IMG/VR virus record: IMGVR_UViG_3300029951_000028
Location: 1-62,958 of that record
DNA: 62,958 nucleotides
From: a virus
Reading direction: 5' to 3' (one strand)
Shown here: piece after piece, positions 1-62,958 of the stretch
Layout of the letters: each line of letters begins with the position of its first letter
Position numbering within the stretch: the stretch's first letter is position 1
Notes under the pieces: generated by a model
Database searches by the model: none
What the model was told of the DNA's origin: nothing
What the model saw: the letters and a program-made list of their open reading frames with translations, nothing else
Made by a program: the position numbers and the translations under genes

Positions 1-210
1 TCATGTGATGCGCTTTCGCCAGTACAGGGCCCCGGACGCGGCCCAGGGCTTGGAGGGGGAGAACAGACGGAAGCCAGCGCGGATCAAGCTGTTCCCGCTG
101 GCCGGGTTGTCGAAGGTGTCGGTGATGAGCCAGCGCATGCCGAGCGCGCGGGCCTTGCGCTCGCGCACCGTGATGAGCCGGCGCTGCAGGCCCTTGCCGC
201 GGTGCGAGGC
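1..210. repeat. Terminal overlap, left copy (closes the circle)
   Basis: These bases recur at 62749-62958 with one difference (A at 83, G at 62831). The repeat lies inside a coding sequence and the gene order runs smoothly across the join, so it most likely reflects circular closure of a 62,748-bp genome. A physical terminal repeat is less likely. Confidence 0.9.
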
Positions 211-420
211 GACCACGCCTGCGCGGCACAGGTACGCGGCGTCAGCCCATTTCGAGCTGCGCGTCAGGCCGGCGAACGCCACGGGCTTGCAGCCGTCGTG
301 GGCGAGCCACCACCAGCCGCCCCGCGTGGACATCGGCGTGTCCCCGGGCAACGTGGCGATCTGCAGCGCGCGGAGAATCGCCTCCTGCGCGCCGCCGTCG
401 GTTGCCCGAATCGTGGTCAT
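1..420 (-). CDS. GNAT-like acetyltransferase
   Basis: A 139-residue protein resembling the GNAT N-acyltransferase fold. Residues of the type AGVVASHRGKGLQRRL match the acetyl-CoA pyrophosphate loop (R/Q-x-x-G-x-G/A, here HRGKGLQ), and a C-terminal segment ASGNSLIRAGFRL matches the usual N-x-x-S-x-x-x-x-x-x-G-F element. The ATG overlaps the stop of the lipase-like gene (ATGA). In the closed circle its own stop overlaps the start of the phosphoesterase gene, so it sits inside the late operon. The substrate is unknown; phage GNATs may modify host or virion proteins or small molecules. Residue 112 or so is Ile in this copy and Thr in the right terminal copy. Confidence 0.75.
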   Translation of the reverse strand: MTTIRATDGGAQEAILRALQIATLPGDTPMSTRGGWWWLAHDGCKPVAFAGLTRSSKWADAAYLCRAGVVASHRGKGLQRRLITVRERKARALGMRWLITDTFDNPASGNSLIRAGFRLFSPSKPWAASGALYWRKRIT

Positions 421-1004
421 GCAGCGACCAGCGCGGCGACCACGCGGTCGATCATGTGGTCCTCGACGTTGGGGCACGGCAGCGTGGCGTGCCCGATGCG
501 GTGCAGCGGCGCCGGGTGCTGCCAAGCATCGAGCAGGCGCGGCACCATCGGCACGATGTCCTCGCCGTTCTGCGTGAGGTAGAGCGTGACGCCGTGTGCG
601 GCGAACAGGGCGGCCAGCGTGCCATCGCAGCTCGTGCGCGGCGGCTCGAACGCGTAGACCGCCTTGGGCGGCTTGCCGGCCTGACACAGCGCGGCGGCGT
701 ACAGGATGGCCAGCGCGGCGCCCTCGCTGTGGCCCAGCGTGACCACCACGTCGGTGCGCAGCATGAGCGGTGCGGAGATCATGTCGAAGGCGCACCAGAA
801 CCCGGAGTGCAGCTTGCCGAGGCCCGGAACGTAGGTCGTGCCTGCGTCCAGATCCGCGAGCCAGCACGCGAGGTTGTTGGTGCCCGGGAAGCCGATCACG
901 CCCTGACCGAAGTCAACGGCGCGCGCGGCGGTGTCCTCGCTGCCGATGGTGGGCGGTGTGCTGTAGGCACGCGCGGCCAACCTGGCGTAGTCGGCCGGGG
1001 TCAT
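417..1004 (-). CDS. Lipase class 3-like serine hydrolase
   Basis: 195 residues. The nucleophile elbow LGHSEG (90-95, Ser93) fits the GxSxG motif of alpha/beta hydrolases. An upstream GFPGTNN segment resembles the oxyanion-hole region of class 3 lipases (usually GT/F-R-G-T). A later TQNGEDIVPMVPR segment carries the Asp and HRIGH a His, so the triad is complete in order. Its place directly after the lysis genes suggests an envelope role, either membrane lipid hydrolysis during lysis or processing of a host lipid. This is inference. Start ATG overlaps the lipoprotein stop by one base. Confidence 0.7.
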   Translation of the reverse strand: MTPADYARLAARAYSTPPTIGSEDTAARAVDFGQGVIGFPGTNNLACWLADLDAGTTYVPGLGKLHSGFWCAFDMISAPLMLRTDVVVTLGHSEGAALAILYAAALCQAGKPPKAVYAFEPPRTSCDGTLAALFAAHGVTLYLTQNGEDIVPMVPRLLDAWQHPAPLHRIGHATLPCPNVEDHMIDRVVAALVAA

Positions 1005-1414
1005 CAGACGCTCACGATGTACGGAATGCGCGCGACGCTGACCTTGACGGCACTGGCGACCGGCGCAGGCACGGGCACCTTGGTCTTGCGCGCGGCCAGT
1101 TGCTCCACGAGCGCGGCGATCTGACCCGTGGCCCCGGCGAACGCGGTGGCGGTGTTGGCCGCGAAGGTGCCGCTCGGATTGGCGCACACGGGGTCGATCA
1201 CGAGGCGCGCGTCGGCGACCGTCACGCGCTCGGCCGGCGTGGCGAGGCCGGGCACGGCCAGCAGCACGTCGAGCTGCGGGCGCACGGTGGCGTCCACGAG
1301 GCACGCCTGCGTGATGGCCTGGACGCCGCCAGCGTCAGGCGCCACGGTGGTACAGGCCGCGGCGGGGATGGCGAGGATCGCGACGAGCGCGAAGCGGAAG
1401 ATGGAACGGGTCAT
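1004..1414 (-). CDS. Lipoprotein of the lysis cassette
   Basis: 136 residues with an N-terminal basic/hydrophobic signal (MTRSIFRFALVAILAIPAAAC) and a lipobox ending at a Cys near residue 21, so it is predicted to be lipidated. The remainder is Ala/Val-rich with no recognised domain. Position after the endolysin and a small membrane protein makes an outer-membrane spanin (o-spanin) possible, but it lacks the Pro-rich short form typical of Rz1. Function is not established. Confidence 0.65.
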   Translation of the reverse strand: MTRSIFRFALVAILAIPAAACTTVAPDAGGVQAITQACLVDATVRPQLDVLLAVPGLATPAERVTVADARLVIDPVCANPSGTFAANTATAFAGATGQIAALVEQLAARKTKVPVPAPVASAVKVSVARIPYIVSV

Positions 1415-1424
1415 GGGATCTCCT

Positions 1425-1691
1425 TTAGGGGGTGAGGGTTGGGTCGAACGGGACAGTCACGGACGGCTGCGGCTTGGCAGGCGTGGCCGGAACGAGGGGC
1501 GGCGCGGGCGGCGGCGGCGCAGCGGCTGCAGGCATCTCGCGCAGCGCCAAGGCGACCACGCCCCCGACCACGGTGATGTGCAGCTTGAGGAAATCGCCGC
1601 GCTGCGACGGGTCGAGGTAGACCATGACGGCCCACCCGATGTAGCCGACGATGCCGAGCGCGACGAGGACGAAGAATTTGGATCGGGTCAT
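1425..1691 (-). CDS. Small two-helix membrane protein, candidate holin
   Basis: 88 residues. Two hydrophobic segments (about 5-25 and 38-52) are followed by a Pro/Ala-rich tail. The start overlaps the endolysin stop by 4 bases (ATGA). Two-helix topology next to an endolysin fits a class II holin, but no family motif is visible, so holin is an assignment from context. Confidence 0.55.
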   Translation of the reverse strand: MTRSKFFVLVALGIVGYIGWAVMVYLDPSQRGDFLKLHITVVGGVVALALREMPAAAAPPPPAPPLVPATPAKPQPSVTVPFDPTLTP

Positions 1692-2314
1692 GCGGGGGTG
1701 CTCCAGTTGAGATTCAGGCCGGCGTCGCTCAGCGCGGCGCGGCGTTGCGCTTGCAGCATCGCCTTGCCGTTGAACGCCAGCGTGATGCCGTCCCAGTCGT
1801 GCTTGTCGGCGAGCGCGTTGCAGCCGCGCGACTGGAAGAACCACGCGGCGGTGAGCGCGGCGTCCGGCGGCTGCGCCACGAGCTCGGGCTGCGCGGCGTA
1901 GGGGCGCAGCAGCGCGACGGCCGCCGTCATGTAGTCAGCGCGGCCCGTGAGCTGCGCGATGCCGCGGCCGATGAAGCGCCAGCCGTCGCCAGACGAGGCG
2001 TTGCCGTTGCCCATGCGGTTGGAGTAGACGGCTTGCGCGAGCCCCTCCGGGTTCTGCACGAGCAGCTTCGCGTCGGCAAGCGTGGCCACCTCGCGCGGGA
2101 AGATCGCCAGGATGCGGGCCGGGTCGTCGTAATACATGCTCTCGGTCAGATTGGCGAAGTCGTTGGACTCCACGCGGCACTGAGCGGTGAAGGCGGCGGC
2201 GCGGGCCGACGTGTTGATCTGGAACTTGGCGGCTGCGGCGTCGAGCAGCGGCGCCCACGTGGAGGCGCGGGCTTCGGTGAGGCCGAGGGCGACGAGGTTG
2301 GCTGCGGAGATCAT
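1688..2314 (-). CDS. Endolysin, glycoside hydrolase family 19 type
   Basis: 208 residues with no signal peptide. The CRVESNDF segment places the catalytic Glu at 49, and GNGNASSGDGWRFIGRGIAQ followed by LTGRADY is the substrate-binding signature of phage GH19 (chitinase-like) lysozymes that cut peptidoglycan glycan strands. C-terminal AAWFFQSRGCNALAD also fits the family. Full length for a single-domain phage GH19 enzyme. It would need a holin for export; both flanking genes encode small membrane proteins and overlap it by 4 bases. Confidence 0.92.
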   Translation of the reverse strand: MISAANLVALGLTEARASTWAPLLDAAAAKFQINTSARAAAFTAQCRVESNDFANLTESMYYDDPARILAIFPREVATLADAKLLVQNPEGLAQAVYSNRMGNGNASSGDGWRFIGRGIAQLTGRADYMTAAVALLRPYAAQPELVAQPPDAALTAAWFFQSRGCNALADKHDWDGITLAFNGKAMLQAQRRAALSDAGLNLNWSTPA

Positions 2315-2613
2315 CGGCCGCCCCGCTCGATGATTCGATCCAGCTTGGCGTCCATGTTCTGCAACTGCTGGCGCAGGAGATCAAGGGCTGCCTTGTTCTG
2401 GTCGTCCTGGCGCTGGTCGCGCTCGGCCTGCGCCGCGCGGCCGTCGACGCGGGACTGCTCCAGCACGGTGAGCCGCGTGTCCTGCCGGCCCATGTACATC
2501 GTGAACGCGACGCACTGGATGATGATGGCGAAGATCATCCCGATGGGCACCTTCTTGTCGAGGTGCCAGCCCGAGGGGCTCGCCTCGTCGTCACGGTGAT
2601 TGTTGGGCGGCAC
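2311..2613 (-). CDS. Single-pass membrane protein with coiled coil (lysis cassette)
   Basis: 100 residues from a GTG start. A basic segment (DKKVP) precedes one transmembrane helix (about 23-41), followed by a charged, Gln/Asp-rich coiled coil to the end. Topology resembles an inner-membrane spanin (i-spanin) or a holin-associated protein. The lipoprotein at 1004-1414 would then be the natural partner, although three genes away. First gene behind the operator-containing promoter at 2638-2667. Confidence 0.5.
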   Translation of the reverse strand: MPPNNHRDDEASPSGWHLDKKVPIGMIFAIIIQCVAFTMYMGRQDTRLTVLEQSRVDGRAAQAERDQRQDDQNKAALDLLRQQLQNMDAKLDRIIERGGR

Positions 2614-2637
2614 AGGGGCTCCTAGGGAATGGTGCAG

Positions 2638-2667
2638 AGTCTATCTGCTTCGTTTTAACGAAGTCAA
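2638..2667 (-). promoter_or_regulatory. Lysis-operon promoter with embedded operator
   Basis: On the minus strand: TTGACT (2667-2662), an 18-base spacer, then TAGACT (2643-2638). The spacer holds the full palindrome CTTCGTTTTAACGAAG (2648-2663). It would drive the lysis cassette, with its start about 25-30 bases downstream. Confidence 0.75.
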
Positions 2668-2672
2668 GCCGA

Positions 2673-4280
2673 CTAGCGCTTGAAGATCGTGAAACGCCGG
2701 GCGTTGATGACCCCTGGGCTGGCCCCTGCAGAGGAGAACGCGCCATTCACAAAGACCTGCAGCTGCGTGAGGCTGGCATTGTTGATCTTCAGCCAACCCG
2801 TCACGAGGATTCGACCCGTCATCGAGTCAGGGAGCACCCCGGTCGCCTCGGTCGTCTCTCCCGCCGTAGCCTGGCCGTACGCGCCTGAGCTGTTGCTCTG
2901 CAGCGTCAGGCTCACCGCACCGAGCCCGGAGTTGTTGGCGTTCGACCAGTCAACCTCGGCCGCGAAGCAAATTTCGTCCCCTTGGACGAGTCCGAGGGAA
3001 GTCAAGGTGCCGTTCCAGATCGGCGCCACGCTCACGGAGTCGTTCGCAGCGGCGGGCTGAACGATCAACTGAACCTTGCAGCCCTTGCCGTCATTGGGGT
3101 CGAAGATGGAGCAGGTTGCGGTCGGACTGCCGACACCTCGCAGTCCTTCCCATCCAGGGGGCAGGCCGCCGCTCGAGGCGAGGCCGCCGCTCGAGGGCGG
3201 CAGGTAGTTCAATTGCCCGACGGAGCCTGCGCCCGTCGATGCGGTGACTCCGGTGGCGAAGATGCCCCCGTTGGTCGTGACCCACGGTCCCTTGAGGAGG
3301 AACTTGGCGTGGCCGTTGACGCTGCCGGTGTCGGTGGCGCTGGTAGGCAGCAGCACGGGGGCCGTCACCCACGCGGACATCGCCGTCTGCACCGCGGTCG
3401 CCATGATGATCGCGCCCGCCGCCGTCGGGTGCAGGCCGTCCGAGATCACGTAGTGCGGGTAGGCACACAGGTTAACCGGGTCATACATCGGCGTGAACGT
3501 GTCCGCGTACACCGTCTTCGTCGGCGTCGAGGCACATCCAGCCTTGATGAGGGCGTTCAGCGTCTGAATGCCATTGGCGCCCGTGCCGTTCACGGTGGCG
3601 TAGGCGGACCCCGTGAACGCTGTGCCGACCGGCGTTACCGCGCAGACGACCACCGGTACGCCCGCCGTGATGCATTGCTGGATCAGCGCGTTGATGCTGC
3701 TCCAGACTGTCGCCGCGGACACGCCACCGTTGTGGATGTCGTTGGTGCCCGTCATCAGGATCACCATGCTCGGGCTGCGGGACAGCGCATAAGCCAACTG
3801 CGCCGACATCGCGCTCGCGAGCTGCCCACCGTGACCGTAGTTGCCGCCGAACTCGATGCCGCCTTGGAACAGCGACTTCAGGTTCAAGAAGATGCCGCGC
3901 CCCGTGAAGCGGTCCCACAGCGTCATCGCGCCGAACGTGCCGGCCGTCGTCGTGCCCGCCGCCAATCCCGCCTCCGCGATGCTGATGCTGGAGGCGTTGT
4001 AGGTGTTCCGGCCGGCCAGTTCGTAGGCCGAGTTGTTGAGGTTGTTGAGGTAGACCTCGGGGTTGCCGTACGCCTGGTTGGAGACCGTCGCGGTGAGGTT
4101 TCCCGCGCCATCCGACGTGATCGTCGTGCCGCTGGCGACTGCGGTCTGCACATTCCCATACGCGGTGATCGAGTCCCCGACCAGTGCGATGGTCGGGGCG
4201 ACGAGCGGGGACGGCCAGGTCGGCGTCGCGGCGCCCATGGCCGCCAAGCACGCAGCCAGCACATACTTGTTCGCGCCCAT
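2673..4280 (-). CDS. SGNH/GDSL hydrolase tail protein
   Basis: 535 residues. ATG at 4280 (overlapping the upstream TAA) is preferred over a GTG at 4295. After a hydrophobic start, block I is GDSITAYGN (Ser37), block III is MTGTNDIHNGG, and block V is ISDGLHPTA with the Asp-x-x-His pair. This is a complete SGNH esterase/lipase catalytic set in roughly the first 300 residues. The C-terminal 200 or so residues look like a beta-sandwich carbohydrate-binding domain. Position next to the fibre gene suggests a receptor-binding or deacetylating tailspike acting on host surface polysaccharide (inference). Confidence 0.82.
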   Translation of the reverse strand: MGANKYVLAACLAAMGAATPTWPSPLVAPTIALVGDSITAYGNVQTAVASGTTITSDGAGNLTATVSNQAYGNPEVYLNNLNNSAYELAGRNTYNASSISIAEAGLAAGTTTAGTFGAMTLWDRFTGRGIFLNLKSLFQGGIEFGGNYGHGGQLASAMSAQLAYALSRSPSMVILMTGTNDIHNGGVSAATVWSSINALIQQCITAGVPVVVCAVTPVGTAFTGSAYATVNGTGANGIQTLNALIKAGCASTPTKTVYADTFTPMYDPVNLCAYPHYVISDGLHPTAAGAIIMATAVQTAMSAWVTAPVLLPTSATDTGSVNGHAKFLLKGPWVTTNGGIFATGVTASTGAGSVGQLNYLPPSSGGLASSGGLPPGWEGLRGVGSPTATCSIFDPNDGKGCKVQLIVQPAAANDSVSVAPIWNGTLTSLGLVQGDEICFAAEVDWSNANNSGLGAVSLTLQSNSSGAYGQATAGETTEATGVLPDSMTGRILVTGWLKINNASLTQLQVFVNGAFSSAGASPGVINARRFTIFKR

Positions 4281-5347
4281 TACTTCGTCCCCCACAGTTC
4301 GTAGGAGAGGCCCGCACCGGTCGGGTCGACCTGCACCAGGGAGCAGCGGGCAGTACCCGTGGTGGCGCGCTCGTCAACGATCGAGGCGGATCCGGCCGTC
4401 GTGAACGCGCCGCTGATCGGCATGCCGAAGCCGATCTTGAGCCCGGTGTTGATCGTGAGTACGGGCGTGCCGGTGCAGATGAGCGGCTGGCCGTCCAGGG
4501 AGTTGGAGAGCGTCGTCGGGCCGCTGATGCCGATCGGCAACCCGCTGATCGTCCACTCGGCGCCATCGCAGGAGTAGACGGCGTAGGGGGCTGCGGAGCC
4601 GACGAGCGCGCGCTGGCCGGCGTTGGTCGACGGCGGATAGGTGCTGTTCAGGTTCGCTGCGGTGACGGGGCCGAGGGCCGGGGCGCCGGCCGGGCCGGTG
4701 GCACCCGTGGCGCCAGTCGGGCCGGTGGCACCCGTGGCGCCAGTCGCGCCTGTGGCACCCGTGGGCCCTGCGACACCCTGCGCGCCTGTGGCACCCGTGG
4801 GGCCTGCGACGCCTTGCGGGCCGGTCGCGCCCGTGGGCCCTGCGGGGCCAGTTGGGCCTGCGACGCCTTGCGGGCCGGTCGCGCCCGTGGGGCCTGCGGG
4901 GCCAGTTGGGCCTGCGGGGCCGGTGCTCGTCGTCCACGAGGCGCCGTTGCTGGCGTAGGCCGTGTACGGGGTGCCCGAACCGACCAGCGCCTGGGCGCCC
5001 GGGTAGGCCGCCGCGGGATACGCCGCCTGCAGCAGCGCGGTGTTCGCGAAGATGCCGACGGTGACCACGTCCACGTCCCAGCTCGCGCCGTCGCTCACGT
5101 AGACCGCGTAGGGCACCGCGGTGCCGATCAGCGCGTGATGGCCTGCGCTCGCCGCGGCCGGGAAAGCCGCCTGCAGCAGCGCGGTGTTCGCGAAGGTGCC
5201 GACGACCGGCGAACCTCCGCCACCGCCGAACGTGGTGATGCCCGCGGGGGTCTGGATGCCCGTGGCCAGCCCGGTGGCGGAATCCCCCAGGACGTAGATG
5301 CGGCCCCCGAGTTCGGACCCGAAAGCCAGCAGTTCGGTGGTGCTCAT
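4280..5347 (-). CDS. Collagen-like tail fibre
   Basis: 355 residues. Residues about 141-222 are uninterrupted Gly-X-Y triplets rich in Pro, Thr and Ala ([13 protein letters not shown] type), as in phage collagen-like fibre shafts that trimerise. N- and C-terminal globular parts contain two copies of a segment of the type [15 protein letters not shown] followed by a short beta motif with [13 protein letters not shown]. These internal duplicates resemble modules of phage minor structural proteins. Likely a trimeric distal fibre upstream of, and overlapping, the SGNH protein. Confidence 0.8.
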
Positions 5348-5372
5348 GTGTCAACCTCGATTAATTTAGCGC

Positions 5373-5401
5373 AGTCTATTCTGTTCGTTGCAACGAAGCA
5401 A
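5373..5401 (-). promoter_or_regulatory. Fibre-gene promoter with embedded operator
   Basis: Minus strand TTGCTT (5401-5396), 17-base spacer, TAGACT (5378-5373). The spacer overlaps the palindrome GTTCGTTGCAACGAAG (5383-5398). It faces the collagen-like fibre gene, whose ATG is 26 bases below the -10 box. Confidence 0.7.
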
Positions 5402-5403
5402 CT

Positions 5404-6006
5404 TCACCAACTGACGGCGCGCACTGCCGCCGTGGTCGTCGCGGCGCGCACTGCGTTCTTGAGGGTCTGCAGCTTGGCGAAAGCCGGCGCACCCTGCGCG
5501 ATGAACGCGGCGGCCAGTCCTCCCACGTCGGCATAGGTGAACGGCACCTGCGTGTTGTCCGCGCTCAGCCAGTAGAAGCCCGGCGACGTTGCCTGCGCGG
5601 CCTGGAAGCCGAGCATGGCGCTCGTGAGGTTGGCGATGCTCCCGGCGTCGGCCTGGTACGTCTTGGCTACTCCCGCCGCCGTGGTGAACGGCACCGGCTG
5701 CGCGATAGCGGTCTGGTACGCCGCGGTCAGCGCGTCGATCTGCTGCGCCTGCGCGTCGGCCAAGGTTCGGGCATCCTGCCACGCCATCTCGGTGTTGTCC
5801 CACGTGCAGTCGTAGGCGGGGCGCGCCGCCTTGGCTGCCGCCTGGGCCGCGGTGTACGGGGTCAAGGCACCCGACAGGACGTAGTGCGTGCCATTGGCCG
5901 CGTCCACGTCTTCCATCAGCGTGCCCATCCCGCGGGCGTCCGGGACGCTGCATTCGCCGCTGACGAAGATCTCGCCGCTGGCCGGGTCGTAGACGATGTA
6001 CTTCAT
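5404..6006 (-). CDS. DUF4376-like tail fibre assembly protein
   Basis: 200 residues. The C-terminal half, with an AYDCTWDNTEMAWQDARTLA helix and a later FYWLSADNTQVPFTYADV segment, resembles the DUF4376 domain common in phage tail-fibre chaperones and minor tail proteins. It lies directly after the tip protein gene (4-base overlap) and before the fibre genes, fitting a role in fibre folding or attachment. Confidence 0.6.
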   Translation of the reverse strand: MKYIVYDPASGEIFVSGECSVPDARGMGTLMEDVDAANGTHYVLSGALTPYTAAQAAAKAARPAYDCTWDNTEMAWQDARTLADAQAQQIDALTAAYQTAIAQPVPFTTAAGVAKTYQADAGSIANLTSAMLGFQAAQATSPGFYWLSADNTQVPFTYADVGGLAAAFIAQGAPAFAKLQTLKNAVRAATTTAAVRAVSW

Positions 6007-9000
6007 GCGATGAACTCCCGAATTTTCATTTGGCCGCTGGTGGTCAGCGAGTTGCCGGTGACGCTCGTGGAGCCGCCGCTAGAGGTGAAATAGAGCGCCT
6101 CGACGCTCACCGAGAACGTGTGGGCCCCCGCGGACAGCGTGCCGCCCGGGATGAGCAACGTCAGGTCGAAGTTGTTTGACACCGACCAGTTGTAGGCCGA
6201 GCCGCCGATCTTCACGTTGCTGAGCGTGCCCACGATGATCGGCGCCGGGTTGGTCGTGGAATTGAACAGGCTGACGCCATCCGCGTACAGGTTCAGGATG
6301 AAGTCGTATGCAACGTTGCTGCCGATGTTGAGGAACGCGTTGATGTTGCACACGAGCAGCAGGTCGCCGCCGCCGACGGTGTACGTGAAGCCTGTGATGG
6401 CCCCGCTATAGATCGACCCCGCGCTGCCGGTAATCGTCGTCGTCGAATTCAGGTTGGCGCTGACTGTGCCCTTGGTGGCGGTGCCCACGGTGAGCGTGCC
6501 GCTGAAGGTGGCGTTGCCGTTGATCGTGAGCGCGCCCGCCGTCGTCACCGACATGGCGGTGGACGACATTGAGCCGTCTGCGTTGAACTCCCAGTAGCCT
6601 CCCGTGTTGACGTTGCCGAGAAGCAGCCCCTGCGGCCCGAGATAGAAGCCGCCGCCCGTCGTCGGCCACGACCACCCCGTGAAGTTGCCGCCTCGGATGT
6701 CCGCCCCGAAGATGTCGCCCGCCGTGATCGTGCCCAGGTTCGCGCTGATCGCGCTGAGCGAGCCGACCTTGAGCGCCGAGATGTACGGCAACCCCCACAC
6801 GGTGTTGCCCGTCGTCGGACTGTAGATGCCGTTGGTCTGGTAGACCGTCTGCCCGGCCGCATAGCCCGGCACGGTGGTGCTCCACGTCTCGCCCATGCCC
6901 CAGGTGTTCGCCGCGGGCAGGCTGTTGCCGCTCACGGTATCGGGGTTCGGCGAGCCGGCCGGCGTGCTGGACGATCCCACCACGGTGTAGGCGATGACCG
7001 ACTGCGCGCCGGTCGCGCCCGCTGCACCTGCTGGCGAGAATGCGAACGCCGCGCTCGAGCCGATCTCAAAGAAGCTGGAGTTCAAGTAGAACGTCTGCCC
7101 GGCCGTCGTGCTGCCCGACGCCACGCTGGTGTAGAACACGACACCGTTCTTCGTGTAGCGCACGTGCGTGTTGTCGTAGACCACGCTGAGCACGTCACCG
7201 ACGACGTACGAGCCGAAGCTGGCGATCAGCGTGCCGGCTTCATAGACCTGCACCGTTCCCGCGGCAAAGTAGGCCGCGTAGGTGACAGCGGCGAAGCCGG
7301 CGCCCCCCGTGTTGGTGGGACTCAGGCCGCCCATGACGTGGGTCGCGACGCTCGTGGCGGTCATGCTCATGACCGCGCCCCCCGCGTACGCCTGCGTGCT
7401 CAGGGCGTTGGTATCCCACGCGGTGCCCGAGCCGCCCGTCTTCGTCGCCGTGCCCCCCGTGATCGACATCACGCCGCCGGTCACGAGGGTGAAGGCGCCC
7501 GCACCGCCAGGGCCTGTTGCTCCCGTCGCGCCTGTTGCACCATTCGCGCCTGCGGCGCCGCGCGCCGTGATGCTGGCGCTCGTCCAGTTGAACGCGGTGG
7601 TGCTGTTGGCTGCCGAGTCGGTGATGGCGACGGCCGCGGCCCACAGGGTGAAGCCCGGGGACGGCGAGGTGCCGGGCGTGACCGTCCAGCCGCCCGGCGC
7701 CGAACCGAATGACGAAGTGAGCCAGGTATAGGTTGCGGAGCCGGCGGGGCCTGTCGGGATCGTGATGGCCCACGCGTAGACCGTGGCCTGCGCGGACTGC
7801 ACGCCGGTCGCACCGGTCGCACCGGTCGAACCCGTGGCACCTGCTGCGCCTGTCGGGCCCGCGGCGCCCGTGCTGCCAGTTGCGCCGACTGCGCCCGCCT
7901 TGGACTTGCTGGCGGTGAAGGTCTTCGCGACCGTCGGGAATCCGGCCTTCGTGCACGTGAGCGTCAGCGTGCCCGTGTCGTTGGCTGGGGCCAGCGCGGT
8001 GATGGTGTACGTGGGCTGCGAGCCGCCCGAGGTCAGGCCGGTCGACGTGCTCGGCGTGACGGCCCAGTTAGCAGTGTCGTCCACGCCGTTGATGAGGATG
8101 CTGAGCGTCGTGGTCGCGGCGGCGAAGCTTGTGACGTTGCCCGCCGCGTCAGACGGCAGCGCGATCGTGGAGAGCGTCAGCGAGGCGTTGACGCCGTTAG
8201 CCAGCGCGTTGGGCGCGGCGACGACAGCCGTGTAGCTGGCCGTGGGCACGCCCGAGAAGTTGTAGTGCCGGATCTGGAACTCGTAGTTGCCGGCGACCGT
8301 CGTGCTCCAGGAAAACGTGTTCGCGGCACCCGCGAAAAGCTGCACCATGCCCGTGCCGCCCCACGTGTTGCCCGTCGTGCCGACCGGGCCGACCTGGATG
8401 ACCGTCTGTTTGTAGTCGGCGTCGGTGTTCGGCGTCCACGAGAAGACGACCTGGCCGTTGACGATCGGGTATGCGACGCCCGAGACGGCGGTGGGCAACG
8501 CGGACTGGCCCTGCACCACCACGGAGACGTTGGGCGACCACGCGCTGGCAGTCACGGTGTTGCGCCCGCGCGCCTTCAGCGTGTAGGTGTGGCCGTCCTG
8601 CACCGGAGCGAGGAACACGGCCTGCGAGTCGCCCGAGAGGGTGACCGTGCTCCAGTTGCCGGTGGTGCTGGCCGCGTCGATGTACGACACGTCGATGAAC
8701 CCGGCGTTGATGACACTTTGATCGGTCACCGTGATCGGGACGTAGATCCGGCTGACGATGGTGCCGTCCGCTTGCTTGAGCAGCTGCGCGGTGCCGGTCA
8801 GCGGCGTGCCGAGCACGGGCACGCCGACGTTCCACGGGGACGGCAGCGTCGTCTTGGGTGCGTAGGCCAGCAGCGTGTAGCTGGAGTCCATCGCCCAAAT
8901 GCTGGCGCTGATGTACTTCAGCGAGAGCAGCACGAGGCCCTCGGGGGTGAACGACGTGTCGGTGACCTCGAATGTCTGCGCGACGAAGCCGAAGCGCGGC

Positions 9001-10802
9001 AGCGTCACCGTCACCACGTCGAACACCTCGAGCGGGAAGGCGCGCAGGTTGCACGCGAGCTTGATGGACATGCCGGCGCGGTTATAGCGGATCGCGCAGG
9101 CGGCGAGGTACTGCGCCCGGCCCGAGTTCGTCACCGCGTTGTAGGTGACATCGAGATCGAGCTCGCGGCCGTCAGCCGTGACCAGCGCCGCGGCGGTCTG
9201 CTTCGGGTAGAGCACCGCGCGGAAGTCGTTCGTCTCGTCGCAGAACGTGCCCTGGGCCGCGTTGAACAGGCTCTGCCGCGGCGGCAGGGGCGTGACGCTC
9301 GAGCTGCTCTCGCCGGTCAGCCACGAGTCGTCGATGGCGGCCACGGGTGCCGAGTACGCGCCCGCCTTGACGCGCAGCATGTTGCCGTTGATGACCCACC
9401 GGCCGCCCATCGCGTTGCACAGGTCGGTCAGCACGTCCTGCGGCTTCATGTCCTTCGTTGCGACATACCCCGCCTGGTACAGCGGCTGGGCGTAGGTGAA
9501 GATGCCGACGTTGAAGTTTTGCGACGGGTCGCAGACGTTGGCCGCCGCCATGAGCGCGGTGTCGTCGCACGTCGTGGCGGGCTGGTTCGCGCCGAGCGGG
9601 TGCGTCCAGTAGCCGCGCGCGAGGATGGCTGGGTTGGCGGACCACACCGTCTCGGCGATGCGCGGGTCGAACAGCTTCGCGCCGCGCACGACGGCCGAGA
9701 CGTTGGGCACGCCCGAGGGGAAGCTGCCCGGGTCGTAGTCGAACTCGCAGATGAGGTAGCAGATGCCCGTGCCGATGTGGTTGGTCGTCCACATGCCGGG
9801 CAGGTTGGCGATCATCGTCGCGTCGGCCGTCTGCCCCGCTGCGCCGAGGTACTGGCGCACGCGCGCGCGGCTGTAGATGACGTTCGTCTGGTAGGTGACC
9901 TGCACCTTGCCGCCCGTCGTCGCGCCGCTCCAGCTCACGGACGTAGCGTAGCCGTCGGAGCCCGTCGCCGCGGTGAACGGCAGCGCGGTCTGCACGCCGT
10001 TGAGGGTGTGCACCACCACGATGCTGGTCGCGTTGACCTGGCCGCCCGAGTACCCGCCGGTCGTTTCGTGCGTGACGTAGTTGACCGCCGTGGTGGTCGG
10101 GATCGGGAAGGTGTAGCTTCCGGTCGAGCCACTCGCCGTGACGCTGTATGTCTGGTCCCAAAGCTGGTTGGGCGTGTACTGGCAGTAGTTCACCTGGTAC
10201 GTGACGGTCACGTCGGCCACGCCGGTCGCGCGCGCGCCGCTCAGCGTGAAATGCAGGCCGTCCCCGCTGGTGCCCACGGTTAGCGTGATGGTCGCGTCGG
10301 GATACTGCGCGGTGGCGGTGACCGTGTTGCCGCGGGCCTGCTGCGCGAGGAACACGCTCAGCGTGGTCGAGTTGCTGACCGAGAAGTGCTCGGTGTTGAC
10401 GTTGCCGACCACGTTGCCGTTGCCGTCGATGATGACCGGCGTGTCGTTGAAATACACCTTCTCGATCGCGTCGCACTCGTGCGCGGCCAGCACGACCACG
10501 ATGGCCAGGGTCGTCTGGTTGTTGCCGTACGACTGCATGAACGCGATGGGGCCCGACACGCGGGTGCGGCCGAGCACGAGCGCGCGTTGTCCCGACGCGG
10601 TGCGCTGCATGACATAGCGGTCGCGCAGCGAGGCGTTGTAGGCGTTGCGGGCGCGGACACCCGACTCGTACGACATATACGCCGACGCCGCGATGGCCGC
10701 GACTTCGACCGCCGTTGCGTATGCCGCAACGGCTGCGCCGATCGCATACACGTCCTCGATCGCTTCCGCGACGAGGAACTCGGTTACTCCACCATCAGGC
10801 AT
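6003..10802 (-). CDS. Tail tip / host-specificity protein J homologue
   Basis: 1599 residues, the largest gene here. Start chosen at MPDGGVTE, which overlaps the upstream tail gene by 8 bases; a longer ORF start at 10832 is less likely. The N-terminal 600 residues contain a hydrophobic helix and the tip-J core (IAMIANLPG-like region, then FPLEVFDVVTVTLPRFGF). Fibronectin-III-like segments follow (about 740-950). Collagen-like GATGSTGAAG repeats lie near 967-1004 and again near 1080-1104. The C-terminus is beta-rich and probably binds the receptor. It closes the tail tip and governs host range in lambda-like phages. Confidence 0.88.
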   Translation of the reverse strand: MPDGGVTEFLVAEAIEDVYAIGAAVAAYATAVEVAAIAASAYMSYESGVRARNAYNASLRDRYVMQRTASGQRALVLGRTRVSGPIAFMQSYGNNQTTLAIVVVLAAHECDAIEKVYFNDTPVIIDGNGNVVGNVNTEHFSVSNSTTLSVFLAQQARGNTVTATAQYPDATITLTVGTSGDGLHFTLSGARATGVADVTVTYQVNYCQYTPNQLWDQTYSVTASGSTGSYTFPIPTTTAVNYVTHETTGGYSGGQVNATSIVVVHTLNGVQTALPFTAATGSDGYATSVSWSGATTGGKVQVTYQTNVIYSRARVRQYLGAAGQTADATMIANLPGMWTTNHIGTGICYLICEFDYDPGSFPSGVPNVSAVVRGAKLFDPRIAETVWSANPAILARGYWTHPLGANQPATTCDDTALMAAANVCDPSQNFNVGIFTYAQPLYQAGYVATKDMKPQDVLTDLCNAMGGRWVINGNMLRVKAGAYSAPVAAIDDSWLTGESSSSVTPLPPRQSLFNAAQGTFCDETNDFRAVLYPKQTAAALVTADGRELDLDVTYNAVTNSGRAQYLAACAIRYNRAGMSIKLACNLRAFPLEVFDVVTVTLPRFGFVAQTFEVTDTSFTPEGLVLLSLKYISASIWAMDSSYTLLAYAPKTTLPSPWNVGVPVLGTPLTGTAQLLKQADGTIVSRIYVPITVTDQSVINAGFIDVSYIDAASTTGNWSTVTLSGDSQAVFLAPVQDGHTYTLKARGRNTVTASAWSPNVSVVVQGQSALPTAVSGVAYPIVNGQVVFSWTPNTDADYKQTVIQVGPVGTTGNTWGGTGMVQLFAGAANTFSWSTTVAGNYEFQIRHYNFSGVPTASYTAVVAAPNALANGVNASLTLSTIALPSDAAGNVTSFAAATTTLSILINGVDDTANWAVTPSTSTGLTSGGSQPTYTITALAPANDTGTLTLTCTKAGFPTVAKTFTASKSKAGAVGATGSTGAAGPTGAAGATGSTGATGATGVQSAQATVYAWAITIPTGPAGSATYTWLTSSFGSAPGGWTVTPGTSPSPGFTLWAAAVAITDSAANSTTAFNWTSASITARGAAGANGATGATGATGPGGAGAFTLVTGGVMSITGGTATKTGGSGTAWDTNALSTQAYAGGAVMSMTATSVATHVMGGLSPTNTGGAGFAAVTYAAYFAAGTVQVYEAGTLIASFGSYVVGDVLSVVYDNTHVRYTKNGVVFYTSVASGSTTAGQTFYLNSSFFEIGSSAAFAFSPAGAAGATGAQSVIAYTVVGSSSTPAGSPNPDTVSGNSLPAANTWGMGETWSTTVPGYAAGQTVYQTNGIYSPTTGNTVWGLPYISALKVGSLSAISANLGTITAGDIFGADIRGGNFTGWSWPTTGGGFYLGPQGLLLGNVNTGGYWEFNADGSMSSTAMSVTTAGALTINGNATFSGTLTVGTATKGTVSANLNSTTTITGSAGSIYSGAITGFTYTVGGGDLLLVCNINAFLNIGSNVAYDFILNLYADGVSLFNSTTNPAPIIVGTLSNVKIGGSAYNWSVSNNFDLTLLIPGGTLSAGAHTFSVSVEALYFTSSGGSTSVTGNSLTTSGQMKIREFIA

Positions 10803-11202
10803 GACCCGTCCTCCAGCAAGTGATCGCCGCATCGAGCGGAGCGTTGAGCAGGCCCTGCGAGGTGATGACCAGCCACGACGGGCCGGCGCAGAGCGCGAGC
10901 ACCGGCTTGCGGTTGCTGCGCACGAGGCCGATGTCGCCGAAGCGCGCCGTCAGCGGCGGCGCGGCCGGCCCGACCATGGCGCCGATGCCGCGCAGGCCGC
11001 CGAGGCGGCGCACGATGCGGGCCGCGCCCGCCGCGTCGGAGTAGGTGCCGCGCACGTCCGCGCCGAGATCCACCCCGGTCTGAGCCTCCACGCAGGCCGA
11101 GGCCCACATGCAGCAGTCCAGCTTTCCCCACTCGAACGTGAGCTTGCGCACCTCGGTGATGAGATGGGTCAGGCGGTCTTCCCAATCGGCGAGCTTCGGC
11201 AT
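10795..11202 (-). CDS. DUF6950-like tail tip assembly protein
   Basis: 135 residues from ATG 11202. A longer start at 11232 would overlap the promoter region. WEDRLTHLITEV, then FEWGKLDCCMWAS, matches the DUF6950 family of phage proteins. That family resembles NlpC/P60 peptidases, with Cys in the FxWGxxDC motif and a later GDIGLVR beta segment. It sits where lambda K-like tail tip peptidases lie, directly before J. Peptidase activity is not certain. Confidence 0.7.
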   Translation of the reverse strand: MPKLADWEDRLTHLITEVRKLTFEWGKLDCCMWASACVEAQTGVDLGADVRGTYSDAAGAARIVRRLGGLRGIGAMVGPAAPPLTARFGDIGLVRSNRKPVLALCAGPSWLVITSQGLLNAPLDAAITCWRTGHA

Positions 11203-11210
11203 AGCGTGCG

Positions 11211-11240
11211 AGTGTACGTTGCTGACATGCAACGAAGCAA
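11211..11240 (-). promoter_or_regulatory. Tail-tip promoter with a split operator
   Basis: Minus strand TTGCTT (11240-11235), 18-base spacer, TACACT (11216-11211). Instead of the usual contiguous palindrome, the spacer carries CGTTGC and GCAACG arms separated by six extra bases (11217-11234). It would restart transcription of the tip genes below the inserted HNH gene. Confidence 0.55.
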
Positions 11241-11834
11241 CTAAGGCATGTCGGGCCAGTGACGGTTTCCTTTGCTGCGATTCGTCAGGCGCGGCACCAC
11301 CTTCAAGTTCGCCGGAACGTGCAGGCCGCAGACGAGCGGGCTATCCAGCGGAACGGTGTGGTCGACCTCGTGCGGCTGCCCGGTCAGTTCGGTGCGCAAC
11401 GCGGCGGACAGGTACTCCCGTTCGATCGCCTCGAGGTCGGCCCACGGCGGCGTGGCCCTGAACATGATGGCGCGGCGCTTGGCGGCGTAGTGGGCGCCTA
11501 GATGCCGGTGCGCGGCAGCCCACGCGCGCTTTTGGGCGAGACGGGCCTCGCGGTTCCGGTAGTGCATTTCCCGGTTTCGCGCAAGGATTTCTTCACGTTT
11601 GAGTTCGTAGCGTGCGCGCGTCGCGCGGGCTTTGTTCGCCCTCGTTTCGGGCTTCGCGTTCTTCCGCCACGCTTCGCGCTTTTCCGGGTTGGCTGCCTGG
11701 TACTCGCGCTGGTACTCGCGCACCCTCTCCGCGTTGGCTTTCTGGTAGGCGCAAGCCCGCGCCACGATCTGTTCGCGATTTGCGAGGTAGTACGCTCGAC
11801 TTTTGGCTTTCTTTTCTTCCGGGGTCGATGGCAT
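11241..11834 (-). CDS. HNH endonuclease, probable homing enzyme
   Basis: 197 residues. A highly basic Arg/Lys/Glu helical region with repeats of REYQxxYQxxN type covers about 1-110. The C-terminal HNH core has HEVDHTVPL and the characteristic SPLVCGLHVPANL segment with N-rich ending GNRHWPDMP. The gene is free-standing between tail genes with its own promoter. Its C-terminus closely resembles that of the HNH gene at 33369-34076, implying a shared origin and mobility. Confidence 0.85.
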   Translation of the reverse strand: MPSTPEEKKAKSRAYYLANREQIVARACAYQKANAERVREYQREYQAANPEKREAWRKNAKPETRANKARATRARYELKREEILARNREMHYRNREARLAQKRAWAAAHRHLGAHYAAKRRAIMFRATPPWADLEAIEREYLSAALRTELTGQPHEVDHTVPLDSPLVCGLHVPANLKVVPRLTNRSKGNRHWPDMP

Positions 11835-11863
11835 TCGGGGGTTCCTTGGAGAGAGAATTCCCG

Positions 11864-11892
11864 ATCCTATCGACTTCGTGGCAACGAAGCAA
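11864..11892 (-). promoter_or_regulatory. HNH-gene promoter with embedded operator
   Basis: Minus strand TTGCTT (11892-11887), 17-base spacer, TAGGAT (11869-11864). Near-perfect palindrome CTTCGTGGCAACGAAG at 11874-11889, with one arm mismatch. Confidence 0.7.
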
Positions 11893-11909
11893 ATAAACAG
11901 TTAAGCGGC

Positions 11910-12476
11910 TTATTTCCGAAAGTAGGCTGCACTTGGCCAGACAATTTGCTGGTCGAACTGCTGGCTCGTGTACTGGAAGAACAGATCTCCCGGATGCAGC
12001 GCCTGCTGGTCGGCGTCGGCGTAGTAGAGCGGCGCCGGCCGGTTCAGGTCGATGCCTACGTGCTCTGCGGTCACCGTGATGGTCGAATTGTTCGGCGTGT
12101 CGTCCACGGTTAGCGTGTCGAGCTGGCCGGCCCAAATCGGCACCACGTCTGTGACGGCGTAGGTCGTCGGGTCGAGGAGGGCCAGGCTGATCGTCACCGG
12201 GGTACCCTGCACCGTGCCCGAGAGCACCAGCGCCAGGTTGGAGGTGGGCACGCCGGACAGCTCGAACTGCAGCTGCTTGATCTCGGCGGCCGTCGTCTCC
12301 ACCGCGCTGATCTTGCCGAGGCCGGCGACCCCCGAGTAGGTGACGCCGCCGGCTACGAGGGCGATGTTCGAGGTGCACAGGTTCAGCGGCGTGGCGAACG
12401 CCATGCTCACGAGCACCGCCATCGGCACCATGCCGCCCGCGATGTTCGTTTGGCCGGCAGTGGAAAGCGTTTTCAT
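11910..12476 (-). CDS. Minor tail protein (tip-proximal)
   Basis: 188 residues. A MKTLSTAGQTNIAGG-type start followed by beta-rich sequence, with IKQLQFELSGVP and VTAEHVGIDLNRP segments, resembles phage tail proteins located between the tape measure and tip K/J genes (lambda L/DUF2163-like position). The C-terminus, with HPGDLFFQYTSQ, fits a structural role in the tail tip baseplate. Shares the A of its ATG with the stop of the upstream gene. Confidence 0.6.
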   Translation of the reverse strand: MKTLSTAGQTNIAGGMVPMAVLVSMAFATPLNLCTSNIALVAGGVTYSGVAGLGKISAVETTAAEIKQLQFELSGVPTSNLALVLSGTVQGTPVTISLALLDPTTYAVTDVVPIWAGQLDTLTVDDTPNNSTITVTAEHVGIDLNRPAPLYYADADQQALHPGDLFFQYTSQQFDQQIVWPSAAYFRK

Positions 12477-13078
12477 TAGAAGGACTCCCGCAGGCTGATG
12501 GACGGCGCCGTGTACTCGCCGCCAGGGAGCCACGTCAACGCAGGGTTCGCGCTCGTCAGAAGGAACGGCGCGGTGGGCGTCGTGACCGTGACGACTGTGC
12601 CGGCCGCGATGCCGCCGGCCGCGCGCACGCGGGGCGCCACCTCGACGCTGATGTGGCCGCTGCCGTCTGCCACCCCCGAGGTCAGCGCGCGGAACAGCTG
12701 CGCGCCGCACCCGAGCATGTCGCCCACGGCGATGGTGGCGCCGACGGTGGTGGTGATCGCCAGGGTGTTGGTGAGCTGCGCCGCAAGGGTCGTGAGGACG
12801 GGCGCGCCGCTCATCGTCCCGGCGTTCTTCGTCACGCGCAGGTTGGACAGGATGATGCGATTCGCCGCGCCCTTGAGCCGGTCGAAGAACGCCTCGATCG
12901 CGCTGCCCGCCACGACGCCGCGGCCCGGCGTGAAATCCATCTCCGCCACCCAGCAGTCCCCCATCATGTCGATGGCTTGGGTCTGGTTGCTGTACGGGGA
13001 CGAGAACGTCTTGCCGAGCGGCTGCACGCGCATCACGAAGCGCGAGATGGGGAAGTTGGGCCAAGAGTAGTCAGCCAT
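12476..13078 (-). CDS. Minor tail protein downstream of tape measure
   Basis: 200 residues, beta-rich. The start YSWPNFPISRFVMRVQP and a central region rich in Thr/Val/Gly look like a lambda M-type distal tail protein. Its C-terminal ALTWLPGGEYTAPSISL is typical of tail hub subunits. Identified mainly by position directly behind the tape measure gene. Confidence 0.6.
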   Translation of the reverse strand: MADYSWPNFPISRFVMRVQPLGKTFSSPYSNQTQAIDMMGDCWVAEMDFTPGRGVVAGSAIEAFFDRLKGAANRIILSNLRVTKNAGTMSGAPVLTTLAAQLTNTLAITTTVGATIAVGDMLGCGAQLFRALTSGVADGSGHISVEVAPRVRAAGGIAAGTVVTVTTPTAPFLLTSANPALTWLPGGEYTAPSISLRESF

Positions 13079-13081
13079 GAT

Positions 13082-15823
13082 TTAGCCTCGCAGTTTTCCG
13101 GTGCTGGACAGGCGCTGCACTTGCGTGAGCGTCTGCCTGTTCGATTCCGCAAGGGCCTGCGCGACTTCAGCGCGCGAAACGCCCTGCCCCACGTTGATAA
13201 TTTGCCCTTGGCCGATATGAAAAGTGTCGCCGCCCCCGCCGCCGAGAGCGTCGTTCGGCGTGATGCTGCCGCTGCCGGAAGCGTGGAACAGCTCCGGGCC
13301 GCGCTCACCCACGAGGTACGTGCCGCCCGAGTTGATGTTGCCGCCGGTCGCGCGCGCACCGGAGATCGCGGACGCGAACAGGTTGACGCTGCCGGCGTCG
13401 GCCTCGGGCGACGCGCTGCCGCCGCTGCCGCCGCTGCCCAGCAGGCCCAGCAGGCCGCCCCACAGGCCGCTCGTGGGGCCCGCCATCTTGGCGACCAGCA
13501 TGCGCGTCTCGGCCGAGAGGAACTCGTCGGCCATGGTCTTCCACAGGTCTTTGAAGGAAATCTTGCCCTTCTCGCGCAGCCGGTCGATGGCGTTGGAGAT
13601 GGTGTCCAGCGAGCTCGTGGTCAGCTTGGCCGCGATTGCGCCTTGATTGCTGGCGTCCTCGGCCCACTTCGTGCCTGCGTTGCCCGCGCCAGTCTGCGCG
13701 CTGCGGGAGTCTGCATACTGCGCGCGGCGCGCCTCGGTGGCTCCCTTGATGGCATCCTGCATGCGGATCCAGATTGCCGTCTCCATCTCGGGATACTTGA
13801 GCAGCTCCTCCTCCGCGGCCTTCTGGATCTTCGCGGCGTCTGCGGCCTGGAGGCGTTGCAGCGTGCTCTCGTGCAGCGCGTCGTTCTCGCGGTTGATCGC
13901 GTCCACCTCAGCCTTGACGCTCTCGTTGCGCTTCGCCGCGTCGGTGGAGTAGGACCTGTACCGAGCGTTGTCGTAGTTCTCGCCGGCCTGGGCGGCCTTG
14001 ATCGCGGCCTGTTCCTTCAAGGCCGCCGTCGTCTGCTTGCTGAGCGAGAGCTGCGAAGCCTCGAGCGCCTGGTCGATGTAGGCATCCCGCGCGCTCTTTT
14101 CCCGCGCCTTGGACAGCTCGACGTAGGCCGCGACCTCCGCGGTGACATCCTTGAGCCGCAGGGCCGCCTTATTCGCGGTGTCGGCCGCGTCGTCCGCCGT
14201 GGCGGCTGCCGTGAGCGTGGCGCCCTGCTTCGTGTTGCCCTGCCCGTACAGCTTGTCGGCCGGATCAGCGAAGCGCGCCTGCAGCACCGCGACGCGCTCG
14301 GTGACAGCGTGGGTGTTCGTCGTGTAGCTCAGCGTGAGCGCGTCGAGCTTGGTCTTCTCGTCGGTGAGCTGCTTGAGGGTCGAGTCGTAGGCGCTGATCT
14401 CCTTGTTGCCCGAGCGGTCGCCGTGCAGCTTCTCGACGCCCTTGACCGCGGCGCCGTAGTCGGCATCCGAGACGGTGCCGCCGTTGCCGATCACCTTGTC
14501 GCGCGCGGCGGCGAGCTTCTCGAGATCTTCGCGCAGCGTCGATGCAGCCTTGCCCCGCTCCTTCATCTGGTTGATGAAATCGACCGACGCCGTGGCCTCC
14601 TTGCGGGCCTGCTCCTCCTTGGACTGGCCCATCGCCTTCGCGTTTTTGTCGCCCTCGGCCGCGGCCAGCGCGTCGCGCATCGCCGTCAGCTGCTTGAGCT
14701 GCGCCTTGAGCGCGGGCTCCTCGTAGGCCATGGCCACGGGGTTGCCTTGGCCGCGCGCAATGGCTGCCTTGCCGTCGGCGATGCGCTTGAACAGGCCGTT
14801 GATCTTGGCGTCCAAGTCGTCCAGCTTCTGGCCGTCGCCCGGATCAAGGAACCGCTGCACCGCGGCGGCGGCATTGCCGAACATCGCCGTGAGCGATCCC
14901 AGGTACGTGGTCGTCGCCGGCAGCCGCTTGTTCATCGCGTCGAGGTAGATCGCGAGCGCGCCCTGCACATCGCCCATCTTCTGCGAGGCCACGATCGCCT
15001 GGTACTGCGCGGCGCTGACGGCGCCCCATGCGTTCTCGTGCTCCTTGGCGAACGACGCCACGTCCTTGCCGGCGCGCGACATCTCCTGCGCCACCTCGCC
15101 CACGCTTTTGCCGGACAGCTCGGCCACCTTGACGGCGAGCAGACCCATCTTCTCGATGCTCGCCGCGCCGACCGTGCCGCTGCTCGCGAGCTCCATCAGC
15201 GCGTCGTGCGCCTTCCCGATGCTGGTCGCCCCCGACTTGCTGATCGACTCGGACATGCGGTCGAAGCTGCCCACGGTCATACCTGCGGCGTTGCCGGTCA
15301 GCGTCACGGCATGCGCCAGCTTGGTCATCTCCATCTCGCGCGCCACAACGGCCGCGCCGAGGGCGGCCACGGCTCCGATGGCAATGCCGATCGGGCCGGC
15401 GAGCGCGCTCAGCACGGACGCCGCCGTCTTCGAGTGCTCGGCGAGCACCACGAACGAGCCGCCCATGCGCTTGAAGTTGCCAGAGATACCCTCGTGGAAC
15501 ATGACCATCAGCTCGCGCGTGGTGGCCGCGTTGGCCGAGCCGAACGCCTTCGTGGCCTTGGCCGCACTGTCCATCGCGCGCTCGGCCTCGGCGGCGGCCT
15601 TGGGCAGTGCGCCGGCCGCCTGCATGGCGATCTTGTTCTGCTCCTCGATGGCCTTCGTCTGCCGGTTGATTGCGGCCACCTGGCGCGCGCGGCTGGCGGC
15701 GTCCAGCTCGGTGGCCCGCACCATGCGCTGCGCGGTGGCTTCCGAGGTCTTGCCCAGGGCCTGGATGCTGCCGTCGGCACTGGACGTGTCGGCGGTGAAT
15801 TTGATGTCGACTGACTCTGCCAT
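13082..15823 (-). CDS. Tape measure protein
   Basis: 913 residues, mostly Ala-rich helix with long coiled-coil stretches. N-terminal VDIKFTADTSSADGSIQAL and GFSNAAxxxE-like helices fit the lambda H/TMP family. A hydrophobic membrane-active stretch lies around residues 138-165 (ALAGPIGIAIGAVAALGAA). The C-terminus carries the GTYLVGERGPELF signature common at the end of tape measure proteins. At about 0.15 nm per residue this predicts a tail near 135-140 nm (family rule of thumb). Confidence 0.92.
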   Translation of the reverse strand: MAESVDIKFTADTSSADGSIQALGKTSEATAQRMVRATELDAASRARQVAAINRQTKAIEEQNKIAMQAAGALPKAAAEAERAMDSAAKATKAFGSANAATTRELMVMFHEGISGNFKRMGGSFVVLAEHSKTAASVLSALAGPIGIAIGAVAALGAAVVAREMEMTKLAHAVTLTGNAAGMTVGSFDRMSESISKSGATSIGKAHDALMELASSGTVGAASIEKMGLLAVKVAELSGKSVGEVAQEMSRAGKDVASFAKEHENAWGAVSAAQYQAIVASQKMGDVQGALAIYLDAMNKRLPATTTYLGSLTAMFGNAAAAVQRFLDPGDGQKLDDLDAKINGLFKRIADGKAAIARGQGNPVAMAYEEPALKAQLKQLTAMRDALAAAEGDKNAKAMGQSKEEQARKEATASVDFINQMKERGKAASTLREDLEKLAAARDKVIGNGGTVSDADYGAAVKGVEKLHGDRSGNKEISAYDSTLKQLTDEKTKLDALTLSYTTNTHAVTERVAVLQARFADPADKLYGQGNTKQGATLTAAATADDAADTANKAALRLKDVTAEVAAYVELSKAREKSARDAYIDQALEASQLSLSKQTTAALKEQAAIKAAQAGENYDNARYRSYSTDAAKRNESVKAEVDAINRENDALHESTLQRLQAADAAKIQKAAEEELLKYPEMETAIWIRMQDAIKGATEARRAQYADSRSAQTGAGNAGTKWAEDASNQGAIAAKLTTSSLDTISNAIDRLREKGKISFKDLWKTMADEFLSAETRMLVAKMAGPTSGLWGGLLGLLGSGGSGGSASPEADAGSVNLFASAISGARATGGNINSGGTYLVGERGPELFHASGSGSITPNDALGGGGGDTFHIGQGQIINVGQGVSRAEVAQALAESNRQTLTQVQRLSSTGKLRG

Positions 15824-15830
15824 GATTGCC

Positions 15831-16427
15831 TCAACGAACGGTCATATAACGGGCGGTACGCACGGCTTCGCCGAGGTTGCGATCCACGTAGGTCTGCATG
15901 TATTGGCCGAACGACCCCTTCATCGAGTCCAGCGCCGGCCGCATGAACGGCGTTCCCGGCACCCAGTGCGCCATCACCGACAGCGTGGACTGGTACGCCT
16001 TGCGCGCGTCGTCGCGGCGGCCGGTGCGGTGCAGGAGCACCGCGCTCGGCGTGCGCGTCCAGTGCCCGTACTCCTCGAATGCCGCGTACCACGCGCCTGT
16101 CGCGTTGGTGGCCTTGCCCTGGTTGCGCTTGTGGGCCCACTTGCCCGAGCCCATGCGCACGCCGACCTTCCACACCTCCCAGGGGCCGAAGCACGCCTCG
16201 GGGATCCGCATGCGGTAGATCGACGCCTTCAGGTTGCCGGCGGGGGCCTGCCCGGTCTTCTCGGGACCGGCGAGCTCGGGCGCGAGCGCAATGGCTCGAT
16301 CGCGCAGCTCGGTCATGACGGCGTTGGCCGCGCCGCGCACGAGCCGCTCGCGCAGAATCGCCGGCAGGCCCAGGAGTTCGCTGGTGAACTTGGACATCTC
16401 GCTCACGTCGATGCGCAGCGTGTCCAT
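15831..16427 (-). CDS. HK97 gp10-like protein
   Basis: 198 residues. An N-terminal helix leading to RDRAIALAPE and a C-terminal GTPFMRPALDSM match the HK97-gp10 family of tail-completion or tail-tube proteins. It is unusual that this gene lies between the G/GT chaperone and the tape measure; gp10 homologues normally precede the major tail gene. Start ATG overlaps the GT stop by one base. Confidence 0.72.
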   Translation of the reverse strand: MDTLRIDVSEMSKFTSELLGLPAILRERLVRGAANAVMTELRDRAIALAPELAGPEKTGQAPAGNLKASIYRMRIPEACFGPWEVWKVGVRMGSGKWAHKRNQGKATNATGAWYAAFEEYGHWTRTPSAVLLHRTGRRDDARKAYQSTLSVMAHWVPGTPFMRPALDSMKGSFGQYMQTYVDRNLGEAVRTARYMTVR

Positions 16428-17121
16428 CAGCCAACCCCGAAGATGGTGCGCTTGATGAGTGCGGACTGAGCTTCCGCGTCGTCCAGCAGGATGGGTTCGT
16501 TGCTGGCCTTGGCCTTGCCGAACTCGCGGGCGAGCGCAGGGAAGAAGTCTTCCGGGCCGAGCGCCTGCGAGTCCTTGCCCCGGTGCACGTTGGCGACGGT
16601 GGCGCAGACCTGGCCGAAGGCGTGCAACTGCGGCAGCGCCCCCATCGGCTCGAGTCGGTCGAACGCCATCATTTCCACGATTTCCTCCGACGTGACAGAA
16701 GCAAGCAGTTCCCGCGCGGTGCGTCCGGTTTGCTGCGCCCAACGCAGGATGAACCTGCGTTCCGGCCGCGCGATCAGTTTCCCGTGGCTGCCTCGATGGC
16801 GCCGGCCTTCATCGCATTGAGCGTTTCGATCGCATCGACCACGCGTTCCAGGGCCTTGTCGTTCTTGGTGCCGAGGATCTGCACGTCATCGAGCGTGAAC
16901 GCCAGCGAGCCGTCCTCCTGCACGACGCTGACCGCGACGAGCTTGAGGTTGTATCCCTCGCCGCTGGGCTTGCCCGCGGCGTCGAGCAGCGACCGGCCGA
17001 ATGCCTCGCGCTGCGTGCCAGTGAGCGAGCGGATGCGGACTTCGCCACCCCACTCCGGGACGGGAACGTCCACGGTTTTGAGGTCGTCGGCAGTGAGGAT
17101 GGCAGCGCGGGAGAGCAGCAT
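16427..17121 (-). CDS. GT-type tail assembly chaperone made by -1 frameshift
   Basis: Zero-frame G is extended by a -1 shift at the heptamer GGGAAAC (minus strand, 16783-16777), just before the G stop. The shifted frame reads GKLIARPERRFILRWAQQ and runs through 16427, giving 115 + 116 = 231 residues. This mirrors lambda gpGT, which uses GGGAAAG. The T part has no good start of its own near the junction and has sensible coding (SEEIVEMMAFDRLEP), which supports the fusion. G and GT coat the tape measure during tail assembly. Confidence 0.85.
16774..17121 (-). CDS. G-type tail assembly chaperone
   Basis: 115 residues from ATG 17121, chosen over an upstream start at 17187 because MLLSRAAILTADDLK is the typical start and the longer N-terminus has no family match. 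Contains VPVPEWGGEVRIRSLTGTQR, a hallmark of phage tail assembly chaperones. It ends two codons after the slippery heptamer begins, so most ribosomes make G and a minority make GT. Confidence 0.88.
   Translation of the reverse strand: MLLSRAAILTADDLKTVDVPVPEWGGEVRIRSLTGTQREAFGRSLLDAAGKPSGEGYNLKLVAVSVVQEDGSLAFTLDDVQILGTKNDKALERVVDAIETLNAMKAGAIEAATGN
16777..16783 (-). promoter_or_regulatory. Slippery heptamer GGGAAAC for -1 frameshifting
   Basis: In frame G|GGA|AAC, an X_XXY_YYZ site immediately followed by the in-frame TGA of G. Shifting by -1 joins G to the T frame without a gap. Confidence 0.85.
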
Positions 17122-17180
17122 GGTTGTTCCTGTGATGAATGAAGAATGCGACGGGCCCTTTTCAGAGCACGTCGCATTGT

Positions 17181-17200
17181 CTGACATTTAACGAATTAGC
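17181..17200 (-). promoter_or_regulatory. Operator half-site upstream of G
   Basis: Minus strand CTAATTCGTTAAATGTCAG is nearly identical to the sequence in the terminase promoter at 26987-27015. No convincing -35 box accompanies it (GACAAT could serve as a weak -10). It lies between the major tail protein stop and the G gene. Confidence 0.5.
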
Positions 17201-17858
17201 ACCACGTGACCGGGCCGCTGATCCGCACGTCGAGCTGGCGCTTCACGACCTGGTCGACGCCGCCCTGCATGGAGAACTTGCGCACGAAGCCCTGGAACGA
17301 GGCGGTGTCGCCATTCGGCAGCGAGAGGATGAAGTTCGTGAGCGCACCCGCCACGTACTGCTGCTGCACGCGCGCCTGGCCCGGATCCTGCAGGTTGTGG
17401 TCGACCTCGATCTGAAGCTGGCCGAAGTCCACCAGGCCGAGACGGATCTCCTTGGCCAGCGAGGCCATGTTGGTCACGTCGATTTCCGACGCCTGACCGT
17501 CCAGGCCGTTGAAGGTGCGGAAGTTGGCGACCGTCAGGTACGTGGTGCCCTGGATGGAGCCGGTGGCCGCGGTGAAGACCAGGCCGAACGTGTTCACCTG
17601 GATGGTGAAAGACGTGGAGCTCACGAGGCTGATGGCGTAGGTGTTGCCGTTGAGGGTCGCGGCGCCCGTGCCGGCGAAGGCCGACAGCGCAACGCTCGCG
17701 CCGTCTGCGAGGCCGTGGGGCGCCGTGGTCGTGATGAGCGTGGTGGTGCCCGCGGCCGAGGTGGTCGGCGTGACCGACGAGGCGGTGGACGCGGCCGGCG
17801 CGGTGGCCGAGGCGATGCCGAAGGTCGAGCCCTGGGCGGAGATGGCGGAGGAAGTCAT
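17196..17858 (-). CDS. Major tail (tube) protein
   Basis: 220 residues, Ser/Thr/Gly/Ala-rich and beta-dominated. The region around FNGLDGQASEIDVTNMASLA and the C-terminus (GFVRKFSMQGGVDQVV) match lambda V-like tube proteins, which form hexameric tail rings. A Thr/Gly-rich insertion in the N-terminal third (about 30-110) resembles an extra Ig-like surface domain. Located between the tail terminator and the chaperone as expected. Confidence 0.82.
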   Translation of the reverse strand: MTSSAISAQGSTFGIASATAPAASTASSVTPTTSAAGTTTLITTTAPHGLADGASVALSAFAGTGAATLNGNTYAISLVSSTSFTIQVNTFGLVFTAATGSIQGTTYLTVANFRTFNGLDGQASEIDVTNMASLAKEIRLGLVDFGQLQIEVDHNLQDPGQARVQQQYVAGALTNFILSLPNGDTASFQGFVRKFSMQGGVDQVVKRQLDVRISGPVTWC

Positions 17859-17870
17859 GAGCAGGGCTCC

Positions 17871-18236
17871 TTATGGATTGGTGGACCAAACAGAAAAGTC
17901 GATGGAACGCTTGAAGGCCCGGACTTGGTCCTCGTACGCGTCGCGCGTGGTGAGCTGGGTGCTCGTGAAAGGCCCCGCCGCCATCGCCGCGATGACGATG
18001 GCGGCGGCGGCTTCAAGGTTCTGCACCGTGTCGCTGTAGAGGTCCACTTGGACACGGGTGTTCTGGAGCGCGGAGGCGCCGGCAAGCGTGTTGTTCGTGG
18101 GCGAGCTCGGCTTCATCCACACGATGTAGGGGAACGCGATGTTCTCGTTCAGCTCGAACGAGTTGATGCCGTACGTCGCGCCACCGGCCACGGTGGGCGC
18201 GAGCGTCGCCTGGATCGTTTCGTGGAGGGTTGACAC
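17871..18236 (-). CDS. DUF3168-like tail terminator / completion protein
   Basis: 121 residues from a GTG start in frame; an ATG two bases upstream is in another frame. The pattern of helix, PYIVW, RVQVDLYSDTVQNLEA and a terminal beta strand is characteristic of DUF3168/gpU-like terminators that cap the tail tube. The gene precedes the major tail gene, which is the conserved position. Confidence 0.7.
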   Translation of the reverse strand: MSTLHETIQATLAPTVAGGATYGINSFELNENIAFPYIVWMKPSSPTNNTLAGASALQNTRVQVDLYSDTVQNLEAAAAIVIAAMAAGPFTSTQLTTRDAYEDQVRAFKRSIDFSVWSTNP

Positions 18237-18237
18237 A

Positions 18238-18582
18238 TCAGCCTCGCGTCAGACCCTGCTGGCACATCAGCGTCAGCTTGCGATGCCGCGCGTAGTCGTC
18301 CACCACGCTCAGGATGTTGTAGACCGCGCCCTGGTACGTGAGCCGCATCGCCGCTGTGATGCTAGGCCGATAGCGGACGACGACGGTAATCATCGTTTCA
18401 TCGAGCTGCGCGCCGGCCGCGACCAGCTCCGAGCCCGACATGGGCTCGACGGACGCGCGGGCGGTCAGGAGGGTCGTCCACGTCTCTGACTGCTGCCCGA
18501 ACGTGTCGACGGCCATGCTGCGCTGCTGGATCGTGACGACGCGATTGAGCGAGCCGGCCTGGAGGGGGGTGGAGTAGGTCAT
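18238..18582 (-). CDS. Head-tail adaptor protein
   Basis: 114 residues from ATG 18582, overlapping the connector gene by 4. The LNRVVTIQQRS start, GQQSETWTTLLTARASVEP and a YRPSITAAMRL segment are the standard signature of the Phage_H_T_join family (SPP1 gp16-like), which joins the portal/connector to the tail. Confidence 0.85.
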   Translation of the reverse strand: MTYSTPLQAGSLNRVVTIQQRSMAVDTFGQQSETWTTLLTARASVEPMSGSELVAAGAQLDETMITVVVRYRPSITAAMRLTYQGAVYNILSVVDDYARHRKLTLMCQQGLTRG

Positions 18583-19235
18583 GCCAGGCTCACCACCCAC
18601 GGGTCGAGCAGACGATCCACGTAGGGGAGCGCTTCGACCTTGCCGCGCGGCATCACCGCGACTTCTTCGCGGTTCTGGTACAGCGTGGCGACGCGCATCT
18701 TGATCCAGTTGCAGATCGCCGCGGGCACGTCGGTCGCGTCAGGGCCGAAGCCCGCCGTGAAGTTGATCTTGACGGCCCCGATTTGCGGGATGGTGATCGG
18801 CCAGAAGTAGCCGAACGCCGGGCCGAGCCGGCCCACGTTGCCGTCGAGGTCGATGGCGAACTTCTGCTCGCCGACCACGGTGGCCGTCTGCCCGGGAGTG
18901 CCGGGCGCCGTGATGGTCTGAGCGGTGCCGGTCATGTCGATGTAGACGATGCTGTCTACCGACACGATCGGCGCCTTCTCGATCAACACGGTACTGAAGA
19001 AGGGCCCGACTCCCGACGATGCCTCATCGCCGAAGGAGTCGAGCGTCATCCGCCATTGCTGCTGGATGAAACTGCGGTTGCAGTAGGATTCCGCGTACTC
19101 GCGCGCGCCCTGGATCAACAGCGTGATGAGGCCGTCGTCGGCCGTCAGGTCGGTGTCAATGTTGAGGGCGCTCTTGCAATCCGCCAGCGAGACGGGCTCG
19201 CTGGTCGGTTGCACGGTGCGGAAGTACGCGGCCAC
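18579..19235 (-). CDS. Head-tail connector (HK97 gp6-like)
   Basis: 218 residues from a GTG start. EPVSLADCKSALNID and LITLLIQGAREYAESYCNR followed by a beta-rich middle and a C-terminal helix (AICNWIKMRVATLYQNRE) fit the phage connector family. This ring sits under the portal. Length is at the upper end because of an expanded central beta domain. Confidence 0.85.
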   Translation of the reverse strand: MAAYFRTVQPTSEPVSLADCKSALNIDTDLTADDGLITLLIQGAREYAESYCNRSFIQQQWRMTLDSFGDEASSGVGPFFSTVLIEKAPIVSVDSIVYIDMTGTAQTITAPGTPGQTATVVGEQKFAIDLDGNVGRLGPAFGYFWPITIPQIGAVKINFTAGFGPDATDVPAAICNWIKMRVATLYQNREEVAVMPRGKVEALPYVDRLLDPWVVSLA

Positions 19236-19244
19236 GGTCGATCC

Positions 19245-19700
19245 TTAGATGACCTGAACCACGCCGGCCTGGTTGAAGGCGCTGGCGGGGCCGTAGCGCG
19301 CCACGAGGCCGAACAGCGTGGCCTGCGTGAGCACGGCGTTGACGCCCACGGTGACCGTCACGGCGACGTAGCCGTAGCCGTTGTTCGAGTCCAGCCAGTC
19401 GTTCAGCATGTCGAGCGTGACCTGCTGGTTGCTCAGGCTGACGGCGGTGCTCGTCACGGCTGCGCCCGTGATGGCGTTGACGACCGGCTTGGCGCCCGTG
19501 CCGGTGTTGGTCGTGGCCTGCGAGAACGCCACGACGACGGTGCCCGCGGCGCCGATCGAGCCGACATCGAGAACGGCGGCGAAACGCTGGAAGTCGGCGG
19601 CCGACACCCACGTGGTGGTTGCGGCGCCGACGGCTTGCGACGACGGATCGAGGGTGGCCGCGATTGCGACGACCTCGGAGAGCTTGAAATTCGAGTTCAT
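19245..19700 (-). CDS. Putative head structural / decoration protein
   Basis: 151 residues, with repeated Ala/Val/Thr beta strands and no charged core. No family recognised. It lies between major capsid protein and connector, a place often used by decoration or head-completion proteins. A strong UUCG hairpin separates it from the capsid gene. Confidence 0.5.
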   Translation of the reverse strand: MNSNFKLSEVVAIAATLDPSSQAVGAATTTWVSAADFQRFAAVLDVGSIGAAGTVVVAFSQATTNTGTGAKPVVNAITGAAVTSTAVSLSNQQVTLDMLNDWLDSNNGYGYVAVTVTVGVNAVLTQATLFGLVARYGPASAFNQAGVVQVI

Positions 19701-19732
19701 GAGGACTCCAGAAGATGAAGATGTGCGTCGAG

Positions 19733-19752
19733 ACGGGGCCCGAAGGCCCCGT
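19733..19752 (-). terminator. UUCG-tetraloop hairpin after the capsid gene
   Basis: Minus strand ACGGGGCC-TTCG-GGCCCCGT, a perfect 8-bp stem closed by the extra-stable C(UUCG)G loop, 5 bases after the capsid stop codon. No T-run follows, so it is more likely a partial terminator or a 3' stabiliser that raises capsid mRNA above downstream genes. Confidence 0.65.
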
Positions 19753-19757
19753 GCCGA

Positions 19758-21113
19758 TTACGGGCGAGCCGCCAGCGTGACGAAGTACGAGCGGGTCTGC
19801 GAACCCTTGCCGGCGGGGGCCGGGATCGGGGCCTGCGTGATCGGCTGGCCGTCCATGCGGAAGATGAAGCGGAAGGCCGTGGCGTTCGCGTCGAAGTACA
19901 GGTGCATCGACGTGGCCGTCTCGACACCGGCAGCCTTGGTGATCGTGCGGTAGCCCTTGAGCGACAGCAGCGAGATGTCCGACTGCTGACCGATCGTGTT
20001 GGCGTGCTCCGACAGGATCAGCGGGCGGCCGTTCAGCGTGCCGTCGAAACCAGCGTGGATGCCGGTGCCCGGCGGCAGGAAGATCGGGATCTGGCCGACC
20101 GTCATGCCCTCGAGCTGCGCCAGGATGTCGGGGTTGCCGACCCACACGGCGTTCTTCAGCTCGCCGGTCTTCAGGCGCGAGCGCATGCCGGAAATGTTGG
20201 CCTGCGTCAGCGTGCCGGTGGCCTGCGCGTTCGTCTTCGGCTGGATGATCAGCGCGCCCGCATTGGCGTTCATGCAACCCAGGGGCTGCTGGCCGCCGGG
20301 GCCGAACAGGATGGCCTCGTTGGTCTTCCACTGGATGCGGTCGGCAGCCAGGCCGGTCAGGTAGCCGCCGAGCGCCGGGGCGTCTTCCAGCAGCTCGTTG
20401 GTCACCGGGATCAGGACCATCAGTTCCTTCAGGCGCAGCAGGTCGATGCCGAGCGACGGCTTCGTGGTGGCGGCGGCCGAGCCTTCACCCTTCCAATACG
20501 CTTGCGCACCGGTCGGATCCCACGGGGCCTTTTCGTCCTTGGGGAAGGCCATCGAGTTCGAGCTGACCTCGGTGTTCTCGGTCAGCGGCAGCAGCGAGCC
20601 CTCGGTCTGCACCGAGATGCGCCAGATTTCCGACGAGAACTCCGGGGGGATGGCGAAGCCGCCGTCCGCACCGCTCGACTCGTTCATCGTGGTGCCGGGG
20701 GCGGACGCCTGGAAAGCCAGGCGCGGGTCGACGCGGCCACCACTGTGGGCGCTGCGGACGGACTGAAAGAAGTCGCCCTTGGTCTTGAAACCGCGGCGGG
20801 GGTCGGCCAGCACGTTCTCGGTGACCGTGATGTTGGCGTTGGCCGGGATCGTGACGGCGGCGTTGGGCGCGTTGGTGGCGCCAGCGCCGTTCATCGGGCT
20901 CGGACGAACCAGGCCGGCTTCCATCGCCTCCAGTTCGGTTTGACGATCGATGTTGCGAGACGCGGCGGCGGCCTCGGCCTTGGCCGCGGCGTACTGCGCC
21001 TCTTCTTCCGGCGTGTAGTCGGTCTTGGCGCCCACGAGGGTCGCGGCGAGAGCCTTCATCTTGTCGATGGCGGCTGCCTTTTGCGCTTGGAGTGCGCGGA
21101 TTTGTGCGGACAT
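19758..21113 (-). CDS. Major capsid protein, HK97 fold
   Basis: 451 residues from ATG 21113, preceded by AGGAG. Residues 1-70 are a helical, Ala/Gln/Lys-rich delta-domain-like scaffold likely removed by the S49 protease upstream. The rest matches the Phage_capsid family: a GGFAIPPEF segment, then TNELLEDAPALGGYL, FGPGGQQPLG and the late NGRPLILSEHA region. It has its own operator-containing promoter and a structured leader, consistent with high expression. Confidence 0.95.
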   Translation of the reverse strand: MSAQIRALQAQKAAAIDKMKALAATLVGAKTDYTPEEEAQYAAAKAEAAAASRNIDRQTELEAMEAGLVRPSPMNGAGATNAPNAAVTIPANANITVTENVLADPRRGFKTKGDFFQSVRSAHSGGRVDPRLAFQASAPGTTMNESSGADGGFAIPPEFSSEIWRISVQTEGSLLPLTENTEVSSNSMAFPKDEKAPWDPTGAQAYWKGEGSAAATTKPSLGIDLLRLKELMVLIPVTNELLEDAPALGGYLTGLAADRIQWKTNEAILFGPGGQQPLGCMNANAGALIIQPKTNAQATGTLTQANISGMRSRLKTGELKNAVWVGNPDILAQLEGMTVGQIPIFLPPGTGIHAGFDGTLNGRPLILSEHANTIGQQSDISLLSLKGYRTITKAAGVETATSMHLYFDANATAFRFIFRMDGQPITQAPIPAPAGKGSQTRSYFVTLAARP

Positions 21114-21133
21114 AGCTGTGTAACTCCTGTGAG

Positions 21134-21195
21134 GTTTAACGAAGGATGCACTGCGACCCTTTGGGGTCAGCCTCAAGGGAGCCGTAGGGCTCCCT
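21134..21195 (-). promoter_or_regulatory. Structured leader of the capsid mRNA
   Basis: Reading leftward, the leader has a hairpin GGGAGCC-CTAC-GGCTCCC (21195-21178), a smaller one GACCC-CAAA-GGGTC (about 21170-21157) and then an operator half-site CTTCGTTAAA (21144-21135) just before the ribosome site. The hairpins may stabilise the transcript; the extra operator may add repression. Confidence 0.5.
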
Positions 21196-21264
21196 CGGGG
21201 ACCGGGCCGTGCGCAGCCCAAAAACCTTTGCAGTAGGGTTTACCCCTATTGCTATTGCAGGCCG

Positions 21265-21293
21265 ACTCTAGTTCGTTTTATGTGTCAAGTCAA
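21265..21293 (-). promoter_or_regulatory. Capsid promoter with embedded operator
   Basis: Minus strand TTGACT (21293-21288), 17-base spacer, TAGAGT (21270-21265). The spacer contains AAAACGAAC, an operator half. The start region carries AGCAATAGGGGT (21253-21242), shared with the portal promoter leader at 24445-24434. The -35 lies in the last two sense codons (Leu-Thr) of the protease gene. Confidence 0.8.
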
Positions 21294-22190
21294 TTCTGCG
21301 ATGTCGATCTCGGCGCGAGAGCGGGCCGCGGTGGCCTTCTTGCCCTTCTTCTGCATGCCGGCCACGACCTGGTCGAACGTCGCGACGCCATCGACCATGC
21401 CGGCCTTGAGCGCGGCCGGCGCGTCCAGCACGCGGCCTTGACCCATGCCGTTGCGCACGTCGTCGACCGAGACGTTGCGGCCCTGCGCGACCGCCTTGAC
21501 GAACGTGGTGTAGAAGCTGTCCACGCTTTGCTGCAGGTTGGCCTCGGCCTCCTCGGACAGCGGCTCGAACGGGTTGCCCTCCGTCTTGAACTTGCCCGCG
21601 CTGATGAACTTCGTGACGACGCCCTCGGCCTCCATGGCCTTGCTCACGTCCTGGTGGATCATGTAGACGCCGATCGAGCCGACCTGGCCGGACGGCGCGA
21701 CGTAGAACTCGCTCGCCGCGGTGCCGAGCCAGTAGGCCGCGCTCGCCGCGGTGTAGCCGGCGTAGGCGACGACCGGCTTGCCCGACGCTCGGATCTCGTC
21801 GGCGAGCTCCATCACGCCGTGGACGTTCCCACCCGGAGAGTCGATGAAAAGCAGGATCTGGCCCACGCTGTCGTCGGCGTTGGCGGCCTTGAGCTGCTGC
21901 GAGATGTCCTGGCAAGAGGTGCCGCCGTCGCACATGCCGATGTCCGACGCGTAGGGGGCGATGGCACCCTTGACCGAGATGACTTGGATCGAGCCGCCGC
22001 CGACCTTGGGCGGCTGGCGCGGGCCGGCGCGCAGCGGGCCGCGCGAGTCCAGCTCGTCGTCTTCCATGGCAACGGTCTTGCCGTCCTTGACCATGTAGGC
22101 ACGCACGAGCACGTCGCCGAACGACTTGATGTACTTGGGATCCATCGCCCACGGGGTGGCGAGGCACGAGGCCAGGAAATGCTTGCTCAT
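21285..22190 (-). CDS. S49 family capsid maturation protease
   Basis: 301 residues, SppA/lambda C-like. Core strands include VISVKGAIAPY and ILLFIDSPGGNV, the oxyanion-side SPGG. The nucleophile region AGYTAASAAYWLGTAA places Ser near 150, and the PSGQVGSIGVYMIHQDVS segment is also typical. It should cleave scaffold and the capsid N-terminus in the prohead. The C-terminal 40 residues are Lys/Ala-rich and could carry scaffold function, as no separate scaffold gene is seen. Confidence 0.9.
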   Translation of the reverse strand: MSKHFLASCLATPWAMDPKYIKSFGDVLVRAYMVKDGKTVAMEDDELDSRGPLRAGPRQPPKVGGGSIQVISVKGAIAPYASDIGMCDGGTSCQDISQQLKAANADDSVGQILLFIDSPGGNVHGVMELADEIRASGKPVVAYAGYTAASAAYWLGTAASEFYVAPSGQVGSIGVYMIHQDVSKAMEAEGVVTKFISAGKFKTEGNPFEPLSEEAEANLQQSVDSFYTTFVKAVAQGRNVSVDDVRNGMGQGRVLDAPAALKAGMVDGVATFDQVVAGMQKKGKKATAARSRAEIDIAELT

Positions 22191-22435
22191 TCGGAAATCT
22201 CCACGAGGTGGTAGCGGGTGGTCTTGGTGGTGTGGGCGTCACGCGCGTACTCGCGGGCGGTCGAATCGAGGCTTGTCACGTCTGCCTCGGCGAGGAACAC
22301 GTGGCGCTCGATGGCCACGACGGGTGCCTTGTCGACTTCCAGGCGCAGCGTCATGGACACGACGCCACCCGTGGGCAGGTCGATGACCTTCTTGAGCGCC
22401 TCGTAGACGGCATGGGGGGTGGTGGTGTGGCTCAT
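22187..22435 (-). CDS. Hypothetical protein between portal and protease
   Basis: 82 residues from ATG 22435, overlapping both neighbours by 4 bases. Predicted beta strands in the middle (GGVVSMTLRLEV, VVAIERHVFL) and a His/Thr-rich end. No family recognised. Its conserved operon position suggests a head-assembly accessory role. Confidence 0.6.
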   Translation of the reverse strand: MSHTTTPHAVYEALKKVIDLPTGGVVSMTLRLEVDKAPVVAIERHVFLAEADVTSLDSTAREYARDAHTTKTTRYHLVEISE

Positions 22436-22644
22436 GTCAGTTCTCCTTGCGGCGGGATGAGGCCCACCTTCGCGGCGGCCTGGACGACGAGCCGAAACCA
22501 CGCGTCCTGCGTCAGTTGGATGGCCGAGCCGCACTGCGCGCCGCGCGTGCGCACGATGACCTCCACGCCCCCGTCGCGCTCGTTGACGGACAGGTATGCG
22601 GGGTTCGAGCCCGACGGCTCTGTGTGGGCGACGATGTTGGTCAT
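22432..22644 (-). CDS. Small hypothetical head-operon protein
   Basis: 70 residues, overlapping portal and the next gene by 4 bases each, which supports translation. Two short strands (GVEVIVRTRG, CGSAIQLTQDAWFRL) and an amphipathic helix. No recognised family. Confidence 0.55.
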   Translation of the reverse strand: MTNIVAHTEPSGSNPAYLSVNERDGGVEVIVRTRGAQCGSAIQLTQDAWFRLVVQAAAKVGLIPPQGELT

Positions 22645-24239
22645 TCGATGGCCTCCGCCAAGTGCAGCAGCGAGGTCAGCACCAGCGCCTCGTCCACGGT
22701 GGTGTTCCCCGCCAGCCAGGCTGCAGCGGCGGCCTCGTCGATGGCGAGGGCGTCGGCCAGCAGATCGGCGCTCGGCGGCTTGCCGGCGGCAACGCGGCGC
22801 GCCATGCGCTGCGCGTTGCCGGTGATGAGGGCGACCATGCGCTGGAGCGTGTCCTCCGCCTGCAGGGCTGCGGCGGCGCGCAACGCGGCGGCCTCAGCTT
22901 CCATCGCGCGTTCCATCACGACCGCGCCCTTGGCCGGCTTGGGCTTGGACGCCGGTTTGGCCGGCTTCCCGGGTGCCTTGCCCGGCGACGCAGGGGCGGC
23001 CGCGGGATCATCCGGCTCCGGTTCCGCTGCGTCGCCGGCAGGCTCAGCGTCCTCGCCAACATCGTCGGCGGGGATCATGTTCATGGGCACGAGCGGGTCG
23101 TCGAGGTCGGCGCCCAGCTTGTCGAGGCCCTCCATCTCGCGAGCCTCGTTGCGGGTCAGCCAGCCCCACTGAATGCCGTTCATGTAGTAGGCGGAGCGCG
23201 CTGCGGAATCGCCGCGCATCATCCGCTTCATGTCGAACTCGACCTCGAGGCGAGTGTCCACGCCGAGCAGCTGGAACTCGATGCTGGACTCCCAGCACTC
23301 AGCCCACGGCAACATCGTGTCGGTCCAGAACTCCATCGACTGGTGCTCGATGTTGTTGTTCGTGGAGCGCGAGAGGTCGCCGATCTTGTGCGGCGGCACG
23401 CGGAAGATGCGCGCGATGTCGCTGATCTTCGCGGCGCGGGCTTCCACGAACTGCGAGTCGGCGTTGCTCACCGACAGCTCGTGGAACTTCATGCCCTTCT
23501 CGAGCACGGCCACCTTGCCGCGGTTGACGCCGCCCTGCATCTTCTGCCACGACTCGCGGAAGTCCTGCTTGCCCTGCGTGCCGTTGAACGACCCCGGCAC
23601 TTCGATCCAGCCGCCGCCAGGCTTGGCGTCGTTCTGGTAGAAGCGGTTCGAGTACGCCTGCATCTCCAGACCCTCGGAGATGGCGGTGCGACAGGCTTCG
23701 ATCGGCGAGATGCCGAGGATGCCGTCGTTGGACAGGCCGCGCAGATGCCAGATTTCGCCGCGCGTGTAGTAAATCGTGTCGCCCTTGTCGGTGCGGTACT
23801 TGTAGCGATAGTTGCCGTTGTCCAGCATGTCGATCGACATGCGGTCGGGGTGCAACGGGAGCAGCTCGGTGATCTGGCCGCGGCCGTCGGCGGCGATCTG
23901 GCAGAAGGCATTGCCGCGCAGCGCGAGGTGCCCCATCAGCATGAGGCGCCACTCGAACGCCGACTGGAACTTGTTCGGCTGCTTCGTGAACAGGCGCACG
24001 GCCCAGTGGTCGGCCTGCTTCTTGCGGGAAGTGCCCGCCGCGTTCGGCTTGTAGAGCGTGAACGGCATGCACGCGAACGACTCCGCGAGCACCTTGACGC
24101 ACGCGTAGACCGCCGTCAGCGACATGGCCTGGTTGGGCGTCGCGAGCGAGCCCCCGGGCGAGTCAGAGAACCAGAAACCACCCCACACGGAGCGGTCCAT
24201 CGGGCTCACCGACGACGCTTTGGGCTTGAACAGGAACAT
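22641..24239 (-). CDS. Portal protein (HK97 family)
   Basis: 532 residues from ATG 24239. Contains VYACVKVLAESFACMPFTLY, LMGHLALRGNAFCQI, IWHLRGLSNDGILGISPIEA and VPPHKIGDLSRSTNNNIEHQ, all hallmarks of the Phage_portal family (dodecameric DNA gateway). The C-terminal 120 residues are unusually Ala/Pro/Lys/Glu-rich (AKPASKPKPAKGA type linker, then helix), an extension beyond the normal family length. First large gene of the operon behind the 24455-24483 promoter. Confidence 0.94.
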   Translation of the reverse strand: MFLFKPKASSVSPMDRSVWGGFWFSDSPGGSLATPNQAMSLTAVYACVKVLAESFACMPFTLYKPNAAGTSRKKQADHWAVRLFTKQPNKFQSAFEWRLMLMGHLALRGNAFCQIAADGRGQITELLPLHPDRMSIDMLDNGNYRYKYRTDKGDTIYYTRGEIWHLRGLSNDGILGISPIEACRTAISEGLEMQAYSNRFYQNDAKPGGGWIEVPGSFNGTQGKQDFRESWQKMQGGVNRGKVAVLEKGMKFHELSVSNADSQFVEARAAKISDIARIFRVPPHKIGDLSRSTNNNIEHQSMEFWTDTMLPWAECWESSIEFQLLGVDTRLEVEFDMKRMMRGDSAARSAYYMNGIQWGWLTRNEAREMEGLDKLGADLDDPLVPMNMIPADDVGEDAEPAGDAAEPEPDDPAAAPASPGKAPGKPAKPASKPKPAKGAVVMERAMEAEAAALRAAAALQAEDTLQRMVALITGNAQRMARRVAAGKPPSADLLADALAIDEAAAAAWLAGNTTVDEALVLTSLLHLAEAIE

Positions 24240-24403
24240 CAGTCGCTCCGAATGCGCGTGAGGCGCGCCGCGGCGAACGTGCCGACGATGAGCGCAACGC
24301 CGAGGACGATGGAGGCCACCGGCCACGAGAACTGCAGGCCCACGCCGCCGAAGACCAGGGCGAGCCCGACGGCGACAGAAGCGTTGAAAACTCGGGAGTC
24401 CAT
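24239..24403 (-). CDS. Small two-helix membrane protein between terminase and portal
   Basis: 54 residues from ATG 24403, stop overlapping the portal ATG by one base. Sequence is almost wholly hydrophobic: VAVGLALVFGGVGLQF and VASIVLGVALIVGTFAA form two helices, ending in a basic RLTRIRSD tail. It is the first gene after the late promoter. Function unknown; small membrane genes at this place occur in other HK97-type head operons. Confidence 0.6.
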   Translation of the reverse strand: MDSRVFNASVAVGLALVFGGVGLQFSWPVASIVLGVALIVGTFAAARLTRIRSD

Positions 24404-24454
24404 GTGGGTGCGGCGGCGTTTGGTTGAGGGAAAACCCCTATTGCTTGCCGTCGC

Positions 24455-24483
24455 ACTCTAGTGATATTTAACGTACAAGTCAA
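24455..24483 (-). promoter_or_regulatory. Portal/head promoter with embedded operator
   Basis: Minus strand TTGACT (24483-24478), 17-base spacer TGTACGTTAAATATCAC, TAGAGT (24460-24455). The spacer and -10 match the DUF2815 promoter at 50308-50336 over 14 bases. The terminase stop TGA is part of the -35 box. Downstream is the AGCAATAGGGGT leader box. Confidence 0.85.
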
Positions 24484-26159
24484 ACGACGAGCAACTCGTA
24501 GTCGTCGCCGATGTTCATGGAGGCCGGCGCGAGGCTCATGAGGCTCACCGCGTTGAACGTGGCGCACAGCGGGTCGATCTTGGCGGTGCCGCTGGCCTGC
24601 TTGGTGACCACGACTGCGTTGCCGCGGGGCTCGACCTTCGCATTGCCCGTGCACCACGTCATCAGCGGCTGGCCGCCGTGGCGGAGCTTGCCCTCGGCGA
24701 CGTGCCGCTCGGTCGTCTTGATGGCGCCGGTCAGCTTCCAGCCCTGCGAGATGCCGACGATGCGCTCGATCGGGATGCCGACCTCCTCGAGGGCCTCCAC
24801 GATGGCGGAGATGCCGGCCGGGTCGACGCCGATCTTGTCCAGCACGCCCTTGGCCTCGCACTGCTCCACGATCTCCACGACCTGCTCCACGTCCTGGCCG
24901 ATGCGCTCCACGAGGGTCAGGTCGCCGTCCTCCGCGAACTGCTGCAGGCGGGCCGCCTCGGCCTGCTGGCGCTCCAGCACGATGGGGTGGGCCCATGCGT
25001 GCGTCCACAGCAGCCACTCGCCGGTCGCGCCGTCGCGCCCGAGCACCGCCAGGCCCAGCAAGTCGTCCAGGCCGCCGCCGTCGATGCCGATCGTGACCAC
25101 CTCCGACCGGCGCAGGATCTCCTCGAGCGAGACGAGCGTGGGATCGATGGCGGCAAGCCAGAACTCGGCGCCCGGCCATCGATCGGCGCGCAGGTTCATG
25201 CCGATCTCGACGTTCAGGTGCTTGGCCAGGAACCCGCGCAGCGAGTGCTCACCGGCCGCGATGGCCTTGCCGAGCTCGCGCACGAGGTAGGCGTTGTCGA
25301 CGCTTGCACCGAGATTCGGGTTCGTCACATAGAAGTTCTCGACCAGCCGCTCCTGCTTGGCTTGGATCATCTCGGGCGGGAACTCGTAGAGGATCGGCAG
25401 CATCTGCGGGTCCACGATCTCGCCGTCGCGCACCTGGCGCGCGTAGTCCAGCTTCTGCTTGAACACGCCGGCCGGCGGCGCGTCGGACTGCGTGGTCAGG
25501 TAGATGACGAATCCCTCGGGGCGGCTGGCCAGGCCGCCGGTCGCCTCGCGCAGCATGTTCTCGGCGTCCGCGCGCTTGCCGAACAGCCACAGCTCGTCCA
25601 CGAGGACGCCCGTGGCCTTCTTGCCGCCCACCGTGTCGTTCTCGGCCGCGATCACCTTGAGCGTGGCGCCCGTGTGGATGTTGGTGATGGTGCGGATGTT
25701 GTCCTGCACCTTGTACGTCTTCATCAGCTCCGCGTCCGCGCGCACCATGGCCGCGGCCGGCCCGAACGAGTTGTTGGCGATCTCGACCGTGGGCGACAGG
25801 ATCAGGTACTCGGCCTCGTCACGCCAGTTGAGGATCAGCGCGGTGAGCATGATGCCGGCCGCGTAGCTGGACTTGCCGTTCTTCTTAGAGATCAGCAGGA
25901 GGTACTCGGTGATGAGCCGGCGGCCGGCGTCGGCGTCGTAGCTGCCGAAAATGGCGCTCACGAAGTCCAGCGTCCACTGGCGTGCGATGGCGCCGAGCGT
26001 CGGCGCGCCACCTACGTCGACCGCGCGCAGGCCGGTGAAGATGTCCAGGGCGGCCTGCGCTTCGGAAGGGAACAGCGGGGGGAACGAGATCAGCGACCGC
26101 TGCTCGACGACGCGCTCTTTCCAGTCGAGGAGCGAGGTCGTCCAGATCGGCGGCGTCAT
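24480..26159 (-). CDS. terL: Terminase large subunit
   Basis: 559 residues from ATG 26159, overlapping the HNH stop. ATPase motor: Walker A variant SKKNGKS (91-97), Walker B VLVDEL (185-190), coupling segment IYLTTQSD. Nuclease: first metal Asp in IGIDGGGLDD (near 360), later DPAGISAIV (near 455). This is the Terminase_1 (HK97-type) family that packages DNA into proheads, commonly with cohesive ends. Length is normal. Confidence 0.95.
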   Translation of the reverse strand: MTPPIWTTSLLDWKERVVEQRSLISFPPLFPSEAQAALDIFTGLRAVDVGGAPTLGAIARQWTLDFVSAIFGSYDADAGRRLITEYLLLISKKNGKSSYAAGIMLTALILNWRDEAEYLILSPTVEIANNSFGPAAAMVRADAELMKTYKVQDNIRTITNIHTGATLKVIAAENDTVGGKKATGVLVDELWLFGKRADAENMLREATGGLASRPEGFVIYLTTQSDAPPAGVFKQKLDYARQVRDGEIVDPQMLPILYEFPPEMIQAKQERLVENFYVTNPNLGASVDNAYLVRELGKAIAAGEHSLRGFLAKHLNVEIGMNLRADRWPGAEFWLAAIDPTLVSLEEILRRSEVVTIGIDGGGLDDLLGLAVLGRDGATGEWLLWTHAWAHPIVLERQQAEAARLQQFAEDGDLTLVERIGQDVEQVVEIVEQCEAKGVLDKIGVDPAGISAIVEALEEVGIPIERIVGISQGWKLTGAIKTTERHVAEGKLRHGGQPLMTWCTGNAKVEPRGNAVVVTKQASGTAKIDPLCATFNAVSLMSLAPASMNIGDDYELLVV

Positions 26160-26482
26160 GCGCCGCCGGCCGCGCGCCGCGCCGCCTCGATCGCCGTCTT
26201 GGCCCTGTGGCACGGTTTGCACAGGCTCTGCAGGTTGTGGTCCGCGTCAGTGCCACCCTCCCACACCGGGGTCCTGTGATCGCAGTCCGTGGCCAGCACG
26301 AAGCGGCCCGCGGCCGTGCAGAGCACGCACATGCCGCAGTCGCGCGTCATGATGCGGTGCTTGATCTGGCGCCACTTGTGGCCCGTGACCGTGCGCTCGT
26401 GCCCGTGGGCGCCGCCGGCCGCGGCGAGGCGCGACGGCGGCGCCGCACCGACGCGCGGCTTGAGGCATGTGAGGCGGCTCAT
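26156..26482 (-). CDS. HNH endonuclease beside terminase
   Basis: 108 residues. CVLC, then DCDHRTPVWEGG, then NLQSLCKPCHRAKT make a complete zinc-stabilised HNH motif. HNH proteins encoded next to terminase in HK97-like phages stimulate TerL cutting at cos; the same role is likely here. Overlaps both terminase genes by 4 bases. Confidence 0.85.
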   Translation of the reverse strand: MSRLTCLKPRVGAAPPSRLAAAGGAHGHERTVTGHKWRQIKHRIMTRDCGMCVLCTAAGRFVLATDCDHRTPVWEGGTDADHNLQSLCKPCHRAKTAIEAARRAAGGA

Positions 26483-26958
26483 GTCTTGCCGACCACGGAG
26501 AGCGGGGCGCGGCCGGGTGCGTACTTGTTGCCTGGCTTCACCGCATCCGCCGCGTCGAGCAGCCTCTGCTCCTTGACGCCGACTTTCTTGGCGGCCTCGC
26601 CGGGCTTGACATCCACGTAGCCGATGGCGACCTGCGCGGCGCGGTCGCGGCGCTCGGCCGACACGCGGGGGTCGCGCATCAAGGTCAAGAAGTAGTCCTT
26701 GGGCCCGATGTCGGCCGGCATCTCGGGCGTGTAGGCCGCGGGCGCCTGCTTGGGCAAGATCTGCTCGCCGGCCGGCGCCGACTTCGGCAGGATCGCGTCA
26801 CCCACGGGTTGTTGGCCGCCGGGCAGCGACTGGCCCAGCGCGGCAGCGCGCGCGGCGCGCTCTGCGTTGCTCGGACGGCCGCGTTTGCGCGGCGGCTCCG
26901 TCGTCTCCACCAGTTTCTTCTTCCGCCCCGACCCTGGGCGGGCTCCGCCGTTCATCAT
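26479..26958 (-). CDS. Terminase small subunit (putative)
   Basis: 159 residues from ATG 26958 with GGAG nine bases upstream. N-terminus is GARPGSGRKKK and then PRKRGRP, an AT-hook-like basic motif. The C-terminal helix-turn-helix-like region (RDRAAQVAIGYVDVKPGEAA) fits small terminase subunits that recognise packaging sites. Assignment relies mainly on position before HNH and terL. Confidence 0.75.
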   Translation of the reverse strand: MMNGGARPGSGRKKKLVETTEPPRKRGRPSNAERAARAAALGQSLPGGQQPVGDAILPKSAPAGEQILPKQAPAAYTPEMPADIGPKDYFLTLMRDPRVSAERRDRAAQVAIGYVDVKPGEAAKKVGVKEQRLLDAADAVKPGNKYAPGRAPLSVVGKT

Positions 26959-26986
26959 GACTTTTTCGCTCCGTAAATTGGGGTAA

Positions 26987-27015
26987 ATACTGACATTTAA
27001 CGAATTAGATGTCAA
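26987..27015 (-). promoter_or_regulatory. Packaging/late promoter with embedded operator
   Basis: Minus strand TTGACA (27015-27010, a consensus -35), 17-base spacer containing TTCGTTAAAT, CAGTAT (26992-26987). Faces the terminase genes. Confidence 0.75.
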
Positions 27016-27415
27016 TTCAGCGCGGAAACAACGCTTTTTCAGTTTGATCGATTTTTGGTGTGCAACAGCGGACAAGCGCGAAATCCGGGTCAAAAGCCGT
27101 GAGGATTCGGTGCGCCCCGGGGTCTGTGTGCCTGCAGAGGCGTCGTATCGTGCGTTTGCCGCGTTTCGCGTGATTAGGCTAGGTACGTAGCCAAACGACT
27201 GCGACGCAGCCACGCTGCTCCTATCGCGTCGGTCGCAATTCCGCACGGCAAATTGCGGCAAATCCGGCAATTTGCCGCACGGCGCGCACCTGGCGCGCAG
27301 GCTGCACGACCTGGCGCGCGTGCGATCTGGTGTCTAGTGGCGTGCGAGCTGGCGCGCTCTATCTGTGGCGCGCGCTGCATGCGGTGCAGACAGCACGACC
27401 TAGGGTTTGCCCTAG
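27016..27415. other. Non-coding region, candidate cos/packaging site
   Basis: About 400 bases with no credible gene, upstream of the small terminase. It holds a CCCCGGGG dyad near 27113-27121, and GGCTA/TAGCC arms near 27177-27192. Two iteron-like motifs follow (CGGCAAATTGCGG at 27246-27258 and CGGCAATTTGCCG at 27265-27277). Three CTGGCGCGC repeats begin at 27290, 27311 and 27349, and CTAGGG-TTTG-CCCTAG spans 27400-27415. The combination suits cos plus terminase-binding repeats, but no cut site can be fixed from sequence alone. Confidence 0.4.
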
Positions 27416-27461
27416 TTCAATCTAGTTCGTTGCAACGTACATTCCATTCATCGCAACGAAC
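27416..27461 (+). promoter_or_regulatory. Left accessory promoter with two operator sites
   Basis: Plus strand TTCAAT (27416-27421), 16-base spacer, TACATT (27438-27443). A first operator GTTCGTTGCAACGTAC lies at 27425-27440 and an inverted half-site GCAACGAAC at 27453-27461, so two binding sites flank the start. A purine-rich ribosome site (AAGGCAGG) precedes the gene at 27479. Confidence 0.55.
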
Positions 27462-27478
27462 CGACCAAGGCAGGCAAC

Positions 27479-27640
27479 ATGACCCGCAGATTGCAGAAAC
27501 TGATCCGTGAATCGTTCGCACCGTATTGCGTGATCGACTCCTACGGCACGGAGATCTATACGTGGACCAAGTCGGACGCATTCGATTGGCTCAATTACTG
27601 CGCTGCTGACGCGGTCGTGCTGCATCGGGGTTTCCAGTGA
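27479..27640 (+). CDS. Small accessory protein
   Basis: 53 residues, acidic C-terminal half with WTKSDAFDWLNYCAADAVVL. First gene of the plus-strand accessory operon. Its stop overlaps the next start (GTGA). No family recognised; such leading tiny genes in phages often act on host factors. Confidence 0.55.
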   Translation: MTRRLQKLIRESFAPYCVIDSYGTEIYTWTKSDAFDWLNYCAADAVVLHRGFQ

Positions 27641-27762
27641 TCCTCACATTCACGGATCAGGTAGAGGCGTTCCAGTGTTATGCCTCTCTGCTGCGCGCCC
27701 AGCGCGTGGTTCACCTCGTCACGCATTCGGACGCGACGTATAGCGTTCACTGCGCCGACTAA
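27637..27762 (+). CDS. Very small accessory protein
   Basis: 41 residues from a GTG that overlaps the previous stop by 4 bases, which supports coupled translation. Sequence ILTFTDQVEAFQCYASLL... is helical; His-rich end (HLVTHSDATYSVHC). No recognised family. Confidence 0.45.
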   Translation: MILTFTDQVEAFQCYASLLRAQRVVHLVTHSDATYSVHCAD

Positions 27763-27775
27763 TTCGTTAAATATC
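27762..27775 (+). promoter_or_regulatory. Operator half-site between accessory genes
   Basis: AATTCGTTAAATATCAC overlaps the stop of the preceding gene and matches the operator in the 50308 and 24455 promoters, but no good -10 follows (CATGGC). Could be a silent or roadblock site, or a relic of a promoter. Confidence 0.45.
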
Positions 27776-27778
27776 ACC

Positions 27779-27949
27779 ATGGCAACGATGAAATCCCTCG
27801 CAATCCAAATGCAAGAGAAACGCGCAACCTGCGTTGTCCTCGTGCCGTTTGGCAAAACCCGATTCTTTAAATATCGCGTGCAAGCAATTGCATATCACGC
27901 CATCCAGCGCGCTGCAGGTAAGCCCGCATCTATCTTCCCGGGAGTTTGA
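27779..27949 (+). CDS. Small basic accessory protein
   Basis: 56 residues, basic. KRATCVVLVPFGKTRFFKYRV looks like two beta strands followed by a helix (QAIAYHAIQRAAG). No recognised family. Confidence 0.5.
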   Translation: MATMKSLAIQMQEKRATCVVLVPFGKTRFFKYRVQAIAYHAIQRAAGKPASIFPGV

Positions 27950-27953
27950 AATC

Positions 27954-28541
27954 ATGGCAAACGACAAGTCTTATAACGGTTGGTCCAATTACGAAACGTG
28001 GTGCGCCAGTCTGTGGCTTACCGGAAATGACGCGTCCGTCGCGGGCATGGTTTCGGAAATGGCGCGCGAGCACCTGCAGGATGCAATCGACCGGGAAAAT
28101 TCCAACGATGACGCGGTTTCCACGCTTGCCGATGCGCTGAGCGAGTACGTCGACGAAAACGCGCCGGAAATGAGCGCCTCGCTCTACGCCGACATGCTGC
28201 GCGCCGCGCTGTCTGAGGTCGACTGGCGCGAGATCGCGCAAAGCGAATTGAGCGAGATCCGCGTTTACTGCGCAGGCTGGAATATGCCGGGTTACATGCC
28301 GGACAGCCAGCCGGCGCAGTTTCTGGACGCGGACGATGCGCGCAGTTACCTCGCCGATCAAATGCGCGAGGATATGGATGATTTGGACAATGACGAATCG
28401 GACGACGACTCGCAGCGCGATCCCGTGGCGACCGAATTGCGCGAACAGGCCGATTTGCTGGACGCGTCCAGCGCAGAGGACTCCGCAGCGGAGTACGGTC
28501 GCACCATCGGAAAAACGCATTATTTCCTGACGCTGGCCTAA
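27954..28541 (+). CDS. NYETW-type conserved phage protein (DUF7249-like)
   Basis: 195 residues. The start YNGWSNYETWCASLWLTG is the signature of a phage accessory family found in many early regions. The rest is strongly acidic, with a run of Asp/Glu around residues 140-165 (DDLDNDESDDDSQ). Acidic DNA-mimic or antirestriction activity is a reasonable guess from charge and position, not shown. Confidence 0.65.
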   Translation: MANDKSYNGWSNYETWCASLWLTGNDASVAGMVSEMAREHLQDAIDRENSNDDAVSTLADALSEYVDENAPEMSASLYADMLRAALSEVDWREIAQSELSEIRVYCAGWNMPGYMPDSQPAQFLDADDARSYLADQMREDMDDLDNDESDDDSQRDPVATELREQADLLDASSAEDSAAEYGRTIGKTHYFLTLA

Positions 28542-28544
28542 CCC

Positions 28545-28628
28545 ATGCGCCACGCCTACACCATTCTTTCCATCGCGCGCCGTCACCCGGTGTTGTTCGC
28601 GCGCATGAATCACCAACGGAGTAACTGA
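28545..28628 (+). CDS. Tiny basic peptide
   Basis: 27 residues, rich in His/Arg with a hydrophobic centre (YTILSIARRHPVLFARM). It fills the gap between two clear genes with short intergenic spacing (3 and 2 bases). Supported only by spacing and start context. Confidence 0.35.
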   Translation: MRHAYTILSIARRHPVLFARMNHQRSN

Positions 28629-28630
28629 GC

Positions 28631-29263
28631 ATGCAAACGACTATCCCGTTTCAGGGTTTCTACAATTCCATCCATGATGGCGAATTGGACAACTGCCTAG
28701 AACAGGCATTCTCTGACGACTTCGGCGAGGCGAATACCGCGCTACTCAATCGCGCGTTTGACGCGGTCCAGTGGTCAGTGGTGCACGCGGAATACGCGGC
28801 CAAATACGCGGCTGGGTTCGCAGAGCTGGCGGGTTTGAAAACCCTGAAGTTTGCCGAGCTGGTTAGCCCACGTGAATATAATTTCACGACGGATCGCATT
28901 TTCTGCGAAGTCGATATTGTCGACGTACGCGCCGCGCTGGCGCGACTGCCTGCCGATGCGCTCGCCGACAAAGCCGCAGAGCGTTTCACGTCGCGCAGTG
29001 GGTTCATGTCTTACTATTCCCCCGATGTCGAATCATGGGGCGCGCTGGAAACGTGGGACTGCAACCAAGTCGGCACGATTCTGGAATGTCTCGCCGATAC
29101 GCTGGCGCACGATAACAACCAGTGGGACCAATGGGACGAGTATTCCCTGTGCGAGGACTTCAGCGGCAACGGGAATATCGATAACTGGCTGTTCGCCGCG
29201 CCCGCGATGGGACGACTGGGCAAAGTGAGCTACTACCTGCGCCAGCGCGCGGAAAGGGGTTGA
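28631..29263 (+). CDS. Conserved acidic phage early protein
   Basis: 210 residues, acidic and aromatic. It contains FAELVSPREYNFTTDRIFCE, a motif I associate with phage early proteins of unknown role, and an NNQWDQWDEYSLCEDFSG stretch very rich in Asp/Trp/Tyr. Acidity and place next to the NYETW gene suggest a host-takeover or antirestriction function (inference). Confidence 0.6.
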   Translation: MQTTIPFQGFYNSIHDGELDNCLEQAFSDDFGEANTALLNRAFDAVQWSVVHAEYAAKYAAGFAELAGLKTLKFAELVSPREYNFTTDRIFCEVDIVDVRAALARLPADALADKAAERFTSRSGFMSYYSPDVESWGALETWDCNQVGTILECLADTLAHDNNQWDQWDEYSLCEDFSGNGNIDNWLFAAPAMGRLGKVSYYLRQRAERG

Positions 29264-29267
29264 CCCC

Positions 29268-29378
29268 ATGCGCCGCGCGCTCGCTATCCCCCTCGCAGTC
29301 GTCGCACTGCCGTTCGTGCTGCTGTGGCTGCTGTGGGTGGCATTCACGTTCACGCTGCACGCACTGACGCAAGATTGA
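29268..29378 (+). CDS. Small single-pass membrane protein
   Basis: 36 residues. MRRALA then a single hydrophobic helix (VVALPFVLLWLLWVAFTF) and a short polar tail, inside-positive N-terminus. Candidate membrane-active accessory peptide. Confidence 0.5.
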   Translation: MRRALAIPLAVVALPFVLLWLLWVAFTFTLHALTQD

Positions 29379-29438
29379 CGGTTTCAGAGACTGCGCCACG
29401 CGCTGGCGCAGCACTGTGCAACCCGATAGGACGACCTC

Positions 29439-29666
29439 ATGACTTACCTTGGAACGGCCGGCATGCGCTCGCGCGACCTGGCGACCATCCGCAACGGACT
29501 GCATGAACGCGGCCCGTGGCTCGAGATCAGCGCGGGCGGCCCGCTCGACGCACCGGACGTGATGCCGGCCGGCGCGATGAACTCGACCGAATCGCGGCGC
29601 GGTCCGTGGCACCTGAACAACGGCGCGGGGCAAGCGACTCCGTCACAGTCTGAGTGCGCGCGATGA
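29439..29666 (+). CDS. Hypothetical accessory protein
   Basis: 75 residues, Gly/Pro/Ser-rich and probably disordered. Stop overlaps the next ATG. A hairpin CTGCGCCA-CGCGC-TGGCGCAG lies about 30 bases upstream (29390-29410). No recognised family. Confidence 0.45.
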   Translation: MTYLGTAGMRSRDLATIRNGLHERGPWLEISAGGPLDAPDVMPAGAMNSTESRRGPWHLNNGAGQATPSQSECAR

Positions 29667-29869
29667 GAAAGGCCGACTATCAGGCGCTGGCGCACGTCAT
29701 CGCGCGCACTCGTGGCGGCGCGCTGCAAGGCGCGCAGGCAACCAACGATGACGCGCACCAGGCCGCATGCCTGACGCGCGCGCAGGCCGCAGAGGACATC
29801 GCGCGGGACTTCGCGCGCGTCGCAAGCATCGAAAAGACTTCGTTTCTGCACGCCTGCGGCATAGACTAG
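29663..29869 (+). CDS. Hypothetical helical accessory protein
   Basis: 68 residues from the ATG overlapping the previous stop (ATGA). Ala/Arg/Gln-rich helices throughout. The strong terminator follows 55 bases later, so this is the natural end of the operon. Confidence 0.5.
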   Translation: MRKADYQALAHVIARTRGGALQGAQATNDDAHQAACLTRAQAAEDIARDFARVASIEKTSFLHACGID

Positions 29870-29923
29870 CCGCGCCATCCAATCCGAACGGTCCACCGGG
29901 ACCGCATAAACCGAAACGCCTAG

Positions 29924-29958
29924 GGGCCCGCACTGTTCACGCAGTGCGGGCCCTTTTT
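29924..29958 (+). terminator. Rho-independent terminator of the accessory operon
   Basis: Perfect 12-bp GC-rich stem GGGCCCGCACTG / CAGTGCGGGCCC with a 6-base loop, followed by TTTTT. Strongest terminator in the window. Confidence 0.92.
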
Positions 29959-29973
29959 GCTTTGGAGCACGAG

Positions 29974-30258
29974 ATGGGCAAGAGATTTCCGCACGATCCA
30001 GCGAGCGCGCAGCACGCGCCGAACGGTGCAACGCACTTCACCAGCTACAGCGGCGCGCGCGGCGCGCTGATCCAAGCCTGCCCCGTTGTCGCCCACGGAA
30101 AACCGCTGACGGTCTACGCCACGGACCGCGATGGCGGGGCGTGCACCCGGATCCGCGGGGCGTACGTGGCCGGGCGGGTCGAATGGGGTGCAGCGGGGCC
30201 AGCGTTCATACCTCGCGCCGGGGCGGAACAGGCCCAAAACGAGGCGATCGGCACCTAG
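29974..30258 (+). CDS. Hypothetical protein after the terminator
   Basis: 94 residues, Gly/Ala/Arg-rich, with strands around GKPLTVYATDRDGGACTRIRG. It begins 16 bases after the terminator T-run with GGAG before ATG, so expression would require read-through or an unseen promoter. Function unknown. Confidence 0.4.
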   Translation: MGKRFPHDPASAQHAPNGATHFTSYSGARGALIQACPVVAHGKPLTVYATDRDGGACTRIRGAYVAGRVEWGAAGPAFIPRAGAEQAQNEAIGT

Positions 30259-30446
30259 GCAAGGGGTCGGTAGCCCGGCGCGATCCGCGGCGCGCAGGCG
30301 ATCCATGCCTAGGCAGTCACATCAAACGCACGGATCGGCCTGGCGCAGAGGGGTGTCCGGGCGCCACAGGGGTCGGCATTCGCAAGGGGGTGCTTAGGAT
30401 TTTTCCTGGAGGCAAACGATAGGCACTAGAAATTCCAAGGGGCCCG

Positions 30447-30475
30447 TTGACTTCGTTGCATCGAACAGCGATCAT
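30447..30475 (+). promoter_or_regulatory. Orphan promoter with operator, no gene downstream
   Basis: TTGACT, 17-base spacer with TCGTTGCATCGAAC (imperfect operator), then GATCAT. It points into the repeat-rich region where no coding gene is seen, so it may make an untranslated RNA or an origin-activating transcript. Confidence 0.55.
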
Positions 30476-30599
30476 CGGGGCCTTCCCGCTTGTGGCGCTC
30501 GTCGCAAGCAACGCAGGTTGACCACGCGGTCAGCTTCGCAGGCCAAGCCGGCGCAATGCCAGCAAACGAATCGGCCGCTACCTACCCTGATCGAACGTT

Positions 30600-30754
30600 T
30601 ACTCCACTACTCCACTCCACTCCACGTTTTTCGGAGTTTTCCCGGGACAGCCGTCGGCAATTGCCGCACACACCACAAAGCCCTGGGATCCCTCTACAGC
30701 CCTTCTCTCTCCTCCTCTCTCTATATATATAGAGTAGAGTGGAGTAGTGGAGTA
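30600..30754. repeat. 18-bp perfect inverted repeat
   Basis: TACTCCACTACTCCACTC at 30600-30617 is the exact reverse complement of 30737-30754; both are built of CTCCA/TGGAG units. The loop is 119 bases and includes an AT tract. Further ACTCCACTC units occur near 30812-30835. Confidence 0.8.
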
Positions 30755-30937
30755 GAGAGGGAGTTAAGCCTTGCAAATCAAGGACTTACAAATTGCCGCA
30801 AATTGTGAATCTACTCCACTCGGCACTCCACTCGCTCCGCGTGGTCGTCGGCAAATTGCGGAGGGTCACGGCAAATTGCCACCCCTCTAGAAAGTTTGAG
30901 CCGGGCGTGAAAAAGCCGCTCGTAAGCGGCAATTTGG
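30655..30937. repeat. Iteron-like cluster of CGGCAAATTGCCG motifs
   Basis: Copies at 30655-30666, about 30788-30807 (two overlapping), 30849-30861, 30869-30880 and 30927-30937; two further copies lie at 27246-27277. The core GCAAATTGC is itself palindromic. Typical of a replication or regulatory protein binding array. Confidence 0.65.
30910..30930 (-). terminator. Rho-independent terminator after primase
   Basis: Minus strand GCCGCT-TACG-AGCGGC followed by TTTTT, 48 bases past the primase stop. Confidence 0.85.
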
Positions 30938-30978
30938 AGATCGGAGCGGCTGGACTGGAGTACGACCGGGGTGTTTCG

Positions 30979-33372
30979 CTAGACCTGGCACCCCGCGTAC
31001 GCCTTCGCGATCTCCGCAGGCGTGGTCATCAGCGCGTTGGCCGAGCCCGGCTTCACGTACAGGATCGGCCGCCCGCCATCCGGCACGGCGACGGCGTTGT
31101 GCGTGCGGCCATGCTCCAGCGCCGGGTGCGGCACCCAGCCGATGGTCTTCATCATCTGCTTGCGGCGGATCGGCGACATGAACCTGCCGTGCCCGCTGTC
31201 CTCGAGCAGACCCTTCAGGTAGGTGCTGCTGACCCAGTCGCCGCGGAAGCCCATCTTGCCCTCCTCCACGGCCTCGAGCACGAGCTGCTCCACGATGCCT
31301 CGCCCGTTGTCCACGGCGTCTTGATAGCTGGACGATCTCGGCGCGCGTTGGGCGCCACGGGTCGGGTCGAAGCGCTCGGGGATCTCGTAGTGGGCGAGGT
31401 AGTAGGCGCAGATGGCCTTCCCGTCTTCCCGGTCGAGCCACTCGTAGAGGCGGCGCATGTAGGCGGACACGTCGGGCCCGAACGCCAGGTTGAGGCTGGC
31501 CTCGTCCTGCTGCGCGCAGAACAGCATCCCATAGCGGCGATCGTTGAGCGTTTTGCGGATGCCGTCCTTGTGGTTCGTGTTGATGATGAAGTTGCCGCAG
31601 ATGTTGGCGCTGTATTGGTCGACGCCCTTGCCCTCGATCTCCAGGCCGCGACCGCCGGTCACCATCGGCTTCATCTCCTCGAGCACCGCCTCGCCGCTCT
31701 GCCCTGGCGTGTAGATGTCCTCGACGCAATAGAGCACCTTGTTCACCATCCACGCGTTGAACTGCTTGCCCAGCTTCGAGGCCCGCGGCCAGTGGGTGTA
31801 TTCGTCGCCCACGGCGTAGGCGGTGACGGTCGAGAAGAACGTCTTGCCGTTGCCCTCGACGCCTTGCAGCACGGGGCACCAGGGGAATTTGCGGCCGGGG
31901 TATTGGACACAGGCGGCCAGGTAGGACAGCAGGATCGTGGCGTCGTCGCCGTTGGGCAGCACGCGCTTGAGGTGGTCGAGGAACGGCGTGGCGTCACCGT
32001 CGACCATGCGCACGTTGGGCGGCATGTAGACGTTGACCGCGCGGCGCCGGCCTTCCATCACGATGTGCCCGAACGGGAACTCGGGGCGGAACGTCGTGGT
32101 GTCGGCGCGCGGGAACTCCACGTCTTGGTTCTCGGTGAACGCCTCCCACGCGCTGTTGGTGGTCTTGGCCTTGGCGCCACCCAGCAGGAACGCATAGCCG
32201 CCGAACAGCGTACGGAACTGATCCGGCCGCAGCATCTGGCCGTTGGCGATCAGCACCTTGTGCAGGTCGGTCACGTAGACGCACCCTTGGAACAGGCGGA
32301 TCTGGTCCTCCCGCGAGACGAACGTCCGCCCCGCATTGGCCTTGGCCTCAGGCTTGTAGCTACCCGGCACCGGCCCACCAGGTGCGGCCGCGCTCTCGGC
32401 AGGCGCGGCCGCACCATGCAATCCAAGCGCGGCCGCGCGGTCTACCGCAGCGCTCGGCTTGGCCTTGTAGCAGCCCGAGCCGGCGGTGCCGCGCGCCACG
32501 GTGCCCTTGATGTAGTCGTCGCGGTCCCACTTCTCGCGCGCCAAGCCCGACGTGTGGGCGACACGCACCATCTGCGCGGCGTTGTGGCCGGTGGCCCACG
32601 CGAGGTCGGAGAACAGCGCCAGGTCGGCGCTGCTGCGGTCGAACACGTCCGTCGTGCTCGGGTAGTAGCGCGCCATCGTGTCGGGGTCGCCCTCCATCAG
32701 CTCCTGAAAGGTGGCCTTGCTGCCGAAGATGCGGCCGGTGGACTTGATGTTGGAGCACAGGCGGACCACCTCCTCGTCGGACAGCGCCGGCCCGACCCAG
32801 TCGGGGTGCCGGTAGTCCTCGTCCCACGACACGTCGCCGCTGCCTGCAGCGACCGGGAAGTAGCGCGCCAGCACCGCGGCGATGCCGAGGCAGGGCTGCT
32901 CCATCGAGCCGAACCAGTAGGTGCCGGTCACGATGTGTCTCTTGTCGCTGTACGCCTCGATGTGAAGCGGCGTGTTCTTCATGCTGTGCGGCGGCACGAT
33001 GCCCCAGCACCAGCCGTGCACGCCGTTGCCGCTGACGGACACCTCCCACAGCACGTTGTCGCCGAGCTGCGCCATGATGTCTTGCAGCGTCTGGTTGGGC
33101 TTGCGGTCGGCCTCGAAGCAGTTGTCGAAGTCGAAGCAGATCACCGCGGTTTGCGAGCCGGGGATCGTGTGCAGCACGAAGCTGTGGTGCGCTTGGCCGC
33201 AGGCGATGGCCTCGGCGCGCGTCATCCAGTTGGCCGGGTCCACCGCAGACACGTGGTGGCCTGCGCGGTTGACCGTCACCTTCTTGAGCTTGCCCGGATG
33301 CTCCGGGTCAGGCGTCACCGCGGTGGGCGTCCACTGCGGGTAGCGTTCGAGGAATGCGTAGGGGTTGGTCAT
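30979..33372 (-). CDS. Primase-helicase (PrimPol + SF3/D5-like)
   Basis: 797 residues. N-terminal archaeo-eukaryotic primase-like part: metal-binding ICFDFDNCF (Asp81, Asp83) and VSVSGNGVHGWCWG, which holds the family's SxH-type element. C-terminal superfamily 3 helicase: Walker A LQGVEGNGKTFF (about 500-512), LYCVEDIY (Walker B region), and IINTNHKDGIRK. It should unwind and prime phage DNA. Sole large enzyme of a minus operon with the HNH, methyltransferase and TetR-like genes. Confidence 0.88.
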   Translation of the reverse strand: MTNPYAFLERYPQWTPTAVTPDPEHPGKLKKVTVNRAGHHVSAVDPANWMTRAEAIACGQAHHSFVLHTIPGSQTAVICFDFDNCFEADRKPNQTLQDIMAQLGDNVLWEVSVSGNGVHGWCWGIVPPHSMKNTPLHIEAYSDKRHIVTGTYWFGSMEQPCLGIAAVLARYFPVAAGSGDVSWDEDYRHPDWVGPALSDEEVVRLCSNIKSTGRIFGSKATFQELMEGDPDTMARYYPSTTDVFDRSSADLALFSDLAWATGHNAAQMVRVAHTSGLAREKWDRDDYIKGTVARGTAGSGCYKAKPSAAVDRAAALGLHGAAAPAESAAAPGGPVPGSYKPEAKANAGRTFVSREDQIRLFQGCVYVTDLHKVLIANGQMLRPDQFRTLFGGYAFLLGGAKAKTTNSAWEAFTENQDVEFPRADTTTFRPEFPFGHIVMEGRRRAVNVYMPPNVRMVDGDATPFLDHLKRVLPNGDDATILLSYLAACVQYPGRKFPWCPVLQGVEGNGKTFFSTVTAYAVGDEYTHWPRASKLGKQFNAWMVNKVLYCVEDIYTPGQSGEAVLEEMKPMVTGGRGLEIEGKGVDQYSANICGNFIINTNHKDGIRKTLNDRRYGMLFCAQQDEASLNLAFGPDVSAYMRRLYEWLDREDGKAICAYYLAHYEIPERFDPTRGAQRAPRSSSYQDAVDNGRGIVEQLVLEAVEEGKMGFRGDWVSSTYLKGLLEDSGHGRFMSPIRRKQMMKTIGWVPHPALEHGRTHNAVAVPDGGRPILYVKPGSANALMTTPAEIAKAYAGCQV

Positions 33373-34076
33373 GGCATGTCGGGCCAGAAGCGATTGCTCT
33401 TGGCCAGGTTCATCTTTGCGGGGATCGGTTGCAGGTTGGCCTCACAGTGCAGACCACACACGAGGGGGCTCTGCAGCGGAACGCGGTGATCGACGTGCCA
33501 GGGCTCACCCGTGGCGTCCGTCAGCATCTCCGCGAGGAGGTAGGTGCGCGCGATGGCGTCGGGATCGGCCCATGACGGCACAGCGTTGAGCTTCGCAGCG
33601 TCGTATTTGCGACCCCATGCGCGGCAGAGGTGGCGGTTCTGCGCGCGGTAGGCCCGCATCGTCGCGGCGGCGCGCTCGGGGTTCTCGACATACCACGCGC
33701 GCGCCCGCTCCTGAGCGGCAATGCGCTTCGCTTCATCTTGAGCACGCAGGGCGGCCTCCAACGGGCCGAGGTAGATCAGGGCGACCAGGTGCCAGAAGCA
33801 GGTCGCGCGCACCACGCGACGGGCGGCCATGCGGGCGGCGCAAGCCGCAGCGAACTTGTCCTCTTGCATGCCGGATTCGCGCACCTCGTGGTAGCGCGCG
33901 TTCATCCGCTCGTGCTTGCTGGCCTTGGCCGCGGGATCCATCTCAGCCCACCGCCTGGCGCTACGCGAGGCGGCACACGCCTTGCAATCGCACGCATGGC
34001 CTCGTTTCGCTGTCGGGTTCGGCTTGAACTCCGACAGAGGTTTGGTGTCGCCGCAGGTTCGGCACGTGTATTTCAT
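33369..34076 (-). CDS. HNH endonuclease, probable homing enzyme
   Basis: 235 residues from ATG 34076. A longer start would run into the operator at 34080-34095. N-terminal zinc module CRTCGDTKPLSEFKP with a later CDCKAC, then a basic helical linker. The HNH core is WHVDHRVPL and SPLVCGLHCEANL, ending in NRFWPDMP. The same C-terminal block occurs in the HNH at 11241-11834. Inserted immediately before primase (ATGA overlap). Confidence 0.85.
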   Translation of the reverse strand: MKYTCRTCGDTKPLSEFKPNPTAKRGHACDCKACAASRSARRWAEMDPAAKASKHERMNARYHEVRESGMQEDKFAAACAARMAARRVVRATCFWHLVALIYLGPLEAALRAQDEAKRIAAQERARAWYVENPERAAATMRAYRAQNRHLCRAWGRKYDAAKLNAVPSWADPDAIARTYLLAEMLTDATGEPWHVDHRVPLQSPLVCGLHCEANLQPIPAKMNLAKSNRFWPDMP

Positions 34077-34079
34077 ATG

Positions 34080-34095
34080 GTTCGTTTTAACGAAG
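34080..34095. promoter_or_regulatory. Operator palindrome before HNH
   Basis: GTTCGTTTTAACGAAG. On the minus strand the would-be -10 (CATATG) contains the HNH start codon, and the -35 is poor. It therefore looks like a promoter disrupted or left behind by the HNH insertion. Confidence 0.6.
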
Positions 34096-34103
34096 TGCTT
34101 CAC

Positions 34104-34778
34104 TCAAGCAGCAGCGATAGATTGGGCCCACGCCAGCGCGAGCGGGTACGGCACCGCGTCGGCCAGGCCGTGCTGGAGCTGCACGCAGGGGAACTTCAAC
34201 TTGGATGCGGGCGGGTAGCCCTGCAGGCGTGCGCCGCGCTTCGGCCCGTAGATTCGAGCAGCCACGACGGGGTAGGCCATCAGGTCGTCCACGCTGCCCT
34301 TGAAGACGGGCTGCGGCGGCGTGATGTTGGGCGAGTGGGTGAACCAGCGCGCACGGGATTGATGCGGCTGGTAGAAGTGCATGGCGTTGCAGCGCGTGTG
34401 GACGGCGCCGGGGATCGCAATCGGCACCACGTTCTCGAACATGAACCAGTCGTAGGTGGCTGCGGCGAGCACGTCCAGCACCAGCGGCGTCAGGTCGGGG
34501 AACTTGGGCTTGCGCATCGCGCGCAGTTTGCTGTGGGCTTGGCAGGACGGGCCGCCGATGATGCCTTGGAAGTGGTGCCCCCGCACGACATCGGGGAGGT
34601 TGGCCAGATCCCGCACGAGGTGGACATCCAGTTCGGCCGGGTGCGCGGGGTGACAAAGCGCGCCATACATGGCGCGCTTTTCAGCGTCGATCTCGCAGCC
34701 AGGGATGATGTCGAACCCGGCGTCCATGAACGCCTTGTCCAACAGGCCCATGCCCGTGCAGATACTGAGGACGCGCAT
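34104..34778 (-). CDS. DNA (cytosine-5) methyltransferase
   Basis: 224 residues from ATG 34778. Motif I LSICTGMGLLDKAF, motif IV GGPSCQAHS (catalytic Cys79), motif VI FENVVP (Glu115). Short for a C5 methylase: the target-recognition domain is reduced, and the C-terminal QGYPPASKL fits the family ending. Likely an orphan enzyme protecting phage DNA from host restriction, since no partner nuclease is adjacent. Overlaps the regulator gene (TAATG). Confidence 0.85.
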   Translation of the reverse strand: MRVLSICTGMGLLDKAFMDAGFDIIPGCEIDAEKRAMYGALCHPAHPAELDVHLVRDLANLPDVVRGHHFQGIIGGPSCQAHSKLRAMRKPKFPDLTPLVLDVLAAATYDWFMFENVVPIAIPGAVHTRCNAMHFYQPHQSRARWFTHSPNITPPQPVFKGSVDDLMAYPVVAARIYGPKRGARLQGYPPASKLKFPCVQLQHGLADAVPYPLALAWAQSIAAA

Positions 34779-35074
34779 TACCGCTGCGCGAGCCACGCCG
34801 CGGCGCGCTGCTTGAGGTCAGTGCTGGCCTTGGCAGCCACCTTGTCGTTGCGGGCGAGGCCCTGCGCGATCACGGCGAGCGACTGGCGCTTGACGGCGCG
34901 GCGCATCACGTTGCGGCGCAGTTCGGCGGTGTGGCCGAGGCGGAACGTGACGAGGCAGAACGAGACGCCGGCAGCCGTGGCGATGCCGTCACGGGTGAGA
35001 TTGTCGAAGCCGATTTCCTCGGCCAGGTCGACCGCAACGTCGAGCAGATGCTCGGTGCGGGCTTCGGCGGTCAT
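34778..35074 (-). CDS. Mini TetR-like helix-turn-helix regulator
   Basis: 98 residues from ATG 35074 (GTG 35083 also possible). Residues 8-60 fit the TetR DNA-binding domain: DVAVDLAEEIGFDNLTRDGIA, then AAGVSFCLVTFRLGHTAEL. Only about 40 residues remain after it, so the ligand-binding domain is essentially absent. The gene starts just below an operator half-site (35098-35110) and heads its operon. This makes it a prime candidate for binding the TTCGTT/AACGAA operators. Binding is inference. Confidence 0.7.
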   Translation of the reverse strand: MTAEARTEHLLDVAVDLAEEIGFDNLTRDGIATAAGVSFCLVTFRLGHTAELRRNVMRRAVKRQSLAVIAQGLARNDKVAAKASTDLKQRAAAWLAQR

Positions 35075-35091
35075 CTTGGTCACGGGTTGGT

Positions 35092-35120
35092 TATCCTGTT
35101 CGTTAAATATGCGTAGTGTA
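35092..35120 (-). promoter_or_regulatory. Operator half-site and weak promoter before the TetR-like gene
   Basis: Minus strand CATATTTAACGAAC, followed by AGGATA as a weak -10 at the usual spacing; -35 TACACT is poor. On the plus strand the same site gives TTATCC-N17-TAGTGT. Suits a low-level, autoregulated promoter. Confidence 0.45.
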
Positions 35121-35140
35121 GGCCAGCAACGCGCGGAAGT

Positions 35141-35164
35141 AAAAAGGCCCGCACGCGGCGGGCC
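35141..35164 (-). terminator. Rho-independent terminator of the long early operon
   Basis: Minus strand GGCCCGC-CGCGT-GCGGGCC then TTTTT, 4 bases past the DUF4031 gene. It ends the operon that starts near 45.7 kb. Confidence 0.9.
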
Positions 35165-35168
35165 TGGA

Positions 35169-35432
35169 TCAGAGTGGTGCTGCTCGTCGGGCCCGCGTCA
35201 TCGCGCCGGCCTCGCGCCACGTGATCTCCACCGCGCCGTGCGCGACGGCCAGCGCGCGCTTGGACAGGGCGATGTCGAAGTGGCTCTTGGACGTGCCCGG
35301 GTGCTGGTGCCACTTGCGCTGCACGCCGATCTTGTCGGCCATCGCCAGCAGCTCCTCGTCGGAGTCGGCCAGCATGTGGCACATCACCATCCGCCCGAAG
35401 TTGGCGCGCATGTCATCGACGTAGACCGTCAT
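35169..35432 (-). CDS. DUF4031 protein
   Basis: 87 residues. MTVYVDDMRANFGRMVMCHM, ADSDEELLAMADKIGV, QHPGTSKSHFDI and ALAVAHGAVEI match the short DUF4031 family common in phages and actinobacteria, with conserved His and Asp that could bind metal. Biochemical role unknown. Last gene of the operon. Confidence 0.85.
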   Translation of the reverse strand: MTVYVDDMRANFGRMVMCHMLADSDEELLAMADKIGVQRKWHQHPGTSKSHFDIALSKRALAVAHGAVEITWREAGAMTRARRAAPL

Positions 35433-35755
35433 GCCCTCCTCCCCAGCCGGCGCCACCACGGCCGCGCGTTGAACGCGTCGATCCGGTCGCGCAGCGCGTT
35501 CGTCTGCTGCTCCTGCCAGTAGCGCTCGTCCTGCAGCTTGCGCCGCTCCGCATCGAACAGGATGTCGGCGATGCGCTGCACCTCGTCGTCCACGGCGAAG
35601 AAGCTGTCGTTGCCGGCGCGGTCGCGGTACTGGCGGATGTCGAGCACGCGGTACGCGAGCGTCAACGCCGCGGCGTCCGCGACCACGATCTGGTACTGGC
35701 CCGGCCGCACGTTGATGTCGCTCTTGGTGAGCGTGTAGAGCGTGGCGCGGCTCAT
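35429..35755 (-). CDS. Hypothetical early protein
   Basis: 108 residues. N-terminal half beta (INVRPGQYQIVVADAA), C-terminal half a charged helix (RRKLQDERYWQEQQTNALRDR) ending in PWWRRLGRR. Overlaps neighbours by 4 bases. No family recognised. Confidence 0.6.
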   Translation of the reverse strand: MSRATLYTLTKSDINVRPGQYQIVVADAAALTLAYRVLDIRQYRDRAGNDSFFAVDDEVQRIADILFDAERRKLQDERYWQEQQTNALRDRIDAFNARPWWRRLGRRA

Positions 35756-36033
35756 CGCTGGCCCCGATCGAGACGGGCCTGCAGCTCGGCGCACAACCAC
35801 TCGAGGACGCTCACCGCCACCGGGCCGCTATCGCCGAAGACCTCCATGCCCGCATTGCGCAGGTCGGCCACGTCGATGCCGGCCGGCGGATGGGTGGCGT
35901 CGTAGCCGCGCGCGAACGCGGCGTCGAACACGCGGCGGCAGGTCACCGAGTCCAGCGCGGGGCGGTGGTCGAAGTACGGCTCCGCGGCGGCCCAGGTTGC
36001 GGCCTCGCGGAGCGCGATGTGGCGTTCGGTCAT
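35752..36033 (-). CDS. Hypothetical early protein
   Basis: 93 residues, helical, with a FARGYDATHPPAGIDVADLR segment and a C-terminal amphipathic helix. ATGA overlaps at both ends. No family recognised. Confidence 0.6.
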   Translation of the reverse strand: MTERHIALREAATWAAAEPYFDHRPALDSVTCRRVFDAAFARGYDATHPPAGIDVADLRNAGMEVFGDSGPVAVSVLEWLCAELQARLDRGQR

Positions 36034-36551
36034 GTCCTGGCTTTCTCGACCATCTCCGCCACCAGGGCGTCGAAGTCGTTGCGGGTGACGATGTCGCGTT
36101 CGGCCGAGACGTAGTCACCCGCGTGGATGAGGCCGGCCCTGACGCGGAGACGCGCGCCGGGGGGCAGGAGAGCGGGCGCGGGGCTGTTCCACTCGGCCCA
36201 CAGTTCGGCCGTGGCCGGGCTCAGCGGCACCCATCGGCACGCCGCGTCGCACCACGCGTTGGCGATGTCGTGGCCTTGCGCTCCCGCCCACGTGAGGAAC
36301 GCCGAGAAACTGGCATCCTTCACGCGCGGCGGCGGCGGGGCCTTGATCGGCTTGCGGATGCGCTTGATCGGAAGGCGGTACTCGCACTCGTCGTCCTTGC
36401 GCAGATCCACCAAGTACGACAGCCGCCGCTCGCTCTTGACGAACTTCTCGATCTTGTAGCCGGCGTGCCAGCGGCCCGGCGAGTCCTGCCAGTCCACGAT
36501 CTCGCCGACGGTGAACTGCACGCCGTCGCTGCGGCTCATGGTTTCGTTCAT
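36030..36551 (-). CDS. Hypothetical early protein with SH3-like start
   Basis: 173 residues (MSRSDG at 36539 is an alternative start). The first 70 residues, FTVGEIVDWQDSPGRWHAGYKI, look like a small beta-barrel of the Tudor/SH3 type. A Pro-rich linker and a C-terminal part with LPPGARLRVRAGLIHAGDYV follow. Function unknown. Confidence 0.55.
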   Translation of the reverse strand: MNETMSRSDGVQFTVGEIVDWQDSPGRWHAGYKIEKFVKSERRLSYLVDLRKDDECEYRLPIKRIRKPIKAPPPPRVKDASFSAFLTWAGAQGHDIANAWCDAACRWVPLSPATAELWAEWNSPAPALLPPGARLRVRAGLIHAGDYVSAERDIVTRNDFDALVAEMVEKART

Positions 36552-36554
36552 GCT

Positions 36555-36926
36555 TCAGTCCTTGTAGAGCGGCGTGACCGTCCAATCGTCACGCGCGTGG
36601 GGTTGGTGGAACGAGAGCTTGCGGGTCATGAGCCGGTGCGACAGCGCGTTGGGCTCGGTCAGCCACGCGATGGGCCTGCGCGCGGGCGTAGGCTCGCCCC
36701 GGCCGGTGAACGGCGCCACGCCGGCCGTCACGACGTAGTTCTCCCCCGGCGTCACGAGGTCGCCCGACGCATACCGCGCCCGCCCGAGCGCCGCGATGGT
36801 GGAGAACGAGCCCTTGCACCGCGAGCTGTCCGGCTGCGGCATGAGGCACGGCTGACCGACCGTGTGCTGGTCGAAGGTGGCGCGGAGGCAGAGCGTGCAG
36901 CGCGCGAGGACGGTGGTGTTCAGCAC
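36555..36926 (-). CDS. Hypothetical early protein with Cys pair
   Basis: 123 residues from a GTG that overlaps the upstream stop by 7 bases. N-terminal ARCTLCLRATFD with further Cys at PCLMPQPDSSRC could bind zinc. Central strands YASGDLVTPGENYVVTAGV. No recognised family. Confidence 0.5.
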   Translation of the reverse strand: MLNTTVLARCTLCLRATFDQHTVGQPCLMPQPDSSRCKGSFSTIAALGRARYASGDLVTPGENYVVTAGVAPFTGRGEPTPARRPIAWLTEPNALSHRLMTRKLSFHQPHARDDWTVTPLYKD

Positions 36927-37609
36927 GGCAGCGCCCTCCAGTGCGTCGGTTCCATGCCCCAATCGCTGAGGCCGTCGTTGGCGTGGTCGATCCAGCGGCC
37001 CGGCCGGTATTCGCGGTCGCGGCGCGCGGTGGTGTAGACGAACGGCGTGGTCGTGTAGCCGCTCGGGCACTTGACCAGCACGAACTGCTTGTTCGGCGGC
37101 ATGCGCTCCTCCACGCTGATCCAGACCAGGGCCTGCTCCAGCTCGACGATCCGCTCGCGCTGCGCGGCCAGCACGCCGAGGCGGTCGCGCCAACCCGGGA
37201 TGAACTCGTCCAGCTCACCCGTGTGGAACCCGCCGCGGCACCAACCCTCGATCAGCGCCGGTTGCGGGCTCCACTTCTTGCTGTACGCCGCGTAGGCTTC
37301 AAGGTGCATCTCCCACGGGATGCCCGCGGCGTAGCCTTGGACCGGCGCCGTCTTGCGGAGCTGGGTCTTGGCCTGCGCCACCACGTCGCACAGCGCGGGC
37401 GTCTTCGCTGCGCCCTCCTCGCCGTTCATGGCCACGTCCAGCTCGCGCGCCATGCGCTGCACGTCCTCGGCCGCAACCCAGCTGCCAGTGGCGGGCTCGC
37501 CGCGGTGCAGCGCGTCCAGCTCGACCCGCATGTTCAGCATCTCGGCGCGCATCGTCTCGATGGCGTTCGTGGCGTCTTGCGCCAGTTCGTTGGTGGTGTC
37601 GGGGCTCAT
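36920..37609 (-). CDS. DUF551 domain protein
   Basis: 229 residues. The N-terminal 90 residues are helical. The C-terminal third carries the DUF551 pattern: WISVEERMPPNKQFVLV, then TTTPFVYTTARRD, then W near DWGMEPTHWRALP. DUF551 proteins are widespread small phage proteins of unknown role. Confidence 0.8.
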   Translation of the reverse strand: MSPDTTNELAQDATNAIETMRAEMLNMRVELDALHRGEPATGSWVAAEDVQRMARELDVAMNGEEGAAKTPALCDVVAQAKTQLRKTAPVQGYAAGIPWEMHLEAYAAYSKKWSPQPALIEGWCRGGFHTGELDEFIPGWRDRLGVLAAQRERIVELEQALVWISVEERMPPNKQFVLVKCPSGYTTTPFVYTTARRDREYRPGRWIDHANDGLSDWGMEPTHWRALPC

Positions 37610-37983
37610 TTTGCAGACTCGTCAGTGCTGTAGAACGCGTCGATTCGGCGCTGCAGATCCCGGTTCGCCGCGCGCTGGCGACGGATCGTGGCGTTCATGT
37701 CGTGGAAGTGCTGCCAATGCTGCGCGCTGAGACGCGCCGGGCTGATTCGCGCGGAGTCATCCTTGCCCGCGGTCTTGACCGCCTGCACGCCGTTGGTCGC
37801 CACGTCCGCCGGCCGCCAGACGTGCCCGCAGCCGGCGCAGAGGTGCGAGCGGTGCGGTGGGTTGTCCCACGGTGCGAACTCGGGCGCCGTGCACATCTCG
37901 TGATGCTGGCTCACCTCCGGCGCGTCGATGTGCTGCAGGCCGCAGGCGGGACAGTGCAGCACCATGTCGATGACGCCGCTCAT
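37606..37983 (-). CDS. Zinc-ribbon early protein
   Basis: 125 residues. CPACGLQH near residue 11 and LCAGCGHVW near 49 form a four-Cys zinc ribbon; the rest is helical (NATIRRQRAANRDLQRRIDAF). Possibly nucleic-acid binding. Confidence 0.6.
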   Translation of the reverse strand: MSGVIDMVLHCPACGLQHIDAPEVSQHHEMCTAPEFAPWDNPPHRSHLCAGCGHVWRPADVATNGVQAVKTAGKDDSARISPARLSAQHWQHFHDMNATIRRQRAANRDLQRRIDAFYSTDESAK

Positions 37984-38663
37984 CGCACGCCCCCAACCCG
38001 CGCCAGCGCCTCGGACGCCAGCTTGAGATCCGCAGCCATCACCGCGACCTCGGCGCGCACCGCGCTCATGTCCACGTTGATGGTCATGTTGATCTCGGAG
38101 GGCTTGGGCTTGATCTCGGCGATACGCTGCAGCAGCTCCGTCACCCACCCGAACGGCACAGCCGCGCCGACATGCGCGTAGCGAGCCATGGCCGATCCGA
38201 TCTCGACGGCGCGGTCGTGCGGCGAGCCCGGCGGATCCATCTCCTCGTAGACGAACTTCGGGCGCAAGCCGAGCGGGGGCGGCGGATCGAACGGATCGAA
38301 CGCCCCGTGCTTGCGCAGCAGACCGGCGAGGCGATCCTTGATGGAGGAGATGGTGCTCCAGCTATGCACGTAGGGCCACGCGTCCTGCAGCCCAAGGTGC
38401 AGCTCCACGCGCTCCGCGGCGAGCTTCTCGATAGCGCGGTCGCGCGCGGCGATCTCGTTGGACTGGTGGGCGAGCGTCGAGAGCAGGGCGTCGTGCTTGC
38501 CCTGCAGCTCACCGATGTACTTTTGCGTCTCGGCCGCGCTCGCTTTGAGCCCCGCGGCCACCTCGCGGATGGCCGCGCCTTGCGTCAGCGAACCCCAAAA
38601 GTTGATCGCTTCGTCGGCGATGCGGTTCAGCCGGACGATCAGGCCGTCGTAAGGTGTGCTCAT
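37980..38663 (-). CDS. Hypothetical coiled-coil early protein
   Basis: 227 residues. Helical N-terminal half with coiled coil (AAETQKYIGELQGKHDALLS), a Pro-rich middle (FDPFDPPPPLGLRPKF) and a helical end. No family recognised. Confidence 0.55.
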   Translation of the reverse strand: MSTPYDGLIVRLNRIADEAINFWGSLTQGAAIREVAAGLKASAAETQKYIGELQGKHDALLSTLAHQSNEIAARDRAIEKLAAERVELHLGLQDAWPYVHSWSTISSIKDRLAGLLRKHGAFDPFDPPPPLGLRPKFVYEEMDPPGSPHDRAVEIGSAMARYAHVGAAVPFGWVTELLQRIAEIKPKPSEINMTINVDMSAVRAEVAVMAADLKLASEALARVGGVR

Positions 38664-38932
38664 GCTGCCACCACGTGGGTCGTGCCGTCGATGTGGTACT
38701 CCACGCGCTCGCCGGCCGCGGTGACCGGCACGCGGCGGTGCGTCGTCTCGTCGAAGTAGGCCATCGCGCGCGTCTCGGTCACGCCGTTGACGATCACGAC
38801 GACGCGGCCCTTGGGGTCGCGCGCCAGGCGCTCGACGGCGTCCTGCAGGATGCGCTGCATACCGCCCTGGGCGATCTGCCGCGGTGCGCCGTCGTGGCGT
38901 CGGTAGGCGTGAGCCTTGCGGATCTCGCTCAT
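38660..38932 (-). CDS. Hypothetical early protein
   Basis: 90 residues. A basic helix (IRKAHAYRRHDGAPRQI) is followed by RLARDPKGRVVVIVNGVTE and a terminal beta hairpin. ATGA overlaps both sides. Function unknown. Confidence 0.55.
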   Translation of the reverse strand: MSEIRKAHAYRRHDGAPRQIAQGGMQRILQDAVERLARDPKGRVVVIVNGVTETRAMAYFDETTHRRVPVTAAGERVEYHIDGTTHVVAA

Positions 38933-39423
38933 TGCGCACCGCCCATCTTGAACGGCGAGACGATCACGCGCGGTTCGATGTAGACCGGCCGCGTGGTCTT
39001 GCTCGCGGCGTCGGCGCACATCACCCACGTGCCTTCGGCGCTGGACGGCGAGAACAGGCCGTTGGGGTCGGCCTGCGGCAGGATGGCATAGCCTGCCTGG
39101 AAGCTCGCGGCGATCTTGGATGGGTTGGTGAACTGCGTGGCCGCCGGGATGCCGTAGCCGATGGAGTCGCACAGGAAAATCAGCTTGCCGGTGTTCTCCG
39201 CCACGATGTACGTGTAGGTCACCACGCCGGTCTGGTCGCGCAGCTCGATGATGTCCTTCAGCAACTTGCGCTCGCGGAAGTTCTTGATGGCGGGCATGCC
39301 GACTTGGCTGGTGCCCTCGGCCAAGATGGCCTCTTGCTGCGCGGCTTGCACCGTGTCGGACGACTCGGCGCCCCCGCACGCGGCGAGGAGGGACAGGAGG
39401 ATGAGGATGAGGAAGGTTTTCAT
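38929..39423 (-). CDS. Early-region lipoprotein
   Basis: 164 residues with signal and lipobox (LILILLSLLAAC, Cys16). The mature part is beta-rich and includes RDQTGVVTYTYIVAENTGKLIF, ATQFTNPSKI and IVSPFKMGG. It overlaps the gene for a single-pass membrane protein upstream. A lipoprotein among early genes is consistent with superinfection exclusion or envelope protection rather than lysis (inference). Confidence 0.65.
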   Translation of the reverse strand: MKTFLILILLSLLAACGGAESSDTVQAAQQEAILAEGTSQVGMPAIKNFRERKLLKDIIELRDQTGVVTYTYIVAENTGKLIFLCDSIGYGIPAATQFTNPSKIAASFQAGYAILPQADPNGLFSPSSAEGTWVMCADAASKTTRPVYIEPRVIVSPFKMGGAQ

Positions 39424-39734
39424 TGCAGGGTGTCGATGAAGGTGGAAAGGTCGGAGGGGAGTGCGTCGCGCGGGAAGCCCGCAACGCGGTGGCGGATCAG
39501 GTCGGCGATGGCAGCCTTGTGCGCGTCGTCGGCCTGCACGTAGGCGAACTGCATGCCTCGCAGCTCCTGCGCCATGCCGTCGCGGTACGCCTTGGACTGC
39601 TCGAACGTCGTGCGGCGGATGGCCTCCTGGCGCGGCGCGAAGTACGCCTGCATGGCGAGACCGTTGCCAGCAAACAGCCACATCAGGGCGACGAGCAGGA
39701 GCAGCCCGAAGATCCAGCAGAGGGTGTCTTTCAT
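39420..39734 (-). CDS. Single-pass membrane protein paired with lipoprotein
   Basis: 104 residues. One N-terminal transmembrane helix (CWIFGLLLLVALMWLFAG) and a soluble helical periplasmic domain. Co-translated with the lipoprotein gene downstream (ATGA overlap). Confidence 0.6.
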   Translation of the reverse strand: MKDTLCWIFGLLLLVALMWLFAGNGLAMQAYFAPRQEAIRRTTFEQSKAYRDGMAQELRGMQFAYVQADDAHKAAIADLIRHRVAGFPRDALPSDLSTFIDTLQ

Positions 39735-40162
39735 TGCCGCACCCCGACGTTGTGCGCCATCGCCTCGGGGTGGAACGACGCCACGAAGCACGGGTAGTAG
39801 TCGTCCTCGTTTTCGGTGCCGACCTCCAGCACGACCTTGCCCGTCACGGCATCGACCAGTTCGAGCACGTCGTCGGTCTGATGGCCCCAGCCTTCCCCGC
39901 TCTCGGTGCGGTGCCGCGCGATGACCTGCAGCGGCGGGAACACGTTGGTCATCTCGCCCGAGCCGAGGAGCAAGTGCTCCATGGACGAGCGGTAGCCGTC
40001 GCTCGGGTCTTCCACGGCGATGTAGACGATGCCGTCGAGGCGGAAGCGGCAGTGCTGCGCGTTCTCGAAATACCCACCGTAGGTCGGGACGCGTTCGGTA
40101 GAGAAGTCCACCGCATCGAGCACGTGCGGCCCAACGAGGGATCGCAGAGTGGGGTTTGTCAT
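39731..40162 (-). CDS. Hypothetical acidic early protein
   Basis: 143 residues, mainly beta and acidic (GTENEDDYYPCFVASFHPEAM). GIVYIAVEDPSDGYRSSMEH resembles a conserved phage segment but I cannot name a family. Confidence 0.55.
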   Translation of the reverse strand: MTNPTLRSLVGPHVLDAVDFSTERVPTYGGYFENAQHCRFRLDGIVYIAVEDPSDGYRSSMEHLLLGSGEMTNVFPPLQVIARHRTESGEGWGHQTDDVLELVDAVTGKVVLEVGTENEDDYYPCFVASFHPEAMAHNVGVRQ

Positions 40163-40449
40163 GCAGCCCTCGACGCGACGTAGCCCACCAGGCGCGCGGC
40201 CGGCGAGAGCGTGACGGTGCTGTAGTCGTCCGGCTTCTTCTTGTGCTCGCGCGGCGGCGCGGTCGGCAGCATGTCGAGCATCGCGTGCAGGTCTTCCACG
40301 ACGCCGCGAGCCGCCTCGGCGTTGTCGGAGGCGTACTTGCGCCGACTCTCGGTATCGGCGAGATCCTTCGTCAGCTTCGCGTTGGCGGTCTGCAGCGCGG
40401 TGATCTCGTTCTGCGCCTCGAGGAGCAGCAGGGACAGGGGTTTCTTCAT
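40159..40449 (-). CDS. Small coiled-coil early protein
   Basis: 96 residues from ATG 40449. Residues 5-55 form a heptad-like helix (LLEAQNEITALQTANAKL). A basic patch (REHKKKPDD) follows. ATGA overlaps on both sides. Confidence 0.55.
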   Translation of the reverse strand: MKKPLSLLLLEAQNEITALQTANAKLTKDLADTESRRKYASDNAEAARGVVEDLHAMLDMLPTAPPREHKKKPDDYSTVTLSPAARLVGYVASRAA

Positions 40450-40547
40450 TTGACGTTTCTCCAGGTACCCGCGCGGGTGCGGGGATTGATGAACCATTGC
40501 TGGCGGCCGTCAGGCCAGTACCAGCGGAAGGTGGGGGTGGGTATCAA
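40446..40547 (-). CDS. Very small early protein, TTG start
   Basis: 33 residues filling the gap between two genes. TTG overlaps the upstream stop (TTGA), and its own stop overlaps the next ATG. Sequence FRWYWPDGRQQWFINPRTR is Trp/Arg-rich. Support is the overlap pattern only. Confidence 0.4.
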   Translation of the reverse strand: MIPTPTFRWYWPDGRQQWFINPRTRAGTWRNVK

Positions 40548-40894
40548 GCGTGGTTCTCCATCACCGCGCGGGCGTGCAGCGCGAGGCGCCGCTTGTCGGG
40601 GTAGTGCATCCATCCCGTCTCCACGGAGTTGGACGGCTGCAGCAGCGCGCGGCGGATCGACTCGGCCGACGAACCGATGAGGCGCGCGTAGGCGGAGAAC
40701 GCCAGGTCGGGGCCGAACAGGAACGACAGGGCCTCGCGCGCGTGCGGCTTGCACACGACCTGGCGGTGGCGCTCCTCGGCGGTGAGCGGCTGGCTGGCGT
40801 CCCGGATGGCGTAGGCGATGATGGCCACGAGGAACTGAGCGCACGCCTTGTCTTGCGGGCTTGCGCCGGCGCGGGTCGAGGTGAAGTCGATCAT
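40544..40894 (-). CDS. Hypothetical early protein
   Basis: 116 residues from ATG 40894. Helical: KACAQFLVAIIAYAIRDA and HAREALSFLFGPDLAFSAY, then SSAESIRRALL. The last part resembles a helix-turn-helix. Function unknown. Confidence 0.55.
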   Translation of the reverse strand: MIDFTSTRAGASPQDKACAQFLVAIIAYAIRDASQPLTAEERHRQVVCKPHAREALSFLFGPDLAFSAYARLIGSSAESIRRALLQPSNSVETGWMHYPDKRRLALHARAVMENHA

Positions 40895-41337
40895 GCCGCG
40901 GCTCCCATCGGCGCGCGCGGGGGCGGCATCAGCATGAAGCGGCCGTTGTCCGTCCACGGCTTGATGGAGTCGAGCGTGTCGGTCATCTCGGCGAGCGTCA
41001 CGACCTCGAGCTGCGCGTCGTGCAGCGCCAGGCCCGCCCAAATCGCGCCCTGCTCCTGCTCGGTCGCGGTGGGCGGCAGGCGGTCGGAGATGTGCAGCAT
41101 CGCCGTGTACCAGGGGCCCAGGATGTTGAGGTGCTCCCGGCCGTGGCCCACGCCGGTTGCCAGCGCGCGGGTGACGTTGTAGGCGACCGCCAGGTTGATG
41201 GTGTCGGCCACGGTTGCCTTGCCGCGGCGCAGCGAGTCGAGCGAGGCATAAGCGGTGGACTGCACCACCATCGTCACGTTGCCAGCGGTGTCCTTGACCA
41301 GCGCGTCCGGGTCGATCTTGTAGGGGGTGCCGGTCAC
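40891..41337 (-). CDS. Hypothetical early protein
   Basis: 148 residues from a GTG overlapping the nuclease stop (GTGA). Mostly helical with a NLAVAYNVTRALATGVGHGR segment. No recognised family. Confidence 0.55.
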   Translation of the reverse strand: MTGTPYKIDPDALVKDTAGNVTMVVQSTAYASLDSLRRGKATVADTINLAVAYNVTRALATGVGHGREHLNILGPWYTAMLHISDRLPPTATEQEQGAIWAGLALHDAQLEVVTLAEMTDTLDSIKPWTDNGRFMLMPPPRAPMGAAA

Positions 41338-41810
41338 AGCGTGCCCTCCGCAGCCGCAAAGCAGGCGTCGCCGCCGTACTTGCAGATCAGCTCGACCCAC
41401 TTCTGCTGCGCGGCCTCGCGGCCCACGCCCGTGTAGCGCCATCCGCTCTCCTTGACCTCGCGCGAGACGAACTGGCCGATGGTGTGGCCGACGTGCGCGG
41501 GCGTGATGAGCACCTTGCGCAGGCCGATCAGGTCGGCGGACTTGAGCCGCTTGTTCTGCGTGGGCGACTCGTTGGCCAGCCCGTAGCGCACCGGCACGCC
41601 GCGGTCGTCCGGCAGCACGCCCACGTTGTTGCGGAACAGCAGGATGTCGAGGCGCGCGGCCTCGAGACGCACGCGCTGCTGCACGGCGTTCTCGCTCATG
41701 CCGGCGCTGGCCTCGAACTCCATCGTGTCGTGATGGAACACGTTGATCTTGAGGTCGTGCAGCGCGGCGTGACTCACGCCGTGGCAGATGGCCCACTGTT
41801 CAAGCTGCAA
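41334..41810 (-). CDS. VRR-NUC nuclease
   Basis: 158 residues from a TTG start (ATG at 41699 is a shorter option). Core VRR-NUC features: SENAVQQRVRLEAARLDILLFRNN, VPVRYGLAN, KSADLIGL, GQFVSREVKESGW and AQQKWVELICKYGG. This PD-(D/E)XK clan enzyme likely acts as a structure-specific or nicking nuclease in phage recombination; it sits directly behind rdgC. Confidence 0.85.
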   Translation of the reverse strand: MQLEQWAICHGVSHAALHDLKINVFHHDTMEFEASAGMSENAVQQRVRLEAARLDILLFRNNVGVLPDDRGVPVRYGLANESPTQNKRLKSADLIGLRKVLITPAHVGHTIGQFVSREVKESGWRYTGVGREAAQQKWVELICKYGGDACFAAAEGTL

Positions 41811-42684
41811 GGGGGCCTCCGAGCGCTTCGACCAGGGCGGGGATCAGCTCGCCGAGTTCGCCGGTCGCGACGGCCACGTCGGCGTCGAAGCCGCTTTCCT
41901 TGCCGTCCAGCGCGATGTCCAGCATCTTGATCTTCTTGAGCGCGAACTGCTCGGTCAGCACGAACGACACGCGGCTGTCCCACGTCAGCGCCAGCGAGAC
42001 GGGGAGCTTGCCCTGCTTGATGTGCTCGGCAACCTCATCGATCTCCAGCGTGTGGTGGGCGTAGCGCACGGCGGCCTTCTCGCTGTCGGGCTGCTTCAGC
42101 TCGCACTCGCGGTCGACGGTGAAGTCGCGCGGCGCCTCCTGCGTGGATAGCCAGTGCGCCATCGCGGTGGCGGGCGAGAGCTGCGTCTGCACGATGTCGA
42201 GGCGGATGTCGCCGGCCAGGATCTCGGTCAGCAGCGAGACGATCCGGTCGGCTTGCTTAGCGCTGGCCGTGCCGACGACCACGAGGCGCGCGTCGCGATC
42301 GATCCAGACGAGCGTGCTGCCGCGCTTGGGGAACGCGCGCGGCAGCAGCTCGTGCACGACCTCCTCCTTCAGCTCCTTGGCGCGCTTGCCCTTGGGGCGG
42401 CGGCCGGTTTCCTGCTCGATCGCGTCGAGGCGTTTCTCGAGCTGCGTCTGCACGGTGCCGGCGGGCACGGTCTTCGTCTCGGTGCACAGCTTGAGGATCC
42501 ACTGCATGCCGACGCTCTCGGCCAGCGGGCCGTTCTTCTCGCCGCGGGGCTCGACCCAGCCGGACGATTCTTGCTGCGAGGCGCCACATTCAACGAAGCG
42601 CGCGCCGTCGAGGCGCTCGGCCAGTTCATCGAGCGGCGGGCACAGCCACTGGGCGATGCGGTAGAGGGTGATCTGTTTGAACAA
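41800..42684 (-). CDS. rdgC: Recombination-associated protein RdgC
   Basis: 294 residues, matching bacterial RdgC length (about 300). Typical start FKQITLYRI (TTG codon, GGAG upstream), SVGMQWILKLCTETKTVP, GTVQTQLEKRLDAIEQETGR and the C-terminal SRVSFVLTEQFALKKIKMLD. RdgC forms a DNA-encircling dimer that restrains RecA. A phage copy may protect recombination intermediates or dampen RecA and SOS. It has its own perfect operator-containing promoter. Confidence 0.95.
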   Translation of the reverse strand: MFKQITLYRIAQWLCPPLDELAERLDGARFVECGASQQESSGWVEPRGEKNGPLAESVGMQWILKLCTETKTVPAGTVQTQLEKRLDAIEQETGRRPKGKRAKELKEEVVHELLPRAFPKRGSTLVWIDRDARLVVVGTASAKQADRIVSLLTEILAGDIRLDIVQTQLSPATAMAHWLSTQEAPRDFTVDRECELKQPDSEKAAVRYAHHTLEIDEVAEHIKQGKLPVSLALTWDSRVSFVLTEQFALKKIKMLDIALDGKESGFDADVAVATGELGELIPALVEALGGPLAA

Positions 42685-42711
42685 GGAGGTGCTCCGGTTG
42701 GGATGTCGCAG

Positions 42712-42740
42712 AATTTACTTCGTTATAACGAAGTCGTCAA
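42712..42740 (-). promoter_or_regulatory. rdgC promoter with full palindromic operator
   Basis: Minus strand TTGACG (42740-42735), 17-base spacer, TAAATT (42717-42712). The spacer contains ACTTCGTTATAACGAAG, part of an 18-bp perfect palindrome (42717-42734). The stop codon of the upstream gene (TAA) falls inside the operator. Confidence 0.85.
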
Positions 42741-43055
42741 CAAAAAACTAATGCGGTGTGCGAGGCGTTGGATCTTCGCGCCGAGGCCGAGGCGGATGCC
42801 GAACGAGCGCAACACGGAGATGGCCGTGTAGCAGCAGCCGCCCCAGAAATTGCTCCCCGCGGTCATGTGGCCGCCCGGCGACATGAGGGGGATGAGGAAC
42901 GGGTTGGCTGAGTAGTTGAGGCCGAACCCGATGCACGTGTTCACCCACGCCTCGATGATGGCGGCGATGGGGTCTGCGCCGCTGCGCACCGCCCACCACG
43001 TGCACGCGACGGTCAGGGCGATGCTGGCAAGCCCGAGGGCCTCCAGCGTGCTCAT
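42723..43055 (-). CDS. DUF7220-like membrane protein
   Basis: 110 residues with two or three hydrophobic helices (LEALGLASIALTVACTWWAV; WVNTCIGFGLNYSANPFLI; CCYTAISVLRSFGIRLG). The NTCIGFG and TAISVLRSFGIR pattern matches a small family found in many phages. Its last codons encode the promoter and operator of rdgC. Confidence 0.6.
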   Translation of the reverse strand: MSTLEALGLASIALTVACTWWAVRSGADPIAAIIEAWVNTCIGFGLNYSANPFLIPLMSPGGHMTAGSNFWGGCCYTAISVLRSFGIRLGLGAKIQRLAHRISFLLTTSL

Positions 43056-44020
43056 GCCGCCTCCAGCCACTGCGTCGGCAGGTCGTTGCCCTCGGCGTAC
43101 GTCTCGATGAACGTGAGCAGCATGACGATGTTGCAGAAGACGTGGCCGACGTGCAGCTCGCCGCTCTCCGCATCGCGCTCCTCGCCGGCCAGAATGCCGA
43201 ACACGATGTGGCGCGCGGCGCAGGCCAGGGCCACGGACCACTGCATGCCCTTGGACCAGTTCCACGCGGCGTACTTCTTCTTGCCGTACTCGAACACCTT
43301 GGCGCAGCTCTGCCAGTTCTCGAGCCCGAGGATCCGCAGCGCGGCGTAGAGGTGCGCCTTGTCGTGCGTCTGCTGGAACGCGCCCAGGGCGCCCAGGGCC
43401 TCGCTGGCGCGGCGGTGTTCCGGCTTCTGCGCTTTCTCCCTGATGAACGAGTCGGCCAGCAGGCGCAGCGGGATCAGCGCCAGGTCGGCCTTGCCCGCGT
43501 TGAAGCGCGCGCCGCTGCCCTTGGCAGAGCTGTTGATGTCGCCGATGCCGCAAGCCGCGGGGAGCGGAGTTGCCCGCACGTGGGGCTCGTTGGCAGCAGC
43601 CGCCGGCACGATGTCGCCACCCACCTTGTAGGCCACGATGTCGCCGCCCTTGCCGTCATGGCTCCAGCGTTTGACCGTGCCACCGCGCTGCGGATCGCTG
43701 ACCGCACCGGCCCGGATCTTGAAGCGCAGCACCATGTCGGGCGCCACGGGGCAGTCGTCCTGCAGGCCGCCCCACGAGAGGAACCCGCTGCCGTCGATCG
43801 TCACCTTCTCCAGCCACACGATCGCGCGGTTGTTGTAGGTGACGGCCTTGACGCCGTCCGCGTTGGGGATGCGATCGGTCATGTGCAGGTCGGCCACGGA
43901 CAGCGGCGCCGTCCAGTGCTGGCCCGTCCAGTAGCGGACATAGCCGGCGGCGCGCGCGGCCGACGCGATGTAGAGGCCCGGCTCGGCGGGTGGGGAGGTC
44001 TTCCAGTTGTCAGTTGTCAT
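43052..44020 (-). CDS. dATP/dGTP diphosphohydrolase-like protein (DUF5664/MazZ-like)
   Basis: 322 residues. The N-terminal 150 (start NWKTSPPAEPGLYIAS) is an unassigned beta-rich domain. The C-terminal part has ARFNAGKADLALIPLRLL, YGKKKYAAWNWSKGM, CAARHIVFGILAGEERDAES and ELHVGHVFCNIVMLL, the DUF5664 signature with the HxxGEE(x)D metal-binding helix. Relatives in 2-aminoadenine phages dephosphorylate dATP or dGTP. No purZ gene is present here, so base replacement is not implied. It may simply tune the dNTP pool. Confidence 0.78.
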   Translation of the reverse strand: MTTDNWKTSPPAEPGLYIASAARAAGYVRYWTGQHWTAPLSVADLHMTDRIPNADGVKAVTYNNRAIVWLEKVTIDGSGFLSWGGLQDDCPVAPDMVLRFKIRAGAVSDPQRGGTVKRWSHDGKGGDIVAYKVGGDIVPAAAANEPHVRATPLPAACGIGDINSSAKGSGARFNAGKADLALIPLRLLADSFIREKAQKPEHRRASEALGALGAFQQTHDKAHLYAALRILGLENWQSCAKVFEYGKKKYAAWNWSKGMQWSVALACAARHIVFGILAGEERDAESGELHVGHVFCNIVMLLTFIETYAEGNDLPTQWLEAA

Positions 44021-45732
44021 GCTGCTTGTGCGATCACGTTGGAGTGGGAGAGATCCGCTTCGATGCGGGCTTGGAGTGCGGCGGCTTCGGCCACGCTCAG
44101 GGATTGCGCCGAGAGGTAGTCGATGCCGTAGACGAGGTAAAAGAGCTTTTGCGCTTGACGCGCGTTGCGGCCCTGGTGGGCCTGCCACCCCATCCAGATG
44201 GCCATTTCGGAGCGGAGCCCCTTCTGGCCTTCTTGGCGGAGGCGGTGGTTCTTTGCGATGGACATGCCGACGATGCCGCTCGAGCCGAACGGGAGGTGCA
44301 CGGCGCCGTCCACCTTTTCCTTCTCGCCGCGCAGCTCGGCGAGGATCTCGGGGCTCAGGAGCACGAGGTCGCCGTCCACGAACTTGGGGCCGCTGCGGTT
44401 TGTGACTTCGGGCTCCGCCTTGCAGTACGGGCACACGACGTGGAACCGCTCGTATGGCTTCTCGCACGAGGCGCACGCGCGCAGCGGGATCGCATCGGGA
44501 TCGACGCCCTTGGCCGCGGCGCCCGTGCCGTCCAGCGTCCACTCGCGCGGGGCGTCAGGCAGCCCGTGGCGCACGATGTTACCCACGTGGTCGATGATGA
44601 TCGCGACCGGCTTGCGGCTTGCGGCGATCAGTTCCAGGCGGCGTTGCGGCGGGAAGAACTCCCACATCGGGATGAGCGCGGCGTCGAGCATCAGGCGGAG
44701 CGCGCGGCCGAACTGCTGAGCGAACTTGCTGAACGACTCGGTGGCGGAGAGGAACTGCACGCACTCGATGGCCGGCAGGTCGAAGCCTTCGCTCACCAGG
44801 TCGACGGTGACCAGCACGAGGATCTCGCGGGCCTTGAAGCGGCGCAGCGTGTGGGCGCGCACGCCCGAGTCCATGTTGCCCACGAGAATCTCGGCGGGCA
44901 CGCCGGCAGCGCGGAAAGCCGCAGCCGTGGCGGTCGCCGCGGCCACGTCGGTGTCGAACACCACGTTGAGCTTGCCGGACGCCAGCTTGAGGTAGTGCTT
45001 GACCGCGTCGCCCGTGATGTGCGACTCGTTGCGTGCCTTCTTGGCCTCCGCCACGTTGAGCTCGCCGCTGGCGCCGATGCGGATGGCTGCGCGGTTGAAG
45101 TCGGACTGCGCGCAATACGGCTGGTAGTCGGTGAGGTAGCCGTTGTCGATGAGCCACCGCATGCCGGGGCCCTCGATCATCTGGTTGAACACGCCGTCGG
45201 CTTCCGCGCCGAGGCCCAGGCCGTCAGCCCGGCACGGCGTGGCAGTCAGGCCGAGCCCAGTGCAGTCGGGGTGGAAGCGCGACAGCACCTTGCCGAACGC
45301 GTTGGCCCTGACGAAGTGATGCGCCTCGTCGGACAGCCAGCGCCTCCAACGCTTCCACACCGGGTCGCTGTCGGGCAGGCGGCTCAGGGTCTGCACGGAG
45401 CACACCGAGTAGGGGCTATTGGCGTCGTAGAAGCTGCGGCCGAACTCGTCCATGTGCTGCCGGATGATCTCGGGGGCGAGGGTCTTGGCGCCCACCACGC
45501 TGTGGCGCACGCCCTCGCGGCCCAGCGCCAAGCTCATCTGGCCAACGAGTTCGTTACGGTGCGCGAGGCAGGCGGTCGGAACGTCGCCGCGCTCGACCAG
45601 GGACGCACCCGTGTACGACTTGCCCGCGCCCGTTGCGATGACGATGAGATTGAACTTGTGCCCGGATTGCCACGCGTGCTCGGTGCGGTGAATCAGATCG
45701 GTCTGGTAGGCGCGAGCCTTGTGAATTGCCAT
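44017..45732 (-). CDS. Superfamily II DEAD/DEAH-box helicase
   Basis: 571 residues from ATG 45732. Motif I VIATGAGKSYT (GAGKS 35-39), motif II LSDEAHHF (135-138), motif III LTATPCRADG, motif V VSEGFDLPAIE, motif VI QQFGRALRLM. A zinc finger CASCEKPYERFHVVCPYC lies near 440-457, and the C-terminus is helical. It probably remodels DNA or unwinds the origin. It heads the long minus operon, divergent from the replication operon. Confidence 0.9.
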   Translation of the reverse strand: MAIHKARAYQTDLIHRTEHAWQSGHKFNLIVIATGAGKSYTGASLVERGDVPTACLAHRNELVGQMSLALGREGVRHSVVGAKTLAPEIIRQHMDEFGRSFYDANSPYSVCSVQTLSRLPDSDPVWKRWRRWLSDEAHHFVRANAFGKVLSRFHPDCTGLGLTATPCRADGLGLGAEADGVFNQMIEGPGMRWLIDNGYLTDYQPYCAQSDFNRAAIRIGASGELNVAEAKKARNESHITGDAVKHYLKLASGKLNVVFDTDVAAATATAAAFRAAGVPAEILVGNMDSGVRAHTLRRFKAREILVLVTVDLVSEGFDLPAIECVQFLSATESFSKFAQQFGRALRLMLDAALIPMWEFFPPQRRLELIAASRKPVAIIIDHVGNIVRHGLPDAPREWTLDGTGAAAKGVDPDAIPLRACASCEKPYERFHVVCPYCKAEPEVTNRSGPKFVDGDLVLLSPEILAELRGEKEKVDGAVHLPFGSSGIVGMSIAKNHRLRQEGQKGLRSEMAIWMGWQAHQGRNARQAQKLFYLVYGIDYLSAQSLSVAEAAALQARIEADLSHSNVIAQAA

Positions 45733-45753
45733 GTCTTTGTAAGTTCGATGTCG

Positions 45754-45782
45754 TTGACGACTTCGTTTATTGTGAGTAAAGT
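45754..45782 (+). promoter_or_regulatory. Replication-operon promoter with embedded operator
   Basis: TTGACG (45754-45759), 17-base spacer with ACTTCGTTTATTG, TAAAGT (45777-45782). The first gene starts 38 bases later. It lies in the divergent gap with the helicase gene; no good minus promoter is visible there. Confidence 0.85.
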
Positions 45783-45820
45783 GAGTCCTGCTGTCAACCA
45801 CACCACCAAACCATTTGAAC

Positions 45821-46675
45821 ATGACCACCATCCAACTGACCTACAACTTTGGCACGGAACACGAGCTTTTGGAGCACCTCAAACGGCTCGCCGGTCCTGT
45901 GAAAACGTGCGACAAACGCACGGAATCGGTGAATAGCGAAGCCGGATCCGTGTCCGGCAAAACGGTGATCTCCCACGCGGACCTGCCGAGCACGGGCCAA
46001 GATGTTTTGCTGAGGACCAACGAGGTCGCCGCCTGTAACCAGAACCTGCCGGCGACCGCCCCGGTGGCCATCCCTTTCGGCCTCTCGACGGCGGAGATAT
46101 TCACCCCTGCCCCCTCTATTGCGGCTGTCGGGCAAGCACCGACTGCCCCCGCGGCGCCTTCTTCCACCCTCGCCGCGCCGCCCGCTCCGCCGGCCCCTGC
46201 AGCGCCGACCGGCTCCGCGGCGGTTGCCCCGCCGGCACCTGCGCCCCCGCCGCCCCCTGTCGCAGGCGCGGAGGTTGACAAGCACGGCTTGCCCTGGGAC
46301 GCGCGCATCCACGCCAGTAGCAAGGTGAAGGTCGCCGACGGCGCGTGGCGCGTGCGCAAGAACCTAGACGGTGCGACCAAGGCCGCCGTGGAGGCCGAGC
46401 TGCGCCAGCTCATGGCGCTCAACACGGCCGCCGCGCCGCAGGCCCCGAGCGCGCCGACTGCCCCCGGCATCGTGCCGCCTGCCCCTCCGGTCGAGGCGAA
46501 CCCGCTGGGTGCGCTGATGTTCCGCCTCGGGCCGCACTTCGCCTCGGGCAAGCTGACCTACGCGCAGTGCGACGAGGTGGTCAAGAGGCACGGCGTGCAG
46601 AACCTGACGCAGCTCGTGCTGACGCCGAACCTCGTGCCGCAAGTCGAGGCTGACCTCATGGCGCTGGTGGCCTGA
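45821..46675 (+). CDS. Proline-rich protein with conserved WDxRIHASS motif
   Basis: 284 residues from ATG 45821. The N-terminal 80 residues are charged. A Pro/Ala linker covers about 98-150. LPWDARIHASSKVKVADGAW then RVRKNLDGATKAAVEAELRQ is a short domain seen at the start of phage replication/recombination operons. A second Pro linker and a C-terminal helical domain (FRLGPHFASGKLTYAQCDEV) follow. Probably a DNA-transaction partner protein; exact role unknown. Confidence 0.6.
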   Translation: MTTIQLTYNFGTEHELLEHLKRLAGPVKTCDKRTESVNSEAGSVSGKTVISHADLPSTGQDVLLRTNEVAACNQNLPATAPVAIPFGLSTAEIFTPAPSIAAVGQAPTAPAAPSSTLAAPPAPPAPAAPTGSAAVAPPAPAPPPPPVAGAEVDKHGLPWDARIHASSKVKVADGAWRVRKNLDGATKAAVEAELRQLMALNTAAAPQAPSAPTAPGIVPPAPPVEANPLGALMFRLGPHFASGKLTYAQCDEVVKRHGVQNLTQLVLTPNLVPQVEADLMALVA

Positions 46676-46676
46676 G

Positions 46677-47828
46677 ATGGTCGACGCCGCCCACGCCCGG
46701 GTCAGCCCCTCCAGCCTGCACCGCATCCGCATCTGCCCGGCCTCGCTCGTCATGCAGGAGGCGTTCCCGCACCTCCCCTGGGAGGACGACGAGTCCAGCG
46801 CCGAGGGCACCTGCGCCCACTGGGTGCTGGCCCAGGCGCTCACGTCAGTTGTCCAGCTCGCCGACATGGAGGGCGAGCTCGATCCGGCCGGCACGCCCGT
46901 CACCGACGAGATGCTGGACGGCGTGGAGCTCGCGGTCGACGCCGTGGACGAGCTGCTGGCCAAGCACGGCGCCACGCGCGCGGATCTCGTGGTGGAGCAA
47001 CCCGTGGCCATCACGCGGATCCACGCGTCGTGCTGGGGGACGCCCGACATCCGTTTCTGGTCGCCGCGCACCGGCACGCTGGTCGTGATCGACTTCAAGT
47101 TCGGCTTCCGCTACGTCGAGGAGTTCGAGAACGACCAGCTCGTGGCCTACACGGTCGGCGAGATGGACACGCAGGGTGTGATCGACACCATGACGCCGTG
47201 CTCCAACGTCATCATCCAGCCGCGCGCCTACGGCAAGTCGCCCGTGCGCGAGTGGAACTTCATGGGCTCCGACGTGCGCGCCTTCGTCAACATCATGACG
47301 AGCGCCGTCGAGGCCGCACTGATGCCCAACCCGGTCGCGGTGGCCACGCCGGACGGCTGCCGCAACTGCCGCGCGCGCAACGGCTGCCCCACCAACCAGA
47401 TCGCGGGGCAGATCGCCATGTCGTACAGCAGCCATCCGCAGCCGCTGGACCTGCCGCCCGTGGCGCTGAGCACCGAGCTGCGGTTCGCGGAGCACCAGCT
47501 CGGTCTGCTGCAGTCCCGCGTGACAGGGCTCGAGGCGCAGGCCAAGTACCTCATTGAGCAAGGCCAGCGCCTGCCGCACCACGTGCTCAAGGCCGGCAGC
47601 GGTCGCACGGTGTGGCTCATGCCGGACGACCAGGTCGTGGCGATGGGCCCGGCCCTGGGGCTCAACCTGGCGAAGAAGGCCAAGCCCATCACCGTCAAGC
47701 AGGCGATCGAGGCGGGGCTCAACACCGCCCTGCTGCCCGCTCTCTCAACCACCCGCCCCGGCGCAATGAAGCTGGCGGCAGACGACGGGTCCACGGCTCG
47801 TCGCGTTTTCGGAGGATCCGCCACATGA
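46677..47828 (+). CDS. DUF2800 PD-(D/E)XK nuclease
   Basis: 383 residues. SPSSLHRIRICPASL start and AEGTCAHWVLAQAL, then VEQPVAI, CWGTPDIRFW (Asp near 124) and LVVIDFKFGFRYVEEFENDQL (Asp, Lys near 140-142) form the nuclease core. CRNCRARNGCP (about 228-240) may complete an iron-sulphur or zinc cluster as in RecB/Cas4-like enzymes. DUF2800 pairs with DUF2815 in phage recombination modules, a likely RecE-like role. Confidence 0.88.
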   Translation: MVDAAHARVSPSSLHRIRICPASLVMQEAFPHLPWEDDESSAEGTCAHWVLAQALTSVVQLADMEGELDPAGTPVTDEMLDGVELAVDAVDELLAKHGATRADLVVEQPVAITRIHASCWGTPDIRFWSPRTGTLVVIDFKFGFRYVEEFENDQLVAYTVGEMDTQGVIDTMTPCSNVIIQPRAYGKSPVREWNFMGSDVRAFVNIMTSAVEAALMPNPVAVATPDGCRNCRARNGCPTNQIAGQIAMSYSSHPQPLDLPPVALSTELRFAEHQLGLLQSRVTGLEAQAKYLIEQGQRLPHHVLKAGSGRTVWLMPDDQVVAMGPALGLNLAKKAKPITVKQAIEAGLNTALLPALSTTRPGAMKLAADDGSTARRVFGGSAT

Positions 47829-48001
47829 CCCGCGTCAAGCGTCAAGTGCATCAGGAACCGTGGATGGTGGCGCTGGACAAGGCGGCGCACGAGGCTTTCC
47901 TCCGCTCGCTGCGCCGGCACGTCTTGGTCGACTGCCACCAGGCCGCGCAGCTCGCCGCCGAGTGCCGCGTCCCGGCCAGCATCGTGCGGGGCGTGCAATG
48001 A
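47825..48001 (+). CDS. Small basic protein
   Basis: 58 residues, helical and His/Arg-rich (HEAFLRSLRRHVLVDCHQAA). The C-terminal AAQLAAECRVPASIVRGV resembles a helix-turn-helix. ATGA overlaps on both sides. Confidence 0.5.
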   Translation: MTRVKRQVHQEPWMVALDKAAHEAFLRSLRRHVLVDCHQAAQLAAECRVPASIVRGVQ

Positions 48002-48210
48002 CCCGGCTCGACGCGCTGTGGGGCATCCGCTTCATGCCAGCGCCGCACATGGTCGAGACGGTCGAAGCCCGCGTGCCGGGCGGCTACATGAACCGCTGGC
48101 TCATCCGCGCCAAGGTGACGCGGCCGATGCGCAGCTTCTACCACATCGGGAACACCGTCCACGCGCACCCCGAGGTGCTCGAACAACTCAAGAAGGAACT
48201 TACGAAGTGA
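47998..48210 (+). CDS. Small hypothetical protein
   Basis: 70 residues: two or three strands (RVPGGYMNRWLIRAKVTRPM) and a C-terminal helix (LEQLKKELTK). Coupled to neighbours by overlaps. No family recognised. Confidence 0.55.
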   Translation: MTRLDALWGIRFMPAPHMVETVEARVPGGYMNRWLIRAKVTRPMRSFYHIGNTVHAHPEVLEQLKKELTK

Positions 48211-48518
48211 ACAAACCAATCGAGAAGGGCTGCCTCGCCGACGTGATCCGCGGCGCCCTGGGCGACGACAGCCCGAACAAGGGCCTCGTGGTCGAGGTGC
48301 TGGCCTACGTCGGCGACGACCCGACGTTCGGCCGCATCTGGCGCTGCAAAGGCGAGTACGTCGAGAGCTACGCGGCGGTGACCGGCGCCACGGTGCGCAC
48401 GCCGCCGCGCGGCGACGGAACGATGGACTTCGCGCAGGACTGGCTCCGCCGCCGGCCCGACACCCCGCAGGCCCCCGAGGCCACCACGATCGACGCACCG
48501 GACGAGGTGACCGCATGA
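48207..48518 (+). CDS. Small hypothetical protein with KOW/SH3-like start
   Basis: 103 residues from a GTG overlapping the upstream stop. EKGCLADVIRG, NKGLVVEVLAYV and GRIWRCKGEYVESY suggest a small beta barrel seen in other phage early genes. Acidic, disordered C-terminus. Confidence 0.55.
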   Translation: MNKPIEKGCLADVIRGALGDDSPNKGLVVEVLAYVGDDPTFGRIWRCKGEYVESYAAVTGATVRTPPRGDGTMDFAQDWLRRRPDTPQAPEATTIDAPDEVTA

Positions 48519-48922
48519 CCCCCGACCGCCTGAAAGAACTGAATCGCCTGGCGCGCAACGTCGAGTCGCTGGAGCAGGTGCTCAGCGCGCATCGCGACCG
48601 CAACAACTCCTTCGCGGAGGACCACGTCTCGCCGGACACGGTGAAGCGCGCCCGCAAGATCCTCGAGGACGATCTGGAGAAACAGATCGTCGCGGCCAAG
48701 GCAGCGTTCGCTGCGGCCGACGCGCTGCCGGTCGCGAAGCACGACCATCCGAGCGCGCAATGCATCAAGCGGCTGCGCGACATCGCCGACATGATCGAGA
48801 GCAACCAGGCGTACATCTCCACCTTTTCCCTCTCAGGCATGAGCCACCACGCCACCGAGATCGAGATGCGCGTCGGCTGGCACGAGATCGACAAAAGCGC
48901 ACCGCTGTGGAGGACGCGATGA
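48515..48922 (+). CDS. Hypothetical helical protein
   Basis: 135 residues, helical hairpins (RLKELNRLARNVESLEQVLS; DDLEKQIVAAKAAFAAADA) and a final strand pair (EIEMRVGWHEIDK). No recognised family. Confidence 0.55.
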   Translation: MTPDRLKELNRLARNVESLEQVLSAHRDRNNSFAEDHVSPDTVKRARKILEDDLEKQIVAAKAAFAAADALPVAKHDHPSAQCIKRLRDIADMIESNQAYISTFSLSGMSHHATEIEMRVGWHEIDKSAPLWRTR

Positions 48923-49146
48923 GCCGCAAGAAGAAGTTCGTGCTGGACCCGTCCACGGCGCGGGTCATCGCCATCATCCGCAACGCGCTCGACGCCGTGG
49001 AGTCGGGCCGCGCCAAGATGCTCGCCGGCTCGTGCGACATCGAGCCGCGCTACACCAAGCTGTCCGTGACGAAGCTGTCCGACCCGTTCCCCGGGCCCGA
49101 CGCGATGCGGGTCAAGGCAACCATCCACGTGGACGGCCCGCTGTGA
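48919..49146 (+). CDS. Small hypothetical protein
   Basis: 75 residues: basic start (MSRKKKFVLDP), one helix (RVIAIIRNALDAVESGRA) and a beta end. Overlaps both neighbours. Confidence 0.5.
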   Translation: MSRKKKFVLDPSTARVIAIIRNALDAVESGRAKMLAGSCDIEPRYTKLSVTKLSDPFPGPDAMRVKATIHVDGPL

Positions 49147-49379
49147 GCAACGCTCGAGAACAACTTTGGATCGGCGTCGCCATCGCAGTGGCGCGCTCGG
49201 AGGGCGCGAAGGACGCCGCGGCGCCGGCCCGCTGGGCTGACCGCGCGCTGGAGGCGTTCGACAAGCAATTCAAGCCGCCGGCCCCGCCCGCGTGCGCGGA
49301 CTGCGGCGCGGTGGGCGGCTCGCTCGCCTCGTGGGGCGGCGATTCGCGTTGGCACTGCCTCCCGAGATGCGCCAAATGA
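49143..49379 (+). CDS. Small zinc-binding protein
   Basis: 78 residues from a GTG overlapping the upstream stop. Helical first half; second half CADCGAVGG...WHCLPRCAK gives four Cys, probably one zinc site. Overlaps the methyltransferase start by 4 bases. Confidence 0.5.
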   Translation: MSNAREQLWIGVAIAVARSEGAKDAAAPARWADRALEAFDKQFKPPAPPACADCGAVGGSLASWGGDSRWHCLPRCAK

Positions 49380-50311
49380 ACACTGTTTTGTTTGGAGATT
49401 GCCGCCAGTCGCTGCGCACCTTCGCGGCGTTCGGCGTGAAGGCCCAGGTCTGCGTCACCAGCCCGCCATACTTCGGCCTGCGCTCCTACGGGGACGGCGC
49501 CGACGAGATGGGCAAGGAGGAGACGCCCGAGGAGTTCGTGCAGAACCTCGTGGAAGTGTTCCGCCTGGTGCGCGACGTGCTGGCCGACGACGGCGTGGTG
49601 TTCCTGAACATGGGAGACAGCTACGCTTCGCGCGGCGGCCAGGGCCCGCAGACCAACGCAGGCGCGATGCGCGGGTCGGGCGAGCAAGTCACGAAGTCGA
49701 ACCGCTTCCACGGGGGTGAGTACAAGGTCAAGGATCTGATCGGCGTCCCCTGGATGCTGGCCTTCGCCCTGCGCGCCGACGGCTGGTATCTGCGCCAAGA
49801 GATCATATGGGCCAAGGCGGAGAGCGGCGACGCGCGCGAGGGGCGCTGCATGCCTGAGTCGGTGCGCGACCGCTTCACCAAGGCGCACGAGCAGATTTTC
49901 CTACTGTCCAAGGCGCCCACGTACTACTTCGACGTTGACGCCGTGAAGGAGCCCGCGCAGGATTGGGGCAAGGCCCGCGATCGCACCAACATGCGCGGCG
50001 GCACCGACGACCCCAAGCTCAAGCACGGCGGCCTATCCAAGGTGAACCACCCGATGGGCAACCGCCGCAGCGTGTGGCGCGTCAACCCGGGCGGCTTCAA
50101 GGGCGCGCACTTCGCAGTGTTCCCCGCGGCGCTAGTCGAGCCGTGCGTGCTCTCGGGCTCGCGGCCTGGCGACATCGTGCTGGATCCCTTCATGGGCTCG
50201 GGCACCGTTGCCGGCGTGGCGCTGAAGCACGGCCGCCAGTACATCGGCTGCGAGTTGTACGAGTCGTATCGGGAATTGCAAGGCCAACGGATCGCTCAAA
50301 TCACAACTTGA
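49376..50311 (+). CDS. DNA N6-adenine / N4-cytosine methyltransferase
   Basis: 311 residues. Motif IV TSPPYFGLR (28-36) and motif I DPFMGSGTVAGVAL near 269-282 in beta-class order, plus VFLNMGDSY and YLRQEIIWAKAE typical of the family. TSPPY is compatible with m4C or m6A. Second methyltransferase of the phage; no restriction partner adjacent. Its stop codon overlaps the following -35 box. Confidence 0.9.
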   Translation: MNTVLFGDCRQSLRTFAAFGVKAQVCVTSPPYFGLRSYGDGADEMGKEETPEEFVQNLVEVFRLVRDVLADDGVVFLNMGDSYASRGGQGPQTNAGAMRGSGEQVTKSNRFHGGEYKVKDLIGVPWMLAFALRADGWYLRQEIIWAKAESGDAREGRCMPESVRDRFTKAHEQIFLLSKAPTYYFDVDAVKEPAQDWGKARDRTNMRGGTDDPKLKHGGLSKVNHPMGNRRSVWRVNPGGFKGAHFAVFPAALVEPCVLSGSRPGDIVLDPFMGSGTVAGVALKHGRQYIGCELYESYRELQGQRIAQITT

Positions 50312-50336
50312 CGACTTCGTTAAATATCACTAGAGT
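50308..50336 (+). promoter_or_regulatory. DUF2815 promoter with embedded operator
   Basis: TTGACG (50308-50313), spacer ACTTCGTTAAATATCAC (17), TAGAGT (50331-50336). The TGA of the upstream methyltransferase is part of the -35 box. The best example of the promoter-operator unit. Confidence 0.9.
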
Positions 50337-50371
50337 TCGTCTGTCCTAACCACAACCAACCGCAAAGCACT

Positions 50372-51229
50372 ATGAGCGCAAAGCAAATTCTCTTCCCGCC
50401 CGGCCGTTACGTCGGCGGTTCCGTGTACGAGTCCAAGGCCGTCACGGATGACAACGACAAGCCGAAGTTCAAGGACGACGGCAAGCCGATGATCGAGTGG
50501 TCGTTCGCGGTCGCCATCCCCAAGGTCGGCGCCGACTGGAAGCAGACCCCGTGGGGCCAGCAGGTCGTGCTCGCGGCCACGGAAGGCTACCCGAACGGCG
50601 AGTACAACGCCGCCCGCTTCGCGTGGAAGATCACCGACGGCGACAGCACCGCGCCGAACAGCCGCGGCAACAAGCCGTGCGACCAAGAAGGCTTCCGCGG
50701 CTGCTGGGTGATCTGGTTCTCCAGCCGTGCGCAGGCCCCGCGCCTGACCGACAAGTTCGGCACGCAGGAGGGCAACCTGCTGTACGGTGACGGCGTGCAG
50801 CGCATCAAGCCGGGCCACGTGATCCAGGTGTTCGCGCTGGTCAAGGACAACGCGCCGGCCAAGTCCCCGGGCGTCTACATGAACTATGACGTGGTCGCCC
50901 ACACGGACGACACCACCCCGGTGATCGAACTGCGCTCCCTGACCGACACCAGCAAGGTCGGCTTCGGCGGTGGCGGTGCTCCCGCGGCCAACACGGCACC
51001 CGCCAACTACGGCACGACGGCTCCGGGCGCTCCCGCGCAAACGGTCGTCACGCCGCAGCCGGGCATGCTCGCCGCTCCGGGCGCGCCGATGGCTCCCTCC
51101 GCGCCGCTCGCTCCCGTGGCCCCGGTCGGCCCCGTCATGCTGCCGGCCGCCAACGGCGTCAGCTACGCGGCCTACAAGGCCAACGGCTGGACCGACGAGC
51201 AGCTCCGCCAGCACCAGCTGATGGCCTGA
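50372..51229 (+). CDS. DUF2815 single-stranded DNA-binding protein
   Basis: 285 residues. ILFPPGRYVGGSVYESKAVTD, then MIEWSFAVAIPKVG, NKPCDQEGFRGCWVIWFSS and GDGVQRIKPGHVIQVFALVK fit the OB-like DUF2815 family that serves as phage SSB. The C-terminal 90 residues are Pro/Ala/Gly-rich, then AAYKANGWTDEQLRQHQLMA, likely a protein-interaction tail in place of the acidic SSB tip. A separate strong promoter suits a protein needed in quantity. Confidence 0.85.
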   Translation: MSAKQILFPPGRYVGGSVYESKAVTDDNDKPKFKDDGKPMIEWSFAVAIPKVGADWKQTPWGQQVVLAATEGYPNGEYNAARFAWKITDGDSTAPNSRGNKPCDQEGFRGCWVIWFSSRAQAPRLTDKFGTQEGNLLYGDGVQRIKPGHVIQVFALVKDNAPAKSPGVYMNYDVVAHTDDTTPVIELRSLTDTSKVGFGGGGAPAANTAPANYGTTAPGAPAQTVVTPQPGMLAAPGAPMAPSAPLAPVAPVGPVMLPAANGVSYAAYKANGWTDEQLRQHQLMA

Positions 51230-51260
51230 TCGCCCGAGGCCGCCACGCTGGGGCCTCTCA

Positions 51261-51272
51261 CTTCGTTTAAAG
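51261..51272 (+). promoter_or_regulatory. Operator half-site overlapping a ribosome site
   Basis: CTTCGTTTAAAGGA: the half-site runs directly into the AAAGGA that serves the TTG start at 51281. No promoter boxes fit. A bound protein here could block transcript elongation or simply be chance. Confidence 0.35.
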
Positions 51273-51280
51273 GAACCGTC

Positions 51281-51370
51281 TTGATCGTCCTCGACATCAT
51301 CGCCCTGGTCCTCGTGGGCGCCGTCTTCTACGCCGGGTACTGCCCCGGCCGCTGGGTTCACACCCGATGA
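51281..51370 (+). CDS. Tiny membrane protein, TTG start
   Basis: 29 residues: IVLDIIALVLVGAVFYAGY is one transmembrane helix, then CPGRWVHTR. AAGGA six bases before TTG and an ATGA overlap with the next gene support it. Confidence 0.5.
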   Translation: MIVLDIIALVLVGAVFYAGYCPGRWVHTR

Positions 51371-51687
51371 CCCTCGCCACCATCGAGATCGGTCAGAAGG
51401 CCCTCGTCACGACCGACGGGTGGTTCTTCGCCCCCGACGGTCGCCAGTACCGCGCCGTCTTCGGCACGGTCAAGGCGGTGCGCACCGCGGAGGAATCGCT
51501 CGGCGTGCGGCCCAACGGCCGCAGCACGAACTGGTATCTGCAGATCGGCGCGCTCACCCTCGCCGGCTGCCAGGTGCACTACGTCTTGCGCTGCGACGAG
51601 TGCTCCACCGCTTCGCACATCCCGGACTTCACGACCGCACCGTTTGTCAAGTTCGACCGACCGACCAGCATCTTCCACACGGACTAG
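51367..51687 (+). CDS. Hypothetical protein
   Basis: 106 residues, beta-rich, IEIGQKALVTTDGWFFAPDG and VRTAEESLGVRPNGRSTNWY with a later Cys pair (RCDEC). Resembles phage early proteins often placed near SSB genes, but I cannot name the family. Confidence 0.55.
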   Translation: MTLATIEIGQKALVTTDGWFFAPDGRQYRAVFGTVKAVRTAEESLGVRPNGRSTNWYLQIGALTLAGCQVHYVLRCDECSTASHIPDFTTAPFVKFDRPTSIFHTD

Positions 51688-51692
51688 GACAC

Positions 51693-51920
51693 ATGCTCAA
51701 CGACGCACACAAAGCCGTGGACGACCTGGCTGCAATCTGCCGCCAGGCCATCGCCCGCGATACCCCGCTCGACCCGATCGCGGACGAGGCAACGCGCATC
51801 AGCGCCGCAGACCTCACCGCGTTCGAGGTGGCGAACATGCTGGCCGCCGCGGCGGTGTGCGGCATCGACGTGGGCGCCGCGATGCGCCGTCTGCTTATCT
51901 CCGAAGGAGTCACCGAATGA
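51693..51920 (+). CDS. Small helical protein
   Basis: 75 residues, entirely helical (AVDDLAAICRQAIARDTPLD; AFEVANMLAAAAVCGIDVG). Overlaps the next start. No recognised family. Confidence 0.5.
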   Translation: MLNDAHKAVDDLAAICRQAIARDTPLDPIADEATRISAADLTAFEVANMLAAAAVCGIDVGAAMRRLLISEGVTE

Positions 51921-52159
51921 AGCCCCGCCACCTGAAGTTCGCAGTGCTCCTGTCCGTCTGCCTGCTGCCCGCGCTCCTCGTGGCGATCGTGGCGAGCTTG
52001 GTGGTCGCGGCGGCCGGCGCGGCGGGAATCGCCTTGTACCTCGTCATCGACGCGCTCATCGAGACGCTGCTGTTCCCCTACCGGGTGTGGCAGTGCGAGC
52101 GCGCGCCGCAGGGCCTGTCCTGGCCCGAGCACATCGTCCACGAAGACCTCAACGACTGA
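51917..52159 (+). CDS. Membrane protein
   Basis: 80 residues with one or two hydrophobic helices (LKFAVLLSVCLLPALLVAIV; AAAGAAGIALYLVIDALIET). C-terminal soluble tail. Function unknown. Confidence 0.5.
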   Translation: MKPRHLKFAVLLSVCLLPALLVAIVASLVVAAAGAAGIALYLVIDALIETLLFPYRVWQCERAPQGLSWPEHIVHEDLND

Positions 52160-52168
52160 CGCCAAACC

Positions 52169-53014
52169 ATGCAACTTGAAACTCTGACCAAGCTCGCCGA
52201 GTCCCACTCGATGGGCAACAAGCGCGCCACCGAGCTGCTGGCCGCCGCGGGCGTGCAGCCCTCCGCCGAGGTGTCGTTCGGCAAGGGCACCATGCGGCTG
52301 TACGAAGCGGAGCCCGCGCGCGCCGCGCTGGTCGCCGCCGTGAAGGCCGAGGGCGAAGCGGCTGCCGCTGCCGCCCTGGCCGCGCTGCCTCCGGTGACGC
52401 AGGCCCCCACGGTTCTCGGCATCGAGTACGTCATGGAGGCCGTCGCCGCGGCGCACGCCGAGAACCGCCGCCTGCACACCGCCGCGGTCGGCGACCATGA
52501 GCGCATCGAGACGGCGACCACGAAGCTGGCCGACCAGAACGTCCTGCTGCTGCGCGCGATCGAGAGCATCAAGACCACGTTCCTCGGCAAGCTGGACGCG
52601 CTGCAGGAATCCTTCGACGCGCGCATCGACTCGCTGGCCGACCCGCTCTCGCGCATCACGAGATCGACCGCGCCGCTGGGCCTCGTGCCAGGTCGAGATC
52701 CCACGCCTGCGCCCAAGACCCGCGTGGGCATCATCGGCTTGTTCCCCGCGCAGTCGACCACGATTGAGAAGGAGTTCGCCGACGTGTTCGACCTGGTGCT
52801 GATCCCCGGCGCCGAGAGCACGCCGGGCGGCTTGGTGTCGAAGCTCTCCAGCTGCCACAGCGTGTTCGTCATGCAGGTCGGCCAGTCCAAGGCCGGCGAG
52901 CGTCTGCTGAAGGAGGCAGGTGTCCGCGCCACGCGCATCACCGGCAGCATCTCCTCGCTGCGCAACGAGCTGACCAACCTGTTCGTGTCGATCAGCGACA
53001 AGAAGGCGGCTTGA
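52169..53014 (+). CDS. Coiled-coil protein with DUF2325-like C-terminal domain
   Basis: 281 residues. The first 55 include an HTH-like start (NKRATELLAAAGVQP). A coiled coil spans about 90-170. The C-terminal 85 residues (KTRVGIIGLFPAQSTTIEKE, FDLVLIPGAESTPGGL, HSVFVMQVGQSKAGERLL) look like a small Rossmann-type DUF2325 domain. It lies two genes before the SLOG-polymerase. Possibly a nucleotide sensor or DNA-bound cofactor; function unknown. Confidence 0.5.
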   Translation: MQLETLTKLAESHSMGNKRATELLAAAGVQPSAEVSFGKGTMRLYEAEPARAALVAAVKAEGEAAAAAALAALPPVTQAPTVLGIEYVMEAVAAAHAENRRLHTAAVGDHERIETATTKLADQNVLLLRAIESIKTTFLGKLDALQESFDARIDSLADPLSRITRSTAPLGLVPGRDPTPAPKTRVGIIGLFPAQSTTIEKEFADVFDLVLIPGAESTPGGLVSKLSSCHSVFVMQVGQSKAGERLLKEAGVRATRITGSISSLRNELTNLFVSISDKKAA

Positions 53015-53015
53015 G

Positions 53016-53909
53016 ATGAGCGCGGGCGCCACGATGGAGTATCGCTACGGCAACAAGAACAACTGGCGCCGCCGCGTGTGGAACGCCGTGCGTGAGGTGA
53101 CGGACAACCCGCGGGACTCGCTGGTGTTGTTCCTCGCAGGGCGCGAGGCTGCAGACGTAGCCGTCGCTGCCGCCAAGGGGTTCCGCCCGGTGAACATGAT
53201 CGCGGTCGAGCGGGACCCGGAGACACTGCGTCATCTGCGTGCCAACGGGCAGCTGACCATCGACGGCGATCTCACCGGAGCGATGGCCGCGTGGCCTAAC
53301 ACCCGGCCCGTTTCGGTCGTCATCGCCGACTTCTGCTGCGGTTTGTCCCCTGTGCTCGCCTTCGAGCTAGTCACCGCGTGGATGACCCAGCCGTTTTACC
53401 GCGCAACCATGGTCGTCAACTTTCTGAGGGGCCGGGACGCTGCGAGCAATGAAATCCGGCAGGGCTGCATCGAGTGGCTGTCCGATCTTCGGCGCCGCCT
53501 GGATGAACTGGAGGACGACATGCTCGACCTCCACGACGGGGGCGCGCCGATTCCGCTGCACTACTGCCGCGCGCTCACAGAGAGTGATCCGAAGTCCCGT
53601 GCGCTGCATTTCTTTCTCATGACCGCAGGCCTCTACTTCGGCGAGCGCGACCCGAGCCTCTTTCAGATCGAGGCGATGTTCGCAATGCAACGCCCCTCGA
53701 TTTTTAGCTATCGGTCCACCGCCGGCAACCAAGTGTTCGACACCGTGGTCATAGCCGCCCCCGGTCGGAATTTGGACTCCGCAGGCATCAGCGGTGAACT
53801 GGCCGACGCAATCCACGCGGCGTCCATCAAAACGCGCCCGGCCCGAGGAGGCGTGAAACAGAGCATCTCCGCCATTCTCGCGCACCACACCCGTCGCACC
53901 CAATGCTGA
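53016..53909 (+). CDS. Rossmann-type, methyltransferase-like protein
   Basis: 297 residues. Glycine-poor Rossmann pattern: LVLFLAGREAADVAVAAAKG, then MIAVERDPETLRHLR (acidic end of strand 2, as for SAM binding), then VVIADFCCGLSPVLA. Lacks a clear catalytic motif (no PPY/PC). The sequence is less GC-biased than its neighbours, suggesting separate acquisition. Could modify nucleic acid or protein; this is inference. Confidence 0.5.
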   Translation: MSAGATMEYRYGNKNNWRRRVWNAVREVTDNPRDSLVLFLAGREAADVAVAAAKGFRPVNMIAVERDPETLRHLRANGQLTIDGDLTGAMAAWPNTRPVSVVIADFCCGLSPVLAFELVTAWMTQPFYRATMVVNFLRGRDAASNEIRQGCIEWLSDLRRRLDELEDDMLDLHDGGAPIPLHYCRALTESDPKSRALHFFLMTAGLYFGERDPSLFQIEAMFAMQRPSIFSYRSTAGNQVFDTVVIAAPGRNLDSAGISGELADAIHAASIKTRPARGGVKQSISAILAHHTRRTQC

Positions 53910-56900
53910 CCGCCCCGCCCCCTCCCCTCCGCACCATCATCGCCGGCAGCCGCGACATCACTGACCTGGCGCACGTGCGCGCCGCGATGGCGTCGTGTCC
54001 CTGGTTCCCGTCGGTCGTGGTGAGCGGCGCCGCGCGCGGCGTGGACAAGCTCGGCGAGCGGTGGGCGGCGGAGCGCGGCATCCCGGTCGAGAGCCACCCG
54101 GCCGACTGGGACAAGCACGGCAAGCACGCGGGGCACCTGCGCAACGCCGAGATGGCGCGCGCCTCCGACGGCCTCGTGGCGGTGTGGGACGGCCGCAGCC
54201 CCGGCACGCGCGACATGATCGACTCGGCACGCTCGATGGGCCTCCGCGTCCACGTCGTGCAGGTCGTGGTGCCGTACCCCGCCGCTCCACCCGCCCCGCG
54301 GGCGGTGCCGACGATCGACGCGCGGGACATCCCCGGGCTGCAGGCACCACTCCAGCCGATCTGCAAGCGTGCGCGCGAGGGCAACGGCATCGTGCCGCTG
54401 GACTGCCTGTTCGGGTGCGCCCACGGCTGCGGCAAGCCGGCGTTCGGGATCTCGCCCGCTGCCCCGCCGGCGCCGGTGCCGGTGCACAAGCTGCCGCGCG
54501 GCACGGTGCTGCGCGTGGGGCCGTCCTACGCCACGGTGAACGCCGAGTGCGACATGGAAGCGTTCTCCGAGGCCGGCTGGACGTGGGACGGCGAGCAGCG
54601 CAAGTGGCTCAAGCCCGAGGGCGCGTCGAAGCAGAAGAAGGGCCTGGAGATCGTCGGGGTGGATCTCTACGCGCGCCACCCGAGCGCGGCGATCCTGATG
54701 ATGGCCTACGACCTGAAGGACGGCCTCGGCTGGCGCGTGTGGCTCGAAGGGCAGCCGTTCCCCGCCGACCTGGCCGCGCACATCGCCGCCGGCAGGATCC
54801 TCGAAGCGCACAACTCCGGGTTCGAGCAGCGCATGTGGCTTCACGTCGGGGTCAAGAAGTACGGCTGGCCAGCGATGCCCGACCACCTGTGGCGCTGCAG
54901 CGCGGCGAAGGCGCGGGCCTACGCCTACCCCGGCAAGCTGGACGAGGTGGGCGCCGTGATGAAGCTCGACATCCAGAAGGATGAAGCGGGCAAGGCGCTC
55001 ATCGACAAGTTCACCATGCCGCGCAACCCGACGGCGCGCGATCCGCGCACGCGCGTGCTGCTCCAGTGGTCGGCCGACGTGGCCGCGGCGCGCGCTGCCT
55101 ACGACAAGCTCGGGATCCCGCACGGCTACCACGTGGAGGACATCGCGCAGCCCAAGGCGCCGCGCGCCAAGAAGGACCAGACGGTCGAGATGATCGTGCC
55201 GGGCCTGTGGCGCGTCACCACGGCCGGCGCTCTCACCGCTGAGACGGTGGCCAAGGACTACGCCGACACACTGGCGTTCGTGCGCTACTGCGTGCGCGAC
55301 ATCGAGTCCGAGGCGGAGGTGTCCGGTCGCTGCCCGGATCTGGAAGGGGACGAGCTGGAGTGGTGGCAGTTCGGCCAGGAGAGCAACGCGCACGGTATGC
55401 ACGTCGACCGCGTCGGGCTGGACAACTGCGCGGAGATCGTGCGGCAGTGCCTCGCGCGCTACGACGCCGAGCTCGTGCAGATCACGGGCGGCCTCAAGTC
55501 CAGCCAGGTCAAGAAGATCACCGAGTGGCTCGCCGCGCGCGGCCTCCACATGGCGTCGCTGGACGAGGAGCACGTCACCGAGGCGCTGGAGCGCACCGAC
55601 CTGACGCCCGAGTGCCGCCGCGTGCTGGAGATCCGCGCCGCGGCCGGCAGCGCCTCGGTCAAGAAGGTGTTCGCGATCGAGAACACTCTGAGCCCCGACA
55701 ACCGGCTCCGCGACCTCTACATCATCAACGGGGCGCGCACGGGGCGCGATACCGGCGTCGGCGCGCAGCCCGCCAACCTGCCGAGCTACGGCCCCGCGCC
55801 GCACAAGTGCGCGTGCGGGACGTTCTTCGCCGGCCGCTTCTCCTGCCCGACGTGCAACACGCCGCTCGCCCCTGGCGCGAAGCCGGGCGAGTGGAGCCTG
55901 GCGTGCGCGGAGCAGGCGCTCGAGCTGTTCAAGAAACGCAGCTTGGCCGAGGTGGAGCGGGTGTGGGGCGTGGGCAATGCGCTGCACGCCGTCGCCGGCT
56001 GCCTGCGCGGCCTGTTCTGCGCGGCGCCGGGGCACGACCTGATCTCGTCCGACTACAACTCCATCGAGGCTGTGGCCATGGCGATGGTGTCGGGCGAGAA
56101 GTGGCGCATCGACACGTTCAACGGCCACGGCAAGATTTACGAAGCGTCGGCCGCGGCGATGTTCAAGATCCCGTTCGAGGACTTCATGTACCACCGGGGG
56201 TACACCCCGGAGCAGCTCAAGCAGCCCGAGTGGTGGAAGCAGGATCCGGCGATCCCCGGCAAGACGCACCACCCGCTGCGCAAGACTGGCAAGATTGCCG
56301 AGCTGGCGTTCGGCTTCCAGGGCGGCCTCGGTTCGGCCAATGCGTTCGGCATGCCGGGCAACGACGCGGAGAAGACGCAGAACGTGCGCGACTGGCGCAA
56401 CGTGAGTCCGAGCATCGAATGGCTGTGGGGTGGGCAGACGCAGGGCAAGGCCAACGCCATCCGCGGCCACGGCAGCAAGTGGGACAAGACGCCGTTCCTG
56501 TTCGGCGTGGAAGGCGCGTTCCTCAACGCCATCCGCCACGAGGGTGTCGAGTTCAAAATCAACCGGCTCGACAATACCTATACCGGGTTCTCCTATACCC
56601 GCCACGGCGACGTGATTTGGGCGCTGCTGCCGAGCGGTCGATATCTCAAGTACCACGCGGCGCGCGAGGGCGCCGGCAAGTGGGAAGGCCAAGCCGGCAT
56701 GTCCTACGAGGGCAAGAACACTAATCCGAAGAACGGGCCGGTGGGCTGGATCCGCATGGATACCTGGGGCGGTCGCCTCGTTGAGAATCTGATCCAGGCA
56801 ATTTGCCGAGACATCTTAAAAGAAGCTGTCTTGCGCTTGCGAAAAGCCGGCTACACCACCGTTATGCGCACTTATGACGAAGTCGTCTGCGAGATACTCA

Positions 56901-57019
56901 AGGGGTTTGGCAGCCACGAGGAGTTCGAGCGGATCGTGGAGATTCGCCCCTGGTGGGCGCCTGATTGGCCGATCCGGGCGCCGGACTCCTGGCGGGGGCT
57001 GCGCTACCGCAAAGCGTGA
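53903..57019 (+). CDS. SLOG-domain / family A DNA polymerase fusion
   Basis: 1038 residues. Residues 10-115 are a SLOG (DUF2493/YspA-like) domain: IIAGSRDITD, VVSGAARGVDKLGERW, LVAVWDGRSPGTRDM. A Pro linker leads to a short GWTWDGEQRKWL module. A 3'-5' exonuclease-like region (about 245-400; EIVGVDLYARHPSA, EAHNSGFEQRM) follows, but the first metal motif (FDxET) is replaced by a Lys-rich stretch, so proofreading is doubtful. Polymerase motifs: A SSDYNSIE (near 715), B TGKIAELAFGF (near 795-806), C TYDEVVCE (near 990). A CxC...CxxC zinc insert lies near 635-655. Confidence 0.88.
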   Translation: MLTAPPPPLRTIIAGSRDITDLAHVRAAMASCPWFPSVVVSGAARGVDKLGERWAAERGIPVESHPADWDKHGKHAGHLRNAEMARASDGLVAVWDGRSPGTRDMIDSARSMGLRVHVVQVVVPYPAAPPAPRAVPTIDARDIPGLQAPLQPICKRAREGNGIVPLDCLFGCAHGCGKPAFGISPAAPPAPVPVHKLPRGTVLRVGPSYATVNAECDMEAFSEAGWTWDGEQRKWLKPEGASKQKKGLEIVGVDLYARHPSAAILMMAYDLKDGLGWRVWLEGQPFPADLAAHIAAGRILEAHNSGFEQRMWLHVGVKKYGWPAMPDHLWRCSAAKARAYAYPGKLDEVGAVMKLDIQKDEAGKALIDKFTMPRNPTARDPRTRVLLQWSADVAAARAAYDKLGIPHGYHVEDIAQPKAPRAKKDQTVEMIVPGLWRVTTAGALTAETVAKDYADTLAFVRYCVRDIESEAEVSGRCPDLEGDELEWWQFGQESNAHGMHVDRVGLDNCAEIVRQCLARYDAELVQITGGLKSSQVKKITEWLAARGLHMASLDEEHVTEALERTDLTPECRRVLEIRAAAGSASVKKVFAIENTLSPDNRLRDLYIINGARTGRDTGVGAQPANLPSYGPAPHKCACGTFFAGRFSCPTCNTPLAPGAKPGEWSLACAEQALELFKKRSLAEVERVWGVGNALHAVAGCLRGLFCAAPGHDLISSDYNSIEAVAMAMVSGEKWRIDTFNGHGKIYEASAAAMFKIPFEDFMYHRGYTPEQLKQPEWWKQDPAIPGKTHHPLRKTGKIAELAFGFQGGLGSANAFGMPGNDAEKTQNVRDWRNVSPSIEWLWGGQTQGKANAIRGHGSKWDKTPFLFGVEGAFLNAIRHEGVEFKINRLDNTYTGFSYTRHGDVIWALLPSGRYLKYHAAREGAGKWEGQAGMSYEGKNTNPKNGPVGWIRMDTWGGRLVENLIQAICRDILKEAVLRLRKAGYTTVMRTYDEVVCEILKGFGSHEEFERIVEIRPWWAPDWPIRAPDSWRGLRYRKA

Positions 57020-57057
57020 CATTTGTAGGACAAGGCCGCATCCCACCTGTTTGGGGG

Positions 57058-57086
57058 GTGACGAGTTCGTTAATTGTCTTTAGAGT
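57058..57086 (+). promoter_or_regulatory. Promoter of the YdaS-like regulator with operator
   Basis: GTGACG (57058-57063), 17-base spacer AGTTCGTTAATTGTCTT, TAGAGT (57081-57086). The gene start is 34 bases downstream with GAGGG before ATG. Confidence 0.8.
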
Positions 57087-57120
57087 TACCTCTGTCCGCT
57101 AAAGAACAGAGGGTAAACAC

Positions 57121-57558
57121 ATGACGAACGCCGCGCAAATGTACGAACCGCCGCTCCTACGCTTTATGAGGGCGCTCGATCCTGACGAGAAAGAGGCGTT
57201 CGCCGAGGCGGTCGGTACGTCGCTGCAGTACCTACACCAGATGGTTGGCCAGCCCGCGCCCAACCCGAACCTCAGGCTGGCGCTCGCCATCGTGGAGGAG
57301 AGCCAACGCATCTACCGCAAACGCGGTATTGACCCGCTCACCCTCTCCGACCTGCTCGTGGGTCGTATCAAGGCGCAGAACATGAAGGACCACACGACGG
57401 GTGAGTCCTTCGCCCTCCTGCCCTCTGGCGAACTGGCGAGACGCCGCCTCGACATGACGGGCCGCATCGTGCTCATCAACGCCGCCGGGGAGGTGATCGC
57501 CGAGGAGGACTCGTACCCCAGCCCCGCGATGGCCAAGAAGATTCCCCCCTTGGATTGA
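57121..57558 (+). CDS. YdaS/Cro-like helix-turn-helix regulator
   Basis: 145 residues. Residues 22-62 (EKEAFAEAVGTSLQYLHQMV then NPNLRLALAIVEES) are a YdaS/Cro-type HTH. The C-terminal 80 residues have strands such as RRLDMTGRIVLINAAGEVI. YdaS-type proteins act as phage Cro-like or lysis-lysogeny regulators. It sits behind its own operator-bearing promoter, so it may bind these sites itself. Confidence 0.7.
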   Translation: MTNAAQMYEPPLLRFMRALDPDEKEAFAEAVGTSLQYLHQMVGQPAPNPNLRLALAIVEESQRIYRKRGIDPLTLSDLLVGRIKAQNMKDHTTGESFALLPSGELARRRLDMTGRIVLINAAGEVIAEEDSYPSPAMAKKIPPLD

Positions 57559-57563
57559 CGATA

Positions 57564-57977
57564 ATGACCGCCGCTCAACTCGCATTAGAAGGCATCCACG
57601 TGGGTCGCAATTTGCTGCAGGAATACGCTGACCTCACACGTCAACTGATGGAGGTCACGCGGAAGCGCACCGAGGTGGGCAAACTGCTCGAACGCGAGCA
57701 GACCGACGCGCGCCTCGCGGCCAAGCGTGCAGAGGACAAGCGCATCGCGGAGGCCATCATCTCGGTGGCCGAGACAGGCAGTTGGGACGCGGCCGTGCAG
57801 GCGCTCGGCATGCCTGATTGGCGGCTCGACATGCTCTTTCACAACGTGCTGCGCCACATCCGTCGCAGGTACCCCGCACACGCCGACGTGATCCCCACGA
57901 AGGTCAGCCCGCGCACGATGGAGACGTGGAACGAGTGGGGGCCGTTCGTGCGCAAATATCTCAAGACTCTCCGTTGA
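57564..57977 (+). CDS. Helical partner of the YdaS-like gene
   Basis: 137 residues. A long charged helix covers about 20-65 (TRQLMEVTRKRTEVGKLLER). An HTH-like middle (AVQALGMPDWRLDMLFHNVL) and WNEWGPFVRKYL end follow. Same operon as the regulator. Its stop TGA is part of the next promoter's -35. Confidence 0.5.
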   Translation: MTAAQLALEGIHVGRNLLQEYADLTRQLMEVTRKRTEVGKLLEREQTDARLAAKRAEDKRIAEAIISVAETGSWDAAVQALGMPDWRLDMLFHNVLRHIRRRYPAHADVIPTKVSPRTMETWNEWGPFVRKYLKTLR

Positions 57978-58002
57978 CGACTTCGTTATAACGAAGCAGA
58001 AT
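57974..58002 (+). promoter_or_regulatory. Excisionase promoter with full operator; near-leaderless
   Basis: TTGACG (57974-57979), spacer ACTTCGTTATAACGAAG (17, full palindrome), CAGAAT (57997-58002). Transcription should begin at about 58009, the A of the ATG of the next gene. Confidence 0.85.
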
Positions 58003-58008
58003 GCGGCC

Positions 58009-58281
58009 ATGTCTTCCACAATCCTCTCCACTGCTGCCGTCGCGCAGCTCCTCGACTGCGAGCCGTCCACGGTGCAGATCAAGGCGAACGCGGGCCAACT
58101 GCCCGGCGTCAAGATCGGCAAGTCCTGGGTGTTCCCCGAGGACGCCCTCGTGGAGCGCCTCAACGAGATGGCGCGCGAGAACCTGATCCGGCGCACCCCC
58201 GCCAAGCCGGTCGCCGTCGCGGGAGCCGTGCCGCTGCCGGCGCGCTCGCGCCGCAACGCGCTGCCGGCGTGCCTCGCATGA
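58009..58281 (+). CDS. Excisionase-like MerR/HTH_17 protein
   Basis: 90 residues. Residues 5-52, LSTAAVAQLLDCEPSTVQIK and LPGVKIGKSWVFPEDALVE, are a winged HTH of the excisionase/AlpA-like helix-turn-helix family. Its nearness to the integrase suggests a recombination directionality factor. No room for a ribosome site between the predicted start and ATG, so it may be translated from a leaderless mRNA. Confidence 0.75.
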   Translation: MSSTILSTAAVAQLLDCEPSTVQIKANAGQLPGVKIGKSWVFPEDALVERLNEMARENLIRRTPAKPVAVAGAVPLPARSRRNALPACLA

Positions 58282-58697
58282 CCGTCATCCAACGCGATAC
58301 CGCAGGGCTGACCGGCGACCAACTCGACGCGGCCGTGGCGCATGTCCTCGGCGTGCCGACCTTTCACCCGCCGCGCACGATGTCCGAGCGGCACACCATC
58401 GGGTTCCGCGGCCAGCCGTTCCGCCCGTCCTCCGACTGGGCCGACGGAGGCCCGATCATCGAGCGCGAGAAGATCGCGGTCTACCACGATGGCGACTGCG
58501 GCTGGAAGTCATCCCGCGCCTGGATCGCCGGCTACAGGCTCTGCATTGATGAGGGGTTCCGCGGGTCGGAACTCACCGGGGGTGACGAGCCTTCGATCGA
58601 TCTGGACCACGCGGTCTGCGGCCCCACGCCGCTCGTCGCCGCGATGCGCGCGTTCGTGATGGCCAAGTTCGGCCGCACGGTGGAGATTCCCGCATGA
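58278..58697 (+). CDS. DUF2591 phage protein
   Basis: 139 residues. GLTGDQLDAAVAHVLG, PFRPSSDWADGGPIIEREKI and a terminal AMRAFVMAKFGRTVEIP are the DUF2591 hallmark (NinX-like phage proteins with conserved W near the middle). Role unknown. Confidence 0.85.
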   Translation: MTVIQRDTAGLTGDQLDAAVAHVLGVPTFHPPRTMSERHTIGFRGQPFRPSSDWADGGPIIEREKIAVYHDGDCGWKSSRAWIAGYRLCIDEGFRGSELTGGDEPSIDLDHAVCGPTPLVAAMRAFVMAKFGRTVEIPA

Positions 58698-59005
58698 TCC
58701 AAATCAGCGGCATCGACCCGCCCGACCGTGAGTGCGCCCTGGTCTTCACGGGAGGTGAGTGGTCGGTCGGCATGGAGGTCGAGACGACGGGGCGCCGCGT
58801 GTGGCGCGTGACCGAGGTGCGGCTCCTACCCAATAACCACGCTGCCGTCCGCATGGTGGAGCGGACGGTGAACGATCTCCGCTGGGTGCCGATCCCCCTG
58901 CACTTGCTCCAGCCCCGGAAGACAGCCGCGAACCAGCCCAAGCTGGACGCCGCGGCGCGGGCCGAACACCTGCGGTCGCTGCGCAAGCGCCGCGGAGGCT
59001 ACTGA
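58694..59005 (+). CDS. Hypothetical protein
   Basis: 103 residues: beta-rich start (ECALVFTGGEWSVGMEVETT) and a basic helical C-terminus (RAEHLRSLRKRRGGY). Overlaps the DUF2591 gene. No recognised family. Confidence 0.5.
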   Translation: MIQISGIDPPDRECALVFTGGEWSVGMEVETTGRRVWRVTEVRLLPNNHAAVRMVERTVNDLRWVPIPLHLLQPRKTAANQPKLDAAARAEHLRSLRKRRGGY

Positions 59006-59007
59006 CC

Positions 59008-59226
59008 ATGTGGAGCGACAGCGTCATGGAGGAGCACCTCAACTTGGACGGGCACCTTCGGCACACACGCGTGTCGGCCCGGTTCGCCCCGGACGGCCGC
59101 GTGGCCGAGATGCACCGCGTGGTTGAGTGGGAGATGTCGGATGCTCACTGGGTCGAGCACGCTGCGCCGTGGAGCCACCGACTGCATGAAGCCACCGCGT
59201 GGGCGCGGCAGGCCGGGGTGCTCTAG
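59008..59226 (+). CDS. Small hypothetical protein facing the integrase
   Basis: 72 residues, His/Trp/Glu-rich. Its stop overlaps the integrase stop on the other strand by 3 bases (tail-to-tail), with no terminator visible between. Confidence 0.5.
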   Translation: MWSDSVMEEHLNLDGHLRHTRVSARFAPDGRVAEMHRVVEWEMSDAHWVEHAAPWSHRLHEATAWARQAGVL

Positions 59227-60392
59227 TCCGGCAGCCGCGCCGCGAGATCCTCGCCACGCAGCGAGGCGTAGCGCAGCGCCAGGTTGGTATTTGTCCAGCC
59301 CATCACGCGGCAGATGGCGATGTCGTCGTAGACCCACATGCCGCGCGGATCGCGCAGCTCGAACCACCGGCAGGTCGCCTCGTGGCGCAGGTCGTGCTCG
59401 GTGAAGTCGGGCAGGCCGGCGAAGTCGAACAGCACCGCGAACCGCCGCGACAGCCGCGCCGTGGTCTGCTTCAGCGTCAGGTCATCGTTCTCGCCGTTCC
59501 ACAGCGTGGGGAACAGCAGGCCGCCCCGCTCAATCGCCGGTCGCAGCCGATCCACCAGCACGCGCTTCATCGGCACGGTGCGCGGCTTGATGACGCCGCG
59601 GTGCCCCTTCGTGCCATCCACGTGGATGACCCGCTTGTCGAGATCGACTTGGCCAGCCCGCAGCCGGTACGCCTCGCGCAGCCGCAGGCCGGTGTCCACG
59701 ATTAGGTCGAACAGCATCGTGAACTCGGGGTCGACCGCCAGCGCGCGCTCGCGCCCCTCCCGCTTCTCGCCGGCCAGCGCGCGCCGCACCCGTGCCTCGC
59801 CGTCCGCGTCGAGCCGGTGGTCGCGCTGCCGATCGCGCTTCACCTCGAGGCCCTGCGCCGCCAGCACCTCCGCCTCGGGCTTGGTGTACAGGCTGTAGCC
59901 GTCGGGTAGCAGGTCGAACGGATTGGCCGGCACGCGCTCGCCGGCCGCCGTGGCACGGTTGAGGTGCCACTGCAGCACGCGCGACAGGACGCCCACGCGT
60001 TTGCGGATGCTGGACGGTGCGAGGTGGTGCTCGGGCTTGCGGAGGCCGGCGATGTAGCCCTCGGCCCAGGGGAACGTGATCCCGGAGATGCGCACCAGCG
60101 CCACCTCGCCGCGCACCACGCGCAGCAGGTCGGCGTCGGACGACGTGATGGGGGCGAGTTGCTCGTACTCGCTGATGACCTGGGTCAGCAACGGGTCGGT
60201 GCGCCGGCCTGGCGCCTCGGGCACCAAGAGCTCGGACGGCACCACGCCGCGCGCGAGCAGCGCCATCAACTTGTCGCCGTAGCCGCGCGCGTCGGCGTCG
60301 GACTCGGCGGTGTAGAAGAACGGCTTCTCCAGCAGGGCGTGCGTGACGCGCAGCTGGAACTTCGCGCCACGGCGCTGTACGTTGATCCCCAT
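59223..60392 (-). CDS. int: Tyrosine integrase
   Basis: 389 residues. N-terminal arm-binding-like region (INVQRRGAKFQLRV) and a core-binding domain (SSIRKRVGVLSRVLQWHL). Catalytic set: Arg in DTGLRLREAYRLR, Lys near VDGTKGHRG, His-x-x-Arg in TEHDLRHEATCRWF, and MGWTNTNLALRYASL with the Trp position and nucleophile Tyr. Complete length for a phage integrase. Directly beside a tRNA-derived attP, so it should integrate in a tRNA-Cys gene. Confidence 0.95.
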   Translation of the reverse strand: MGINVQRRGAKFQLRVTHALLEKPFFYTAESDADARGYGDKLMALLARGVVPSELLVPEAPGRRTDPLLTQVISEYEQLAPITSSDADLLRVVRGEVALVRISGITFPWAEGYIAGLRKPEHHLAPSSIRKRVGVLSRVLQWHLNRATAAGERVPANPFDLLPDGYSLYTKPEAEVLAAQGLEVKRDRQRDHRLDADGEARVRRALAGEKREGRERALAVDPEFTMLFDLIVDTGLRLREAYRLRAGQVDLDKRVIHVDGTKGHRGVIKPRTVPMKRVLVDRLRPAIERGGLLFPTLWNGENDDLTLKQTTARLSRRFAVLFDFAGLPDFTEHDLRHEATCRWFELRDPRGMWVYDDIAICRVMGWTNTNLALRYASLRGEDLAARLPD

Positions 60393-60473
60393 GGGCGCAG
60401 TCTAACCCGAGTAGACGCACTTATCGATCCGCTGCGTGGTAGCAACGCTACTAGATCACGGTAGCAGCCACGC

Positions 60474-60502
60474 GGTTTACTTCGACGTAACGAAGCAAAT
60501 GA
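60474..60502 (-). promoter_or_regulatory. Integrase promoter with operator
   Basis: Minus strand TCATTT (60502-60497), 17-base spacer with near-palindrome CTTCGTTACGTCGAAG, TAAACC (60479-60474). Weaker -35 and -10 than the other units, fitting low integrase expression. Confidence 0.6.
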
Positions 60503-60526
60503 AAACGCCCCGTTTGTGCGGGGCGT
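60502..60526 (-). terminator. Terminator ending the late transcript near attP
   Basis: Minus strand ACGCCCC-(8-base loop)-GGGGCGT then TTTC. It would stop the late operon before the integrase promoter. Confidence 0.75.
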
Positions 60527-60629
60527 CTAAGTCGTTGATTTCATTAGCGTTTTTGGAGGCGCGACCCAGAGTCGAACTGGGCTAGACGGATTTGCAATCC
60601 GACCGCCCTGTTATAAATCAACGACTTAG
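60527..60629. repeat. attP region with 15-bp inverted repeat
   Basis: CTAAGTCGTTGATTT (60527-60541) and its exact reverse complement (60615-60629) flank a 73-bp segment that contains the tRNA-like core. Probable integrase binding arms around the crossover site, next to int. Confidence 0.8.
60554..60606 (-). tRNA. 3' half of tRNA-Cys(GCA), attP core (partial, not functional alone)
   Basis: Minus strand: anticodon stem-loop CGGATTGCAAATCCG (anticodon GCA), variable loop, T-arm CCCAG-TTCGACT-CTGGG, acceptor 3' strand CGCGCC, discriminator T and encoded CCA. The D-arm and 5' acceptor strand are absent. It would rebuild the host tRNA-Cys gene on integration. Confidence 0.85.
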
Positions 60630-60646
60630 GGGCGTGCTACCGAACG

Positions 60647-61024
60647 CTACGGGGCGAACCGGACGAGGCAATCGGAGAAGGCCCGGCGCTCGCCGCTCGT
60701 GTCGATGAACTTGGCGAGGTGCGACTCGAGCAGGCTGGCGGCGCCCGAGTCCAGAACGTCCACGCTGACCAGCACCGTGTGCCCTGTGGACGCCTCGACG
60801 CGGTAGCCGTCGCTGCGCCGCGCCTGCGCGGAGGTGATGTTCGTGAGCATCCCGTGCGCTCGCTGGAACCCGTCGGCCACGCAGTCGGCGAACCGCGCCG
60901 CCACCTGCGGGGGCACCTGGCCGGACCGCGTGGCGTCGAACGCGCCCGGTGTTTCGCGGGTCGGTGGCGCGGCGCAGCCGGCGACGGCCAGGAGGATGGG
61001 TAGCGTGAGGACGGCGGTTTTCAT
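60647..61024 (-). CDS. Lipoprotein beside attP
   Basis: 125 residues with signal and lipobox (LPILLAVAGC, Cys17). The mature part has two Cys (FADCVADGFQR, FSDCLVRFAP) that may form a disulphide, and a HTVLVSVDVLDSG strand. It is the last late-strand gene before attP. It could be a lysogenic-conversion or superinfection-exclusion lipoprotein (inference from location). Confidence 0.6.
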   Translation of the reverse strand: MKTAVLTLPILLAVAGCAAPPTRETPGAFDATRSGQVPPQVAARFADCVADGFQRAHGMLTNITSAQARRSDGYRVEASTGHTVLVSVDVLDSGAASLLESHLAKFIDTSGERRAFSDCLVRFAP

Positions 61025-61034
61025 GCCGCAGAGT

Positions 61035-61595
61035 CTACGCCTCGCAGCGGCCGATCAGCGCGGCGAAATCGAGCGGGTTCTTGGCACCTTTGCGCATATT
61101 GCACGTCGGGCACGAGATGACTAGGTTGCTGATCGCGTGGGTGCCGCCTCGTGCGAGCGGGAAATAGTGGTCGACGTGGTACGCGACCGCGCACGGTTTG
61201 CGGCACCAATAGCAGACCTTCTCCTGCGCCCGCTCCCACGCGTGGATCGCTGCGGTGGAGTCCCCGCCCTCCTCGTGCTGCCGGCGCCGCGCCTTGTAGG
61301 ACTTGGAGATCGAGCGCCTGGCGCTGCGATTGTTACAGGCCCACTCCGCGGCTGCCGCTTTGCGCGCCTCGACGTTTGCTTGATACCGCGCTCGGCCCTG
61401 CTTGCTGATCTTCTCGACGTTGGCCTTGACGCGGCGCCGGTCGTACTCCTTCTTCGCGACCGACGAGGAGATCGCCTTCTCGCACGCGATACAGGTGCCG
61501 AAGCTGGCGCGGCGCAGGCCAGGGTGCCCCTTCGGGCAGGGCCGTCCGGTGTAGAACGGTTCGCCGTCTGCCAGCGCCTGCGCGCGAGACTTCAC
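61035..61595 (-). CDS. HNH endonuclease
   Basis: 186 residues from a GTG overlapping the phosphoesterase stop (GTGA). Zinc module CPKGHPG...GTCIACEKA, basic helical middle, then CYWCRKPC, YHVDHYFPLARGG and NLVISCPTCNMRKG: a complete HNH with zinc ribbon. Fits a homing or mobile endonuclease of the late arm. Confidence 0.85.
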   Translation of the reverse strand: MKSRAQALADGEPFYTGRPCPKGHPGLRRASFGTCIACEKAISSSVAKKEYDRRRVKANVEKISKQGRARYQANVEARKAAAAEWACNNRSARRSISKSYKARRRQHEEGGDSTAAIHAWERAQEKVCYWCRKPCAVAYHVDHYFPLARGGTHAISNLVISCPTCNMRKGAKNPLDFAALIGRCEA

Positions 61596-62752
61596 AACAT
61601 GCCCACGTCGCAGCGGTGGCGCTCGATCTCGCCGAACTTGCGATGGTGGACGATCAGCTGCATGTCGCGGCCGGCGCGGTAGCCCTGGCCCTGGTGCCAT
61701 GCGTCCCGCGCGGCGAGCGTGCGGACATACTCGACGATCACGCCGGGGTATTCCTTCACATCCTTGTGGTGGACGTGGCCAACGTACCAGTAGCGGTGCG
61801 TGGTCGCACCCCACTCCTTCGGCTTGTCGGCCGCCATCACGGCGCCCATGTCCTTGCCCTTGATCGTGTCGCCGTGGGTCGAGCCGATGTTCACCGCGCC
61901 GAAGCGGTAGTACCAGCACACCGAGGGCGACAGGTCCACCTTGACTCGCGGGTCCTCGTGGAAGTAGCACGACAACATCAGGGACAGCGCATAGGATGAG
62001 TGCCCATCGTGGTTGCCCTTGTTGATGCGCACGATCACGGTGGAGTGCTTCTCCAGCATGCGGCGAATGCAGTGGATCATGGCGCGCAGGCCGACTTGCT
62101 GCACGAGTGGCCAGCGGCCGTCCACGTCGAGTTGGTGGCCCGACTGGGTCACGTTCTTCTGGTTGTCCGCGTGGAACATGTCCCCCAGGTTGAGCAGCAG
62201 CCCGGTCGAGCCTTCCGGGGCAGACGCCACGAGGCGATCAACCGCATCGCAGGTGAGCTTCTCCGCGAGCTTCAGGTCGAAGTCCGCGCCCGCGTCCTGC
62301 CACCACGCGTACATGCCGAAATGCGGGTCACCCCACGGGTAGACGCTCAGCAGGTCTTTTGCCTGGCCGGCGGGCGCCTTGGAGATCGGCGCCAGGCCCT
62401 TGACGCCCTCGCTCAGCGTGGCCGCAAACGTCTGCAGCATCGCGGCCTGGCGCTCGGCGTCGGGCGACTGGCGCTCCCACGTGCGCTCGACCTTGCCGGC
62501 GTCATCGCGCTGGACCGTCACCTTGCCCATCAGGTAGCCGGGCGCCGTGCCGCTGTTGAAGTGGCCGGGCGCCTTGCCGCGACGCGCGGCGATCTCCGCC
62601 AGCGACTCGAGCGACTGGATGTTGCGCGAGATGCCGCTGTGGTGGATCCCGAGCTGGTCGGCCGCGGCGCGCGCGCTGCCGTGCTCCTTGACGGAGGCGA
62701 GCAGTTCGACCTGGCGTTCAGTGGCGAAAGGGATCAGGTGGTCGAGATTCAT
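61592..62752 (-). CDS. HTH plus calcineurin-like phosphoesterase
   Basis: 386 residues. Residues 10-50 are a winged HTH (GSARAAADQLGIHHSGISRN, LysR/MarR-like recognition helix). The catalytic domain has the metal motifs DPHFG (Asp, His), NLGDMFHAD, GNHDGHSS and YVGHVHHKD, the full metallophosphoesterase set. Such two-domain proteins recur in phages; substrate unknown, possibly a nucleotide or phage DNA end. ATG overlaps the GNAT stop in the closed circle. Confidence 0.85.
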   Translation of the reverse strand: MNLDHLIPFATERQVELLASVKEHGSARAAADQLGIHHSGISRNIQSLESLAEIAARRGKAPGHFNSGTAPGYLMGKVTVQRDDAGKVERTWERQSPDAERQAAMLQTFAATLSEGVKGLAPISKAPAGQAKDLLSVYPWGDPHFGMYAWWQDAGADFDLKLAEKLTCDAVDRLVASAPEGSTGLLLNLGDMFHADNQKNVTQSGHQLDVDGRWPLVQQVGLRAMIHCIRRMLEKHSTVIVRINKGNHDGHSSYALSLMLSCYFHEDPRVKVDLSPSVCWYYRFGAVNIGSTHGDTIKGKDMGAVMAADKPKEWGATTHRYWYVGHVHHKDVKEYPGVIVEYVRTLAARDAWHQGQGYRAGRDMQLIVHHRKFGEIERHRCDVGML

Positions 62753-62958
62753 GTGATGCGCTTTCGCCAGTACAGGGCCCCGGACGCGGCCCAGGGCTTG
62801 GAGGGGGAGAACAGACGGAAGCCAGCGCGGGTCAAGCTGTTCCCGCTGGCCGGGTTGTCGAAGGTGTCGGTGATGAGCCAGCGCATGCCGAGCGCGCGGG
62901 CCTTGCGCTCGCGCACCGTGATGAGCCGGCGCTGCAGGCCCTTGCCGCGGTGCGAGGC
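62749..62958. repeat. Terminal overlap, right copy
   Basis: Same as bases 1-210 except G at 62831. Encodes, on the minus strand, the C-terminal 69 residues of the GNAT-like protein with Thr where the left copy has Ile. Confidence 0.9.

Follow-up and report, generated by a model that had tools for sequence, protein, structure and literature searches.

An N-terminal SLOG domain added to a phage family A DNA polymerase that is predicted to proofread

A single phage gene encodes a complete family A DNA polymerase of phage type that carries a YAcAr SLOG domain at its N-terminus, and on the profile and residue matches described below we regard this fusion (SLOG-PolA) as real. Its conserved motifs, together with its structure model, lead us to predict a proofreading replicase to which a SLOG domain has been added. 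We favor, with a probability of about 0.5, the reading that SLOG-PolA is a replicase with active exonuclease and polymerase, carrying an optional ligand-binding SLOG domain that would couple replication to a nucleotide signal.

Results

Genome context of SLOG-PolA

The window (the whole stretch of DNA that was analysed, a virus record of 62,958 bases with a GC content of 67%) contains genes for terminase, portal, major head, tape-measure, tail-fibre and primase. An integrase gene suggests that this Caudoviricetes phage is temperate, and the SLOG-PolA gene product is most likely its replicative DNA polymerase, of family A. The main features of the right-hand part are as follows.

46677..47828, plus strand: Cas4-like (DUF2800) exonuclease, in the replication cluster of SLOG-PolA (PF10926, E = 4e-29; phrog_69)
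50372..51229, plus strand: Gp2.5-like ssDNA-binding/annealing protein, in the same replication cluster (phrog_7011, E = 3e-49)
53903..57019, plus strand: SLOG-PolA fusion gene, 1038 aa, a single open frame over its whole length
59223-60392, minus strand: tyrosine integrase, from profile matches

The nearest relative of the terminase is that of Pseudomonas phage vB_PaS_IME307; at only 59%, it is too distant to name a host. A close DNA match to the right-hand 25 kb was absent among phage records.

One open frame encodes both parts

The frame was found at exactly the coordinates given in the initial annotation, and its ATG overlaps the stop of the gene before (ATGCTGA). That annotation had proposed an N-terminal SLOG domain fused to a PolA polymerase, which Pfam and PHROG matches to both within one ORF bear out. 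It had also raised a frameshift or sequence error splitting two genes as the fault that would undo the fusion. This is ruled out by GC3, which is continuous along 53903-57019, at 0.92-1.0 across the SLOG, linker and exonuclease regions and 0.7 only near the far C-terminus; the frame is therefore a single coding sequence and not an erroneous merger of two genes.

The SLOG domain retains a complete set of conserved residues

The N-terminal part consists of the SLOG domain and a linker.

53924..54268, plus strand: YAcAr/YspA-type SLOG domain, residues 8-122 (PF10686, PHROG 289)
54269..54493, plus strand: linker, residues 123-197, of low model confidence

Pfam PF10686 (YAcAr) matches residues 10-72 with E = 8e-14 and 51.6 bits, against a gathering cut-off of 28.2, and PHROG 289 matches residues 10-121 with E = 3e-27. 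All 13 residues that are fully invariant in 82 standalone phage SLOGs are retained (G15, R17, G42, A44, G46, D48, W69, A76, G77, R80, N81, M84 and G101), and the YAcAr conserved set (GxR, GxAxGxD, W, AGxxRNxxM and WDGxSxGT) is complete. A SLOG-profile sequence search of the PDB returned nothing but beta-propeller and other chance matches.

In LOG enzymes, the catalytic Glu is the last residue of the motif PGGxGTxxE (PMC4979012). SLOG-PolA has WDGRSPGTRDM instead and lacks that motif with its catalytic Glu; the corresponding position is Met105, and it is Met in 96% of the standalone SLOGs (n = 82). Met105 in place of the LOG Glu argues for ligand binding or some other chemistry over LOG-type hydrolysis, and a ligand-binding accessory domain is the function that we favor. 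We hypothesize that SLOG-PolA may have a nucleotide-sensing role.

The domain was modeled by AlphaFold with pLDDT mostly 77-96 from an alignment of full-length polymerases, and about 95 from a SLOG-rich alignment. Residues 121-190, at pLDDT about 36-61, probably form a flexible linker. The C-terminal end of the linker merges into the ancestral PolA N-terminus (KLPRGTVLRVG), which is homologous to the N-termini of unfused PolA proteins. The SLOG domain is thus placed ahead of a complete PolA N-terminus, and we predict that it is an add-on, not a replacement of proofreading.

The exonuclease motifs are all present

The exonuclease region contains the following features.

54551..54577, plus strand: Exo I, D217-M-E219 (DMEAFSEAG), by alignment with DFETYSEAG
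54809..54826, plus strand: Exo II, HNSGFE (N304, E308)
55064..55228, plus strand: lineage-specific insert of ~55 aa inside the exonuclease domain, a gap in relatives
55286..55300, plus strand: Exo III, Y462-CVR-D466

According to the initial annotation, the FDxET position of Exo I had been replaced by a Lys-rich stretch. On alignment, however, the segment CDMEAFSEAGW matches xDFETYSEAGY of the relatives column for column. In the alignment of 69 sequences, D217 and E219 are shared by all 68 with letters there, and Exo I differs solely in its surrounding residues (DMEA vs DFET). The Lys-rich stretch, KPEGASKQKKG, sits some 20-25 residues downstream in a family-variable segment and is likely where the first reading sought FDxET. 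Loss of Exo I is therefore rejected.

The annotation was right that HNSGFE and the later motifs are kept: E308 is found in 68/68 aligned sequences, and Y462 and D466 in 69/69. Conservation of the exonuclease residues in a second alignment (49 sequences) agrees with these counts. The Klenow metal ligands are Asp355, Asp424 and Asp501 (PMC9629493), and Glu308 in place of a Klenow Asp is a family-wide trait. SLOG-PolA thus carries the DEDDy 3'-5' exonuclease residues (D217, E219, E308 as Glu for Asp, Y462 and D466); with D217 and E219 present, it does not show the loss of catalytic residues that defines a proofreading-deficient enzyme. The exonuclease is predicted to be active despite the Glu of Exo II.

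The polymerase motifs and the structure model

The polymerase part matches PHROG 17 with E = 2e-63; its match to Pfam PF00476 is below the gathering score only. It contains the following features.

55808..55855, plus strand: possible zinc ribbon, CxC..CxxC, between thumb and palm; Cys in ~52/69 sequences and a gap in most others
56048..56068, plus strand: polymerase motif A (SDYNSIE); D717 in 69/69, E722 in 66/69
56279..56323, plus strand: polymerase motif B (RKTGKIAELAFGFQG, containing RKTGKIAEL); K797 in 69/69, R793 in 63/69
56873..56881, plus strand: polymerase motif C (YDE; D992, E993); D and E in 69/69

All six family A residues (D717, E722, R793, K797, D992 and E993) are therefore in place, and the polymerase domain is predicted to be active. 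The claim that motifs A, B and C are intact holds for A and B, while motif C is present as YDE rather than the usual HDE; its first residue is Tyr in 13 of the 69 aligned sequences and His in 56.

Structure prediction, which had been suggested as a check, was run with AlphaFold on 49 full-length polymerase sequences. The mean pLDDT was 86.8, the exonuclease domain was modeled confidently (about 90 or higher at residues 200-380), and the lineage-specific insert is predicted to be disordered (pLDDT <50 at 389-441). In the model, D217 and E219 lie on strand 214-221 and Y462 and D466 on helix 446-476, while E308 sits close to where helix 305-317 begins. The top PDB fold matches are phage G20c PolI, mycobacterial Pol1, Klenow and phiVC8 DpoZ. 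An earlier alignment that included 39 standalone SLOG rows gave pLDDT <50 over most of residues 150-441; this poor exonuclease model was most likely an alignment artefact of the mixed rows, and full-length polymerase rows fixed it.

SLOG-fused polymerases recur as a minority form

A search for further PolA proteins with an N-terminal SLOG domain, also among the suggested checks, found them in Vibrio, Pseudoalteromonas and metagenomic phages. Phage records hold the same SLOG-exonuclease-polymerase ORF in Vibrio phages 367.14 and 97.13 and Pseudoalteromonas phage vB_Psp_PY6, and the architecture recurs in IMG/VR at L045, L260, L262, L263 and L289; the loci that share it with 53903-57019 are L002/L003, L004 and these five. 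On viral contigs, relatives emerged with an alignment query and none with a single-protein query.

The SLOG-fused polymerase is a minority form: a SLOG lies in or beside the polymerase at 15/257 loci that encode a polymerase of this family or one more distantly related, a count that includes the window and duplicates, in a set where some contigs occur twice, and which is not an unbiased frequency since one IMG/VR scan ranked matches by likeness to a SLOG-fused query. At the examined loci, the SLOG is always at the polymerase N-terminus or directly upstream.

The Vibrio and PY6 fusions resemble SLOG-PolA in being one ORF but differ in having a SLOG of another subgroup (M109, K114), a shorter linker and DFET at Exo I; motif B of the 97.13 polymerase also carries an intein-like insert, unlike that of 53903-57019. 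The Vibrio fusions are unannotated in their records, and the PY6 fusion is labelled 'DNA polymerase'.

Closely related polymerases occur with and without SLOG

Two pairs of loci differ in SLOG content. L260, which has the SLOG, and Oceanospirillum phage PD0307 (L011), which does not, share 88-89% DNA identity in both flanks. In L260, about 363 nt of SLOG separate a common TAATG from a common CCGACTATTGACTTCGAG; counted from '...GGGGGCCGCTAATG' to 'CCGACTATTGACTTCGAGACC', which both loci have, the slot contains about 365 bases of SLOG in L260 and ~11 bases in L011. At a third locus, L284, a different small ORF occupies the slot where L260 carries its SLOG. In the second pair, L262 (with SLOG) and Aeromonas phage AeroV_348 (L006, without), the polymerase genes are about 88-89% identical. 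Members of both kinds retain DFET or DFEV at Exo I. From these comparisons, the SLOG acts like a module that the 5' end of the polymerase gene may carry or lack, and since near-identical polymerases do without it, replication is unlikely to depend on it.

The polymerase tree requires at least 7 switches of SLOG state, with gains and losses indistinguishable. The 53903-57019 polymerase groups with L041, L121 and L144 (SH-aLRT 92), a sister clade in which the SLOG is a separate gene directly upstream and the polymerase is split. Eight other fused SLOGs form one group (support 92; 86/79 in another tree), marked by M109 and K114; the SLOG of 53903-57019 instead shares A109 and L114 with standalone SLOGs. 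Tree position and these two residues suggest that it was recruited separately from the other fused SLOGs, although a single fused SLOG clade was not rejected by the AU test (p = 0.46).

Comparison with known systems

The PHROG 17 polymerases of Stenotrophomonas phage B2, Aeromonas phage AeroV_348 and Shewanella phage SppYZU01 are about 39-49% identical to SLOG-PolA. They share the exonuclease-polymerase order, the motifs and the Exo II Glu, and most also the Cys-rich insert, but have neither an N-terminal SLOG nor the 55-aa exonuclease insert. Standalone phage YAcAr/DUF2493 SLOGs have the same conserved pocket residues and are the nearest by identity to the SLOG of 53903-57019. That of Achromobacter phage AXY1, for example, is 56% identical and unfused, with an annotated polymerase absent within 8 kb.

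Phage SLOGs have been reported as sporadically fused to 3'-5' exonuclease, HNH, HTH, SF1 helicase and guanylate kinase domains, with regulation by NAD/ADPr signals proposed (Iyer and colleagues, PMC9503650). As here, those fusions join a SLOG, as a proposed sensor, to a nucleic-acid enzyme; a PolA fusion is not named in the available part of that paper. HMO-2011-type polymerases are also phage PolA proteins with an accessory domain, although theirs is a partial DnaJ domain that separates the exonuclease from the polymerase, not an N-terminal SLOG (PMC9038755). In the literature searched, which excludes most subscription journals, no description of SLOG-PolA was found. Accessory domains of phage PolA and SLOG fusions to nucleic-acid enzymes are already known.

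Discussion

In the reading that we favor, the SLOG pocket would bind a small nucleotide-type ligand. Via the flexible linker, the domain could modulate the polymerase or position a ligand-binding module at the replication fork, and replication, or its protection, would thereby be coupled to a nucleotide signal. By analogy, our guess is that the ligand might be ADP-ribose or NAD derivatives. The sensor proposal of PMC9503650 provides a precedent for this idea, not a test of it.

A tentative alternative, which we think improbable but worth serious attention, is that the SLOG is a counter-defence or nucleotide-processing unit (a sponge or hydrolase of immune nucleotide signals of the host, for example cADPR isomers) that rides on an abundant early protein and leaves the polymerase unregulated. 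Most phage SLOGs of YAcAr type are indeed small standalone proteins (1174 phage records matched), the clean gain or loss of the SLOG leaves the polymerase unchanged, and viral SLOGs have been proposed to degrade or sense ADPr signals (PMC9503650). On the other hand, PADLOC gave no convincing defence match for the SLOG-PolA protein or its two upstream genes, the widespread Met at the LOG Glu position speaks against LOG-like hydrolysis, and the placement of the SLOG, at the examined loci always at or just ahead of this polymerase, counts against a mere passenger. We consider it unlikely that the SLOG is a plug-in module sensing a host immune nucleotide signal (such as an ADP-ribose derivative), switching or protecting the replicase in cis, and that phage family A polymerases have acquired it on more than one occasion.

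Quite unlikely, in our estimate, is a nucleic-acid-binding aid, in which a DprA-like Rossmann fold on ssDNA would serve processivity or loading with no small ligand. DprA/Smf, a member of the SLOG superfamily, has been described as an ssDNA-binding receptor (PMC7824862), and the SLOG is fused to a polymerase close to a Gp2.5-like SSB. However, the pocket-type residues GxR, GxAxGxD, RNxxM and WDGxSxGT, typical of a small-ligand site, are kept in standalone and fused SLOGs alike, and near-identical polymerases do without the domain. A neutral fusion, in which the reading frame of a SLOG gene chanced to continue into PolA and nothing ties the two in function, would agree with the infrequency of the fusion and the repeated gain or loss of the SLOG, but we hold it very improbable given that the two are repeatedly joined or adjacent in the same order and that the SLOG domains remain conserved. 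Finally, the non-proofreading replicase of the initial annotation, with a SLOG 'in its place', could appeal to the divergent Exo I context and the Exo II Glu, yet it is hardly credible when the five catalytic residues are conserved as in every aligned homologue, the exonuclease model is confident, and DFET or DFEV occurs with and without the SLOG.

The prediction of missing proofreading for 53903-57019 is thus corrected in favor of a predicted proofreading replicase with an added SLOG. The pairs L260/L011 and L262/L006 offer a ready-made comparison of nearly the same polymerase with and without the domain. If the SLOG binds a signal, a phage replication enzyme would be tied directly to nucleotide signalling; even as a mere tether, it reveals the 5' end of this polymerase gene as a slot for the gain and loss of a domain.

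Split polymerase genes and inserts within the polymerase

In the window's sister clade (L041, L121, L144 and L146), the family A polymerase is encoded by two genes, one for the exonuclease and thumb part and one for the fingers and palm, with the break at homologous sites and SLOG just upstream. (L041 and L137 are one contig.) The genes separating the halves differ between loci: a DNA methyltransferase in L144, and in L121 and L041 short ORFs unrelated to it. PolA genes are also reported to be split in OM43 phages MEP401/402 (PMC10580990). A different SLOG-like protein, annotated as a GTP-binding domain, is encoded in phage TPWB-08 (L007:6170-6634), two genes downstream of an unfused PolA.

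Two SLOG-PolA loci carry in-frame inserts of ~860 bases at polymerase motif B:

L003:4933-5790, Vibrio phage 97.13
L045, about 6350-7206, IMG contig

With Cys at the start and HN-S at the end, these inserts look like inteins, and they are absent from the near kin L002 and L263. Separately, the window's exonuclease domain contains a 55-residue insert between Exo II and Exo III (55064-55228), predicted to be disordered; aligned relatives have none.

Genes around the polymerase

In the clade of L011 (Oceanospirillum phage PD0307), L284, L261 and L260, a 3'-5' exoribonuclease-type gene immediately precedes the polymerase:

L011:1336-2007, annotated as such
L284:3198-3872
L261:326-991
L260, upstream of 4001

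Its stop overlaps the polymerase start in TAATG in L260 and L011.

In the window, the gene adjoining the fusion gene upstream (53016-53909, 297 aa) encodes a product without a match in Pfam, PHROG or PADLOC. From LVLFLAGREAADVAVAAAKGF...AVERDPETL, it reads like a putative class I methyltransferase; at the equivalent position in Enterobacter phage Mulvp2 (L012), the annotation gives a SAM-dependent methyltransferase. Two DNA methyltransferases that resemble each other lie at these places:

Window:49292-50311, upstream of the SSB gene
L144:6183-7193, between both polymerase halves

Their differing places suggest that this DNA methyltransferase is a mobile gene.
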